Below, piece by piece: positions 1 through 64,000 of a stretch of DNA of 64,000 nucleotides (positions within the stretch are counted from its first letter, which is position 1; every line of letters starts with the position of its first letter). Both the position numbers and the translations under genes were made by a program. Origin of the DNA: Hexactinellida sp. DTS-2022 (taxonomy: Eukaryota > Porifera > Hexactinellida). The notes below the pieces were generated by a model, which did not search any database, was not told the origin of the DNA, and saw only the letters and a program-made list of their open reading frames with translations. Location of the stretch: the NCBI GenBank assembly GCA_028753945.1, contig JAPNXP010000001.1:16234501-16298500 (forward strand), in the 5' to 3' direction.

Positions 1-1302
1 AGGAGGGGGACTGGAGATAGGGGGTCCCGGAGCAGCCGGCACCGAGGCCGCAGGGGGGGCACCTGGGGCAGAGCGAGAGGGTCGCTTCTGAGCCTCAGAA
101 ACGAGGGGAGCCGGCCTGGAAGGGGCGGGGTTGGCGGGCCGAGGGGGCTTAGGGGTTTCTATGGGCTCCGGTGGAGGGAGCATAGGGGTTTCTATGGGCT
201 CCGGTGGAGGGGGCATAGGGGTTTCTATGGGTTCGGGTGGAGGGGGCATAGAGATCTCGATGGGGGGAGAGGGAGGGGGAAAGTCAATGGGCAGGGAGGA
301 GAGATCCTCAGGGGTGTAGATGTCCTTGTCTAGGTCATCCAGTGTGAAGTCCGGCTCTGGCTCCTCGGGGGGAGGGGAGAGCTGGCGGGGCGTGTCCGAG
401 AGGGGGCTAAGGGGGGGCTCTGTGAGGGGCGAGGGGGTGGACATAGTGAGTTCCGGGTCCTGGTACATGTCGGAGAGGGTGGGGGCGAGCAGCTGCTTCT
501 CACTGGTCTCGGAGGCGCGCCGGTCTCCGGGTATATGAACCAGAGAGTCGTATAGCGAGTCCGTAGTGTGCCCCTGCGTAAACAGCTCGCTGGTAGCTGT
601 GAAGTCCCTCTCCGTATCTTGGCTGGGGTCGGTGCGGGGGATCGCGTGCGCTATTGGGATGGAGTGCGCCACTGGCTTCTTCAGGTAGCGGTTCGCGTCG
701 AACGAGGTTCCGTATATGTCTGAGTCTATAATGCTAGCCTGTGTGGTAAGCTGAGAGCGGCGGTCCTGTCCGTAGGACGTGGTGCGGGGCTGCGACCGCT
801 TGGCCGGGCTGTCCGCCGCGGGGACTGAGTCCCGGGTGGGGGACCCGTGGCCGATGTGGTCCCATACCGTGAAGTTGATTGGGTGCCGCTCGTACTTAGT
901 GGGCGTCTCCTTCTGGGCTGGCGGATTGACACGACGCATCAAATGCACCGGCTTCTCACTGGTGAACTTCCCGATGAGGTGACGGGAACGCTTCTCCTCA
1001 TAGAAGCTGAACTGCTGGTCTATGTCTGAGATCTGGTGCTCCATCTCTCCCCACTGGTCGCACTGCAGCTTCAGGAGGTCCACCAACTGACCCGCCAGGG
1101 TGTTGATCTGGTAGGCGACACTGGCCAGCGACTGGGCCGCGTATACCTGTGTGGTCTGCAGGGCGGGCTCCTGGTGTCTGGTTATCTCCTTCTGGCAGTG
1201 CTCAGCCAGGGCGCGGAGGTCCTGGTGGGACTTAGAGAGACTGCATCGGCCCTCTGGGATGTCGGTAGTTATGTATTGTTTCACTCGCGAGTCTACTGAC
1301 AT
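1..1302 (-). CDS. Abi: Abl interactor (Abi) homologue, N-terminal part, open at window edge
   Basis: The minus strand from ATG at 1302 reads 434 codons to position 1 without a stop, so the gene continues outside the window. Residues about 55-66 read QTTQVYAAQSLASVAYQIN, the strongly conserved Abi signature, followed by coiled-coil-like sequence and a YERHPINFTVWDHIGHGS block (about 141-158) that matches the conserved Abi homeodomain-homologous region. The rest is Ser/Pro/acidic linker, then three tandem copies of an 11-residue PPPPEPIETPM-type repeat and more proline-rich sequence. Abi proteins usually end in an SH3 domain, which would lie off the window. Family role: Abi is a subunit of the WAVE regulatory complex that drives Arp2/3 actin assembly in the cytoplasm. 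The start has A at -3 and an in-frame TAA at 1333-1335 just upstream. No intron is seen in 1.3 kb. The exon is strikingly GC-rich against its AT-rich surroundings. The family assignment is firm; whether this is the functional locus or a retrocopy is open. Confidence 0.93.
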   Translation of the reverse strand, partial: MSVDSRVKQYITTDIPEGRCSLSKSHQDLRALAEHCQKEITRHQEPALQTTQVYAAQSLASVAYQINTLAGQLVDLLKLQCDQWGEMEHQISDIDQQFSFYEEKRSRHLIGKFTSEKPVHLMRRVNPPAQKETPTKYERHPINFTVWDHIGHGSPTRDSVPAADSPAKRSQPRTTSYGQDRRSQLTTQASIIDSDIYGTSFDANRYLKKPVAHSIPIAHAIPRTDPSQDTERDFTATSELFTQGHTTDSLYDSLVHIPGDRRASETSEKQLLAPTLSDMYQDPELTMSTPSPLTEPPLSPLSDTPRQLSPPPEEPEPDFTLDDLDKDIYTPEDLSSLPIDFPPPSPPIEISMPPPPEPIETPMPPPPEPIETPMLPPPEPIETPKPPRPANPAPSRPAPLVSEAQKRPSRSAPGAPPAASVPAAPGPPISSPPP

Positions 1303-1548
1303 GTTGGTAGCTAAGGAATCTTTAACCCTGGGTTAGTAATAGCTTTCAAATTAATTAATTAATTAATTCTACTTCATGCCTTTGTCACGGACATTTTGGT
1401 CCCCTTGGAAAATTGGTCCCTCTGAGGCTGTGTTTATTTAGCTACCATATTTACTAGAATAGTAGCCTAGGCGATTTTTCGCCAATTGGGACCAAAATTA
1501 TATGAAAAAGCCTGTCACTGGAAAATGGGTCCCGAAAAATTGATCAGG
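1303..1548. other. Upstream region of Abi, AT-rich
   Basis: This is the likely 5' untranslated/promoter side of Abi. It contains a TTAA repeat around 1350-1368 and phrases of the type ggtcccc..aaaattggtccc. The same phrases recur near 1480-1540, 29940-30170 and 32310-32400, so it belongs partly to an interspersed repeat. I see no clear TATA box or coding potential. Confidence 0.5.
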
Positions 1549-1688
1549 TGTAAGCGCGCTTTGGGGACTCCAGCGTTTTAGGCCCCCCCGTCCCTAAATC
1601 GCTAGCGTTTTGGGCCCCCTGAACTTTAAAACACTAGCGATATGGGGACGGGATCCCTAAACACAGGGGTCCCCAAAGCGCGCTTACA
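1549..1688. repeat. Short hairpin MITE, termini TGTAAGCGCGCTTTGGGGAC
   Basis: Near-perfect terminal inverted repeats of about 20 bp enclose a GC-rich centre that itself repeats ggcccccc and ctagcg motifs. TA dinucleotides sit two bases inside both ends, so a TA target duplication (Tc1/mariner type) is possible. The element is inserted in the ggtccc repeat described upstream. Confidence 0.6.
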
Positions 1689-1715
1689 TCGGGACCAAAA
1701 TTCCATGGAATTTTT

Positions 1716-2610
1716 GATCAACTAGCTGCACTTATAGGCAGTCTAGCATTCTGCAAGACAGCCATCTACCCAGCACCGATATATTACCGCTCCCCTACAA
1801 TTCGATTTGATACGATGTCTACGAGCGTCGAACGACTGCAATCAGACTGTAGTATTGAGCCAAAACTCCCTGTCAGACCTCGACTGGTGGGTATCCAGCG
1901 CGAAAACTGGAACTCCACGCCTAACCACAAGATGGAGATCACCAACCTCATGCAGACAGACGCCTCCCTCTCAGGCTGGGGAGTTGTGTTCGAGAACCTT
2001 CAGGCTGCGGGCCTATGGTCCTATCAGGAGAAAAATCTCCACATAAACTCACTATAACTCAAAGCAATTATGTTCGGAGTGAAAATGTTTGCCAAACCGA
2101 ATTCTCACCTACTGATACAAATGGACAACAGGGCTACAATACGCTTTGTGAACAAGCTGAGCGGTACCCACTCAGAGGACTTGCCTCACTGTCCATACAA
2201 CCCCACAGAACAATGCTTGGGGCAGAAAATTCTGCTCACAGCAGAGCACCTAGCGGGCAAAGAAAACGTCCTAGCAGACAAATTGCCCAGACAACCGAAC
2301 CAGGACTGGAGCGACTGGAGCCTATGCCCCTCAATACGTCTAGTGCCCTCCTAATAGCTGTGTAAAACCCTACAAACCCGTTACAACTTCTACTATTGGT
2401 CGATGGGTAAAAAACACCCTCAACCTAGCAGGCACCGACACTACTGTGTTTAAGGCTCACTCCACGAGATCAGCCTCAACATCAAAAGCTGCCTTAGCAG
2501 GTCTGCCAACAGACACAATCCTAACGTAGCGGACTGGTCACATGCCAACACCTTCAAACGGTTCTACCAAAGAATTCCGGAAAAAGAGGAACCGATGAAA
2601 TGGACTTAAC
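1716..2610 (+). pseudogene. DIRS-type retrotransposon remnant (RT end, RNase H, tyrosine recombinase end)
   Basis: Translated fragments in shifting frames follow DIRS order. From about 1719 there is an RT tail (ALIGSLAFCKTAIYPAPIYY), then an RNase H-like part with QTDASLSGWG (about 1954) and LWSYQEKNLHIN, then LLIQMDNRATIRFVNK (about 2111) and AEHLAGKENVLADKLPRQ (about 2241). Finally, near 2440-2600, comes a tyrosine-recombinase end with KAHSTRSASTSKA and DWSHANTFKRFYQRIPE. Frameshifts, stops and an internal deletion between RNase H and recombinase show that it is dead. DIRS elements copy through RNA and integrate with a tyrosine recombinase instead of a DDE integrase. No terminal repeats are visible. 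Confidence 0.85.
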
Positions 2611-2757
2611 CTGAGCCTCACCTCAGCTGTCCTTAGCTTAGATACATAGTAACAAGTCTCATTAGCGGGGGCTGTCAACGTAGCACCATGTTTGGTAATG
2701 AAAGACGCCCATAATTTAGACGTTAAGTTTCTTTACGTTACATTAGTTAGTTACATA

Positions 2758-3168
2758 CAGTCAAACTCCCGTTATAACCAAGTCGATATAACGAAGTACC
2801 TGCTTATAACGAAGTCATTCAATGGTCCGGAAATCTTTCTATCTTATTACATTATTAAAACTTCGGTTACAACGAAATGGATATAACGAAACTCCGCTTA
2901 TAACGAAGTGATTTAAATCCCATATAGCCTCTAAGCTATTGATTCTACTCCGGTTATAACGAACTCCGGTTATAACGAATTCTGCTTATAACGAACTCCG
3001 GTTATAACGAATTCCGTTTATAATAAACTCCGGTTACAACGAATTGAACTTGTAATGAACTCTTTTTAGATCGAACTCCGCTTATAACGAACTCCGGTTA
3101 TAACAAACTCCGCTTATAACGAAATGAAACTACGGTCCCGAGCACTTCGTTATAACGGGAGTTGACTG
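2758..3168. repeat. Pogo/Tc1-like MITE, TA target duplication
   Basis: Starts CAGTCAAACTCCCGTTATAAC and ends with the inverse, flanked by TA on both sides (2756-2757, 3169-3170). The interior is a degenerate tandem array of 'cgaactccggttataa' units, so the terminal motif has been amplified internally. Non-autonomous, no ORF of note. Confidence 0.8.
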
Positions 3169-3170
3169 TA

Positions 3171-3605
3171 CATTGACTTGTATCTCATAGAATGTCTAAT
3201 ATACTCCTAGTACCCTGATAATCTGTGGGTAACAACCGTTAAACGAGCTATTCAAGCTATGTTATTGTCTGATGGAGTCCTGAAGTCGAATTGAAATTCT
3301 ACAAATGGCGTAACCAGACAATAACATCTAGCGTTCCCTCCCGCCACACCCAAGTAATTCATTTAGGGGCGCTAAAAGATGAGTAGAGACATGCATTAGG
3401 GTCTATAAAGGCTACTAGGCTACTTGTGTGGGCTAGACTGAAAAAGTAGCACTTGTACTTGTTTACGACTACACCCTTGTAAACAATGGATGTATTAAAA
3501 ATTGCGGTAATGGAGACCTATTCAAGCTACATATGTTATTGTCTGGTTACGCCACTTGGAGAATTACAAATCGACTTCGCACCTACGGGGCTCGTAGAAT
3601 TATAA
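3171..3605. other. Non-coding flank; right part is duplicated at 37.68 kb
   Basis: No coding signal. Around 3257-3322 a gttattgtctg / cagacaataac inverted pair forms a small hairpin element, and its sequence recurs at 3530-3550. From about 3448 to 3613 the sequence is nearly identical to 37675-37837, the left end of a segmental duplication. Confidence 0.6.
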
Positions 3606-3871
3606 ATTAGTTGCATATATTAAAAAAGACTAGGCGCTAGCGCCTAAGGTACAAGGCGCCCGCGCCTAAGCTACTAGGCGCTAGCGCCTAGTACGAATAG
3701 GAAAGTATGATACCGCAAACAACAATGTATTTATTGCGATTTACAACGAAGATTATAGGCTCTCTTGCTTTCAATAGTAAGCGAAATTTTTGCGATTACT
3801 TATTTTGGTAATATTTCAAATTCTTTAGATATTTGTAATAAATACTAGTAATAATATATATCTGATAGCAC

Positions 3872-6181
3872 ATGATGCGACGTATGACAAAAATTAACTG
3901 TCGAGACATGTTAATTCAGGTTTGCGATCAATTCCACAGAATCACAGGAGAAAGTGTTGGTTTAACATACATCTGGGATGGCAGCCTTAATATTTTAGGT
4001 CCAGAGCAATTTCGAGGAACTATTGAAACAAATAAAGATGCAGTTTGGCGTGGTTTAACTTTTCAACACAGCCTAGAACTTCGGGACGCTAAACCGCTTC
4101 AAGATGAGGATATGTTAAATATACTACGGACTAACATTCTATCATGTAACCAGGGAAAACTCCGAAAAATTATTTCATGGGCTACCAAAAGAACAGCAGG
4201 TTAGTAAGAATAATTACGAACACTCTTTCAAAAGTTATATCATTGTTTATACTTTTATACATGTAGGACGTTGTAAAAATATTTGGGGGACAGAAAAATA
4301 CAGGCCCTCTTGGTGGCCAAATGATATTCCATTTGTGTGCATATCGAAGAATACAGGAAAGTTTGGAATTACAAAAAGCATTCTTATAAGAATAGTCGAA
4401 GCATACAAGCAATATTTAGGTATTCATACTTCAATAAATGAAATTGTTACAAGTACACCCAAAAAAAGAAAGTCTAGCAAATTATTTGCTAGACCTGTTA
4501 GTAAAAGTATAAAAATCGATGACAGCATGTCAGCGTCCAATAATTCTTTTTTTGTTGGTATAATGGATTCCCCTGAACGTCTGCAAATTAATACATCCAA
4601 TTTTCTTTACTCCACTTCACCCCTCATTTCTCACAATGATTTACACGAGTCCACCACTTCAAACCAAGTATTGGCTCTATCCATTAAAACTAGATGTTTA
4701 GAGGAATTAGCTAAACCCATGGAAATGCTTACAGATAACATAATTTTCGCTTATTGCGTAAGTTCTATTATCATAAATATATATCTTGATCAATTGTTCC
4801 AGGAATAGTTGTTTTTAACCATGATATATTTATCTAAATAGAAACTCCTTAAGAAAAAATACCCAGCTGTTAATGGACTACAAGATACCATATTATGTCA
4901 GGTAATTTCAATTATAATACATACTTACGTAATACATAGAGTTCCCTCTAAGGAATTTTTTTCAGTAACCCCCCGAAAAAAGTTGTGTGTTTATCAAGGT
5001 CCCGAAAATTAGAGGGTATCAAGGCCACTAATTTGATAGATATACTTTTATAGTATAAAATTCGATTATCTGTTTGTTTGTTTGTACGGATTGTATGAAA
5101 GTGATCAGGGAATAGAAACCGCATTTATAATTGAGATAGAAACTAACATCCAATTCTTAAATTCGGAAAAGCAAGTATGCTGATTCCGAATTGGCATTTA
5201 CAAATTTAAAATATGAATGGTTCTGTCTAAGTGAAATTTAGTTCAAATAGAACAATTTTCAAGTGCACTTAGACTGCGGTAGTTATCTTAAGTGGACTAA
5301 GCCCAAGTGCGAATGGAATCTAACCTTTCATGGCTTCTAATCCTAATTAATATGAATGTTTGGCCTCCCAGATTTTGGCTAAACCCCCCCATCAGAAGTC
5401 CCATCCCCTAAAATTAGAGGAAACACTGCTTACATATACACGTATGAATCATGGTTGATCACTTTATGCTACATATTTTACTGCTAAGAACACAATATAG
5501 TATTCGAATTGTCAATATGAAGTTTTACATAAGCCTATCATAACAATTGTATATTAATGCATTTTAATATGTTCTTAGAAAAAGAAGTTTAAAAAGATGG
5601 TAGGGAAACAAACCACTCTCCAGATCCATTATACTGGTAAAAATCACTGGGTTTGCTCAAATTATGACAATGAAAATGGAAGGGTGCTCTTATATGATTC
5701 ACTATACAATAAAACTACTACAATGGAGCTTGATGTTCAACTTGCTCAACTATATGGTACTGATACTATGCAATTGGACGTAATTGTTCCTCGACTTCAA
5801 CGTCAAAAAGGATTTTCTGACTGTGCGCTTTTTGCTTTGGCAACAGCTACATGCATTGCAGAAGGAATAGATCCTGTAACACAAACCTGGGATCAAAAAG
5901 AAATGAGACAGCACTGCAAACAATGCATTCAAAAGGAACAGATTTCTCTATTTCCAGCAACTACTCGTGGTCTACGTACAGGAAAGCTTCCACAACCTCA
6001 TAAATTTTCAATAGATCTAGTATGTGATTGTATTCTCCCAGAATATGCGTTCATCTCAGAAGAAAATACAATTACGCGTGTTGTACAATGTGACAATTGT
6101 AACTTTTGGTTCCATAATCACTGTTACGGTCTATTAAATGAATCTCTTAGTAGCAGTTTCTTGTGTCGATCCTGTAAATGA
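3872..6181 (+). CDS. Transposon-borne Ulp1-like cysteine protease with C-terminal PHD finger (4 exons)
   Basis: Exons at 3872-4199, 4267-4757, 4842-4901 and 5579-6181 join with consistent phases (GT-AG: GTTAGT, GTAAGT, GTAATT donors) into a 493-aa protein. The start ATG has an in-frame TAG two codons upstream. Exon 2 carries a PKKRK nuclear-localisation motif. Exon 3 encodes KKKYPAVNGLQDTILCQ, the lead-in to the protease. The Ulp1/C48 fold shows H316 (KNHWV), D333 (LLYDS), Q369 and C375 (QKGFSDC), so the catalytic set is complete. Residues about 442-492 form a C4HC3 PHD-type zinc finger (CDC..CDNC..HNHC..CRSC). Family role: removal of SUMO or a related ubiquitin-like protein; PHD fingers read chromatin. 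In the transposon it may counter SUMO-based silencing or modify the transposase, which is inference. AATAAA lies at 6326-6331. The intron 4902-5578 holds repeat sequence. Confidence 0.85.
4902..5578 (+). other. Intron 3 of the Ulp1-PHD gene, contains interspersed repeat
   Basis: The 677-bp intron runs from the GTAATT donor to ATATGTTCTTAG. Its part 5040-5170 is an inverted copy of the repeat tail (aaatgcggtttct...tacaatccg...(caaa)n) found elsewhere in the window next to zinc-finger genes and CA microsatellites. No coding signal. Confidence 0.55.
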
Positions 6182-6358
6182 ATTGTAGTCCTTGTTGATC
6201 ATTTCTTTTTGATCAATTATTTGTAGTAAATTCATTATTTTGATGTTTTAGGCAACATATTACACAATTTCTACTACGTATATTTATTATTCATTAACAA
6301 TAAGATATTACTATATGCGATTATAAATAAAGTAGTTGTTAATAGAGTGATAAGATAT

Positions 6359-9300
6359 CTAAATTTTATCAGATTTCTTCATATTCCAACACGCTAAGAA
6401 ATATCGCGTATTGAAGAAAACATTATCATATCTCATATAAGCCACTTGTGTAGAGATACGTCTTAGAACAGAAAATAACTGTTCACAAGATTGAGAGTTA
6501 ATGTTTCGGACTTCAGATGTTTCATATGTTTTCATTGAAAAGATTGGATCACAGCGATGATTTCTGTTGTGAAATCGGTCAACCAAAAAAGTTGTCTTGC
6601 TGAACAATCCTGGATCCCTAAAAGAAGAATAGAATGGCATTTAGTTATTTAATAAGACGAATGTAATAAGTAGAATAAGAGCAAGTACAATATCCTAAAA
6701 CTGATAGTATATTAAATACCTCATTAAGCAGGTTGTGCAAAGGTTACATGCATTATCGTAAATTATAATTCTTGGTGGAACTGTGAATTTTCTCAATAAG
6801 ATAGAATTCACCATGATAGTAGATTCATGGGATGTCATAATTTCAAACCCATAACAATGTTGGTGTTGACATGTCATCATTAACAGTCCTGGAGAAAATC
6901 TTTTGTGTTTCGGGTAAATCTTTGTACATTTAGGTAAATTTTCGGAACATTTGCCTTCATACTGTGGTATCCTACAAAAAATTGTTAAAGCGATGTCAAC
7001 AAGTTTACCCCTGGAATATAGCAACTTGCCTATAATTTTTCTGAAGTGCTGGAAAGTAACTAAATATATCTAATTCAGACGAGGAAGCTTCTTCAACTAA
7101 CTTTCGTGATGGATAGTTTATAAGATGGGTAATTTTCTTCAAAATTCTTAGTAGAAGATGAGCAACATCAGTTTGTAAAGTGATAGTTCCATTTAGTGCA
7201 TCTATCTCTGGGCTAATAGAGTTAAATAATAATTCTAGATTGTTCACCCTGCTGTATAGATCCTTTAAGCAATCGATTTTGTTTGATAGTCCGAGTGATA
7301 ATTCAGATACCATTTTTCTCTGAACTCGAGAAAGTGCAGAAAATCTGAATATGGCAGTTAGAGGTTCAGGACGGGCCAGTAATTTTAGGACTTTACGCAC
7401 TTTAGGTAACTCCGGATCCACAATTGTTAAAGACCCGCGAATTTGAGAAGAAAAAGTTATGAAGTGTATAAGTTCAGATATCTGTAAATCAGCTAACAAT
7501 GTTTCAAGTCTAGAGGTGCTTAGACCCAATTCTGCATATTCAATAAGTACGTCACGTAAATGACTATTCCCAATAAAAACGCGTTCAGAAAATAATATAA
7601 TGGGATATTTTTGTTCTCGATCAATATGATTTGGTAAATCTGGTAAGGATTTAGTTGTACCCATCGCAATACCATCCAAGATAATGATAGATGGCTGATT
7701 TGTACATGTAAGACAAGTAAAATTTTCATCATAGTTAATATTGACTAGCCTGAGGTAACAATTCCATGCTTGTTGAAAGATATGATATTGGTACTTTGAA
7801 TCAAGTCCAATTCTGGTCAGTTTGTTATTTTTTGCCCTATTTGATTAGAAGGTTATTAATATCAGATTAAATTAACATACAATTCTGGACAAGTTGGCGG
7901 AGACCTTACAGAAACTAAAAATATGTTAACTTATTCGAGTAGCCTTCTCTACACTAGATACCAAGACTAATTAGTGATTACTAATTACACTTAATTAACT
8001 AACCTTAAAAAACTATAAAGAGGATTTCTTGACACCGTCATGAGCTCACCATACTCAATAAGTAGGCCATAATGAACAAAGTATTTGTTATTCAAATTCA
8101 ACAAGAGCCATTTCTGACCTTCAAATACTTCTCTGCAATGACAGCTTCCGGTGCAAACAGAACTATATACTATAATTATTACAAAATAAATAAGATAATA
8201 TCAGAGCATCATGGATTGAAAAGAGTACGTATATCTTACCAGAATAGTGAAAATGAATTTCAATAAGAAAAATTTACCTTTTTGTTCTTTGAGATGACGG
8301 ATATTATTCTCTAGATATAAGACAATCCCAGTGTTTTCTAACTGCAAATTAAAATATGTATGTTCGAAACCAAACCGACATTTTTGATCTAGACGTTCTG
8401 GGTAGAGGTCGACTGGCATCAGAATACCTTCGGATAATTGATGATTATATACCTGGAGAAGAGTTTGATTTAACTTAAATGGAATAGGAAGGGTTGAAAT
8501 AGATTCAGCAGATTTAGTAATTGATGGAGCACTCAGAGGCAAAAGGCTTTCGGGAAGGTTCTGTAAAATTGATTTAAATTTGCATGTTTTTTCACAAACT
8601 TCACAACACCATTTATTCTCTCGTAGAAGATAGGTATGAATATCCTTAACAGTTGGAATCAATATGATGTGATTAGTGTCTACTATGTAACATGATGTGT
8701 TTTGAATAACATTATGATGCACTGTTTCAAGTGTTATAAAACAGATACATTGATCATATGCCAATGAGTGAATACAATTTGCAAGCAGACAAGAATTGCA
8801 AACTTGTGTGGTCATATTCAGCACAATGAATGTCTTTGTCAAGGATATCTTTCCTAAAAAGCAAAAGAAACTTTAACATGTCGGATATAAGCACACCGGT
8901 GTAGTAGCCCAGATTAACCCCACACGAGTATATACTCGGGTATAATCTGGGCTACGACAGATTATACCCGGGTATATTAGAGGAGGGGGGTATAATCTGG
9001 GCTACTACACCGGTTATAAGAACATATCGGATATAAAAACATTATGTTGGACATTAAGTGCAATCCCGACGATGTGCTTAGAACCGGTGTCCACTGTATA
9101 GGACCTTTGGGCTAGGTCGGCTAGGACTCATGATGAGTAGGACCTTTCGGGCAACTTGTATTATTGTTAATAGAAGATATTAACTTTCGTCTCAAGAAAT
9201 AATTGGTAGGAACATATCCCCACAAATAGGGTTGCAAAACATCAAATTTGACCCGGATAATCCGGGTTTCGAGCCATTTGTCCGGTGTCCGAGTTTGAAA

Positions 9301-10115
9301 CAATTTTGTCGGGGTTTTGATAAAATTGCTTTCTTGTGAAGCAATGTGGACAATATTAAATAATTAACTAATGTTATAGGTCAGTAACGCTAAAAATTTG
9401 CTGGCTCGCATACGCTAGCACGGTTGTATTATTTAGATTACATGCTAAAAGAAAATAATTTGTGAAGAACTGGTTCAATGCTTTAATAAATACAAATGAA
9501 ATTCCCTTTTATAGGTTTTAAGACCTTAAGTTATGAAAGTCATTAGATCAGCTTTTGACATACAATAATGTACATCCCCAACATCATTGTTTTCCTCCCA
9601 CTTTCAGAAACCTCAAAAGGCCATTGTACTTTAGATACAGTTTTATTAATATTGACTAATATTAATAGAGTAAATTTTGTCCGGGTTTGGCTCTAAGAAA
9701 ATCTGGCAACCCTACCTACAAACCGTACTGGAGGCTACGCATATGCTTAAAATTTAATCAACGAAATAAAATTGCGATAGAACTAACCTTGATTTTCTTT
9801 GTAATGTGGAAAAAGGAGGAGGTTGTGTTCAGCAAGATAAAAGAAATAGGCGCTCTTTAAAAGAAGGCTTATGTATTGGTCAAGAATTGAGACTTCTAGT
9901 GTAGTTAAATCCAAGTCATGATCAAAGTTATCATGACCAATAGATGGTGATACTTCAGTCAATTTTAATTCATGTGAATAATTACTTGGCAGTTGATCAG
10001 ATAACGAAATAGCTACTGACTGTAAACTTGAATATATCTTGTCTTCTAAATCAGATACCTTGATTCTTTTCTCAGTAGGATAAACTGTTGAGTGTGAAGG
10101 ATATTTCTCAGCCAT
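6359..10115 (-). CDS. KDZ-type transposase (6 exons, 802 aa)
   Basis: Minus-strand exons 10115-9788, 8853-8278, 8169-8004, 7836-7009, 6971-6720 and 6617-6359 join with every phase in agreement and no stop. Introns are GT-AG, one only 37 bp (7008-6972). The N-terminal third has Cys clusters (CNSCLLANC, CCEVCEKTC) like the CxC modules of KDZ transposases. Exon 3 gives CTGSCHCREVFEGQKWLLLN and exon 4 CLTC..PSIIILDGIAMG. The expected RNase H-fold catalytic residues are D411 (ILDG), D705 (IIYDNACN) and E762 (NSQSCEQLF). The conserved DRFHNRNHRC and AYMRYDNVF..TRYFLA blocks also fit the family. Nuclear enzyme that cuts and joins transposon ends. The 3' end faces the Ulp1 gene with 177 bp between stops; AATAAA lies on this strand at 6288-6283. 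Intron 1 is 934 bp and holds nested MITEs. Intact, so possibly active. Confidence 0.88.
8876..9096. repeat. Two nested MITEs in intron 1 of the KDZ transposase
   Basis: The outer element has a gtcggatataagcac...gtgtccactg sequence ending at a TA and recurs in truncated form at 16389 and 39382. Into it a 110-bp palindromic element (8900-9009, TGTAGTAGCCCAGATTA at both ends) has inserted at CCGG, which is duplicated (8896-8899 and 9010-9013). The uninterrupted site (cacaccggttataag) is present in both paralogous copies. Confidence 0.8.
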
Positions 10116-10337
10116 ACTTTTCTTTCAATCTAACAAAATGTATTGTTATTGATAAAACATTAAATAAAAACAAATGGATAAATATTTGTACATACTTATT
10201 TAAGAATTACAAGGTTCTTGCATTTGATTATAGGCGCTAGCGCCTAGTAATATAGGCGCTAGCGCCTTGTAGTGTAGGCGCTAGCGCCTTGTACAATAGG
10301 CGCTAGCGCCTACACTTTTTTAATAGCTCATTAGTTG

Positions 10338-11195
10338 ACATAAATGGCTTCCAAATAGCAGCACACTGAATTGAGTAAGTGTAATTTACAAGTCACAGGC
10401 TAGGCTTTAACATAGTTAATCGGTCAAAGTGGAGTCAAAGTGGGAATATCGAAAGTTCAATTCAATGACATTTGTTATACTATAATAGAATAGAATCTAT
10501 CACTGAGTGTCTAATACGAAATAAGCTGTCCCCTAAAGTAAGTGTTCCTTCTCCAGGGGAAGATTACTTCAAAGTAATTTGTCCTTCTTTGTACTTTACT
10601 GTACAATATATTTACACTGTAACAGTGATTTCTAGTCAACAATAAAAAATGACCAGCTTTCCCCCAACATAATATAAATTAAATGATACTAACAATTTTA
10701 ATTTCTATAACGCCCACAAACAATACTGGGTCCGCCAATGGAAGTTATCTACATCAACCGACCAAAAGTAAATGAACTATACTTATTTAAACCAGACAAA
10801 ATATGCTTATTAATGGCTGTTTAAAACCCTGGATCTGCCACAATTTCAAATTTAGTGTGCTGCTGAAACGTATATGTTGCAATAGGGTGCCGCCAGCACA
10901 AAAAAGTTGGGATTGGGAACCATTGCTCGAAGTCAAATATAAATGCGGTTTCAAAAACCTATAACTTTAAATACAATACTGACTAACAGACAAACAAACA
11001 AACAGAATCATTGGATCTAACAATATAGATAGTATATACTAAACGTAGATTAATCTGATTTTTGTAAAGCTGAATCTCTAGAATAGTAGTATACGTAAAT
11101 GACGATATTTAGTGATTTTTATTAGTAACCATAAAATTCGTTTTACAAACTGAACAACTTGTTTGAATCTATTCTGTATCGCAGAAAACAATTTT
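10338..11195. repeat. Shared 3' flank of the zinc-finger gene units
   Basis: Non-coding sequence lying downstream of minus-strand zinc-finger genes. Related copies occur at about 25460-27250, 29760-31000, 32390-32950, 37838-38687 and 62280-62840. It contains a hAT-like terminus in reverse orientation (CAGTGGTTCCCAATCCCAAC read on the minus strand) and a tail ..atgcggtttctaaaac..(caaa)n... The copy here is nearly identical to 37838-38687. Confidence 0.75.
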
Positions 11196-11704
11196 TTATG
11201 CCCTCTGTTTTCTGTAAGTAACATGCAATGGTATGTTTTCCCGTAAGTGGATGAGAGCATGTCTCTTGAGGTGACTCGCCGTAGAAAACTTCTTATTGCA
11301 CGTGATACAGGTGTAGAAATTCTTCACGATGTGAGAACTCATGTGAACCGACAGATTATAAGCTGTATAAAACATCTTATTACATAGGAAGCATTCGTAA
11401 GACATCTTTCTCGTGTGAGTAAGGACATGTCTCGTGCAATTGGATTTAACTGAGAACTTCTTAATACAGAGAGTACAAGGGAAAGGCCTTTCACCGGTGT
11501 GAGTACGTTTGTGAATCGTCAAACTACAGGAGTTAGTAAACCTTCTCTCACAGAAAGTACATTTATACGGTTTCTCTCTTGTATGAGTGAGGACATGTCT
11601 ATTCAGAGAATTTTTATCCGAGAACTTCTTAATACAGAGAGTACAAGGGAAAGGCCTCTCATCAGTGTCAGTTCGTTTGTGCATGGTCAAACTATTATTT
11701 TGAG

Positions 11705-14700
11705 ATGGATGTGAAGTTAGCAGCAAGTCCAGCAGCAAAAAGTGAGCACGATGCATCTGGTTATAACTCCACTCTACCATAGGCTGTGGGGCTAAAATTA
11801 ATACCACAGCTCTATCCCCGATGTAGGTTTATGAAATTTCAATTTTTAGTCTCTAACACCCAAAACCACTTGACAGTGACAGTGCAAAAATTACCCTTTT
11901 TCACTAGATAACCCACATCCAATTTGAGTGAGCACGATACACCTGGTTATAACTCCACTATACCATTGCTTGGCGGGCTGAAATTTATACCACAGCTTTA
12001 TCCCCGATGTAGGTTTACGCTATTTCAATTTTTAGCCTCTAACATCCAAAACCACTTGACAGTGACAGTGCAAAAATTACCCTTTTTCACTGGATAATTA
12101 TCCCACATCCAATTTGAGTGAGCACGATGCATCTGGTTATAACTACACTATACCATTGCTTGGCGGGCTGAAATTTATACCACAGCTCTATCCCCGATGT
12201 AGGTTTACGCTATTTCAATTTTTAGTCTCTAACATCCAAAACCACTTGACAGTGACAGTGCAAAAATGACCCATTTTCACTAGATAATTATCCCACATCC
12301 AAATTGAGTGAGCACGATGCATCTGGTTATAACTCCACTCTACTATAGGCTGGCGGGCTGAAATTGATGCCACAGCTCTATTTCCGATGTAGGTTTATAC
12401 TATTTCAAAAAACATGTATCAATTTTCATCCCATAATGACTAATCATATTTACGAGTGTGAAGTTGGCGCAGTATTCAACTGAGCACAGATCAAATCCAA
12501 ATTTGAGGCCCTTCCCACAGTTGGATTTGGCCAAAAATTACACCCCTTAAAGGGGAGATACGGACATTTTTGATTCTGGATAAAAATCTTATAATTTTTA
12601 TTTTTTGTATTTATTTAAAAAAATTATGTCTGAGCACTAAAAAAAATTATTTTTGACAACAATTTTTCGAAAATGAAGTTAAAACTTTGCAAACTTTGCA
12701 TACATGTTTGTGAGTAAGGGACGTTTCTTATTTCAAAATATTTCAAAAAAATATCAATATTCCTATGAGATACAATTGAAATAATTTTGCACTTATTCAT
12801 TGATCACGTCAGTAGACTCAGTACCCTTATAATACATTTTCAACTGAGCATGCTTCAAGTTATAATTTTAGACACTTCTCATTGTTGGAACGGGACAAAA
12901 ATAGTGTCATTCAATGGAGGAGACGTTTGTATTTCAAAAATATATATATTGATTACAATTGTTTTTGCACTTAATGATCCATTAAAAAATTCGAATAATT
13001 TAGAAAACATGCTTGGCTTTATTTTTAGTAAACCTGAAAATGTTGATTTTCCAATTATTAATGCATTTGAAAAAGATACAAAATTATTTTATAGTAGAAA
13101 TTGTTTCGGCGAGTTTTATATAGATAGAGAAGAGTTAAATAGCATAGTTACATAGATGATGATGGTAAATATCGATTGAATATAGAATGGACTAGTCTAA
13201 TTGCTAAAAGTTTTTCAGAAATAAATTCAATTTGTGTTTTAAAGTTTAAACATTATTGGTTCAAAAAAATGTGATAGTAGGAAATTTAAATCCTCGTTTT
13301 TCCAAACTTGGGCAGTATGTAAATTCTCTAATTGTTTTTCTGTAACTTTTTCAATTGAGAATGATTTTAATTCAATAGATTATAATGCTTAGCTATCGGC
13401 TATCATTCCAATGGTGATATTTCGTTAGAACATGCAAATAATAAAACTACTCATGCACGTCACATTAATGCATGTGAAAGGAAAAAAATGGGGTAACAAT
13501 TAATTAATATTTCAGCAAGTAATATTTTTAATAGACAATTATATTGGAAAAGAATATCGAGGCATTCAAAAGGGGTAATTTCTCTAATCTAAAATCCCGA
13601 CAAACTTTGTGAAGAATTAAATCAGACATGAACTCTATAGATAGGTCTCCAATGACGATATAATAGATATTTTGGAAACTGAAATACTTTTCCGTTTAGA
13701 GTTACCTGACGATCAAATACCGGTTACATTAAATATATGGTACAAGATCCATTTATTATTAATGTATATACCTTAAAAAAGATAGAAGTTTTTAAATTCT
13801 TAAAAAATAAAAATATTGTACTGAATATCGACGCCACGAGTTCTATTATTAAAGTGCCATCAATATGTGCAAAATCGATATACTATTATGCTCTTACTTT
13901 ACAGCACCCTGAATTTTGCACGAGCCCTGTACCTGTTGCAGAAATGATAAGTAGTGCCCAGGGATTCTCCGAAATAACTCCTTTTTTAAATAAATGGATT
14001 TTAACTAGTAAGCTAATTCTCCATAAGATATAAATATTGACCAAGTTGAAATGGACTATAGTTAACCATTAATGCATAGTACATGTTTAGCATTCAATAA
14101 ACAAAGTATATCCATATATATTTATCTAAATGCTGGGAAATTGTAAACTGTAAAACCAATGCAAATTTTAAATTTACCAACTGTATTGCATCTCCTTCGA
14201 CACACATAATCCAAGTATTAGTTACAAATTAGCTAAGAATTATAAAATTGATAAACGACTCAAACAGTTAGTGCTACATGCATGCGGTACTATGGTACAA
14301 AACAAATTCAAACATCGACGAAATAAATATTGTTTTTGCATCCCTGTGTGTTTTAATGACAACTGAATCAATGTTACCCCCAGTTACTAAGAGTTTGTTA
14401 GATTTAGAAAGTATAGTTAAAGACGATAACCCTGAAAATTTTGAAAAGGATACCTATATAAAAACTTCCCCTTTTGGGAGACATTTTGAGGGGATCTACA
14501 GTGAAATCTGTGCTAAAGTTTTAAAACTAAAACAATTGACATCTAACAAAAATTATGTTATTACCCACAAATCCTAGAATATATCTTAACTTATTATATG
14601 CCATTGCTCTCCCTCATCTTACATACAAAAGTTATTCTGTATTAGGTATTGTCTGTGAGGTATTGTGTATTATTAATACATCAGTTGTCTTTGTATGAAA

Positions 14701-16200
14701 TAGTATTTTTAAAAATAATAATAATTTAGAGTTTTGAATGCAGTATAAATGTTGAGCAGAAAATACGAGAACTAGGCTGTATATAATTGACTATGGCAAA
14801 GACAAATTGGAAACGCTAAACTATAATAAATCATTATCGAATTATTACCAAATAGATGAATACTTTAGCACATGTGCTTGTTCACTCGATCAATATAGAA
14901 ATATATAATCTGAAGTAAATAGATGTTAAACTTTGCCAAGCTCTATCTCATAGGAATATTGATATTTTTTTGAAATATTTTGAAATAAGAAACGTCCCTT
15001 ACTCACAAACATGTATGCAAAGTTTGCAAAGTTTTAACTTCATTTTCGAAAAATTGTTGTCAAAAATAATTTTTTTTAGTGCTCAGACATAATTTTTAAA
15101 ATAAATACAAAAAATAAAAATTATAAGATTTTTATCCAGAATCAAAAATGTCCGTATCTCCCCTTTAAGGGGTGTAATTTTTGGCCAAATCCAACTGTGG
15201 GAAGGGCCTCAAATTTGGATTTGATCTGTGCTCAGTTGAATACTGCGCCAACTTCACACTCGTAAATATGATTAGTCATTATGGGATGAAAATTGATACA
15301 TGTTTTTTGAAATAGTATAAACCTACATCGGAAATAGAGCTGTGGCATCAATTTCAGCCCGCCAGCCTATAGTAGAGTGTAGCTATAACCAGATGCATCG
15401 TGCTCACTCAAATTGGATGTGGGATAATTATCCAGTGAAAAAGGGTAATTTTTGCACTGTCACTGTCAAGTGGTTTTGGATGTTAGAGGCTAAAAATTGA
15501 AATAGCGTAAACCTACATCGGGGATAAAGCTGTGGTATAAATTTCAGCCCGCCAAGCAATGGTATAGTGTAGCTATAACCAGATGCATCGTGCTCACTCA
15601 ATTTGGATGTGGGATAATTATCTAGTGAAAAAGGGTAATTTTTGCATTGTCACTGTCAAGTGGTTTTGGATGTTAGAGACTAAAAATTGAAATAGCGTAA
15701 ACCTACATCGGGGATAGAGCTGTGGTATAAATTTCAGCCCGCCAAGCAATGGTATAGTGTAGCTATAACCAGATGCATCGTGCTCACTCAAATTGGATGT
15801 GGGATAATTATCCAGTGAAAAAGGGTAATTTTTGCACTGTCACTGTCAAGTGGTTTTGGATGTTAGAGGCTAAAAATTGAAATAGCGTAAACCTACATCG
15901 GGGATAAAGCTGTGGTATAAATTTCAGCCCGCCAAGCAATGGTATAGTGTAGCTATAACCAGATGCATCGTGCTCACTCAATTTGGATGTGGGTTATCTA
16001 GTGAAAAAGGGTAATTTTTGCACTGTCACTGTCAAGTGGTTTTGGGTGTTAGAGACTAAAAATTGAAATTTCATAAACCTACATCGGGGATAGAGCTGTG
16101 GTATTAATTTTAGCCCCACAGCCTATGGTAGAGTGGAGTTATAACCAGATGCATCGTGCTCACTTTTTGCTGCTGGACTTGCTGCTAACTTCACATCCAT
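11705..16200. mobile_element. Mutator-like (MULE) element with foldback-type long inverted repeats
   Basis: The 4496-bp element is flanked by the perfect 9-bp duplication TATTTTGAG (11696-11704, 16201-16209). The empty site is at 39188-39196 in the paralogous gene. Both ends start ATGGATGTGAAGTTAGCAGC. The inverted arms exceed 1 kb (about 11705-12770 and 14947-16200) and consist largely of tandem units of about 190 bp beginning GTGAGCACGATGCAT: four in the left arm, five in the right. The 9-bp duplication is typical of Mutator elements. Long arms built of tandem repeats recall the Drosophila foldback/NOF group, also a Mutator branch. The core is AT-rich and carries decayed transposase pieces. 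Confidence 0.88.
12787..14577 (+). pseudogene. Decayed transposase of the Mutator-like element
   Basis: Three open pieces remain at 12787-13155, 13737-14033 and 14278-14577, separated by stops and frame changes. The middle piece reads NIVLNIDATSSIIKVPS, then YYYALTLQHPE and PVAEMISSAQGFSEITPFLNKW. This pattern (a DAT motif followed by a YYYAL strand and PVAEMIS) resembles the RNase H-like core of Mutator/NOF-type transposases, the Asp being a likely catalytic residue. I recognise it by motif only. The coding capacity is broken, so the element would need a transposase supplied elsewhere. Confidence 0.6.
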
Positions 16201-16445
16201 TATTTTGAGCAAACCTTTTCCACATGACATAATGTGTATTTATACGGTTTCTCTCTGACGTGGGTAAGATTATGAGTCTTCAGACTGCTTTGATTGGGAA
16301 ACCTCTTCTTGCAAACAACACAACGTGAGATTTCAGTATCAAATGATAATGTATTGTTAGTGTGCTTCTTCCAGTAAAAAACGTAATACAGTAGATGTCG
16401 GATATAAGCACACCGGTTATAAGAACATATCGGATATAAGCACAC

Positions 16446-18087
16446 TATGTTGGAAAACGGTTGACATATACCCTCTATATTTTATGTCGGTTATAAGAAC
16501 ATGTCGGTTATGAGCACATCAAGTGCAGTTCCCGACGATGTGCTTATAATTTTTTTCTATTTATACCTGGATCCCAGGGCATCTATGTCATATTATTAAG
16601 TTAATTAAAATTTAGATTTATAACTCAATTCAAATTTTCAGCTGATTTAAATTATTACTAGCGTGCTTCGCTTGCTAGGTCGTTTCGCGGCAGAACATAC
16701 ACCAACCGCTTTGCGGTTATGTGTGTTTTATTTACTTCTAACATTGATTATGAAGCGTAAATAGGCCTAACGCTAGTGCACTCGAATTTTTTCCAATGTT
16801 GATCAATTTATTATAGCGACTAATTTTTTCAATTCTTGATCAGGGGCTTGAGGATGGATCACATGTTATCCCTGAAATTGCTTTGGCACTTTATGATAAA
16901 GATTCTTTTCTAGGCGTTTTAGGCCTGCGGGGCCTATGAAATTCGCCGAAATTCATCACCTTCAGAGGGTCTGTAACACTGCAATCAGGCTTGTGGCTGA
17001 TTAAGATTACAATCGTAATCGATTGTAATCGATTACAACATTTCCTGTAATCGTAATCACTCACTAGTAATCAGCCCCAGGTCTTACTGCAATAGCTTAT
17101 ATTTTATCCCTAATCGCTGTACCGGGGCTCTACAGTTCAAATATATAGGTTCACGTCAAAAAATCCAAGAATATATCAAATTTAGGGATTAGGGCCATAT
17201 AAGTGAGCTGAAAGGTAGGGGAGTACGCTATGAAAATATATTACTATGGAAAATTCTACTTTAGGATATTTTTGTTATTACTCGGCCAGGGTTCTAAAAA
17301 ATGAGTGTAAAATTAAGGCGCATTAATTTTGGTCATTCATATCTAATCGCATAGGCATCATTAATGGGGGGGGCAGGGGGGTCAGGCCCCCCTAGTTTTT
17401 AAACTGGGGGGGCGAGTGGGTTAATTAATTAAGACTTAAAAAAAGCACGTGTTTCGAATATCTATTGTTCACCAAATATTTACACACCTTAATTTACTTT
17501 CCTTAACTTCTACACGCCTTAATTTTTTTCCATCTAATAAATTTATTTACTAGCCTTAATTTTTTTCTGGCACCCATGAATAATTTTACTCGCCTTAAAT
17601 TTTATATTTCGCTTTTTTCATCTATCATACTTGCCATCTGTTTTTTCTTAATACTAAAAAAAAAACAAGGCTTATGGCAAGTAAAAAATTAAGGCGTGTA
17701 AAACTCTAATTACTCCTATTAGTGAGATAGCTTCTTATCTATATGTGAAATTTAGGTTTAACACTTAGCTCATGTATATTTTGAATTATGACCATTTTAT
17801 CACAGTGTTTTGTCAGTTCTGTGGGATTTTAAAACTTCAGGGGTCTCAAATATCGAATAATATATTATATAAGAACCCAATTTGTGGATACAGACATCCA
17901 AGTATCAAATGCGCACAAACTGAGAAGTTAGAAGACTCGATCCAATCATTATTCGAAAAGTTATGGCCATGATTATTCTGATTTTTGCAAAACCTGAATC
18001 TCTAGAATACTATACGTAAATGAGATATTTAGTAGTATTTATTAGTAATCATAAAATTCCTTTTACAAACTGAAAAAATTGTTGTAT
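16446..18087. other. Non-coding upstream flank, duplicated at 39434-41000
   Basis: Holds a MITE starting TACAGTAGATGTCGGATATAAG (16387), half a foldback element around 16660-16760 (accaaccgctttgcggtt), a short palindromic run of cgattgtaatcgatt near 17020, and repeated 'cgccttaattt' phrases 17300-17700. It is nearly identical to 39434-41000 except for a G-rich stretch 17360-17410 absent there. At about 17970 the duplication ends and the 3' flank of the next zinc-finger gene begins. A 66-codon ORF at 17772 has a diverged partner at 40807, but nothing supports a function. Confidence 0.6.
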
Positions 18088-19188
18088 CTATTCTGTATCG
18101 CAGAAAACAAATTTGGATGCCCTCTGTTTTTCCCGTAAGTGGATGAGAGCATGTCTCTTGAGGTGACTCGCCGTAGAAAACTTCTTATTGCACGTGATAC
18201 AGGTGTATAATTTCTCCACAATGTGAGAACTCATGTGAACCGATAGAATAGAAGCTGTATGAAACATCTTATTACATAGGAAACATTCGTAGGACCTCTC
18301 TCTGGTGTGAGTAAGGACATGTCTCGATAGAACGGTTTTAGATGAGAACTTCTTAATACAGAGAGTACATGGGAAAGGCCTTTCACCGGTGTGAGTACGT
18401 TTGTGAATCGTCAAGTGGGAGGTGCAAGTAAACATTTTCTCACATAAAGTACATTTATACGGTTTCTCTCCGGTGTGAGTAAGGACATGTTTGGTCAGAG
18501 AGGTTTTATATGAGAACTTCTTAATACAGAGAGTACAAGGGTATGGCCTTTCACCGGTGTGAGTACGTTTGTGAACCGTCAAACTGGAGGAGTATGCAAA
18601 CTTTTTCTCACATAAAGTACACTTATACGGTTTCTCTCCGGTGTGAGTAAGGACATGTCTGTTAAGAGAGCTTTCATCTGAGAACTTCTTAATACAGAGA
18701 GTACAAGGGAAAGGCTTCTCACCAGTATGAGTATGGACGTGTTTATTCAGATATCTTTTATCTGAGAACTGCTTTATACATAAAGTACATGGGAAAGGCC
18801 TCTTATTAGTATGAGTATGGAGATGTCTGTTCAGAGAGCTTTTAAATGAGAACTTCTTTATACAGAAAGTACACGGGAAAGGCCTCTTATTAGTATGAGT
18901 ATGGACATGTCTGTTCAGAGAGCTTTTAACTGAGAACTTCTTAATACAGAAAGTACATGGGAACGGCCTCTCACCAGTGTGAGTAAGGACATGTCTGTTA
19001 AGATTACCTTTTTGTGAGAACTTCTTAACACAGAAAGTACATGGGAAAGGCCTCTTACCAGTATGAGTAAGGACATGTTTGTTTAGAGAGCTTTTATCTG
19101 AGAACTTCTTCATACAGAGAGTACATGGGAAAGGCCTCTTACTAGTATGAGTTCGTTTGTGTATCGTCAAACTATTAATTTGAGCCAT
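18088..19188 (-). CDS. C2H2 zinc-finger protein, 12 fingers (366 aa)
   Basis: An uninterrupted minus-strand frame from ATG at 19188. It starts [14 protein letters not shown], the second half of a finger lacking its cysteines, then has 12 complete C-x2-C...H-x3-H fingers joined by TGERPF/TGEKPY-type linkers. Fingers 1-6 are mostly [16 protein letters not shown] types; 7 and 9 are [16 protein letters not shown]; the last two are the array-wide CFLCNKMF and CITCNKKF fingers, followed by a tail ending FVFCDTE. Tandem linkers of this kind mark DNA-binding nuclear proteins. This is the largest and apparently intact member here. The half finger at the start shows the 5' end was lost or an upstream exon is used; a TTTCCTTAG acceptor-like site lies about 20 bp upstream. 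Targets unknown. Confidence 0.85.
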
Positions 19189-19279
19189 AGCATTCTATAT
19201 TCTAAGGAAATGTCACGGTTGAATGGACTTGGACCATGGATGAACTAGTATAGTTATCGATTTTATTTAATAATTACAT

Positions 19280-19390
19280 TACATGCAAATTTAAATTAAC
19301 AGCATTTATCACGCTTGGGACCCGAGAAGCGGGTGCTAATAAAGTAATAGTGCTAATAGGGAAGTTGCTAATAAGCAAACTCCACGTGAG
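19280..19390. repeat. Fragment of a pogo-like MITE
   Basis: The sequence aacagcatttatcacgcttggga...gctaataagcaaactccacg matches the right half of the MITE at 30749-30910. Its left end is missing. It is joined directly to the tandem-repeat element that follows. Confidence 0.6.
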
Positions 19391-20250
19391 TTGACTGAAT
19401 TAGACCGAAAATCTAGGCAGAAAATCTGATTTTCTAAGACTGGAATAAGACCGAATGGAATAAGACCGAAAAAAAATCAGGACTGGAATAAGACCGAATG
19501 GAATAAGACCGAAAATAATGAGTACTGGAATAAGACCGAATGGAATAAGACCGAAAAAAAATCAATACTGGAATAAGACCGAATGGAATAAGACCGAAAA
19601 AAATCAGTACTGGAATAAGACCGAATGGAATAAGACCGAAAAAAAATCAGTACTGGAATAAAACCGAATAATATAAGGACTACTCTGAAATACGTATCTA
19701 TTGGTAAGAATAAAAGTGAAACCTAGACTTTCTAAGCGTGAATTATGGTTCATTGAGAAAACACCCGACTATGTGATTAATGGAGAAAATACTCGCCTTT
19801 TTAAGTGTGATATATGTATCATGGAGAAAACACTGGCCACTCTAATTGTCTTTTATGGAGAATGGTTAAAACGCTCGCCTTTCTAAGTGTCTAATATTGA
19901 TCAGGGTGAAAAGCAGCCCTTATATTTTTTCGGTCTTATTCCATTCGGTCATATTCCAGTATTGATTTTTTTTCGGTCTTATTCCATTCGGTCTTATTCC
20001 AGTACTGATTTTTTTTCGGTCTTATTCCATTCGGTCTTATTCCAGTACTGATTTTTTTCGGTCTTATTCCATTCGGTCTTATTCCAGTATTGATTTTTTT
20101 CGGTCTTATTCCATTCGGTCTTATTTCAGTACTGATTTTTTTTCGGTCTTATTCCATTCGGTCGTATTCCAGTACTGATTTCCTTTCGGTCTTATTCCAT
20201 TCGGTCTTATTCCAGTACTGATTTTTTTTCGGTCTTATTCAGGTTTCCCC
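19391..20250. repeat. Element with opposing tandem arrays of 'ggaataagaccgaat'
   Basis: From 19436 to about 19675 a unit of about 50 bp (ctggaataagaccgaatgg + aataagaccg + A-tract) repeats about five times. From about 19930 to 20240 the inverse unit repeats about seven times. The centre (19690-19920) itself has three diverged copies of an 'atggagaaaacactcgcctttctaagtgt' phrase. The 7-bp sequence CTCCACG flanks the whole (19384-19390 and about 20251-20257), and the neighbouring paralogue at 30900 has that site once, so the block was inserted as one mobile unit. No usable ORF. Confidence 0.65.
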
Positions 20251-20653
20251 TCCACGTATGTAGCAATAGGGTGCCGCCAGCACAAAAAGGTTGGGATTGG
20301 GAACCACTGCTCTAAGTGAAATATAAATGCGGTTTCTAAAACCCCATAAATTTAAAATACAATACTGATGAACAAACAAACAAAACGATGGAGTTTTAAA
20401 AATATAGAAATATTCTAATTTAGGCCATGTAAAATAAATAAATTGTTTATCATCCGGATTTTTTCAGAAAATAGGTTGGGCGGACGGGATTTTATTTTTA
20501 TTTTTACTTCCGTTATTATGCAAATAGCCTTATGCCATTATCCTATGCCAAACAATAAATATTAATATTTAATTTACTTAGAAAATCACATGATAATGCC
20601 CAAATAATTAAAGTAATTTCTAAATACAAGACTAATTATACATTAGTACTTTA

Positions 20654-21036
20654 CAGAGACGGAACCGGTCGGAACCTTGAAAGGCCGGTCGAACATTGAC
20701 CGGCCGGTCGAACCCTGACCGGCCGGTCGAACCCTGACCAGCCGGTCGAGATCTCTATATGATCTATTCCATATTATAATATCATAATTTGTTTTGATTG
20801 AATCTGGCTCCAATAGCCCTTGAGAGCTTAGTAGTCTTAAAGGAAGCTTCCTTAAATGGTCTATGGCCATAATATTTATTCTTAAATTATATGACATGAC
20901 ACTACATTAGATTCTTATTCTATTATTTATAAATTATTGCTAACCATGATTGACCGGTCGACCGGTCGGATCGGGTCAAATTTCCAACTGCACCGGTCGG
21001 GTTGGGTCATGAAAATCCCGACCGGTTCTATCTCTG
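20654..21036. repeat. hAT-type MITE, perfect 8-bp target duplication
   Basis: Ends CAGAGACGGAACCGGTCGG and its inverse with two changes, flanked by GTACTTTA on both sides (20646-20653, 21037-21044). Interior holds ccggccggtcgaac tandem units. A second copy sits at the same paralogous site (31098-31422), and the empty site is present at 61027-61044. The insertion therefore preceded one zinc-finger unit duplication but not another. Confidence 0.85.
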
Positions 21037-21291
21037 GTACTTTACACAAGTTTAGAGCTAATATCTGTACGATTATGTTCATAAAATGACAATAAAATAT
21101 ACTCGGACGGGGGAAAAAATTCGGGACGGACGGAGATGATAAACAAGTTATTTATTTTATATGGCCAAACGTAGATTATTCTGATTTTTGTAAAAGCTGA
21201 AACTCTACAATAGTATACGTAATGTAGATAATTAGTAGTATTTATTAGTAATCATAAAATTCCTTTTACAAACTGAACAAATTGTTTAAAT

Positions 21292-21849
21292 CTATTCTGT
21301 ATCGCAGAAAATAAATTTGTATGCCCTCTGTTTTCTGTGAGTAACATGCAATGGTATGTTTTCCCGTGAGTGTATGAGAGCATGTCTCTTGAGGTGACTC
21401 GCCGTATAAAACTTCTTATTGCACGTGACACAGGTGTATAATTTCTCCACAATGTGAGAATTCATGTGAACCGATAGATTATAAGCTCGACAAAACATCC
21501 TATTACATAGGAAACATTCGTAATACTTCTTTCTGGTGTGAGTAATGACATGTCTCGTGAGATTGGTTTTATCTGACAACTTCTTAATACAGAGAGTACA
21601 AGGGTATGGCCTTTCACTGGTGTGAGTACGTTTGTGAATCGTCAAACTAGAGGTGCAAGTAAACTTTTTCTGACAGAAAGTACATTTATGCGGTTTCTCT
21701 CCTGTGTGAGTAAGGATATGTCTATTAAGAGTACATTTATGCGAGAACTTCTTAATACAGAGAGTACAAGGGAAAGGCCTTTCATCGGTATGAGTACGTT
21801 TGCTCAACGTCAAACTATTATGTTGAGCAAACCTTTTTTCATATGACAT
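21292..21849 (-). CDS. C2H2 zinc-finger protein copy, 5 fingers (185 aa)
   Basis: An open minus-strand frame from ATG at 21849 (MSYEKRFAQHNSLTLSK) with five complete fingers: [32 protein letters not shown] and CVTCNKKF, ending in the FIFCDTE tail. Upstream, 21850-21950 contains a remnant of the leader finger (CVVCKKRF) in another frame and with a deletion around 21865, so the original first finger is lost. The third finger has Leu instead of Phe at the core position. It is probably a shortened member of the array; function unknown. Confidence 0.7.
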   Translation of the reverse strand: MSYEKRFAQHNSLTLSKRTHTDERPFPCTLCIKKFSHKCTLNRHILTHTGEKPHKCTFCQKKFTCTSSLTIHKRTHTSERPYPCTLCIKKLSDKTNLTRHVITHTRKKYYECFLCNRMFCRAYNLSVHMNSHIVEKLYTCVTCNKKFYTASHLKRHALIHSRENIPLHVTHRKQRAYKFIFCDTE

Positions 21850-22010
21850 ATTGTGTATTTATACGGGTGGGTAAAATAATGAGTCTTCAGACTGCTTTGA
21901 TTGGGAAACCTCTTCTTGCAAACAACACAACGTGAGATTTCAGTATCAAATGATTAGGTATTGTTTTTTTCTGAGTTTGTACAAAAATTATCTATACTAT
22001 TAAAACTAAA

Positions 22011-22576
22011 TTAATCTTAAACACGAGCCTTCGGTCTCGGTCGCTCTGCGACGGATCGGCGATACGCACTCTTAAATACGAGCCTTCGGCCTTACTCCTC
22101 ACTAAACCGGTATTATATAGTTGGTAGAAATTATATACATCCCTTTCCATCATTTTTCATACTTTTAACTTGTTTCCTATTATGCACGTTGGAAGCTGGC
22201 TTCTAAGTTCATTTTATTCTTGAATAATTTGTTTTATTACTATTTTTGTAAACAACAACAATAAATATTCATAATTGGAAATGTATAAATGAGAAATTCG
22301 AGATCGGCTGTTTACCTATGAATACCCGTTGAAAGAAAACTTCTAGGTTGATTTTGAATTTTCATTAATTTGTTTACCTATTTTGTGTAAAGTTAACAAC
22401 AACAATAAATATTCATATTATAAATTTATAAATGCGAAATTCGAATCAACATACTTGTCCATTTGAAAGTTAGTTTATATCCCAATATTAATTGCGGTTT
22501 CTATTCCCCCATCACTTTAATACAATCCGGACAGACAAACACACAAACAGCAATCGAGTTTTAATAATAGTACACA
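22011..22576. repeat. Tandem-repeat element with hairpin head and CA-rich tail
   Basis: Head: cgagccttcggtctcggtcgc with small hairpins (gtcgctctgcgac). Body: about two units of roughly 143 bp containing tttcattaatttgtttacctatttt...aacaacaacaataaatattc. Tail: gcggtttctattcccccatcactttaatacaatccgg then (aca)n. The same family forms 46571-48525. A hAT element has inserted in its last bases. Confidence 0.65.
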
Positions 22577-25088
22577 GGGTTCTCACCAGGATTTTTGTTG
22601 TAAGGGTACATGAGAGTGAGATATGAAGTGATAGAATATGGTGTCATCGATGTTACTTTTTAAAATAATTATGTAATGTGTATAAGTTTGTCTCCACTAG
22701 CTTTCACTGCACTACTTTTAGCTAACTTGCGCTATGCTACCAAAAAAGAAGATGAAGACTGCAGATGGCCAGCAAAAGCTTAGCTTTAGTCTAGAACAGA
22801 TTTCACCTGTTCCAGTAACTAGTATGAGCTCTACTGCTACAGCAGACTGCACACCTGGCTCAAGACAACCGCTGGAAGAATCAGAGTGTAACATTTTGAC
22901 GAATACGACAACGCGTAGGGGGAATGTAGTTTCCTGGCGAGCCTTTGCTGACAGAAAGTGGCGTGATAAGCATCCCTGGCTTCAGCTAAAAGAGGATGGG
23001 ATCTATTGTCTCTACTGCTCCCATGATACATTGAAAACTAGGAGCAAAACACAGGTTTTTGTAACTGAACCGTTCACTGGAAACAGACCCGACAATCTCC
23101 TACAACACGAAGGCTGTGCTGCATATGAAGCATGTGCTATTGCCTAACATGAGGGAATAGCACGGGTAGCAACAAAGCAGACAGTAATGGAGGTCATTGA
23201 AAATGTTAGCATACTTTACACTTGATGAGGTTGCTTTTCAGGATGCCCTATGATGCATATACTTTCTGGCAAAAAAGGAAATACCACACACAACTTACTT
23301 TGCAGATCTAAAGGAGCTATGCATTCAGCTTGGTAATAGAACATTGCCAGATCTTGTCAAGGGGAAGAATGCAAATTGTCAATCCGAAAGTATCATGGCT
23401 GAAATGGTTCAGGCAATTGATGTTACTCTGTATTGGAAGATATCAAGAAATCTCCATATTATTCATTAATCATGGATGAGTCAACTGATATCTCAGTGAC
23501 CAAACAACTTGGATTGTGTGTTCAATACCTTGGTTCGGATGCTGAGGTACAAACAAGAAATCTGAAATTGCTTGAAGTGACTCAGGGAACTTCTGATGTT
23601 ATAACAGATTCGATTATAAATTACCTGACCTGCAAAGCACCTATAGTACTAAATCTTTCTCAGCTTGCAGGTGGTGCTTGTGATGGAGCCGCCGTCATGG
23701 TTGGTGCCCACTCTGGCGTGATAACTCGTTTGAAAGAACAGGTACCTAATTTCATTGCTACCCACTGTGTAACTCACCGACTTTCCCCTGTCACCTACAA
23801 TGCACCTGAGAAGTCACGTCTGGTGAAAAGATTCCAACATACACTGAGTAAAGTGTATTTTTATTTCTCCAGAAGCACCGTCAGAACAGCAGCACTAAGG
23901 GAAATTGAACAGGCTTTAAATGATCCTGAGCTAAAGATGGAACGAACAACTGAAACAAGATGGCTATCTCATCGAAGTGCTGTAATGCATTAACTTAGCC
24001 ATTAAGACGTTGCCTTAAGTCCGTAATGCTCACACTTGAACAAGATGCTGCTGAAGGAATGCAATAGCTCTGGGACTTTCACTGCAAATGTCTAAGCCTA
24101 AATTTGTGGCCACATTACTTTTGCTATCAGACATTCTGTCTATCCTTGGAAACCTTTCGAGAGTATTTCAGGTAGCCACGCTTAACTTACTAGATGTGGA
24201 CGTCATCTTACAGGACAGTTTGTCTGCTCTAGAAGTTGTGAAAAAGGATCCCCTACAGAGTGGATTCATGAGGAACCTTGAAACAACACTACAATATATT
24301 GATATTTCTCATCCACTTATACCTGGTGACTTTGTAGGAGAAGCTCAAACCTATATTGATGCTTTGATCTCTAATATCAAAGACAGGTTCCCACAAGCCA
24401 GGACACTTAGATTATTTGGCTACCTTGACTCAAGGAATGTGAATAAGGCTTCTGTACTAGCTATTACTGAATTGGAGAACTTATGAGCATTGACGGTTTG
24501 AAATTGTGGCAAGAATTCATAGTCTACAGAAGTTTTGCTCAGCGATATCAAGATATTTCCGCGGTAGTGAAACAAGTTTTGGGGATTGCGAACAAAGAAG
24601 CAATGGCTTGTGCATTTCCTCTTATCTCTGACTTACTGGCTCGACTTGCTGTACTCCCAGCATCCAGTGCGCATGTGAAACGAATGTTTTCAACAATGAA
24701 AAGGGTTAAAACTGCTCAACGGAACAGATTGAAAACAACTACACTCGATAATCTTATTCGCATCTCTACTGAAGGCCCTCCAGTAAAAGAGTGGGATTCT
24801 AAACTTGCAATGAGAAGGTGGGAGTCTTGGGGGAAGAGGCGCCTCTCAACATCCAATTTCAGCTAGAACTATACAACATAAATAAGTAGTTTGTCATTGT
24901 TTGTAGAATCTTTAGAATCACTAGAGTGTACTGTAAATACTGTATTTATTTGTCAATTTATTTAATGAAACCTTCAAATAATAATATTGACTCAAAGGGT
25001 ACATGCCCACTTATAACATGTGAATGAAGGGTAGAATAGCTTTCAAGAAGGGCATGCATCTTTTGATAGAGGCATAGCGAGAACCCTG
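22577..25088. mobile_element. hAT transposon, 2.5 kb
   Basis: Ends CAGGGTTCTC on both sides (10-bp perfect inverted repeat), with the 8-bp duplication ATAGTACA at 22569-22576 and 25089-25096. These are hAT hallmarks. Inside lies a plus-strand transposase reading frame with stops and frameshifts (22734-24866). Full length but not autonomous any more. Confidence 0.92.
22734..24866 (+). pseudogene. hAT transposase pseudogene (ZNF862/TTF-zinc-finger type)
   Basis: Pieces in order: an N-terminal part with SWRAFADRKWRDKHPW and CLYC...H, resembling a TTF/BED-type zinc finger (22734-23147); a broken stretch; a catalytic piece 23433-23993 with LIMDESTDISVTKQLGLCVQ and GGACDGAAVMVGAHSGV, then HCVTHRLS and TRWLSHRSAV; piece 24088-24486; and 24483-24866 with the hAT dimerisation end (LPASSAHVKRMFSTMKRVKT, RNRL). 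The order and motifs match animal hAT transposases related to ZNF862-like proteins. Stops at about 23145 and 23990 and at least two frameshifts (about 23435, 24480) disable it. No sign of domestication. Confidence 0.88.
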
Positions 25089-25096
25089 ATAGTACA

Positions 25097-26405
25097 TTAA
25101 TAAATTATTACCAATATATCCCTACCCAAATATGCTTACTCATTGTCAAAATATAACGTCATCTTGATAATATGTTAAAGAAAACCCTGAAAATACCGCT
25201 ATATTTTGAAAGAAATTATAGGTTTCTCATTCGCGAGGCACGAAGTGCCGAGTGTAACACACAACAACCGCCAAATGGTTGTTGTGTGGAGTTCGACAAG
25301 AAGCGAACGACCGAGCAATCGTAGTATAATCAATGTTAGACGTGTATAAACCACACACCAACCGCGAAGCGTTTGGTGTGTGGTTGTGTTCTGTCGAGAA
25401 GCAATCTAGCTAGCGGAGCGCGCTAGTAACTATTAACTAATTAATTAAAATAGCATTTTAATTAATTAGTTGACATGCATACTTGGCTTGCAAATAGCAG
25501 CATAGTGAATTGAGTACGTGTAATTTTCAAGTCACAGGTTTAATATAGTTAATCGGTCAAAGCGGGAATATCGACAGTTCAATTAACGGGATAGGAGCGT
25601 AGACTACCAGTAATTCATTAAAAAATTTTAATACTCACTCCTAACTATATTTTGACATGCTATCTATCCAAATCCATTTTTTTTTCGGACATTTTTGACG
25701 GTCAGAAAGGTCAAAGTCGCCGTGATTTTGTAGAAAAAATTCACGGTTAATTTTCCCAATGTGACCTTGTTTATGTAGAAGTTATCTCAAAAAGCATAGG
25801 TCGGACAGAGAAAAACTTTACCTCAAAAATGATCCTTATCAGTGGAGCTACCGATTCATGCGTCTCGATTTTTTACTTTAAATGATATTTGTTATATGAC
25901 AAAAATCATTAAAAGTCGAAAATCGAGACTATAATATAATCGAATCTATCGCTATCACTGAGTGCCCATCACGATGTTACCTGCCCCCTAAAGTAAGTGT
26001 TCCTTCTCCAGGAGAAAATTACTTCGAAGTGACTTGTTCCTACTTGTACTTTATTGTACAAATATTTACACAGTAACAGTGAAGTTGTACTGAACCCTCG
26101 TTAATAATTAAAAATGACCAGCTTTCCCCCGGCCCAATACAAATTAAATTGTAATAAGTAATAACAATTTAATTTTATAACGCAACACAAACATTACTGG
26201 ATCCGCCGATGGAAGACAAGTTATATACATCAACCGACCAAAATTATTTGAATAACTGGATTTATTCCAGACAAAATATGCTTCTTGTAGCTTAATAATG
26301 GCTGTTTAAAACCCTGGATCTGCCCCAATTTCAAATTTAGTGTGGCTATGAAACGTATATGCTGCAATAAGGTGCCGCCAGCACAAAAAGGTTGGGATTG
26401 GGAAC
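25097..26405. other. Non-coding: foldback half and zinc-finger 3' flank
   Basis: 25236-25432 holds a palindromic piece (caaccgccaaatggttg, accaaccgcgaagcg...) of the same family as 35640-36000. From 25460 the zinc-finger 3' flank repeat follows, interrupted at 25580-25930 by unrelated sequence with a gtcgaaaatcgaga/tctcgatttttt inverted pair. No gene seen. Confidence 0.6.
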
Positions 26406-26817
26406 TAGGGCTGAAACGAATATTCGAAATGTAACGAACGAACCTTTTTCTAAACGAACGAATATTCGAATATTCGTTCGTTTAGATGACTAAGCATTAA
26501 ATCAATTTCTAGGACAAAATACATTGAAAAATAGGTTTTTGATCATGTTACAATGGTATAATAATAGTTACGAAGTGTATTATACACAAGTTAACTAATA
26601 ATCAGCTACTTTAAGTGGGAATTTATATTTACGATATCTCTAAGCTACACAAGAGTCTTGTTGTTTTCCAAAATTAGTCAACGAATATCCGTTTCAATCT
26701 AGTATTCGTCCAAACGAATATTCGTTTCCTAACGAATATTCGTTTGCAAACGATCGAATATTCGTTTAATCATTTCGAACGAATATTCGAATATTCGGTA
26801 TATTCGTTTCAGCCCTA
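26406..26817. repeat. hAT-type MITE, TIR TAGGGCTGAAACGAATAT
   Basis: The 412-bp element has inverted ends TAGGGCTGAAACGAATAT and the 8-bp duplication TTGGGAAC (26398-26405, 26818-26825). The empty site (gattgggaaccactgctc) is seen in the other zinc-finger flanks, e.g. 38399. The interior is rich in repeated aacgaatattcg motifs near both ends. Confidence 0.88.
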
Positions 26818-26940
26818 TTGGGAACCACTGCTCTTTAGAAGTAAAATATAAATGCGGTTTCTAAACCCCTATAACTGTAAAACATTACTAACTAACAAAC
26901 AATCAAAAACAATGGAGTTCTAACAAGATACAGTAGAACC

Positions 26941-27124
26941 TCGTTAGTACGAACACATTTAATACGAATTTCCGGATAAAACGAACAAACACATCCACAA
27001 AATCAAGTCCCTACAATGCCTATTGAATGGGTATTACTCCGGTTAATACGAACTCCGGATAAAGCAAACGAAATTCTTACCGTCCGTTCGGTCCGTTGGT
27101 ATTCGTATTAATGAGGTTCCACTG
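26941..27124. repeat. Pogo-like MITE, TIR CAGTAGAACCTCGTTAGTACG
   Basis: 184 bp between duplicated TA dinucleotides (26939-26940, 27125-27126). The ends read CAGTAGAACCTCGTTAGTACG and CAGTGGAACCTCATTAATACG on opposite strands, like pogo/Tigger termini. The uninterrupted site (acaagatatatac) occurs in the sister copy near 54389. Confidence 0.85.
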
Positions 27125-27257
27125 TATATACTAAACGTAGATTATTTTGATTTTTGTAAAACCTGAATCTCTAGAATACCATACGTAAATGTTGATATTT
27201 AATGGTTGTCATTAGTTATCATAAAATTCCTTTTACAAAATGAAAAAATTGTTGTAT

Positions 27258-28130
27258 CTATTCTGTATCGCAGAAAACAAATTTGTACTCACTCTGTTTT
27301 CTGTGAGAAACATACATTGGTATGTTTTCTCGTAAGTGGATGAGAGCATGTCTCTTGAGGTAACTCGCCGTTGAAAACTTCTTATTGCACGTGATACATT
27401 TGTAGAATTTCTCCACAATGTGAGAACTCATGTGAACCGATAGATTAGAAGCTGTATGAAACATCTTATTACATAGGAAGCATTCGAAAGACCTCTCTCC
27501 GGTGTGAGTAAGGAGATGTCTCGTGAGATTGGATTTAACTGAGAACTTCTTAATACAGAGAGTACAAGGGAAAGGCCTCTTACTATGAGTAAGGACATGT
27601 TTGTTTAGAGAGCTTTCAACCGAGAACTTCTTAATACAAAGAGTACAAGGGTATGGCCTTTCACCGGTGTGAGTACGTTTGTGAACCGTCAAACTGGAGG
27701 AGTATGCAAACTTTTTCTCACATAAAGTACATTTATACGGTTTCTCTCCATTGTGAGTAAGGACATGTCTGTTAAGAGAGCTTTCATCTGAGAACTTCTT
27801 AATACAGAGAGTACATGGGAAAGGCCTCTCACCAGTATGAGTAAGGACGTGTTTGTTCAGATATCTTTTATCTGAGAACTGCTTTATACATAAAGTACAT
27901 GGGAAAGGCCTCTTATTAGTATGAGTATGGACATGTCTGTTCAGAGAGCTTTTATATGAGAACTTCTTTATACAGAAAGTACATGGGAAAGGCACCTTAT
28001 TAGTATGAGTAAGGACATGTCTATTCAGATTACCTTTTCGTGAGAACTTCTTTATACAGAAAGTACATGGGAAAGGCCTTTCACCGGTATGAGTAAGTTT
28101 GTGAATCGTCAAACTATTAATTTGAGCCAT
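27258..28130 (-). CDS. C2H2 zinc-finger protein, 9 fingers (290 aa)
   Basis: Open minus-strand frame from ATG at 28130, starting with the half finger [14 protein letters not shown]. Nine complete fingers follow: [64 protein letters not shown] and CITCNKKF, then the tail FVFCDTE. Compared with the 12-finger paralogue at 18088 it shares finger types and order but lacks internal fingers, and one linker has lost two residues (THSKRPF for THTGKRPF), evidence of in-frame deletion within the finger array. Nuclear DNA binding expected; target unknown. The frame is intact. Confidence 0.83.
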   Translation of the reverse strand: MAQINSLTIHKLTHTGERPFPCTFCIKKFSRKGNLNRHVLTHTNKVPFPCTFCIKKFSYKSSLNRHVHTHTNKRPFPCTLCIKQFSDKRYLNKHVLTHTGERPFPCTLCIKKFSDESSLNRHVLTHNGEKPYKCTLCEKKFAYSSSLTVHKRTHTGERPYPCTLCIKKFSVESSLNKHVLTHSKRPFPCTLCIKKFSVKSNLTRHLLTHTGERSFECFLCNKMFHTASNLSVHMSSHIVEKFYKCITCNKKFSTASYLKRHALIHLRENIPMYVSHRKQSEYKFVFCDTE

Positions 28131-28223
28131 AGCATTCTATATTCTAAGGCAATGCTGCTGTTGAATGGACTTGGACCATGGATGAACTAGTATAGTTATC
28201 GATTTTATTTAATAATTACATTA

Positions 28224-28407
28224 CAGTGACTCAGCTTAATAGAGCCACCTCGGGACCAGGTTGTTTTGACCCGATTAAGCGGAGAAACCGATTAACCGAA
28301 AATATTGTAAGCCAAACTGTAATTCTGTCCTAGAAATCATGTGAAATTTTGACCCGATTAAGCGGAGAAACCGATTAACCGGTGGCTCTATTAAGCGGAG
28401 TTGACTG
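28224..28407. repeat. Pogo-like MITE, 'cgcttaatagagccacc' family
   Basis: 184 bp between TA duplications (28222-28223, 28408-28409). The ends are CAGTGACTCAGCTTAATAGAGCCACC and CAGTCAACTCCGCTTAATAGAGCCACC. The empty site attacattacatgcaaat is kept beside the sister genes at about 19276 and 55465. A second member lies at 58117-58283. Confidence 0.88.
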
Positions 28408-28658
28408 TACATGCAAATATCGTTCAATGATTGGACAGAATCCGAAATAACAATTTTCATAAAAATAAAAGGGTATTTTCAGAATTTTGTAATATCCAGC
28501 CCTCCCGAAGGCCAATTAAATTAACTTTGAAAGAAGGTCAGAATAAGAATTAACTAAGAACTTATCAACCGTATCTTCATTGTCAGTCAAACTCTGTTAG
28601 TAGGCAGCTTGAATCATCAATTGTTCTTTGTCGTCTTTGGAGTCTCTTTGGTCTAGAG

Positions 28659-29029
28659 CAGTGATGTGCTCCGTTACTCAGTAACATTAGCGGTAACGGT
28701 AACGGGCGTCGCGGAGTAACGGTAACGGAAAAGTAACCGTAAAGGACATCCGTTACTTTTAACTAGTTACAGTTATCTTTAATCAGTTAGTCTCTTACAA
28801 TTACTTTACCGTAACAAGTACCCGTTAGTCGTTACCACGTTAAACTTACTCCATTGCCATTACACGTTATTAATAATCAGTTACCGTTACATTAAGGTAA
28901 CTGTACTGATTAAAGGTAAACGGAAAAGTAACGGAGTAACGGTTACGGGAGAAATAAATTAACGGTAACGGAACAAATAAAGTCACGGTAACGGGGTAAC
29001 GAAAGATTGATTAACGGAGCACATCACTG
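28659..29029. repeat. hAT-type MITE, TIR CAGTGATGTGCTCCGTTA
   Basis: 371 bp with an 18-bp perfect inverted repeat and the perfect 8-bp duplication GTCTAGAG (28651-28658, 29030-29037). The interior is built from cggtaacggtaac motifs in both directions, so a folded strand would pair over much of its length. Confidence 0.92.
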
Positions 29030-29212
29030 GTCTAGAGTTCCAATCAGACAGGTAGGATTTACCGTAGGAAGGACGGTTGGAGAAATGGTTGGTACAACTA
29101 CTTTCTTAAGAGCAACTCATTCTCCGGAAACTGTAACTGTTCTTTGCCTGTCAAAAAAATCAAACGCACTTTCAAATGTCATCTACTTTGAAATGGTGTG
29201 TACATGTTGCAG

Positions 29213-29270
29213 TATATGCACTTTTGGTGTACATGCATGTACACCAAAAGTGCATATACACTGCAACATA
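29213..29270. repeat. Loop-less hairpin, arms about 29 bp
   Basis: gttgcagtatatgcactttt...gtacatg is followed at once by its inverse with a two-base indel. It could be a MITE core or a small-RNA precursor; no flanking duplication was recognised. Confidence 0.6.
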
Positions 29271-30748
29271 TGTTCCTAAGGATGAAGAATGAATTGAATG
29301 TATGTAAATAAGGAAATCAATATAAAAGAATGTGGATTACCTTCATTTGTTTGATATTTTCATTATCCTTCCTTGGTCTTGGAATTGATTTGAACCATTG
29401 TTCACGAATATTCAAATCCTTGGGGAGTTGAAAGTGGTGGTGAATTCTCCCTGGCCTTTATAATTTGATTTACAACCTGGTATAAGACAGCTCATAGAGA
29501 TAGAATGATTTTCGATTCTATAAAATATCTTCTATATGAATTGGGTAGTATTAAAATGAAACAATGATCTCACTGTGTCAAAGACAATATAAACGATGTA
29601 AATATTAGGTTTATGGGTAGTTTTAAAAATTGTTTATTGACACAATAAATTAGTTCCTTTGAGCCCAAGTTTAGTACAAGAATATCCCTAAGACTACCTA
29701 TTATAGACTTTAGAGTCTATAATAGGTTCTGGCGACAAAATTGAGTCAATCAAATTTGAAACGTCAAAGCGGGAATATCGACAGTTCAATTCATTATATT
29801 TGTTATACTATAAAATAATCGATCTATCACTGAATGCCTATCACGAAGTAACCTGTACCCTAAAGTAAGTGTTCCTTCTCAAGGGGAAATTACTTCGAAG
29901 TAACTTGTCCTTCTTTGAATATCACTAGAAAATTGGTCCACGAAAAAATTGGTCAGGGGGATCAATATTCCAGGGAAAAATGGTCCTAGCCTGAAATTTT
30001 TGGTCCCGCCATGAGACCAATATTCCATGGATTTTTCGACCGGGGAACCATTTCCCCCAAATATTGGTCCGGTGGACAAAATTCCATGGGAAAGGTCATA
30101 GACGAAATTTCCGTGAAAATTTTCGTCCCCCCAGACCAATTTTCCAAGGGGACCAAAATTTTGGGACAGTACTTTACTGTACAATATATTTATACTGTAA
30201 CAGTGAACTATCGTTGATAATTTAAAATGCCAGCTTTCCCGCGACACCATACAAATTAAATGATACCAACAATTTATTTACTATAACGCCCCACATACAT
30301 TACTGGATCCGCCAATGGAAGTTATATACATCAATCGACCAAAAATATTTGAACAACAGGAATTTATTCCAGACGAAATATGATTCTTGTAGTTTGTTAA
30401 TGGCTGTTCAGGGATTGATACACAAATTTTTCCTGAGGGGGGGGAAACTTTCCTAGAAACAGACTGTTCAATTGGATGAAGGAGCAGCATATATGTACAT
30501 GTATAGGCCTAAATTAATGTATTTAGTTGGCATTACATTCTATGCATTAATCCTGTTTATATTAGCAATTACTTATCTTTTATTTAATAACTATGAGGCA
30601 AAGTTAAGCAATTCCTGGGATGGGGGCATCTTTCCTTGGGGGGGGGAACTTTTGTTGGGGGGGGGGAAATCCCAGCACCGCCCCCCCCCCCTCTGTATCA
30701 CACCCTGCTGTTTAAACCCAAGATCATAGTGTGCTGCTGAAACGAATA
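29271..30748. other. Non-coding repeats
   Basis: Contains a near-perfect 30-bp palindrome at 29697-29726 (cctattatagac...), part of the zinc-finger 3' flank family from 29760, a ggtcccc/aaattttcc repeat at 29940-30170, and an insertion rich in G and C runs (30400-30720). No convincing gene. Confidence 0.55.
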
Positions 30749-30910
30749 CAGTGGAGTTTGCTTAATAGCAACCCGAGTTTGCCACAAAATCTGGTTGCTA
30801 ATAGGGATAATAAATTAACAGCATTATCACGCTTGGGATCCGAGAAGCGGGTGCTAATAAGCAATACTAGTGCTAATATGGAATTTGCTAATAAGCAAAC
30901 TCCACGTCTG
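30749..30910. repeat. Pogo-like MITE, TIR CAGTGGAGTTTGCTTAATAGC
   Basis: TA on both sides (30747-30748, 30911-30912). The right end has three extra bases inside the terminal repeat. It lies in the zinc-finger flank repeat; the paralogous flank at 38350 is uninterrupted. Confidence 0.8.
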
Positions 30911-31097
30911 TAGCAATAGGGTGCCGCCAGCACAAAAAGGTTGGGATTGGGAACCACTGCTCTAAGTGAAATATAAATGTGGTTTATAAAACCCCATAAC
31001 TTTATTAATATTCAACTTACTTAGAAAATCACATGATAATGCCCAAATAATTAAAGTAATTCCCTAAATACAAGACTAATTATACATTAGTACTTTA

Positions 31098-31422
31098 CAG
31101 AGACGGAACCGGTCGAATCCTGACCGGCCGGTCGAGATCTCGATATGATCTATTCGATATCATAATATCATAATTTGTTTTGATTGAATCTGGCTCCAAT
31201 AGCCCTTGAGAGCTTAGTAGTCTTAAAGGAAGCTTCCTTAAATGGTCTATGGCCATAATATTTATTCTTAAATTATATGACATGACACTACAGTAGATTC
31301 TTATTCTTTTATTTATAAATTATTGCTAGCCATTATTGACCGGTCGACCGGTCGGATCGGGTCAAATTTCCAACTGCACCGGTCGGGTTGGGTCATGAAA
31401 ATCCCGACCGGTTCTATCTCTG
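31098..31422. repeat. hAT-type MITE, second copy at a paralogous site
   Basis: Same element and same duplication GTACTTTA (31090-31097, 31423-31430) as 20654-21036, but with fewer internal ccggccggtcgaac units. It was duplicated together with its flanking zinc-finger unit. Confidence 0.85.
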
Positions 31423-31529
31423 GTACTTTACACAAGTTTAGAGCTAATATCTGTACGATTATGTTCATAGATAAAATACGGGTAAAATTCGGGACGATAG
31501 GGGTGGATAAACAAGTGGTGGATAAACCA

Positions 31530-32188
31530 GTATGAGTAAGGACATGTCTGTCCAGAGAACCATTATCTGAGAACTTCTTTATACAGAGAGTACAAGGGTA
31601 TGGCCTTTCACCGGTGTGAGTACGTTTGTGAATCGTCAAACTAAAGGAGTTAGTAAACCTTTTTTCACAGAAAGTACATTTATACGGTTTCTCTCCGGTG
31701 TGAATAAGGACATGTCTATTCAGAGTGCATTTATCTGAGAACTTTTTAATACAGAGAGTACATTGGAAAGGCTTTTCACCCGTATGAGTACGTTTGTGAA
31801 CCGTCAAGCTAGAGGTGCAAGTAAACCTTTTCTCACAGAAAGTACATTTATGTGGTTTCTCTCCGATGTGAGTAAGGATATGTCCATTAAGAGTATATTT
31901 ATCCGAGATCTTCATAATTAATACAGAGAGTACAAGGGAAAAGCCTTTCATCGGTAGGAGTACGTTTGTTCAACGTCAAACTATTATGTTGAGCAAACCT
32001 TTTCTCATATGACATATTGTGTATTTATACGGTTTCTCTCCGGTGTGGGTAAGATTATGAGTCTTCAAACTGCTTTGATTGGGAAACCTCTTCTTGCAAA
32101 CAACACAACGTGAGATTTCAGTATTAAATGATTTAGTACTGTTTTTTTCTGAGTTTGTACAAAAATTATCTATACTATTAAAACACAA
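31530..32188 (-). pseudogene. C2H2 zinc-finger pseudogene, 3' truncated
   Basis: The leader finger CVVCKKRFPNQSSLKTH lies at 32188-31976. After a frame change come fingers [24 protein letters not shown] and CTLCIKKF (31951-31530). A shifted stretch MKGFSLVLSVL stands where a finger should begin, so one base change broke the frame; the copy at 61544 has the same lesion. The 3' end, including the usual CFLCNKMF and CITCNKKF fingers, is deleted. The open frame instead runs on into the hAT MITE (to 31313), giving a chimeric tail that I regard as accidental. Confidence 0.75.
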
Positions 32189-32939
32189 TTAATCTCTATA
32201 TATACACGAGCGTCGGATCGGTGATACGCACTTTAAGTTAACAGCCGCTATGCGGCATAGGCTACTATTCTAGTAAATATGGTAACGAATTAAACACAAA
32301 TCGCAGAAGACCAATTTTCCGCAGAAGAATCAAATTTCCATGAAAATTATGGTCTCTTCGGACTAATTTTCCATGGGACCAAAATTTCCGTAACAGTACT
32401 TTACTATACAATATATTTATATTGTAAGAGTGTACTCTAGTTAATAATTAAAAATGACCAGCTTTTCCCTGACACCATACAATTTAATGATACTAACAAT
32501 TAAATTTCCATAACGCCCCACAAACATTACTGGATCCGCCAATGGAAGTAAGTTATCTACATCAACCGACCAAAAATATTCGAACAACAGGAATTTATTC
32601 CAGACAAAAAATGCTTCTTGTAGCTTATTAATGGCAGTTTAAAACCCTAGATCTTCCCCCAAATTGAAATTTGATGTGCTGCTGATACGTACATACTATT
32701 GCAATAGGGTGCCACCAGACAATAAGGTTGGGATTGGGAACCACTGTTCTAAGTCAAATAAAAATGCGGTTTCTAAAACTCTATAACTTTAAAATACAAT
32801 ACTAACCAACAAACAAACAAAAACAATGAAGTTCTAACAATATGGATATATTCTAAATGCGATCATTCTGATTTTTGTAAAAGCTGAATCTCTACAATAG
32901 TAAGTAAATGTCGATATTCAGTGGTTATTGTAAGTAATC
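32189..32939. other. Non-coding repeats between zinc-finger fragments
   Basis: A remnant of the hairpin-head element (gtcggatcggtgatacgcac, ccgctatgcggc) at 32205-32260, the ggtctcttcgg repeat, then the zinc-finger 3' flank 32390-32940. Nearly identical to 62090-62840. Confidence 0.65.
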
Positions 32940-33064
32940 ATAAAATTCATTTTACAAACTGAATAAATTGTTTGTATCTATTCTGTATCGCAAAAACAAT
33001 TTTGTACGCCCTTTCTGTGAGTAACATGCATTGGTATGTTTTCCGTAAGTGGATGAGAGCATGA
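32940..33064 (-). pseudogene. Zinc-finger 3' end fragment fused to DIRS remnant
   Basis: Only the last coding and 3' untranslated part of a zinc-finger unit remains (SHALIHLRKTYQCMLLTE). It breaks at gagagcatgagagcaccc, where DIRS-related sequence begins. The identical junction at 62953 shows that the fusion preceded the segmental duplication. Confidence 0.65.
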
Positions 33065-35101
33065 GAGCACCCATAGTTAATAGTGTGATTTCCCTTAGGT
33101 TTACATGATCCATCTTGCGAATACGTGATATTAGGATGATAGACCGTGTCATTGATCACTTGCGACCTTAGGATTGAGGTTGGAGACCCCCCTCAATAGC
33201 CTGCAAATGATTGGGTGCTTACCCAAATCATAGCTATCAATAGTACCGAGGATAGCTGTCAAGGTAGAGCGATGGCACTAGTCACTAAGTGTAATATTTT
33301 CGAGTTTTAGATTTCGATGAGGCAAGAATAATATTGAGAGCTCTTTCCAAGTAGGTTCTGGAAATTTCCAGAACTCCCGAAATTGTACATGCTGGAAATT
33401 TGAGCCTGCTGTTCAGTATTTGTGGGTAAAGCTCGCCTTGGGGATTTTTAGGATCCCTGGGAACTGAGGCAAAAGTAGAGGGTGAGCTACTAACTGATTC
33501 AAAAGTGTCGGTCGCGATGGATGACTTGGCCTGAAAAGTACAATTATTAGTGCTCTCACCACTAGATCCTAAGCAACTTTATTCAATGTTCTGTCAATCA
33601 CAAAAATGAGAAACGTAAGGGCACTGTATCTCTGGTCTGTAAAGAGTGAATGCATTCACCGTATTTGCAGTGGAATCCTTCTTCCAGCTCACATATATTA
33701 GCAACTGATGTGTTAATCGGCTGGCGAGATCTATACTGGGAGTGAGGGATAGTTGGCGAATCACACTCTGAAATATACCGGAATAGAGCATCGGTCATGG
33801 TATTGTCCTTCCCCTGGAGGTGTTCCGAGACACTAATATTTGTTTCTCGAAACACCAGTTGCAAAGTTGAAATGCCAACTGATGTGGCTGGGTACCGCCC
33901 TTTCTTGTTCGCGAATGCCACTGCTGATTTGTAGTACATTCTGATAAGTACGTGTGCTTAGAGTGCAAACAGCTGAAGGCCGAATAAAGACGCCCTTAGA
34001 AGATTTATTAAAGCTTTTTTGCCTGCATTCCATGGATCCCGAGTCAATTTTCTGGCCGTTGTCACAACACAGCCTGTCAAGGTGACATGGGTGGCAATCG
34101 CCTGTGAGAATGGGGGGACTGTTACATGCCCATTGTACTTAAGGGGCTGTTCGACCCACAAAGTCAGATATTGTATATATTGGGCCTCGAGGCGTGGTGT
34201 ATTTGAGTGTATTTTGAAAGCCTAAGAAATCAGTGTATTTTGAAAGCCTAAGAATACAAGAGTGTGTAGGGAGTATTTTCGATCTCCCCTTGTTGGCTAT
34301 GAATCCCAGCCTGGTCAGTAGCTCATGATCAGTAAGGCCTGTGAGCACAGTTCTTGCATGTGTTCAACAAAAACCCACATCCTCTTGTCTCACTTCTAAG
34401 GCTAGGTATGCATCCTTGAGTCCATACCCGTAGGTTCCTATCAAGAAATCGTTTCTTTGTAGAACTCCGGACCTTCTATTTTTGAATGTGGTCTAGAAAC
34501 GAAACTGCTCAGGGTCCCTAGGTTCAGAATTAGTATGTACCATCCCGATGTTTTTCGGGATTAAGAATATTGGACAGGATAAATTCCACTAGGGTCCCCA
34601 TTACTGCTCCCTCGTGTATCAAGGCGGTAATCTCCCGATGTGCTATTTGCTTCGCCTCTGGTTGTATTTGAGGGTTGAGGACCACATATGTCTGTGGAAG
34701 GTGTAGCTGAAATTGAATGGGACCCTCTCACCCAACTCAGTATTACCACTTGATCGCAAATGATCTTTTCCCAATTCAGTTAAGGTGTGTGGGAGCCGAG
34801 CTGAGGATCTAATTCCGGAATTTAGGAGGGAAAGATAGGTGAGAGCTGCATGTTTATGAATAATTGGATTTGTTTCGTAGGGGCGCGAGACTGTTAATAA
34901 GCCTTTTGGAGCACATTTCCCGCCCAAACTGGAGCTCTCTCCTCCAGTAGGCTCCCGCCGAAATAAACTAGTGGCTCGGCCAGAAGGTGTGTATTGACTA
35001 TTTTTTGGAGCGAATGCGTTTAGCTTGGGGAGCATATTTGTGAAGACTAGATTGGGCTTTGGATAAGTCTCCAAGTCGATTGGATATCCGCGCACAAGCA
35101 A
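33065..35101 (-). pseudogene. DIRS-type retrotransposon remnant (RT and RNase H)
   Basis: Minus-strand pieces in order: about 35101-34570, an upstream domain leading to the RT start (QIAHREITALIHEGAVM in the 34660-34590 area); 34348-34139, an RT end with LLTRLGFIANKGRSKILPT and YTDFLGFQNTLKY; 34161-33958, the linker with TARKLTRDPWN; 33939-33598, an RNase H end with SAVAFANKKGRYPATS and SEHLQGKDNTMTDALFRY. The missing RT centre, frame changes and stops mark it as dead. DIRS elements use this RT-RNase H order with a tyrosine recombinase that is not found here. 33594-34090 is repeated at 63488-64000. The part 33065-33590 has no recognisable coding. Confidence 0.75.
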
Positions 35102-35630
35102 AAGTGTTGAACGAGGTTCAGGCGTGAAGTCTTAGCTCGGAAGCCAGAACTCGGTCAATTGAGTAAAGCGTTTAGCTCCTCTTCTCCATAATCGTAGCAT
35201 TTGCTGAACCGATAAGAACAAGGGATGCTTGGATGGTACTAATTATTTCATTTGAGGTAAAGTCATCTTCTTCCTGGAGAGCCCTCAATTTTTGGTCAGC
35301 GATCCAACTGCGTAAATAGAACTCGTTGATAACCAGTTAAGACCTCGTCATTTGTTTTGATAAGCCTGACAACTCTGATCAAATTATTGAGTACACCTTA
35401 GAGACATTAATAATTCACATGTCTGGGCGTGGGATTCGCAACTTCCCTCCTGACCCTGTGGTTTATAGGTCGAGTATTCGGAAATTTTTCTGTAAAATTG
35501 GAGAAGTATTTCCTGGACTCGGGTCGAAAGCGTTTGATATATTTGCTTACCCGGATATCGGAAAAGGGCTAATCAGATGAATTATCAATGATTTGTTTGA
35601 AACTAGTATTGATAATCTGAAAATTTAATA
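35102..35630. other. No recognised feature
   Basis: No convincing ORF, tandem repeat or inverted repeat. It may be the 5' part of the DIRS relic (minus strand), but no motif supports that. Confidence 0.4.
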
Positions 35631-35634
35631 GAAC

Positions 35635-36000
35635 ATGCACATTAATGATGCAGACACTTTGGTCACACCAGATTGCCAATATGCTTACTCATTATTACAT
35701 GATGACGTAATCACTAAAATTTCACATTTTTAAATTTGACTATTTAGGCCTATTTACGCTTTATAATCAATGTTATAAGTGTATAAACTATACACCAACC
35801 GCGAAGCGGTTGGTGTGTGGTTGGTTTCTTCCGCAAAGCACGCTAGTATCTATATAGATTGATGCTACAGTATATCTATATATGCTAGTGCGCTTCGCTT
35901 GCTAGGTCGCTTTTCGGCAGAACCCAACCACATACCAACCGCTTTGCGGTTGGTGTATGGTTTATACACTTATAACATTGATTATAGTTTTAACAGTTTT
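35635..36000. repeat. Foldback (palindromic) element
   Basis: A centre near 35867 (tatctatatagattgatgctac) separates two arms that contain accaaccgcgaagcggttggtgtgtgg-type internal palindromes and ttataacattgatta ends. The left arm extends as atttgactatttaggcctatttacg and cacattaatgatgcagacac, as in 53270-53400. The right arm is shorter here. Confidence 0.7.
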
Positions 36001-36383
36001 AATCAAAAACTTAATTTCTCACTAGTGTCATGTAGTAAATTCACACTCAAATTAGAAACCATTGACCCAATTCCTAACGTTTCAAAAATGTTGACCAAAT
36101 TCCTACTTAGCGTTGACCGAATTACGCGTTCCCGCTGAAAGGTGCAGCCAGCACAAAAAGGTTGGGATTGGGAACCACTGATCTTTAGAAGTATATAAAT
36201 GCGGTTTCTAAAATCCTATAACTGTAAAATAAAACACTGACTAACAAACAAACAAAAATGATGGAGTTCTAACAAGATATGTATATACGTATATAGTAAA
36301 CGTTGATTATTCTGATTTTTGAAAGAGCTGAATTACTACAATAGTACTTGAATGTCGATATTCTGAACAAATTGTTTGCCTTA

Positions 36384-37085
36384 TTATGTATCGCAGAAAA
36401 CAGTGTGAGTAACATACAATGGTATGTTTCCCCGTAGATGGATGAGAGCATGTCTCTTGAGGTAACTCGCCGTAGAAAACTTCTTATTGCACGTGATACA
36501 GGTGTATAATTTCTCCACAATGTGAGAACTCATGTGAACCGATAGATTAGAAGCTGTATGTAACATCTTATTACATAGGAAACATTCGTAAGACCTCTCT
36601 CTGGTGTGAGTAAGGAGATGTCTCTTCAGAGTACCTTTTTGAGAGAACTTCTTAATACAGAGAGTACATGGGAAAGGCCTCATACCAGTATGGGTAAGGA
36701 CATGTCTATTCAGACTACTTGAATCCGAGAACTTCTTTATACAGAGAGTACAAGGGTATGGCCTTTCACCGGTGTGAGTACGTTTGTGAATCGTCAAACT
36801 AGAGGAGTATCTAAACCTTCTCTCACATAAAGTACATGTATACGGTTTCTCTCTGGTATGAGTAAGGACATGTCTATTCAGAGATCTATTATCTGAGAAC
36901 TTCTTAATACAGAAAGTACATGGGAAAGGCCTCTTACCAGTGTGAGTAAGGACATGTCTGTTAAGATAGCTTTTATACGTGAACTTCTTAATACAGAGAG
37001 TACAAGGGTATGGCCTCTCACCAGTGTGAGTTCGTTTCTGCATCGTCAAACTATTATTTTGAGTAAACCTTTTCTCACATGACAT
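36384..37085 (-). CDS. C2H2 zinc-finger protein, 7 fingers (233 aa)
   Basis: Open minus-strand frame from ATG at 37085 ([17 protein letters not shown]) with seven complete fingers: [48 protein letters not shown] and CITCNKKF. The tail is shortened to TVFCDT by a deletion that removed the KQRASKF part. The leader finger CVVCKKRF is present just upstream (to about 37190) in another frame, as in the sister copies, with a lost base at about 37110. One His/Phe core change (NKML) may weaken finger 6. Probably a DNA-binding protein in decline; function unknown. Confidence 0.72.
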   Translation of the reverse strand: MSCEKRFTQNNSLTMQKRTHTGERPYPCTLCIKKFTYKSYLNRHVLTHTGKRPFPCTFCIKKFSDNRSLNRHVLTHTREKPYTCTLCERRFRYSSSLTIHKRTHTGERPYPCTLCIKKFSDSSSLNRHVLTHTGMRPFPCTLCIKKFSQKGTLKRHLLTHTRERSYECFLCNKMLHTASNLSVHMSSHIVEKLYTCITCNKKFSTASYLKRHALIHLRGNIPLYVTHTVFCDT

Positions 37086-37304
37086 AATGTGTATTTATAC
37101 GGTTTGTCTCTGGTGTGGGTAGATTATGAGTTTTCAGACTGCTTTGATTGGGAAACCTCTTCTTGCAAACAACACAACGTGAGATATCAGTATCAAATGG
37201 TGGGATTTTTTGTTCTGAATTTGTACAAAAAAATTATAACTAACTAAATCTTATTCATTAATTAATTAAGATTTTATAACTCAATTCAAATTTACAGCTC
37301 ATTT

Positions 37305-37650
37305 AAATTATTACTAGAGCGCTTCGCTAGCTAGTTCGCTTCACTGCAAAACACAACCACACACACCAACCGCTTCGCGGTTGGTGTGTGGCTTATATAC
37401 TTCTACCATTGATTATAAAGCGTAAATAGGCCTAAATAGTCAAATTTAACAATGCGAAATTTTAATGATTACGTCATTATGCGATAATGAGTTAGCATAT
37501 TGGTAATCTGATGTGACCAACGTGTCCGTATCATTAATGTGCATTCTATTGAACCCAGAGGGCGGTTAACCCAGAAACCCAGGTTAACCAGAGGGCGGTT
37601 AATTAAGTGATTTTTCACGCTTCAACTAGTCAGTCGCTGCTACTAGTCAG
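37305..37650. repeat. Half copy of the foldback element
   Basis: Contains caccaaccgcttcgcggttggtgtgtgg and then gtaaataggcctaaatagtcaaatttaac...tgtgaccaacgtgtccgta, matching the right arm of 53080-53860. Near its end are tandem gagggcggttaa and actagtcagtcgctgct duplications. Confidence 0.7.
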
Positions 37651-37674
37651 TCGCTGCTAGACTGACTAGTAACA

Positions 37675-40600
37675 CATGTACTTGTTTTACGACTACACGC
37701 TTGTAAACAATGGATGTGTTAAAAATTGCGGTAATGGAGACCTATTCAAGCTACATATGTTATTGTCTGGTTACGCCAATTGGAGAATTACAAATCCACT
37801 TCGCACCTACGGGGCTCGTAGAATTATAAATTAGTTGACATACATGGCTTCCAAATAGCAGCACACTGAATTGAGTAAGTGTAATTTACAAGTCACAGGC
37901 TAGGCTTAACATAGTTAATCGGTCAAAGTGGGAATATCGAAAGTGCAATTCAATGACATTTGTTAGACTATAATAGAATAGAATCTATCACTGAGTGTCT
38001 AATACGAAATAAGCTGTCCCCTAAAGTAAGTGTTCCTTCTCCAGGGGAAGATTACTTCAAAGTAATTTGTCCTTCTTTGTACTTTACTGTACAATATATT
38101 TACACTGTAACAGTGATTTCTAGTCAACAATAAAAAATGACCAGCTTTCCCCCAACATAATATAAATTAAATGATACTAACAATTTTAATTTCTATAACG
38201 CCCACAAACAATACTGGGTCCGCCAATGGAAGTTATCTACATCAACCGACCAAAAGTAAATGAACTATACTTATTTAAACCAGACAAAATATGCTTATTA
38301 ATGGCTGTTTAAAACCCTGGATCTGCCACAATTTCAAATTTAGTGTGCTGCTGAAACGTATATGTTGCAATAGGGTGCCGCCAGCACAAAAAAGTTGGGA
38401 TTGGGAACCACTGCTCGAAGTCAAATATAAATGCGGTTTCTAAAACCTATAACTTTAAATACAATACTGACTAACAGACAAACAAACAAACAGAATCATT
38501 GGATCTAACAATATAGATAGTACATATATACTAAACGTAGATTAATCTGATTTTTGTAAAGCTGAATCTCTAGAATAGTAGCATACGTAAATAACGATAT
38601 TTAGTGATTTTTATTAGTAACCATAAAATTCGTTTTACAAACTGAACAACTTGTTTGAATCTATTCTGTATCGCAGAAAACAATTTTTTATGCCCTCTGT
38701 TTTCTGTGAGTAACATGCAATGGTATGTTTTCCCGTAAGTGGATGAGACCATGTCTCTTGAGGTGACCCGCCGTAGAAAACTTCTTATTGCACGTGATAC
38801 AGGTGTAGAAATTCTTCACGATGTGAGAACTCATGTGAACCGACAGATTATAAGCTGTATAAAACATCTTATTACATAGGAAGCATTCGTATGACATCTT
38901 TCTCGTGTGAGTAAGGACATGTCTCGTGCAATTGGATTTAACTGAGAACTTCTTAATACAGAGAGTACAAGGGAAAGGCCTTTCACCGGTGTGAGTACGT
39001 TTGTGAATCGTCAAACTACAGGAGTTAGTAAACCTTCTCTCACAGAAAGTACATTTATACGGTTTCTCTCTTGTATGAGTGAGGACATGTCTATTCAGAG
39101 AATTTTTATCCGAGAACTTCTTAATACAGAGAGTACAAGGGAAAGGCCTCTCATCAGTGTCAGTTCGTTTGTGCATGGTCAAACTATTATTTTGAGCAAA
39201 CCTTTTCTCACATGACATAATGTGTATTTATACGGTTTCTCTCTGACGTGGGTAAGATTATGAGTCTTCAGACTGCTTTGATTGGGAAACCTCTTCTTGC
39301 AAACAACACAACGTGAGATTTCAGTATCAAATGATAATGTATTGTTAGTGTGCTTCTTCCAGTAAAAAACGTAATACAGTAGATGTCGGATATAAGCACA
39401 CCGGTTATAAGAACATATCGGATATAAGCACACTATGTTGGAAAACGGTTGCCATATACCCTCTATAATTTATGTCGGTTATAAGCACATCAAGTGCAGT
39501 TCCCGACGATGTGCTTAGAATTTTTCTATTTATACCTTGGATCCCAGGGCATCTATGTCATATTATTAAGTTAATTAAAATTTAGAATTTATAACTCAAA
39601 TCAAATTTTCAGCTGATTTAAATTATTACTAGCGTGCTTCGCTTGCTAGGTCGTTTCGCGGCAGAACATACACCAACCGCTTTGCGGTTATGTGTGTTTT
39701 ATTTACTTCTAACATTGATTATGAAGCGTAAATAGGCCTAACGCTAGTGCACTCGAATTTTTTTCCAATGTTGATCAATTTATTTTAGCGACGAATTTTT
39801 TCAATTCTTGATCAGGGGCTTGACGATGGATCACATGTTATCCCAGGTTATCCCTGAAATTTCTTTGGCACTTTATGATAAATATTCTTGGTATTCTAAG
39901 CGTTTTAGCCCTGCGGCCTATGAAATTCGCCGAAATTCAGCACCTTCAGAGGGTCTATAATACTGCAATCAGGCTTGTGGCTGATTAAGATTACAATCGT
40001 AATCGATGGTAATCGATTACAACATTTCCTGTAATCGTAATCACTCACTAGTAACCAGCCCCAGGTCTTACTGCAATAGCATATATTTTATCCCAAATCG
40101 CTGTACCGGGGCTCTACAGTTCATATATATAGGTTCACGTAAAAATCCAAGAATATATCAAATTTAGGGATATTAGGGCCATAAAGTGAGCTGAAAGGTA
40201 GGGGAGTACGCTATGAAAATATATTACTATTTAAAATTCTACTGTAGGATATTTTTGTTATTACTCGGCCAGGGTTCTAAAAAATGTGTGTAAAATTAAG
40301 GCGCATTAATTTTGGTCATTCATACCTACTCGCCATATGTTTTTTTATCCTAGCCACAATTACTGTTTAGTGTTTACTATATGTAAAATACCGATTATTA
40401 GGGTTTTCGTTATTAGAGATTATTATTAATATATTACACCTTTGTCATTAATTAGGTTAATTAATTAAGACTTAAAAAAAGCACGTGTTTCGAATATCTA
40501 TTGTTCACCAAATATTTACACGCCTTAATTTACTTTCCTTAACTTTGATACGCCTTAATTTTTTTCCATCTAATAAATTTATTTACTAGCCTTAATTTTT

Positions 40601-41000
40601 TTCTGGCACCCATGAATAATTTTACTCGCCTTAATTTTTATATTTCGATTTTTTCATCTATCATACTTGCCATCTGTTTTTTCTTAATACTAAAAAAAAA
40701 CAAGGCTTATGGCGAGTAAAAAATTAAGGCGTGTAAAACTCTAATTACTCCTATTAGTGAGATAGCTTCTTATCTATATGTGAGATTTGGTTTTAACACT
40801 TAGCTCATGTATATTTTGAATTATGATCATTATATCACAGTGTTTTGTCAGTTCTGTGGGATTTTAACACTTCAGGGGTCTCAAATATCGAATAATATAT
40901 TATTTAAGAACCCAATTTGTGGATACAGAGATCCAAATATCAAATGCGCACAAACTGAGACGTTACAAGACTCGATCCAATCATTATTCGAAAAGTTATG
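37675..41000. repeat. Segmental duplication, copy lacking the KDZ and Mutator elements
   Basis: Collinear and nearly identical to 3448-3613 + 10330-11704 + 16201-17970. The offsets jump from 34224 to 27500 across the KDZ element and from 27492 to 22987 across the Mutator element, exactly the element plus one target duplication each time. It includes one zinc-finger gene and its flanks. Confidence 0.92.
38688..39433 (-). CDS. C2H2 zinc-finger gene copy, leader finger plus 5 fingers
   Basis: The main frame runs from ATG at 39218 ([17 protein letters not shown]) to 38688: fingers [32 protein letters not shown] and CITCNKKF, ending KQRA; a stop there removes the usual FVFCDTE tail. Upstream, 39433-39179 encodes the leader finger CVVCKKRFPNQSSLKTH in a different frame, overlapping by 40 bp. 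An apparent 5-base duplication (TTATGTCATGTGAG for TTATGTGAG) separates the frames and is shared by most copies. So either translation begins at the internal ATG, or the family spread from an already shifted copy. Role presumed nuclear DNA binding. Confidence 0.65.
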
Positions 41001-41134
41001 GGCCTTATGGCCATAAACCCCTCAGAGGGGACATAAATTTGACACAGTTCACACCTATTTCTATTTCAGAAACTGTTGGAGTTAAAATAATTCTAACCAT
41101 CGGGAAGTACTCTAAATACCTGACTTTCTATACG

Positions 41135-41503
41135 TATATGTTGTAGGCGAAAATGAGTTTCAGTCCAAATTGAGTCTCATTTTCGTCTAGGCGAGATTGA
41201 GTGATACTTATAGAAAATGTTTAACTAAATATTATGGGTTGTTAAAAATTAATTATATCCCAGGTCGAATCCAGTTATTTGTTCACTTCTCAATGTGAAT
41301 ACTAGGTAAACAAGTATGCTGAATACGAATTTGACACTCACAAATTTATATTATGTCTATTTGTTGTCGTTATTGACAATATAGGTAATCAAGTTTGTAA
41401 AATATTAGAATTTACATAGAGATTAGACGGGTATTTTAAGTAATTGCATATGCTAAATACGAATTTAGAATTATCTACTTGCAAATAAGGCTGTTTGTTG
41501 TTA
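41135..41503. repeat. Left arm of a large inverted repeat
   Basis: From gttgtaggcgaaaatgag to gcaaataaggctgtttgttgttaaag. The inverse is found at 48650-49222, continuing at 52258-52285 beyond a nested element. The arms differ by small changes and by two insertions in the right arm. Confidence 0.85.
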
Positions 41504-42494
41504 AAGTTGGGGAATTAATGACTAAGAATAAGATTGAGATTTTAAATTACGAGCCCTTCGGTCTCGGTCGCTTCGCGACGGATCACTCTACCACAAAAGT
41601 CGCTTTGCGACTTTTGTTCGTTCGTGTTAGATCTACGCAACACAATGAATTAACGGCCGCATCGCGGCCTTACTCTCCTCAAATATCATTCATATTAAAT
41701 AAGTTAAACCTGTGACTGGTAAATTACACGTACTCAATTCAGTATGCTGCTATTTGGGACCCAAGTATGTCAATTAATTAATTCATTCATTCATGTTATT
41801 TACTAACCCAGGATTTTAACAGCATAGCAAATTGTTTGTAAATAGTTGAATTACTTGATAGTAATATTATGCATGCTTATGTGATTTGACGTAAGCTAAA
41901 TACATCACGAATAGAAATAAACTGATGGAAGCCAAACTGGATTAATCAAGTATGCAATTTCGGAAATAATGTAGGTGAGATTAAATCATCAAACCTCATT
42001 ATGTGCAATGACGCAGCAATTGGAGATTACATTTTTGTTATTGCCTGGCTCAGATTAAATGGGAAATTATAAAAATTTCTAGAGACATGCAATACATCTG
42101 TTTTATAATGTGACAAAATTATTTGTCGATTGAACCAAAAGTATAAGAGCTGAATTCAAATTAGTTCCTATGTGACGTCACATTCCCATAAATCGGTATA
42201 CGTGTGTCTCATTGTATGTTGTGTTATCATCTAAAATTGTGGGCGAATCGGATAAAAACTGAGAGTTATTCCCAAATAAGTGCATTTATGACGTCATAAT
42301 CCCGTTAATTTGTTTCAAAAACCAATAGATCGTTGTCGCAGTACAAAATTACCCCTGCATGCCAATTTTTAGCTTTCCAGGACTCGTAGTCTTTCCAATT
42401 AATTCTGGACAAACACACACACACACACACATCCACAACAATTCCGCTTTTAATATACAGATAAGTAAGCAAACAAGTATCATATAGTTACGTA
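41504..42494. other. AT-rich, hairpin-head repeat near 41550, no gene
   Basis: 41548-41690 carries cgagcccttcggtctcggtcgcttcgcgac, tcgctttgcgactttt and ggccgcatcgcggcc hairpins of the tandem-repeat element family. 42390-42465 is a tail copy (ctggacaaacacacac.. then aacaattccgctttta). No coding signal. Confidence 0.55.
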
Positions 42495-42568
42495 TATATG
42501 TTATGGGTAATATGCGAAACTGGGTATCATGCAAAATGCCCAGTTTCGCATATTGCCCATAACATATA
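42495..42568. repeat. Hairpin, 30-bp arms
   Basis: tatatgttatgggtaatatg.. pairs with its inverse after a 14-base loop, with one mismatch. No flanking duplication recognised; possible small-RNA precursor or MITE core. Confidence 0.7.
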
Positions 42569-42823
42569 GCTTAATATTGAAGACTTGACAAAATTAATAC
42601 GAGTCATTTTGAGTAAATTTTATTGCGTGGTAAAAGTGTAAATTATGCATGATAATGAATTAAGTGGAATAGTTAAGTATTCCCTAGCAAAAGCGAACGA
42701 GATTATAGGCTCGTATTGCCTCGTAATAAATATTTATCCTAATCTACTCGCGAATTCAAACCATTTCACTCAAGCCACCAGTTTAATTTTCAATACATTC
42801 ACCATAAACAGAACATAATTAAT

Positions 42824-42945
42824 CGCGACACATTCTCAAATGAACGTTGAGTTTATTGATAAGCTGGTTGTGTTGTTAGTTGGTTTAATAGCTGGTCTTG
42901 CTGTAAATCAGCTTATCAATATCACTAAGTTGAGAATGTGTAGCG
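42824..42945. repeat. Inverted repeat, arms about 40 bp
   Basis: cgcgacacattctcaa...tattgataagctg matches the inverse of cagcttatcaata...ttgagaatgtgtagcg. The loop is about 40 bases. Confidence 0.7.
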
Positions 42946-45155
42946 TGTAAATGAGTAATTACGTTCTATTTATGTAGTAAATGTGCATCTATAAATTAAC
43001 AATACAAAGGCGTAGGCTCTGGTATGGTTGGTAGGGCCATGGACATACAAAAGTTTGCCAATTGAATCACCAATGGGCATTGATCTCCCAATGTCACAGT
43101 AATGGACTAACCTATGCAATGGGCCCTACTAATCCCATTCAGAGACTACGTCAAACTCGGTATGTGGGAATTCTCCGAATCTAAGATGTTGACATTTTTC
43201 AGACTACTTTCTCAATATTGGAAAAGTAGTCTAAAAATAACAATTGTTATAATATGCAATCAGAGATGGGGCCAAATCCCTAGGGGATTAGAGTTTTAAA
43301 GATCTTAAGATTAATCCCAGTCCATTCAGAATGGGATTGGGAATTAATCAGAAAATCTCAAACTCAAGGTCAGTGTGTGTGAATTAAGGAACTTCTAAAT
43401 TATATTATTTCCAAACTGCTCTGAACTGGTGAATGACAAATAGGACATGTTAATCCAAGTTATTTAAATTTAATGCGGCAATCTACACCAAATTGCATGT
43501 CTACAGGGTCTGAAAAGTAATTTCGTTTCTCGTACCTTCAAACAAACATACAAATGTGTATTGTAATTTGTAATCATAATAATATAATTAAGTAATATAA
43601 TCTTTGGACAGGTGCGAAGTCAGCCCTAACTAATAACTATAGTGGGTGTCAAGTGCGTAGGAGTAAGTATAGCCAGCGACCCTAATGGGTGCTCAGCAGA
43701 AAACCTCTTACACACTAAGAGGCCTTGTTGTAATGTTAAATGTTAATTCAGGAGCACTCTCTATAAAAAAGGTGCTATGTAACAGCTGAAAAAGAATAGC
43801 ACAGTAACACATATTGACTGTGAAAGCTAACTAATATGATTACATTCTTGACTGAGCTTAGCTGTGTACGTACATAATTGCATCTCTTACGAAAACAGCA
43901 CAACCCTTAGTATATTGATTATCTTTCTTTTGGATACAAACAACTTGTGACCTTCAGATATTCTATATTTTGAACAGCGATTTTATTTGTATTGAGCCAA
44001 AGTAAAATCCATGTTAATTTAAATATCAATTACTAAATAGCATTAATATATTTATTAATATGTATTCTATTATTATCCAATATATCATGTTTAAATTAAA
44101 CACAATATCTGAAAAGTAGATATACTATCAACAAATATTGTGTTGAGTGAAAACATAAATAAATTACAACTGTTATTGAATACTCACATTACTATAATTA
44201 CTAAACAATCGGAGAAATGCCAGCATAAAACATAGAGACAAAGAAGTCGGAAAATTATAAACATTTGATATTTGGAATTTTTGACAAATGACGACATACG
44301 GGTTCGGACAAATGCAGGCCCCTAGTTAGTATTTAACTCAAACAGAGATGCGTTTTTTATCTCCGAATTACTTTAATGTAATCCGGACAAACACACACAC
44401 ACACACACACACACAAAGAACTATTCTGCTCTGAATATATAGATTATTGTGTTCTGCTTAAAGCACTGCAGGATTTGGTAACCGCGAGACCATAGGCGGG
44501 CTAACAATAGTGCAATCTTAAGGAATAAGGTTATCCACCAGTTGTAATTCTGGTAGTTCAATAATTGTTATGCTATCGCGTAACCCTTCTTATTCAAGAG
44601 GTTTTGATCCGGCTGTCTATTAACGGGCACCCCAAATAATATTATGAAGGGCGAAATGATACCTATTTTATTTTATTTTGAACATACAGACTAGACTCAA
44701 TTCACAGGCAGGGTGCGCATTTTTTTCTGGGCTTACGGGAACCAAATATTTTTCAAAAAAGCTTACATGTTCCTTCTTTCTAAAGTACTCTGACAAATAG
44801 TACATTTCAATTTCTCATGTGATCTGGGAATTTTTGAAAGCATTGCTAATGATCGGTATATAGAAAAAAGTAAAAGTAAAATCAATAATAAAGGCAAACA
44901 TTTTAGAACAGGGCCACTATTACATAGTCGCCACAGTAAAAATTATTTGTAAGCTAATAAATACATGGTAACGGGATGCAGAGGAAGAGGCAATATTTAC
45001 GAAATTTTAAACAGTATTCGTTGTCATTTGGTAAATTTCTTACTTCAATATTTTACTCATTTAATTCAGGCTGAAAATCTTACCGTGGACCTCCGAATAT
45101 TACGGGAACCTAGTTCCCAAGTTCCCAAGAAATGCGCATACTGTTCACAGGTCTA
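42946..45155. other. Mostly unique AT-rich sequence
   Basis: No gene recognised. A (CA)n tail with the usual aatccggacaaa lead-in occurs at 44378-44416. Short ORFs (43114, 44965) show no family resemblance. Confidence 0.5.
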
Positions 45156-46540
45156 GACTAAATTCGGTTAGACGGGTGACCGCTTAACCGCTACGAATAT
45201 TGGTTAACTGTTACAGATTTAATTGAGTAGTTAACCGGTCTGTTAATCTAGTTAAATAATATCAATGTAATTGCGTTTATAAAACACTAAATTATATAAA
45301 TTTTGTTAGAATATGGTAATCTTAGATCTATGCATTCCATACATAGTTAATTACTATAAACCAAGGGTGAGGTTGTTAACAATTCTGAGGCTACTCAGTA
45401 TTATAAATATTACCCCATAAGTATAAGTAGTACATTAACTAATACACTTCGCAATTTGGGCAAGTTAGAAACAGTGTAGTTATAGAAAGTATATAATGTA
45501 GTAATTATGGTGATGAGAAATGGATTTATGATCATCTTTTCCAACAAAATTTCAGATATTTTTAATTATTTAAATGTATTTCCTCGCTAATCCCAACAGA
45601 GGTATTCCGATTCAAAAAAATTCTGTTTCGATTAGTGAATTCGTTCGGATTAGTGAAGTGTAAATACATTTTCTATTTGCCTCTATAACATGAGATTCCG
45701 ATAATTTGGATCAAACTTGTTCATACCTTTTTAAACCAAACTAAACATGTAGTATACTAATACTACCTAAATAATTGTCTGAGACTTAATAATTTATAAT
45801 TCCATTGTAATATACGTTGGATCTCCTGTTCGGACTAGTGAGGATGTACTGTAAGATAAATTACAAATAATACTGCTGATTATCAACAGACCGGCTAACT
45901 GGTTAACGAAATCTGTAACCGCTAACCGATATTTAATAGCAACAGTTAAGCGGTTAGCCAGCCGGTTAACAAATCAGCCTTGTAAAAACAATAGTTAAGG
46001 GTGGGGTTGGTTAACCGTTTTGAGGCCACGGTTACGATTGTCTTCACACTACGGTTAACCGGTTAACCGCACTGAAAGTTATAACAAATTATATAAACAT
46101 TTCTCAGAAAATATCTAAATTGTAGTAACGAAAAAGACATTCTTTTAGCCAAGTACTCTCTAAGTACAATTAACTGCGTACAAGTTTATCACTTCAGGTT
46201 ACTTCTACACTGTTGTCACCAAAATATATCGTGTTACTATGGGTAATAAGATGAACAATTATTATATTCTGAACAAAATGAGTGCAAATTCACACTTTTA
46301 TCCCAAAATTTGTACTTAGAATTGTAATATTAACATATCGGTTAACTGATCACTAAAATCCGTAACAGTTAACCGGTATTAGCGGCGGTTAACCGAATCC
46401 AGCCTTGATTTAATATTTTCTGAAGGACGAAATGTAGCGTAGTAAGGAATAAAAGCAAAGCTGAAGCTTACTAATTATGTAGTATAAATAATGTTCTACT
46501 GTGTTGATCAGCATGGGCGGTTAACCGGTTAACCGTGGCG
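45156..46540. repeat. Cluster of GGTTAACCGGTTAACC-rich repeats
   Basis: Blocks at 45165-45250, 45890-45985, 46005-46080, 46335-46410 and 46510-46560 are rich in ggttaaccg in both orientations. Two end in the inverse of CAAGGCTG (45978, 46402). They look like diverged MITEs of one family, but I could not fix the ends. Between them is AT-rich sequence without genes. Confidence 0.55.
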
Positions 46541-46570
46541 AGAAATTGAATAGTAACCGTAGCCCCAGAA

Positions 46571-47685
46571 TTTACCATTTAATAAAATACGAGCCCTTCG
46601 GTCTCGGTCGCTTTGCGACAGATCGGTGCTACGCACCTCAAGTTAACGGCCGCTGTGCGGCCTTACTCCTCACCCTTTCTACCATGGAAATGGTAGATAG
46701 GGACGTTATGATTTTGATTTTCATTAATTTGTTTACCTATTTGTGCCATAACAACAACAACAAATACTCATATTAGAATTTTATAAATGCGAAATTCGTG
46801 TTCAGCACACTTGTTTACTTATAATACCTATTGAAAGTTAACTTCTAGGTTGATTTTGAATTTTCATTAAATTGTTTAGCTATTTTGAGTAAACAACAAC
46901 AACAACAACAACAAATATTCATATTAGAAAATTTAAACGCGAAATTCGTGTTCGGCATACTTGTTTACCTATAATACCCGTTGAAAGCTAACTTCTAGAT
47001 TGATTTTGAATTTTCATTAATTTGTTTACCTATTTTGTGTAAACAACAACAACAAATATTCATATTAGAAAATTTTAACCGCGAAAATCGTGTTCAGAAT
47101 ACTTGTTTACCTATAATACCCGTGAAAGCTAACTTCTAGGTTGATTTTGAATTTCCATTAATTTGTTTACCTATTTTGTGTAAACAACAACAACAAATAT
47201 TAATATGAGAAATTTATAAACGCGAAATTCGTGTTCGGCATACTTGTTTACCTATAATACCCGTTGAAAGCTAACTTCTAGGTTGATTTTGAATTTTCAT
47301 TAATTTGTTTACCTATTTTGTGTAAACAACAACAACAAATATTCATATTATAAATTTATAAATGCGAAATTCGAAATCAGCATACTTGCTTACCTATAAT
47401 ACCCGTTGGAAGCTAACTTCTAGGTTGATTTTGAATTTTCATTAAAATGTATAACTATTTTGTGTAAACAACAACACAAATTTTAATATGAGAAATTTAT
47501 AAACGCGAAATTCGTGTTCGGCATACTTGTTTACCTATTATAACATTTGTTTACCTATTATAACATTTGAAAGTTAGTTTATATCCCATATTAATTGCGG
47601 TTTCTATTCCCCCATCACTTTAATATAATCCGGACAAACACACACACACACAAACACACAAACAACAATCGAGATTTAATAATAT
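46571..47685. repeat. Tandem-repeat element, about six 143-bp units
   Basis: Head: cgagcccttcggtctcggtc with hairpins gtcgctttgcgac, ggtgctacgcacc and ggccgctgtgcggcc. Body: units of about 143 bp (period marks at 46721, 46864, 47014, 47156, 47298, 47439) with gttgattttgaattttcatt and (aac)n. Tail: gcggtttctattcccccatc, aatccggacaaa, (CA)n, aacaatcgagatttaataatatag. Architecture recalls Helentron-associated or molluscan 'pearl' elements, which carry tandem cores, hairpins and microsatellites; that link is inference. Confidence 0.7.
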
Positions 47686-48525
<840 letters not shown>

Positions 48526-48845
48526 GGAACAAGAGGATACTCTCTCTCCCCTCCACCTGACTTGAGGGTGGGGTGGACTCCTCCCTTCTGAGTCCTGACG
48601 CTATACAGTAGAAATTACTATGTATCTCAAATACAAGTGTTGCTAAGTGTCTCTTTAACAACAAACAGCCTTATTTGCAAGTAGATAATTCTAAATTCAT
48701 ATTTAGCATATGCAATTACTTAAAATAACCGTCTACTCTCTATGTAAATTCTAATATTTTACAAACTTGTTTACCTATATTGTCAATAACGACAACAAAT
48801 AGACATAATATAAATTTGTGAGTGTCAAATTCGTATTCAGCATAT

Positions 48846-49034
48846 CAGGCACGTAGCTAGAGTATGTAATTCAGGGGGGCAAGTTTTATGTTAGGGGGGC
48901 AAGTGCAGGTAGTCGGGGGGGCAAGGGGGGACGAATCACTCTATTTACTATATCGAACACTTCCTAAATTCTCTTGGGAGGGGGGGCGAGAAGTACTTTT
49001 GGGGGGGCAGTCGACCCCCCTCGCCACGTGCCTG
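48846..49034. repeat. hAT-type MITE, G-rich
   Basis: Inverted ends CAGGCACGTAGC and CAGGCACGTGGC; 8-bp duplication CAGCATAT/CAGCATAC (48838-48845, 49035-49042, one change). The paralogous arm at 41315 shows the empty site (agtatgctgaatac). The interior has repeated gggggggcaag runs. Confidence 0.85.
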
Positions 49035-49608
49035 CAGCATACTTGTTTACCTAGTATTCACATTGAGAAGTGAACAAATAACTGGATTCGACCTGGGATA
49101 TAATTAATTTTTAACAACCCATAATATTTAGTTAAACATTTTCTATAAGTATGACTCAATCTCGCCTAGACGAAAATGAGACTCAATTTGGACTAGTCCA
49201 AAATGAGACTCAATCTCACCTGGGGCCTTATTCACTAAACTTACTTAACTTAAACTTAACTTAGACTTAACTCTAAACTAAGTAAAAACTTAGTTTTTAG
49301 CTTTCCTACAAAACTAACTTAAAACTAAGTTAGTTTTGTAGGAAAGTAAAAACTTAGCTTTCCTACAAAACTAACTTAAAACTAAGTTTAACTAAGTTCC
49401 TAAAAACTTAGCAATAACTAAGTTTTACTTAGATTGATCTAAGTAATTCATTCTAAAACTAAGTTTCACGAGCAAAACAATTGCATAGTTGGTTGAATTA
49501 TGCACATAATTATTCATTTCTTTCTTAATAAGTAGGTAATTTAAAAAAATATGAACTTATAATCAGCAGCAGCAGTTTCTTCATAGTATTGATATTCAAA
49601 TATCCTAA

Positions 49609-50590
49609 ATGGCTCTTGCTCTTTTTTTGCTTGAAGATGAATATCTTGCGCTTAGTTTAACCAATCAAAGAGTCTTGAGAGATAGGAGGAATCCACTGGA
49701 TTCATACAATGATATCGAATTTATAAGCCGTTACAGGATAACTCGAGTTTTCTTTTGCAGCTACACGATAAAATTGTGGAATCTCTTCATCGGAGTACTG
49801 CAAGATCACATTCAATACCAACTACCACCCAACTAGGTGTGGCGTTACAATTTATGGCAACCGGTACATTTCAGACTGTAATCGCAACTGCCCATGGTAT
49901 ATCTCAGCCTTCTGTATCTAGATGTATTGCAGCGGCAACAGATGCACTTTCCAGGGTGGCTAAGGATTATATACAATTTCCTAACCAGATGAAACAAACC
50001 CAACAACAGGATGCGTTTTACAGAAGAGCGGATTTCCTTTGGTGCTTGGATGTATAGATGGTACGCATGTATCCATCGTTGCACCTTCAAATAACGAAGA
50101 GATTTATGTAAATCGAAAGAATACACATTCGATTAACATACAAGCTATATGTGATAGCGAATTAAAATTCATTAATGTGGTAGCAAAGTGGCCTGGAAGC
50201 ACACATGATGCATTTATATGGCGAATGTCTGGAATCAATCAGAGAATTTCCAGCGGTGATGTCCCAATTGTAAATGGATGGTTTTTAAGAGATAGCGGGT
50301 ATCCATTACGTCCTAATCTACTCACTCCAATATTGTCTCCTGAAACCCCCAGCGAAAGGAGATATAACCGTTCATTCCTGAGGACCCGTAAAACCATCGA
50401 ATGTGCTTTTGGCCTTTGGAAAAGTCGATGGAGATCTATGGACAAGACCGAAGGATCACTATGCTACAGTCCAGAAAGAGTTTGTCGCTTAGTTGTAGCA
50501 ACGATGGTTTTACATAATATATGCATCAACATGGCTTGCAATGGGAAATTGAATTGCCTGTTGGAGCTGAAGAGCATGAAGTGGCCTTAG
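49609..50590 (+). pseudogene. Harbinger transposase pseudogene (HARBI1-like)
   Basis: An N-terminal helix-turn-helix part (GVALQFMATGTFQTVIATAH, SQPSVSRCI) is followed by the DDE nuclease: GCIDGTHVSI (first Asp), FLRDSGYPLRPNLLTP (second Asp), then RTRKTIECAFGLWKSRWR (Glu), all as in HARBI1-type proteins. Frame shifts at about 49755 and at 50025-50040 (GFPLVLGCID is split between frames) disable it. The C-terminal end at 50590 is a premature stop. Length before decay would be normal for the family (about 330-350 aa). Confidence 0.9.
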
Positions 50591-50805
50591 ACGTAGATCC
50601 TACTACTAGCGGACAGTCAGTCCGTCAATTAGTTATAAATAATTATTTTAGTTTATTAATATACTACTTGTGGGATGGAATACATAAAGCATAGACATAT
50701 AGTAGTTGTAGACTAATAATGTATTTATAATTACCAGTTAAGGTTCTTTAATCACTAAAATACTAATTCTTGGAATTAAGTTATACTACTCCAATCATAC
50801 GATGC

Positions 50806-51638
50806 TTAATCTTTATCCTGTTGCGGGTAAAAAGGATGAAGTGGAGGAAAATATGGTTGCTGATGACATCCCTGTAGCAAATGACTAGATTGCTGTAAAG
50901 GTGGCGGAATATGTTGCATTCCAGCAGAATAGATATTGGACATTAGGCAAATTAGCTTGTTCTGATTTGAAACCATCAATTCGAAATTATCGTCAATTCT
51001 ATCCATTTTACTGTCGATATTATCACCTAAATCTTCAATTTTCGAATTAATGCTCTTCAGTACGCCTAATTTAGCAACCTCATTTTGAAGAATGCTTTCC
51101 TTAACAGAATCAGTGTTTTATTCTTCAGTAAATCTCCTTTTTCTGGGAGGGTTCATATCTAGTCCATACTCGGAACCCGATTGTGATGGTATTGAAGCTG
51201 CAATAGGACTTGTAATCATTAAATCAACATCACTCGATGGACAGTTACTTCCCAATGAAAGATCAATTCCTGAAGAGATTCCCTAAAATGTTTCCACCCC
51301 CTTGATAGCCTTAATTTTCAATTCAAACTCTGTAAGTCCAGCTTCAGCTGATCCACCACCTGTTTTCCTAGCAGAATCCAATTTGTCGCTAATGATAGGC
51401 TTGTTCTTCACCAAAGTGTTGCTCCATTTTTGAGCACATCATCCTTGCTTCTGATGTTTCCATGTTCTCGAGAAATGGTAGTAGCAATACTTTCCCAAAT
51501 AGCGCTTTTTTCATCAAAGGTTAAGGACGAACTTAATGCTCCAAATAATTTGGCCTTATTCTCCAAAATTAGATCTACGAGAGTATTATTTTCCTGGATT
51601 GAAAAGTTCTTTGATCGAGTCTTGCTGCTGATATCCAT
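50806..51638 (-). pseudogene. Harbinger accessory Myb/SANT-like gene, frameshifted
   Basis: Starts MDISSKTRSKNFSIQENNTL at 51638, a Myb/SANT-like trihelix domain (residues about 10-75). The frame shifts near 51415: the expected continuation KWSNTLVKNKPIISDKLDSA, then TGGGSAEAGLTEFELKI, lies in the next frame to a stop at about 51284. A Pro/Gln-rich C-terminal piece (ISSAGMQHIPPPLQQ-like) remains at 51006-50806. In this superfamily the Myb-like protein brings the transposase to DNA and the nucleus. The convergent arrangement with the transposase is normal. Confidence 0.78.
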
Positions 51639-52285
51639 TATGTCGTGATAAATGGTAGGATTTTACGTCTTATATTTTGTGGATTTATTTATATGTATTT
51701 TCCCTGCTAATCGAACAGTGCTACCATCACTACCACACTGCTATAATTGTACATGAAAAATCATCTATCTCGGAAATGTTTGTGAAGGTGCTACCATCAT
51801 TGTCAATTCATTAATTGTAATTCAAATAGGAATGTTTATGATGGTAAACATAAATAAAACAAATTTAATAAGTTAAGTCACCTTCGTACTAGACTTGAAT
51901 AAATACTTAGTTTCGAAAGGAAAACTAAGTAATAACGAAGTTTTTACATAGTTTTCGATAGAAACTAAGAAAAACTAAGTTTTTACTTAGTTTTCCTTTG
52001 TGAATACGAACTTAGTTTTTGCTATCTAAGCTACCAAAATTCTTAGTTAATACTTAGTTTTCGATAAAAACTAAATAAAAACTAAGTAAAAACTTAGTTT
52101 TACTTAGTGAATACCAACTTAGTTTTTGCTATCTAAGCTACCAAAATACTTAGTAATAACTTAGTTTTGACTTAGTTTTAGATAAATACTAAGTAATAAC
52201 TAAGTTTTACTTAGTTTTAACAATACTTAAGTTTAAGTAGTTTAGTGAATAAGGCCCCTGGTACTCAATTTCGCCTGCGACATAT

Positions 52286-53079
52286 ATAATACATTTAGGA
52301 CCCTAGGTGTCACGGTTTCATTTTGACTATATATGGTCATTTTAAAGTGACCAAATTTTCCAACTCGTGTTCTATAGACAGCAGACACTAGCTCTAAAGT
52401 TCTAATCACATCCAGATATCATTTATAACTCATTGGATAACATTACGGGACTAAGTTACAAACGGTGGATGTGTGGTCCACTCAATTCCCATATATGGTG
52501 GTGGCAGAGTGGCAAAATATGATTACGCTGACAGAAATCCAAATTCGGATCAAAATGAGATAGATCTTTAGCTCTAACTTGCTAGAAATAATTTTATTCA
52601 ATATAAAATAACATGATCTATTTGATGTAACTTTGGAACAATTTTTTATCGCACTTTCAAATTATGGAATCTGCCACTTCGACACAACTCAAAAGAGTAG
52701 TTTGGGAAAAGTGGCGCGTGGGAACAATTTTTCATTCGAAAACTGGCTGATGAATTTGTCTGAAATTTAATAGAGTGTTGAGAACAAGTAAACAATGAAT
52801 TTTATTGATATAATTTTGATTACATGTTATTGACTATCATGTGGGCAGTTTAGTGCCAAAAAATGTCAAAAACCATGAAAAGCGGCGTACTCCAGACAAA
52901 TACACCCAAATAAATGTTGTGCGAACTTTTAGAGTAAAGTGTAAACATTACGGGGTTGTATTGGATATTATAGTTTAATCCATAGACTCATTTAGATAAG
53001 GACTGGAACGTCGCGATCTCGAGGTTTTTAACTTGAGTCTGAGAGGCTCCAATTTAAAAAATTGAAAAAGCATTAGATT
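52286..53079. other. No recognised feature
   Basis: Unique-looking AT-rich sequence with no ORF of note and no clear repeat. Confidence 0.5.
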
Positions 53080-53860
53080 TCCGGTTTCCAAATGTGATTT
53101 TTGGCATATAGGGGTAACTTTTGGCACCCGTCAACAATTTGAGGTTTTCACTCAAAATTTCTCACACCTCGACAAGTTATGACGTCATTGTCACATTTCG
53201 AGAACCCTGAAAAGTCACTTAATCGCACATAATTCGCGCACTCTAAGAGATAAAATTCTGAAAATTTAATAGAACATGCACATTAATGATGCGGACACTT
53301 TGGTCACACCAGATTGCCAATATGCCTCCTCATTATCACATGATGACGTAATCAATAAAATTTCACATTGTTAAATTTGACTATTTAGGCCTATTTACGC
53401 TTTATAATCAATGTTAGAAGTGTATAAACCATACACCAACCGCGAAGCGGTTGGTGTATGGTTGGGTTCTGCCGCAAAGCGACCTAGCAAACGAGGCGCC
53501 CTAGTCTATATAGATATACTGTAGCATCAATCTATATAGATACTGCACTAGCACTAAATAGTAAATTTAACAATGTGAAATTTTATGATTACGTCATCAT
53601 GCGATAATGAGTTAGTATATTGGTAATCTGGTGTGACCAACGTGTCCGTATCGTTAATATGCATATTCTATTAAAATTTCAGAATTTTATCTCCAGAGGG
53701 CGCGAATTATGTGCGGTTAAGTGATTTTTCACGCTTCTCAGAATGTGACAATGACGTCATGACTGGCGAGGTGTGATAAATTTTGAGTCCAAACCTAAAC
53801 TTGCTGGCGGGGGCCAAAGGTTACGCCTATATGCCAATAACCAGATTTGGAAACCGTCCA
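53080..53860. repeat. Long foldback element, about 360-bp arms
   Basis: The arms run from cggtttccaaatgtgattttt to the inverse ending cagatttggaaaccg. They pair over nearly their whole length, including ttggcatataggggtaac, atgacgtcattgtcacatt, ctgaaaatttaatagaacatg and a nested palindrome accaaccgcgaagcggttggt (left only). The centre is tctatatagatatactgtagc near 53520. Related partial copies: 25236, 35635, 37305, 16660, 39630. No target duplication or ORF seen. Confidence 0.85.
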
Positions 53861-53904
53861 GTTTCTTCAATCAATTCGCAACATATAAATAAATATATGC
53901 ATAC

Positions 53905-53990
53905 ACGAGCCCTTCGGTTTCGGTCGCTTTGCGACTGTTAGGCGCTTCGCGCCCCAATCGGCGCCCGCTACGCCTTACTACGCCTTGAAA
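53905..53990. repeat. Hairpin-head repeat
   Basis: cgagcccttcggtttcggtcgctttgcgac followed by ggcgcttcgcgcc and ggcgcccgctacgcc. A variant of the head of 46571, without the 143-bp units. Confidence 0.65.
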
Positions 53991-54525
53991 CTAACTTACT
54001 AGGACGTGAAACTAAAGAAAAATTCAATATAATCTATTTTAGAATGTGACATCCCAATTAGTTCCCAAGTTACGTCATAAAATATTCTATTATGCGCAGT
54101 CTATTTATACTGATTGAATGAAGCCTAGCTAACAACAAACCCTAGAAATTAAGTGGCCAATATATTTTGTCACCTCTAGATGAAAATGCTAATAGATACT
54201 GCAGGATTGCAAACTCTCCCGCTTTTAAGGTTGGGACTTAAGGTTGGGAGCCTTGGGTAGGCGGCAGTACGGGCAGACTATGCCTACGGGTCTTAGTATT
54301 CACATGCCGGCAGTACGACTGGTAACCTAGTAGTGACACTAGATTGGCGCGAGGCGCAATAAGAGTGGTCGAAAATGATTGAGTTCTAACAAGATATATA
54401 CTAAACGTAGATTATTCTGATTTTTGTAAAAACTGAATCTCTAGAATACTATACGTAATGAGATATTTAGTAGTATTTATTAGTAATCATAAAATTCCTT
54501 TTACAAACTGAAAAAATTGTCGTAT
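53991..54525. other. Non-coding; zinc-finger 3' flank from about 54370
   Basis: 54180-54360 is a moderately GC-rich stretch (ggcggcagtacgggcag / gccggcagtacg) of unknown nature. From 54370 (gattgagttctaacaagatatatac) begins the 3' flank of the next zinc-finger gene. Confidence 0.5.
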
Positions 54526-55374
54526 CTATTCTGTATCGCAGAAAACAAATTTGGATGCCCTCTGTTTTTCCCGTAAGTGTATGAGAGCATGTCTCTTGAG
54601 ATAACTAGCGGTAGAAAACTTCTTATTGCACGTGATACAGGTGTAGAATTTCTCCACAATGTGAGAACTCATGTGAACCGATAGATTAGAAGCTGTATAA
54701 AACATCTTATTACATAGGAAACATTCGTAAGACCTCTCTCTGGTGTGAGTAAGGACATGTCTCGTCAGAATGGTTTTAGATGAGAACTTCTTAATACAGA
54801 GAGAACATGAGAAAGGCCTTTCACCGGTGTGAGTGCGTTTGTGAATCGTCAAGTGGGAGGTGCAAATAAACATTTTCTCACAGAAAGTACATTTATACGG
54901 TTTCTCTCTGGAGTGAGTAAGGACATGTCTATTTAGATATCTTTTAACTGAGAACTTCTTAATACAGAAAGTACATGGGAAAGGCCTCTCACCAGTATGA
55001 GTAAGGACATGTCTATTCAGAGTACGTTTATCGAAGAACTTCTTAATACAGAGAGTACAAGGGTATGGCCTTTCACCGGTGTGAATACGTTTGTGAATCG
55101 TCAAATTAGAGGAGTATGTAAACCTTCTCTCACATAAAGTACATTTAAACGGTTTCTCTCTGGTGTGAGTAAGGACATGTCTATTCAGAGTACCTTTTTG
55201 TGAGAACTTCTTAATACAGAAAGTACATGGGAAAGGCCTCTTACCAGTATGAGTAAGGACATGTTTGTTTAGAGAGCTTTTATCTGAGAACTTCTTTATA
55301 CAGAGAGTACATGGGAAAGGCCTCTTACTAGTATGAGTTCGTTTGTGTATCGTCAAACTATTAATTTGAGCCAT
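54526..55374 (-). CDS. C2H2 zinc-finger protein, 9 fingers (282 aa)
   Basis: Open minus-strand frame from ATG at 55374 (half finger [14 protein letters not shown]) with nine complete fingers: [64 protein letters not shown] and CITCNKKF, then the tail [13 protein letters not shown]. Its 5' flank (55375-55480) is nearly identical to those of the genes at 18088 and 27258, which form one subfamily. Its finger order differs from both, so fingers have been gained, lost or exchanged since duplication. All zinc ligands are present. Nuclear DNA binding expected. Confidence 0.84.
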
Positions 55375-55738
55375 AGCATTCTATATTCTAAGGAAATGTC
55401 ACGGTTGAATGGACTTGGACCATGGATGAACTAGTGTAGTTATCGATTTTATTTAATAATTACATTACATGCAAATTTGCTAGCAATTTAGGGTAACTAT
55501 GAGTTTTATCAATCCACCACCCATTATAAAAATATAGAATCACTTAGGAAGAGTATATATTTAGTCATTCGTATAAGAATAATAAATAGTATAGTAAAAG
55601 AACAAGAACGAAGTATTCAAAAGTAGAGTAATCAGCTGAGCTAACTTGAAACGAATATCTTTTTCCGACCCAGTTGACATTGAAAATGTTCCAAATTCAA
55701 TTTGTTTATGAATTCAACAGTATGACACCTTTCACCTA

Positions 55739-55903
55739 CACACTGTTCTCTCTAATAGTCCACCAGTGGGAAATTGGCCCAAAGTGGACTATTATAGAAC
55801 ATGGACAATTACAGATATATTAATAGTTGATTTGGACAAGTAAATAAGTGACTATTAGAAAAGTGGACTATTAGAGAAGTGGACAATTAGAGAGAACATA
55901 CTG
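55739..55903. repeat. Tc1/pogo-like MITE, 'ttctctctaatagtccac' ends
   Basis: About 165 bp between TA dinucleotides (55737-55738, 55904-55905); inverted ends share TGTTCTCTCTAAT and GTCCAC. The interior repeats gtggactattagaga. First bases of the two ends differ. Confidence 0.75.
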
Positions 55904-56038
55904 TATTGTATTCTCTTGATTGAAACAAGAGAGCCCCGCAGCTGTAGATTCATGAAAACCTTCAGAGCCAATTTTTCATTTTGGCGTTATAAGTGAGATG
56001 GTCAGCATGCTTTAGATGTCAATTTTGGGCTCTCATAA

Positions 56039-56687
56039 TCATGGAGAATTTGTCGGCTTTATATAAAACACGGAGATCGTCAAATGCTGCTTAATTGATT
56101 GAAGGATAATTTGACTTTGTGAATTAGCAGAATTCAGAGAAATGTAGCAATTGGTAAAGATATTTTTAACTGAGTTTTGACTGGATGAGACCTTAGGATG
56201 CAATACTTTTCCATCATCTGACAATAACTTATACAAGTTAACGTTCAAAGGATAATTATAGGTACATATTGCTTCTACAAATAGACCAAAGTTCTCGACA
56301 TCAAATATAGTTTGTCTAACTATTGGGTATAGGTAAGCAGCAGAAGAAGACCCCAGTGGTATTAAACGTACAATGGTAGAAAATATTTTCATTAAACTCG
56401 AAACCATCATTGAAAATACAGTTGTAGGGGGGGGGGTCATTTGGAATGTCAATTGAACACAGAATCTTACCTCCCTTATAGGATGCATTACTGCGGATAT
56501 GGACTTCGTCCATTTGAAGGATTACATGACGTTCTCGGGGACTGAACTTAGATGTTATTTCCTTAAGTATTTGGAAATACTCGCAACCTATACCAAACGT
56601 GTTCTTAATAGCAAGTAAATCACGCTCGTGTGGTAAACTAAGCAATTCGATGAATGAATAAATCGGTAATAAGCCGGTGAAATCCAA
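56039..56687 (-). pseudogene. P-element transposase relic
   Basis: 56687-56316 reads ERHVILQMDEVHIRSNASYK and GGKILCS, the P-element/THAP9-type RNase H-like core with a probable catalytic Asp in MDEVH. The next frame (56488-56039) continues VSSLMKIFSTIVRLIP and FGLFVEAICTYNYPLNVNLY, LLSDDGKVLHP. The switch of frame falls at a homopolymer of G (about 56430), so slippage of one base explains it. N-terminal THAP and C-terminal parts are missing. It lies where the 3' end of the next zinc-finger gene has been lost. Confidence 0.8.
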
Positions 56688-57072
56688 AAGATTTTCAGTG
56701 AGAAAAGCTGCGTTGAAATGTTATAACGTCGACTATTTTTCGAATTTGCTAAATTACTAAGTTGTCCAATAAAAAAGTGAAGTGAAATTTACAAAGATTG
56801 TCTATTGGAATTTGAACTATCATCATTGTCTAAATCAAACGAATCACCTTCAAGAAGTCCAATTGCGTTTCTAGCTGACGGATGGCAATGTTGACAAGAT
56901 TGTCGATTGAAAGCACAGTGGGAATTTTCAGGGGTGTAAGTGGAATAGGAAAACTAAGCTAGATGGACTCTAATGAAGTTATCGGTAGCTGCAAACTGAA
57001 TGGCATTATCAAAAATGATGTACGTAGTCTCCTAAACGTAGTTCTAGACAATTCATGTTAATTCTGTCAAAA
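56688..57072. other. No recognised feature
   Basis: AT-rich stretch between the P-element relic and the truncated zinc-finger gene; perhaps the rest of the P element, but no motif seen. Confidence 0.4.
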
Positions 57073-57720
57073 TTATACTTTAGGTTTGTTAACAAATTTA
57101 ATACAGAGAGTACATGGGAAAGGCCTCTTACCAGTATGAGTAAGGACATGTTTGTTCAGAGAGCTTTTATCTGAGAACTTCTTAATACAGAGAGTACAAG
57201 GGTATGGCCTTTCACCGGCGTGAGTACGTTTGTGAATCGTCAAACTAGAGGAGTATCTAAACCTTCTCTCACATAAAGTACATGTATACGGTTTCTCTCC
57301 GGTGTGAGTAAGGACATGTCTATTCAGAGAACCTTTATGTGAGAACTTCTTTATACAGAGAGTACAAGGGTATGGCCTTTCACCGGCGTGAGTACGTTTG
57401 TGAATCGTCAAACTAGAGGAGTATCTAAACCCTCTCTCACATAAAGTACATGTATACGGTTTCTCTCCGGTGTGAGTAAGGACATGTCTATTCAGAGATT
57501 TATTATCTGAGAACTTCTTAATACAGAAAGTACATGGGAAAGGTCTCTTACCAGTGTGAGTTAGTTTGTGCATCGTCAAACTATTATTTTGAGTAAACTT
57601 CTTCTCACATGACATAATGTGTATGTATACGGTTTGTCTCTGGTGTGGGTAAGATTATGAGTCTTCAGACTGCTTTGATTGGGAAACCTCTTCTTGCTAA
57701 CAACACAACGTGAGATTTCA
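57073..57720 (-). pseudogene. C2H2 zinc-finger gene, 3' truncated
   Basis: From ATG at 57615 ([17 protein letters not shown]) five complete fingers follow: [32 protein letters not shown] and CTLCIKKF. A sixth begins CTLCIK and then runs into foreign sequence ending FVNKPKV. The standard last two fingers and CDTE tail are gone. Fingers 2-3 and 4-5 are a near-exact tandem duplication of about 168 bp (57185-57350 against 57353-57518), direct evidence of two-finger unit amplification. The leader finger CVVSKKRF (first Cys pair damaged to C-V-V-S) lies upstream to about 57720 in another frame. Confidence 0.75.
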
Positions 57721-57910
57721 GTATCAAATGATTAGGGATTGTTTTTTTCTGAGTTTGTACAAAAAATATTACTAACTAAGTCTTATTAATTGATCAAGAC
57801 TTTATAACTCCAATCAAATTTTAGCTGATTTAAATTATTATATAAAAGTAAGATTTTTGTGCAGATTCTAACTATTAAGGAAGAGCTTGTAATTGATCTA
57901 AAAATCTAAA

Positions 57911-58009
57911 CTGCAGCTGTGCCGACAGTATTTCCTTTGGAGGCACTATCAATGAACCACCCATCAAAATATAGTGCCTCCAAATGAAATACTGTCGGCA
58001 CAACTGCAA
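57911..58009. repeat. Hairpin, about 39-bp arms
   Basis: ctgcagctgtgccgacagta.. pairs with the inverse ending ..gtcggcacaactgcaa, with two mismatches and a loop of about 20 bases. Resembles a pre-miRNA in size but could be a MITE. Confidence 0.75.
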
Positions 58010-58116
58010 TTTGGGATTTTTCGTCACGCCCTCAACGCCTCAAGGTGTTAAGATCCATTTGCCAAGTTGTTCGAGCCACAAGGAACAATTGATATATAAT
58101 TGATAATTTGTTTATA

Positions 58117-58283
58117 CAGTCAACTCCGCTTAATAGAGCCACCGGTTAATCGGTTTCTCCGCTTAATCGGGTCAAAATTTCACAGGATTTACAGGAAAGA
58201 GTTACAGTTTGGCTTACAATATTTTCGGTTAATCGGGTCGAAACAACCTGACCCGAGGTGGCCCTATTAAGCGGAGTTGACAG
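58117..58283. repeat. Pogo-like MITE, 'cgcttaatagagccacc' family
   Basis: TA on both sides (58115-58116, 58284-58285); start CAGTCAACTCCGCTTAATAGAGCCACC, inverse at the end with one base changed. Sister of 28224-28407. Confidence 0.85.
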
Positions 58284-58319
58284 TATCTTAATTTTTTCGG
58301 CAATATTATCCACAGTTAA

Positions 58320-60850
58320 TTTAATTATAATAATTATTATAATAATAGAACAGCATTTAAATTACGCTTCTTACAAGTGTCTCGAAGCGCTTACAAATTA
58401 GTACACCTTGAAATATAAGTAGTAATGCATTAAGTGTAAAAAGTAAATGTACAGTCAAAGGTTGTTTCTCAAGCTGATTATGAGATGTGGATTAGGTAGG
58501 CAGACAAGATCCATCTTCACGGAAGTAGTGAGTTTTTAGCCGAGATTTAAACAAGGCCACAGTCTCCGAGCTTCTAACCATATGTGGTAAAGAATTCCAT
58601 ATTCTTGGAGCAAAGAAGGAGAAGGTCCTCTCACCATAAGTTTTAAGTTTAGACCTTGGTTGGTAGAGGTTAATACAAGTGGTGTTTGTGGAACGGAGAT
58701 TTCGTGTATGATAGAGTGGTCTAACCAAGTTACTTAGGTAAACAGGGCAGGTGTTGTTGAGAATGTTGTATACTAGTACACATGTCTTATATTGAATCCT
58801 CTTCTCAATTGGAAGCCAGTGTAATTGCCGAAGTATGGGTGAAATATGTTGTCGTTTCTTCGTGAGAGTTACAATACGTGCCGCTATGTTTTGAATCTTT
58901 TGTAACCGAGCTATCTGACGACTGGGCAAGCCGTACAGTAGTGAGTTACAGTAGTCCAACTTGCTGCTGACAAATGCATGTATCAAACGTTCCGTTGTTT
59001 TAACGTCAAGGTAGTTACAAAGTTTACTAATTCGAGTAATTGACAGAGAAGCGCCACGACAGATATCATTAATGCGGTCTTTAAGTAAGAGGTGTTTGTA
59101 GAACTTAACTCCAAGGTTTTAGATAACGTCAGAGGGTGCAAGTTCATGGCCCTCAAAGACTAGTCTCGGGACTAGAGAATTAGGTTTAAATTTTGATGAG
59201 AAATAAATATAGTTTGTTTTGTCAGGGTTACATTTGAGCATGTTCTTTGTGTACCATGTACTCAGATCACTAAGACATCGCTCCAATCTTCTAGAAAATC
59301 TTCCTTGTTGGACTGCCTAACTGATATATACACTTGATTGTCATCTGCGTATGATGCTGATTGTAATCCGTGAGCATCAATAATGTCTTCAATAGGTGAT
59401 ACATACAAGGAAAATAGCAATGGTCCCAGCACAGAACCCTGTGGCACTCCGGACTTAAGAATTTTGGGGGATGAACGGGTTCTGTTAATACATGTGATCT
59501 GGTATCTTTCTGATAGGTATGATTCAAACCATGCGAGGACAGAACCAGACATTCCATACTTAGATTGTAGTCGATTAAGTAATATCTGATGATCTACAGT
59601 GTCAAAGGCGCTGCTAAGGTCTACGAGAACTAGGGCTACCTCAAGGCCTTCATCTAGTGTGGATCCAATGTCATTCATCACCTTTATAAGCGCCGTTTCC
59701 GTGGAATGGTGTTTGCGGTAAGCCGATTGGAAACGGGGATAGAGGTTGTTATTAGAGAGATAAGTTCCTATTTGTGTTAGAACAACTCTCTCAATCAATT
59801 TAGAAAGGAAAGGGAGGTTCGAAATCGGGCGGTAGTTCGTTAGTGTGTCAGCATCTAGTGATATCTTTTTAAGGACTGGGACGACTAAAGACTCTTTAAG
59901 TATGCTAGGGAATATGGCATCAGACAGTGATTTGTTAACAATACGAGAAATATAGGTAAGAAGAGAGGATGAGAGAGATTTTAAGAGCGAAGTGGGTAAG
60001 GGGTCAAGGCCACAAATCTTTGTCGACGAGTCTTCAATTGCCTCTAATAGATGGTCGTCATCAATCAATATGAATGTACTAATTGTTGAGTGACAAGTTT
60101 GAGAAAGAGAGACAGTTAAGTTCTGTGGGCTAGCTTTCAGGAGAGTTTCACGGATACAAATAATCTTTGATTCGAAGAATTCAGAGAATTTAGTTACAAG
60201 GTCAGCAAGTCTAACATATTTTGGTAGAACAAGCTTTTTTCGGAGAGTCACCAGGTTGTCAACCAACTGAAAAAGCTGTCTTGTATCGCATTGTTGGAAC
60301 TTGTCACGATAGAATTCACGTTTAGCTAGATCCAGTGATGTTTTGTATTCGCGTCTTTTAACGTCAAACAGCTGAATATCAATGATATGGAGAGTCTTCT
60401 TACTTCTTCTCTCTAACTTGCGTAGGTATCGTTTAGTTTCTCTCAGATTATCGGTGTACCATGGTGCATGCGGACGGGATCCTACAGTTCTATTTATAAT
60501 CGGTGCATGGTCATCTAGGATAGTACTTAGATGAGAATTGAATTTCTTTACCAGCTCCTCTACCGAATCGACGTCAGAGCCAAAATCTAGCCGTTCGACA
60601 TCAGCAAGAAAACTATTGAGATCGATGTCTTTAATTTTCCTGAAGGAGATGTGAAACTTTGTGAACTTAGGTCGAGGAAAGTCAATATTGCAGACAATAC
60701 AGAAATGGTTCGAAGGCACATCACTAATAGTATTCAATGATTTAATGATACTCAGTTCAGAACATCTGGTGATAACAACATCTAGGGTATGGTTAGATTT
60801 ATGTGTTGGCCCTCGATTATGCGGTTCTAAACCGAATGTAGACAATATAG
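58320..60850 (-). mobile_element. LINE retrotransposon (CR1/L2-like), 5' truncated
   Basis: Minus-strand element beginning inside the endonuclease domain at about 60850 and ending near 58320 at a short (ATT/ATA)n tail (58321-58350 on the plus strand), as in L2/CR1-type elements that end in short repeats instead of poly(A). Confidence 0.8.
58492..60845 (-). pseudogene. LINE ORF2 remnant: endonuclease end, reverse transcriptase, C-terminus
   Basis: 60845-59262 holds the end of the APE endonuclease (GPTHKSNHTLDVVITR, and SNHF where SDH is usual), a linker, and the RT: NYRPISNLPFLSKLIERV, FQSAYRKHHSTETALI, ALVLVDLSSAFDTVDH (catalytic Asp), GVPQGSVLGPLLFSLYV and SYADDNQVYISV (YADD box). A frameshift near 59270 and a stop near 59119 interrupt the frame before the C-terminal piece 58986-58492 (HAFVSSKLDYCNSLLYGLPS, LHWLPIEKRIQYK). 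CR1/L2/Rex-like LINEs show this RT and C-terminal pattern. All RT motifs survive, so decay is recent. Confidence 0.9.
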
Positions 60851-60865
60851 TCCTCTAATACAAGC

Positions 60866-61012
60866 TAGGGTGCCGGCGGCACGGGTGCACCCGTTGCTCT
60901 GGTCAATTTTTTGAAGGGGGGTGCAGGGGCTTTGCCCCACCCCCCAGGTTTTGGTTTATCATTTCTACTAGTGCACCCGTTGCTCCGGCGGGTAGCCGGC
61001 GCCCCAGACAAT
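60866..61012. repeat. GC-rich palindromic element
   Basis: ctagggtgccggcggcacgg...cgggtagccggcgccccag: inverted ends C(TA/TG)GGG-GCCGGC and an internal direct repeat gtgcacccgttgctc near both ends. Sits at the 5' truncation point of the LINE. No duplication identified. Confidence 0.6.
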
Positions 61013-61219
61013 ACTAATTATACATTAGTACTTTACACAAGTATATAGCTAATATCTGTACAATTATGTTCATAAATAAAATTCGGGTAAAATTCGGGAC
61101 GGACGGGGTGGATAAACAAGTTATTTATTTTATATGGCCAAACGTATATTATTCTGATTTTAGTAAAAGCTGAATCTCTACAATAGTATTACGTAAATGT
61201 AGATATTTAGTAGCATTTA

Positions 61220-62077
61220 TTAGTAATCAAAAATTCCTTTTACAAACGGAACAAATTGTTTGAATCTATTCTGTATCGCAGAAAATAAATTGTATGCCCT
61301 CTGTTTTCTGTGAGTAACATGCAATGGTATGTTTTCCCGTGAGTGTATGAGAGCATGTCTCTTGAGGTGACTCGCCGTATAAAACTTCATATTACACGTG
61401 ATACTGGTGAATAATTTCTCCACAATGTGAGAACTCATGTGAACCGACAGATTATAAGCTCTAAGAAACATCTTATTACATAGGAAACATTCGTAAGACC
61501 TCTCTCTGGTGTCAGTAAGGAGATGTCTGTTCAGAGTACCTTTTTATGATAAATTCTTATCACAGAGAGTACATGAGAAAGGCCTCTTACCAGAATGAGT
61601 AAGGACATGTCTGTACAGAGAACCTTTATGGGAGAACTTCTTTATACAGAGAGTACAAGGGTATGGCCTTTCACCGGTGTGAGTACGTTTGTGAATCGTC
61701 AAACTAAAGGAGTTAGTAAACCTTTTTTCACAGAAAGTACATTTATACAGTTTCTCCGGTGTGAGTAAGGATATGTCTATTAAGAGTATATTTATCCGAG
61801 ATCTTCTTAATACAGAGAGTACAAGGGAAAAGCCTTTCATCGGTAGGAGTACGTTTGTTCAACGTCAAACTATTATGTTGAGCAAACCTTTTTTCACATG
61901 ACATATTGTGTATTTATACGGTTTCTCTCCGGTGTGGGTAAGATTATGAGTCTTCAAACTGCTTTGATTGGGAAACCTCTTCTTGCAAACAACACAACGT
62001 GAGATTTCAGTATTAAATGATTTAGTACTGTTTTTTTCTGAGTTTGTACAAAAATTATCTATACTATTAAAACACAA
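61220..62077 (-). pseudogene. C2H2 zinc-finger pseudogene
   Basis: Order: leader finger CVVCKKRFPNQSSLKTH (62077-61865); a shifted stretch [15 protein letters not shown] with the same lesion as the 31530 copy; fingers [16 protein letters not shown] and a damaged CTLCDKNLS (61840-61544); and the last two fingers out of frame (61471-61220) with the final one broken (TSITCNMKF, first Cys replaced). Several frame breaks. Its 3' flank keeps the site without the hAT MITE that occupies 20654 and 31098. Confidence 0.8.
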
Positions 62078-62089
62078 TTAATCTTTATA

Positions 62090-64000
62090 TATACACGAAC
62101 GACGGATCGGTGATACGCACTTTATGTTAACAGCCGCTATGCGGCATAGGCTACTATTCTAGTAAATATGGTAACGAATTAAACACAAATCGCAGAAGAC
62201 CAATTTTCCGCAGAAGAATCAAATTTCCATGAAAATTTTGGTCTCCTCGGGCTAATTTTCCAAAGGGACCAAAATTTCCGTAACAGTACTTAACTATACA
62301 ATATATTTATATTGTAAGAGTGTACTCTAGTTAATAATTAAAAATGACCAGCTTTTCCCTGACACCATACAAATTTAATGATACTAACAATTAAATTTCC
62401 ATAACGCCCCACAAACATTACTGGATCCGCCAATGGAAGTAAGTTATCTACATCAACCGACCAAAAATATTTGAACAACAGGAATTTATTCCAGACAAAA
62501 TATGCTTCTTGTAGCTTATTAATGGCTGTTTAAAACCCTAGATCTGCCCCCAAATTGAAATTTGATGTGCTGCTGATACGTACATACTATTGCAATAGGG
62601 TGCCACCAGCACAATAAGGTTGGGATTGGGAACCACTGTTCTAAGTCAAATAAAAATGCGGTTTCTAAAACTATAACTTTAAAATACAATACTGACCAAC
62701 AAACAAACAAAATTAATGAAGTTCTAACAATATGGATATATTCTAAAAGTGATTATTCTGATTTTTGTAAAAGCTGAATCTCTACAATAGTAAGTAAATG
62801 TCGATATTCAGTGGTTTTTATAAGTAATCATAAAATTCATTTTACAAACTGAATAAATTGTTTGTATCTATTCTGTATCGCAAAAACAATTTTGTACGCC
62901 CTCTGTTTTCTGTGAGTAACATGCATTGGTATGTTTTCCGTAAGTGGATGAGAGCATGAGAGCACCCATAGTTAATAGTGTGATTTCCCTTAGGTTTACA
63001 TGATCCATCTTGCGAATGCGTGATATTAGGATGATAGACCGTGTCATTGATCACTTGCGACCTTAGGATTGAGGTTGGAGACCCCCCTCAATAGCCTGCA
63101 AATGATTGGGTGCTTACCCACATCATAGCTATCAATAGTACCGAGGATAGCTGTCAATGTAGAGCGATGGCACTAGTCACTAAGTGTATTATTTTCGAGT
63201 TTTAGTTTTCCATGAGGCAAGAATAATATTGAGAGCTCTTTCCAAGTAGGTTCTGGAAATTTCCAGAACTCCCGAAATTGTATATGCTGGAAATTTGACC
63301 TGCTGTTCAGTATTTGTGGGTAAAGCTCGCCTCGGGGATTTTTAGGATCCCTGGGAACTGAGGCAAAAGTAGAGGGTGAGCTACTAACTGATTCAAAAGT
63401 GTCGGTCGCGATGGATGACTTGGCCTGAAAAGTACAATTATTAGTGCTCTCACCACTAGATCCTAAGCAACTTTATTCAATGTTCTGTCAATCACAAAAA
63501 TGAGAAACGTAAGGGCACTGTATCTCTGGTCTGTAAAGAGTGAATGCATTCACCGTATTTGCAGTGGAGTCCTTCTTCCAGCTCACATATATTAGCAACT
63601 GATGTGTTAATCGGCTGGCGAGATCTATACTGGGAGTGAGGGATAGTTGGCGAATCACACTCTGAAATATACCGGGATAGAGCATCGGCCATGGTATTGT
63701 CCTTCCCCTGGAGGTGTTCCGAGACACTAATATTTGTTTCTGGAAACACCAGTTCCAAAGTTGAAATGCCAACTGACACAGCTGATGTGGCTGGGTACCG
63801 CCCTTTCTTGTTCGCGAATGCCACTGCTGATTTGTAGTACATTCTGATAAGTACGTGTGCTTAGAGTGCAAACAGTTGAAGGCCGAATAAAGAAGCCCTT
63901 AGAAGATTTATTAAAGCTTTTTTTCCTGCATTCCATGGATCCCGAGTCAATTTTCTGGCCGTTGTCACAACACAGCCTGTCAAGCTGACATGGGTGGCAA
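62090..64000. repeat. Segmental duplication of 32200-34090
   Basis: Nearly identical in order and sequence at an offset of about 29.9 kb, reaching the window edge: hairpin-head remnant, zinc-finger 3' flank, zinc-finger 3' fragment (62842-62960), then DIRS RNase H remnant. Small indels (e.g. cacagctgatg added at 63778) separate the copies. Confidence 0.9.
63488..63960 (-). pseudogene. DIRS RNase H remnant, duplicate copy
   Basis: 63842-63492 reads SAVAFANKKGRYPATS and SEHLQGKDNTMADALSRY, the DIRS RNase H end, somewhat less damaged than its twin at 33598 (ADALSRY against TDALFRY). 63936-63727 is the preceding piece in another frame. Confidence 0.78.

Follow-up and report, generated by a model that had tools for sequence, protein, structure and literature searches.

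A KDZ-type transposon of a hexactinellid sponge with a predicted NRF1-like partner protein and putative NRF1-type palindromes at its ends

The two-gene element analyzed here raises the question of what its second gene encodes, and whether that product has anything to do with the palindromes repeated at both ends. The original prediction, made for a window of 64,000 nucleotides from Hexactinellida sp. DTS-2022, recognized the KDZ affiliation, the ends, and the genes, all of which stand; it did not say what the partner gene encodes and assigned no function to the palindromes. The main result is the NRF1-type partner and the NRF1-type end sites, both predicted from sequence, rather than the value of this copy as a type element. 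The explanation that we consider very probable, taken as a whole, is that of a recently mobile, cut-and-paste KDZ-type DNA transposon with two convergent genes, whose NRF1-like partner would bind NRF1-type arrays at the ends.

The borders (Table 1) were obtained with a finder that demands both end motifs together with a perfect 8-bp duplication. The element flanked by ATTAGTTG was the sole pair returned in the 64-kb window, 11 of 20 further fetched loci were positive, and none of 4000 base-shuffled loci was; the exact ends and the duplication claimed earlier are thereby confirmed. Copy L033, 99.64% identical to the window element, lies at another site within its own duplication CCGTACGA, which supports recent mobility, and its palindrome arrays are shorter by 22 and 66 bp, that is, by whole repeat units. 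Short relatives with the same ends (L036-L039) have no coding match. These observations bear on the reading of the locus as a host gene pair between chance repeats, with no mobile element. Both genes are indeed intact and spliced in the fashion of host genes, but the duplication, the paired ends, the copy at another site, the short same-end relatives, and the negative shuffles reduce its probability almost to nothing. One part of the earlier description failed, namely the similarity of the inverted ends as regards their outermost bases: the 12 loci whose duplication is exact, the window element among them, each have one CAT-type and one GAG-type end, as counted with a finder variant that does not demand unlike ends. 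A decayed inverted repeat was rejected on the same grounds as an account of the outermost bases. An Rfam search of the window gave no match.

Table 1. Features of the transposon, in window positions
Feature	Position	Strand	Basis or detail
Whole KDZ element, 6716 bp	3614..10329	.	End motifs and duplication; copy L033 with own duplication
Left target-site duplication ATTAGTTG	3606..3613	.	Exact 8 bp
CAT-type end CATATATTAAAAAAG	3614..3628	+	NRF1-like gene side here
Left array, three palindromes	3632..3689	.	At 3632-3645, 3654-3667 (variant), 3676-3689; core GCGCTAGCGC
NRF1-like exon 1: dimerisation domain, recognition helix carrying R98 (R206 in human NRF1)	3872..4199	+	Profile/alignment
NRF1-like exon 2: remaining NRF1-type DNA-binding domain (WWPNDIPF) and linker	4267..4757	+	Pfam
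NRF1-like exon 3	4842..4901	+	Spliced reading frame
NRF1-like exon 4: C48/Ulp1-type protease (H316, D333, Q369, C375) and PHD finger (459-493)	5579..6181	+	Pfam, alignment
Transposase exon 6, with E762; stop codon at its end	6359..6617	-	Reading frame
Transposase exon 5, with D705; alternative donor after 6702	6720..6971	-	Reading frame
Transposase exon 4, with D411	7009..7836	-	Reading frame, alignment
Transposase exon 3, part of CxC4-like stretch	8004..8169	-	Reading frame and Pfam
Transposase exon 2	8278..8853	-	Spliced reading frame and Pfam
Transposase exon 1	9788..10115	-	Spliced reading frame
Right array, four AGGCGCTAGCGCCT palindromes	10232..10311	.	Starts 10232, 10254, 10276, 10298
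GAG-type end, inward reading GAGCTATTAAAAAAG	10315..10329	-	Transposase gene side here
Right target-site duplication ATTAGTTG	10330..10337	.	Exact 8 bp

The minus-strand gene is a predicted KDZ DDE transposase. Its six exons splice into 802 aa, and this product matches the KDZ domain (PF18758) at residues 661-781 with 29.2 bits against a Pfam cut-off of 26.6, as expected from the identity proposed earlier. The alternative donor would give 808 aa; the 802-aa form is preferred, because tblastn breaks against divergent families (about residues 110, 301, 357, 631-634, and 717) fall at or near its junctions. Both spliced frames, of 802 and 493 aa, are open and all eight introns are GT-AG, so the two genes are intact as had been claimed. 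The candidate residues D411, D705, and E762 are present at these positions, and D411 and D705, like C398 and C401, are invariant in five of five aligned transposases; E762 is shared by the window copy, P0005, P0006, and P0008, but it is not invariant, as P0007 diverges there and is unaligned. The CxC4 match is weak (18.6 bits, under the Pfam cut-off of 26.9).

In Pfam, the product of the four spliced plus-strand exons exceeds the cut-offs for Nrf1_DNA-bind (PF10491; 32.8 bits versus 23.5, a single-sequence match at residues 83-137 only), C48 (25.7 versus 20.7), and PHD (27 versus 24). The limited extent of the first match is what one would expect if the WWP/FWG similarity were a short convergent motif in a protein unrelated to NRF1. 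However, a profile of 11 NRF1-like modules, compared with the PDB at E 0.01, retrieved NRF1 alone (best E 8.8e-13), its match to 8k4l spanned both the dimerisation and the DNA-binding domains, and hhalign aligned 147 columns of the modules with NRF1 (97.6%, E 2.9e-12); convergence is therefore very improbable. The residues R206, W224, P231, and W234 of human NRF1 have unvarying equivalents in all 11 modules. The base-reading residues of human NRF1 are given as R206, N242, and R244 in the consulted text of PMC10810270; family L048 has R, N, and K at these positions, and the window copy has R, C, and S, thus differing at two of the three (N242 to C, R244 to S). Because of these two differences the window partner is not classed as an NRF1 orthologue, and it may work like NRF1. 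Residues H316, D333, Q369, and C375 are presumably the catalytic residues of the C48 domain; H316, Q369, and C375 are invariant in three of three aligned proteins, and D333 is replaced by E in P0004. Judged by these matches, the plus-strand product combines an NRF1-type dimerisation and DNA-binding module with a cysteine-protease domain of the C48 type and a PHD finger; structure prediction gave too weak a signal to contribute.

Two other proteins resemble the partner. P0001 from Oopsacas minuta, named "Calcium-responsive transcription factor", is 31% identical over 99% of the 493-aa product, its scores for Nrf1_DNA-bind (21.6 bits), C48 (18.6 bits), and PHD (21.5 bits) each lying just under the respective cut-off; at the N242 and R244 positions, which vary among the modules, it has N and K. 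P0004 (ENA) aligns by its C-terminal half with the protease and PHD regions, where it retains H, Q, and C of the protease as well as eight Cys/His positions of the PHD finger; it has no NRF1 match, showing instead a weak SWIM match (19.4 bits versus a cut-off of 19.6), and in Pfam it has no C48 match and a PHD score of only 15.7 bits. A viral-contig search with P0004 found no relative.

The end palindromes are putative NRF1-type sites. They are spaced by 22 bp in the window element and mostly by 21-24 bp across families. The core in the window is GCGCTAGCGC, not GCGCATGCGC, and the middle left palindrome is the variant GCGCCCGCGC; sister families have as their core either the consensus of human NRF1 (GCGCATGCGC) or a variant, and in some of them the 2-bp centre is the same as in the NRF1 site. 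Palindromes differing from the consensus occur in other families (CCGCATGCGG, TCGCATGCGA, GTGCATGCAC, CACATGTG, and GCGCTAGCGC), each of which has kept its own NRF1-like gene, and one family (L044-L047) has the odd palindrome TTCGACAGTCGAA. The exact consensus in several families, the ordinary NRF1 gene of the host (C1:12370499, E 3.0e-50), and the promoter action of NRF1 sites, as presented in the same part of PMC10810270, are consistent with host NRF1 reading the arrays and driving both element promoters, the NRF1-like protein having another role. A single host protein would, however, not favour the drift of palindromes in families that keep their own NRF1-like gene, and we regard this account as rather unlikely; it is compatible with the main explanation, and both could hold.

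Genome-wide, there are 61 matches to the NRF1 domain with E no higher than 1, the ordinary NRF1 gene being one of them, and 25 KDZ matches; only 19 and 13, respectively, pass the Pfam cut-offs. An NRF1-type match lies within 2.5 kb of 20 of the 25 KDZ matches, always convergently, at a chance expectation of about 0.003 per KDZ match; the other five have none nearby. Pairs of GCGCATGCGC spaced 18-26 bp number 150, versus 0 with the reversed pattern, and single sites 379, versus 26; among the 50 forward sites listed (of 379 in total), 40 are within 50 bp of another. No palindrome of the kind seen at the ends occurs in the DNA stretch inspected at 7 of 31 NRF1-like places. A locus chosen by its GCGCATGCGC arrays alone had a duplication (GGGAAATA), an NRF1-like gene, and part of a transposase gene; by these features it is an element of the same kind, and the prediction passed this test. 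The palindromes might instead be read by the cysteine-rich modules of the transposase or act as cleavage hairpins, the NRF1 likeness of the partner being incidental. For a CxC module of KDZ, recognition of DNA or of chromatin proteins has been suggested (PMC12062965), and the transposase has the weak CxC4 match, but such a role, which we find improbable, leaves unexplained both the coincidence of family sites, including their 2-bp centre, with the consensus of the partner's own protein family and the success of the array-only choice.

Variation among families gives a lead, and only a lead, towards a residue-to-site code. The half-site G, the arginine-read base in human NRF1, is constant in 13 of 13 tabulated families, and the other half-site bases vary. 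Lysine at the R244 position goes with GCGCATGCGC in four of four families, versus one of nine without lysine (Fisher p 0.007, which is too small, the families being related and hence non-independent). The tabulation left out L020 (decayed sites), L044-L047, and the palindrome-free places; the fifth base entered for L051 lacks repeat support, which extends to the core CACATGTG only, the entered 10-mer having 0 exact matches.

We propose that the NRF1-like protein would bind each palindrome as a dimer, its two half-sites being read in the NRF1 manner, with R98 probably contacting the invariant G. Phasing by about two helical turns would set the dimers along one DNA face, and the protein-coated ends may then recruit or align the transposase, whose excision and insertion would leave the 8-bp duplications. 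The partner would thus be a putative end-array-binding dimer aiding the transposase, by analogy with TnpA in Spm. More speculatively, it may regulate both element genes, since an array lies just upstream of each start codon, and the protease and PHD domains could conceivably act on SUMO-linked silencing or on the chromatin of the ends.

NRF1 regulates many animal genes, mitochondrial ones included, and our data suggest one DNA-reading part common to this major regulator and a transposon; no report of an NRF1-KDZ transposon link was found among the literature matches listed. In the DNA-binding domain, each of the 11 modules is closer, by count of identities, to human NRF1 than to host NRF1. This argues against recent capture from the NRF1 gene of this host, within the limits that the modules are non-independent and that drift of host NRF1 is possible; L054 shows the reverse when the module is taken in full (29 identities to human versus 31 to host NRF1). 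That NRF1 descends from an end-binding protein of a KDZ transposon, the dimeric module and the GCGCATGCGC site both having begun as transposon parts, is put forward tentatively, as a serious possibility to which we give somewhat less than even weight. If this is true, protein and site still diversify together in the elements, in a natural record of changing NRF1 recognition. The tie between the NRF1 transcription-factor module and a transposon of recent mobility opens the origin of NRF1 to phylogenetic testing; moreover, the families provide about a dozen natural NRF1-type protein/site pairs, and the consensus sites of this genome, often grouped in the way seen at transposon ends, would offer a ready means of spreading the sites of a regulator.

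Among known systems, the element resembles KDZ (Kyakuja-Dileera-Zisupton) elements in its KDZ domain above the cut-off, its conserved D411 and D705, its multi-exon transposase, as described for KDZ (PMC9297572), and its 8-bp duplication, the length reported for Zisupton (PMC12730594). To the KDZ descriptions, as far as the consulted portions of these sources go, it adds a second gene with an NRF1 module, a C48 protease, and a PHD finger, as well as ends made of phased NRF1-type palindromes, which are absent from them. With NRF1 (8k4l, 8k3d) it shares the two-domain module, its four invariant positions, and, in some sister families, the identical site. In contrast to NRF1, the window partner is transposon-encoded, has shorter linkers, and is fused to a protease and a PHD finger; the N242 and R244 equivalents vary among the modules, and the core in the window is GCGCTAGCGC. 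The likeness to Spm/En of maize (CACTA) is one of working plan only, with no claim of sequence kinship: both have a separate DNA-binding protein, repeated sites by both ends, and a separate transposase, and in Spm, according to part of PMC2613891, TnpA recognises the subterminal repeats and is required together with TnpD.

The boundaries of the KDZ-type element are real, and the original prediction of exact ends bracketed by an 8-bp duplication (ATTAGTTG) and of two intact spliced genes is borne out. The genes were rebuilt as a minus-strand transposase of 802 aa in six exons and a convergent plus-strand partner of 493 aa in four exons, and every intron is GT-AG. The predicted exon models are supported by divergent families, where tblastn segments end at or near identical junctions. 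The transposase product exceeds the KDZ cut-off as expected (29.2 bits vs 26.6); for the CxC modules there is a CxC4 match under its cut-off. Intron 1 of the transposase gene holds an inverted-repeat block that looks like a nested short repeat, since similar text was seen by eye near the start of locus L016. Other features of the window are tabulated.

Features of the window
Position	Strand	Feature	Evidence
3606-3613		ATTAGTTG	8-bp duplication
3614-10329		KDZ-type element	
8895-9014		inverted-repeat block, ~120 bp	GTAGTAGCCCAGATTA motifs
10330-10337		ATTAGTTG	8-bp duplication
11741-12408, 15307-16164		190-bp tandem unit in two arrays	mutual reverse complements by eye
18088-19188	-	C2H2 zinc-finger ORF	by eye; the only C2H2 ORF run through Pfam
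11196, 21292, 27258, 31313, 36384, 38688, 54526, 57073	-	C2H2 zinc-finger ORFs	by eye
22734-24866		broken-up hAT transposon	
23433		ORF within the hAT	DUF4371 match only, under cut-off
24483		ORF within the hAT	Dimer_Tnp_hAT, E 2.2e-7
50039-50590		transposase ORF, probably Harbinger-like	DDE_Tnp_4, E 2.2e-34
56316-56687		TNP-like RNase H match	weak, 21.5 bits vs cut-off 24.6
59262-60845		retroelement reverse transcriptase ORF	RVT_1, E 2.9e-25

The genome search for further copies recovered locus L033 (contig 5), 99.64% identical to the window element and carrying its own duplication CCGTACGA, which supports recent mobility of the element. It differs by 24 substitutions in 6618 compared bases, by gaps of 1, 1 and 8 bp, and by arrays (the rows of palindromes just inside the ends) shorter by exactly 22 and 66 bp, that is, by whole units; its transposase frame is open, and codon 479 of its NRF1-like frame, late in the PHD part, is a stop. 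Loci L036-L039, L041 and L043 have the same ends but matched neither protein at E 1e-4; they appear to be dependants.

A boundary finder that accepted only a CAT-type end paired with a GAG-type end, together with an exact 8-bp duplication, recovered 11 of 20 additional loci (L033, L036, L037, L039-L042, L045, L048-L050) as well as the window element, and none of 4000 base-shuffled loci; it missed L034, L035, L038, L043, L044, L046, L047, L051 and L052 (9/20). Another finder allowing any pairing of end motifs returned the identical 12 exact cases; a pair with one mismatch at L046 was taken as spurious. Because all 12 exact cases have unlike ends, these are regarded as the rule of the group, and their interpretation as decay is rejected. 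In the window, L033, L045, L048, L049, L050 and L062 the CAT end adjoins the NRF1-like gene; it adjoins the transposase gene in L040, L042 and L044, where the ends are thus swapped relative to the genes as compared with the window and L045, possibly by array-to-array exchange or inversion. Overall, there is good support for the element and for the genes it carries.

The 493-aa product exceeds Pfam cut-offs for Nrf1_DNA-bind, Peptidase_C48 and PHD. A profile of 11 NRF1-like modules (window, nine loci, and P0001 from the glass sponge Oopsacas minuta) was searched against 177,635 distinct PDB sequences; at E 0.01 it matched the two NRF1 sequences and nothing else, one with 8.8e-13 across positions 13-152 of 155, the other with 1.4e-11. 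An hhalign comparison with aligned human and host NRF1 gave 97.6%, E 2.9e-12, over 147 columns. According to PMC10810270, R206, N242 and R244 read bases in human NRF1; the R206 equivalent is R in all 11 modules, N242 is matched by N in five, and R244 by K in three and by R in none. The window product shares eight Cys/His positions in its PHD part, and H316, Q369 and C375 in its protease part, with both P0001 and P0004, a relative of the protease and PHD half in which Pfam found no NRF1 part and a weak SWIM match (19.4 bits vs cut-off 19.6); any roles of these two domains in the element are speculative. All named relatives of the partner are from Oopsacas minuta, and a named relative of the transposase is from the jellyfish Rhopilema.

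At E up to 1 the genome has at least 61 Nrf1_DNA-bind matches, of which 19 exceed the Pfam cut-off and one is the ordinary NRF1 gene. At E up to 0.1 it has at least 25 KDZ matches, of which 13 exceed the cut-off; the 25 do not include the window's own split KDZ exons. An NRF1-type match lies within 2.5 kb of 20 of the 25 KDZ matches, convergent in every case, and is absent within that distance at C1:9598075, C15:2969090, C16:350621, C4:1215098 and C14:4455730.

Palindromes of the end arrays
Palindrome	Loci
GCGCTAGCGC	window, L033, L040, L042
GCGCATGCGC	L048, L050/L053, L052, L054, L062
CCGCATGCGG	L049/L057
TCGCATGCGA	L016-L018
GTGCATGCAC	L019
GCACATGTGC or core CACATGTG	L059, L051
GAGCATGCTC	L060
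TTCGACAGTCGAA	L044-L047

Repeated palindromes occur at 22 of 31 distinct NRF1-like places, spaced mostly 21-24 bp (26 in L019; 18 and 22 in L060). The window, L033, L040 and L042 were chosen via their ends and L062 via its arrays, and therefore do not test the link between protein and array. L033 and L046 have single exact copies, the repeats of L020 are decayed, and L011-L014, L055, L056 and L058 showed no palindrome in the ~1.5-2 kb upstream; outside the 31, the partial copy L034 has an array at one end and the partial copy L035 has none. Genome-wide, GCGCATGCGC occurs 379 times vs 26 for the reversed pattern, with 150 vs 0 pairs spaced 18-26 bp (22 or 23 among the matches listed), and GCGCTAGCGC pairs number 40 vs 0. 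In a single test case, C1:17396183-17402056 was chosen solely by paired GCGCATGCGC sites and is absent from the genome-wide Nrf1_DNA-bind and KDZ match lists. Examined in two pieces, it has a duplication, GGGAAATA, a CAT end adjoining an NRF1-like gene with N and K at the equivalents of N242 and R244, and a GAG end adjoining transposase exons that match residues 110-357.

Half-sites were tabulated for 13 families, with positions numbered outward from the palindrome centre. Position 2, the base read by R206 in NRF1, is G in all 13; positions 1, 3 and 4 are T, C and G in 11 each. Ten families have C at position 5, a tally that includes an L051 base entered without support. The pattern would fit a binding mode that is retained as specificity changes, with the caveat that the families are related by descent. 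From the sequences we strongly infer that the ends are used by the NRF1-like protein, which probably coats the repeats and assists a separate transposase. No report linking NRF1 to KDZ or another transposon appears among the matches listed in the open-access literature. Nowhere in the main text of PMC10027918, PMC12062965 or PMC12730594 does the word NRF1 occur.

Among known systems, Spm/En needs both of its proteins, one of which, TnpA, recognises the subterminal repeats (PMC2613891). The similarity claimed is one of plan, a separate end-binding protein coating repeats and assisting a transposase, rather than one of kinship.
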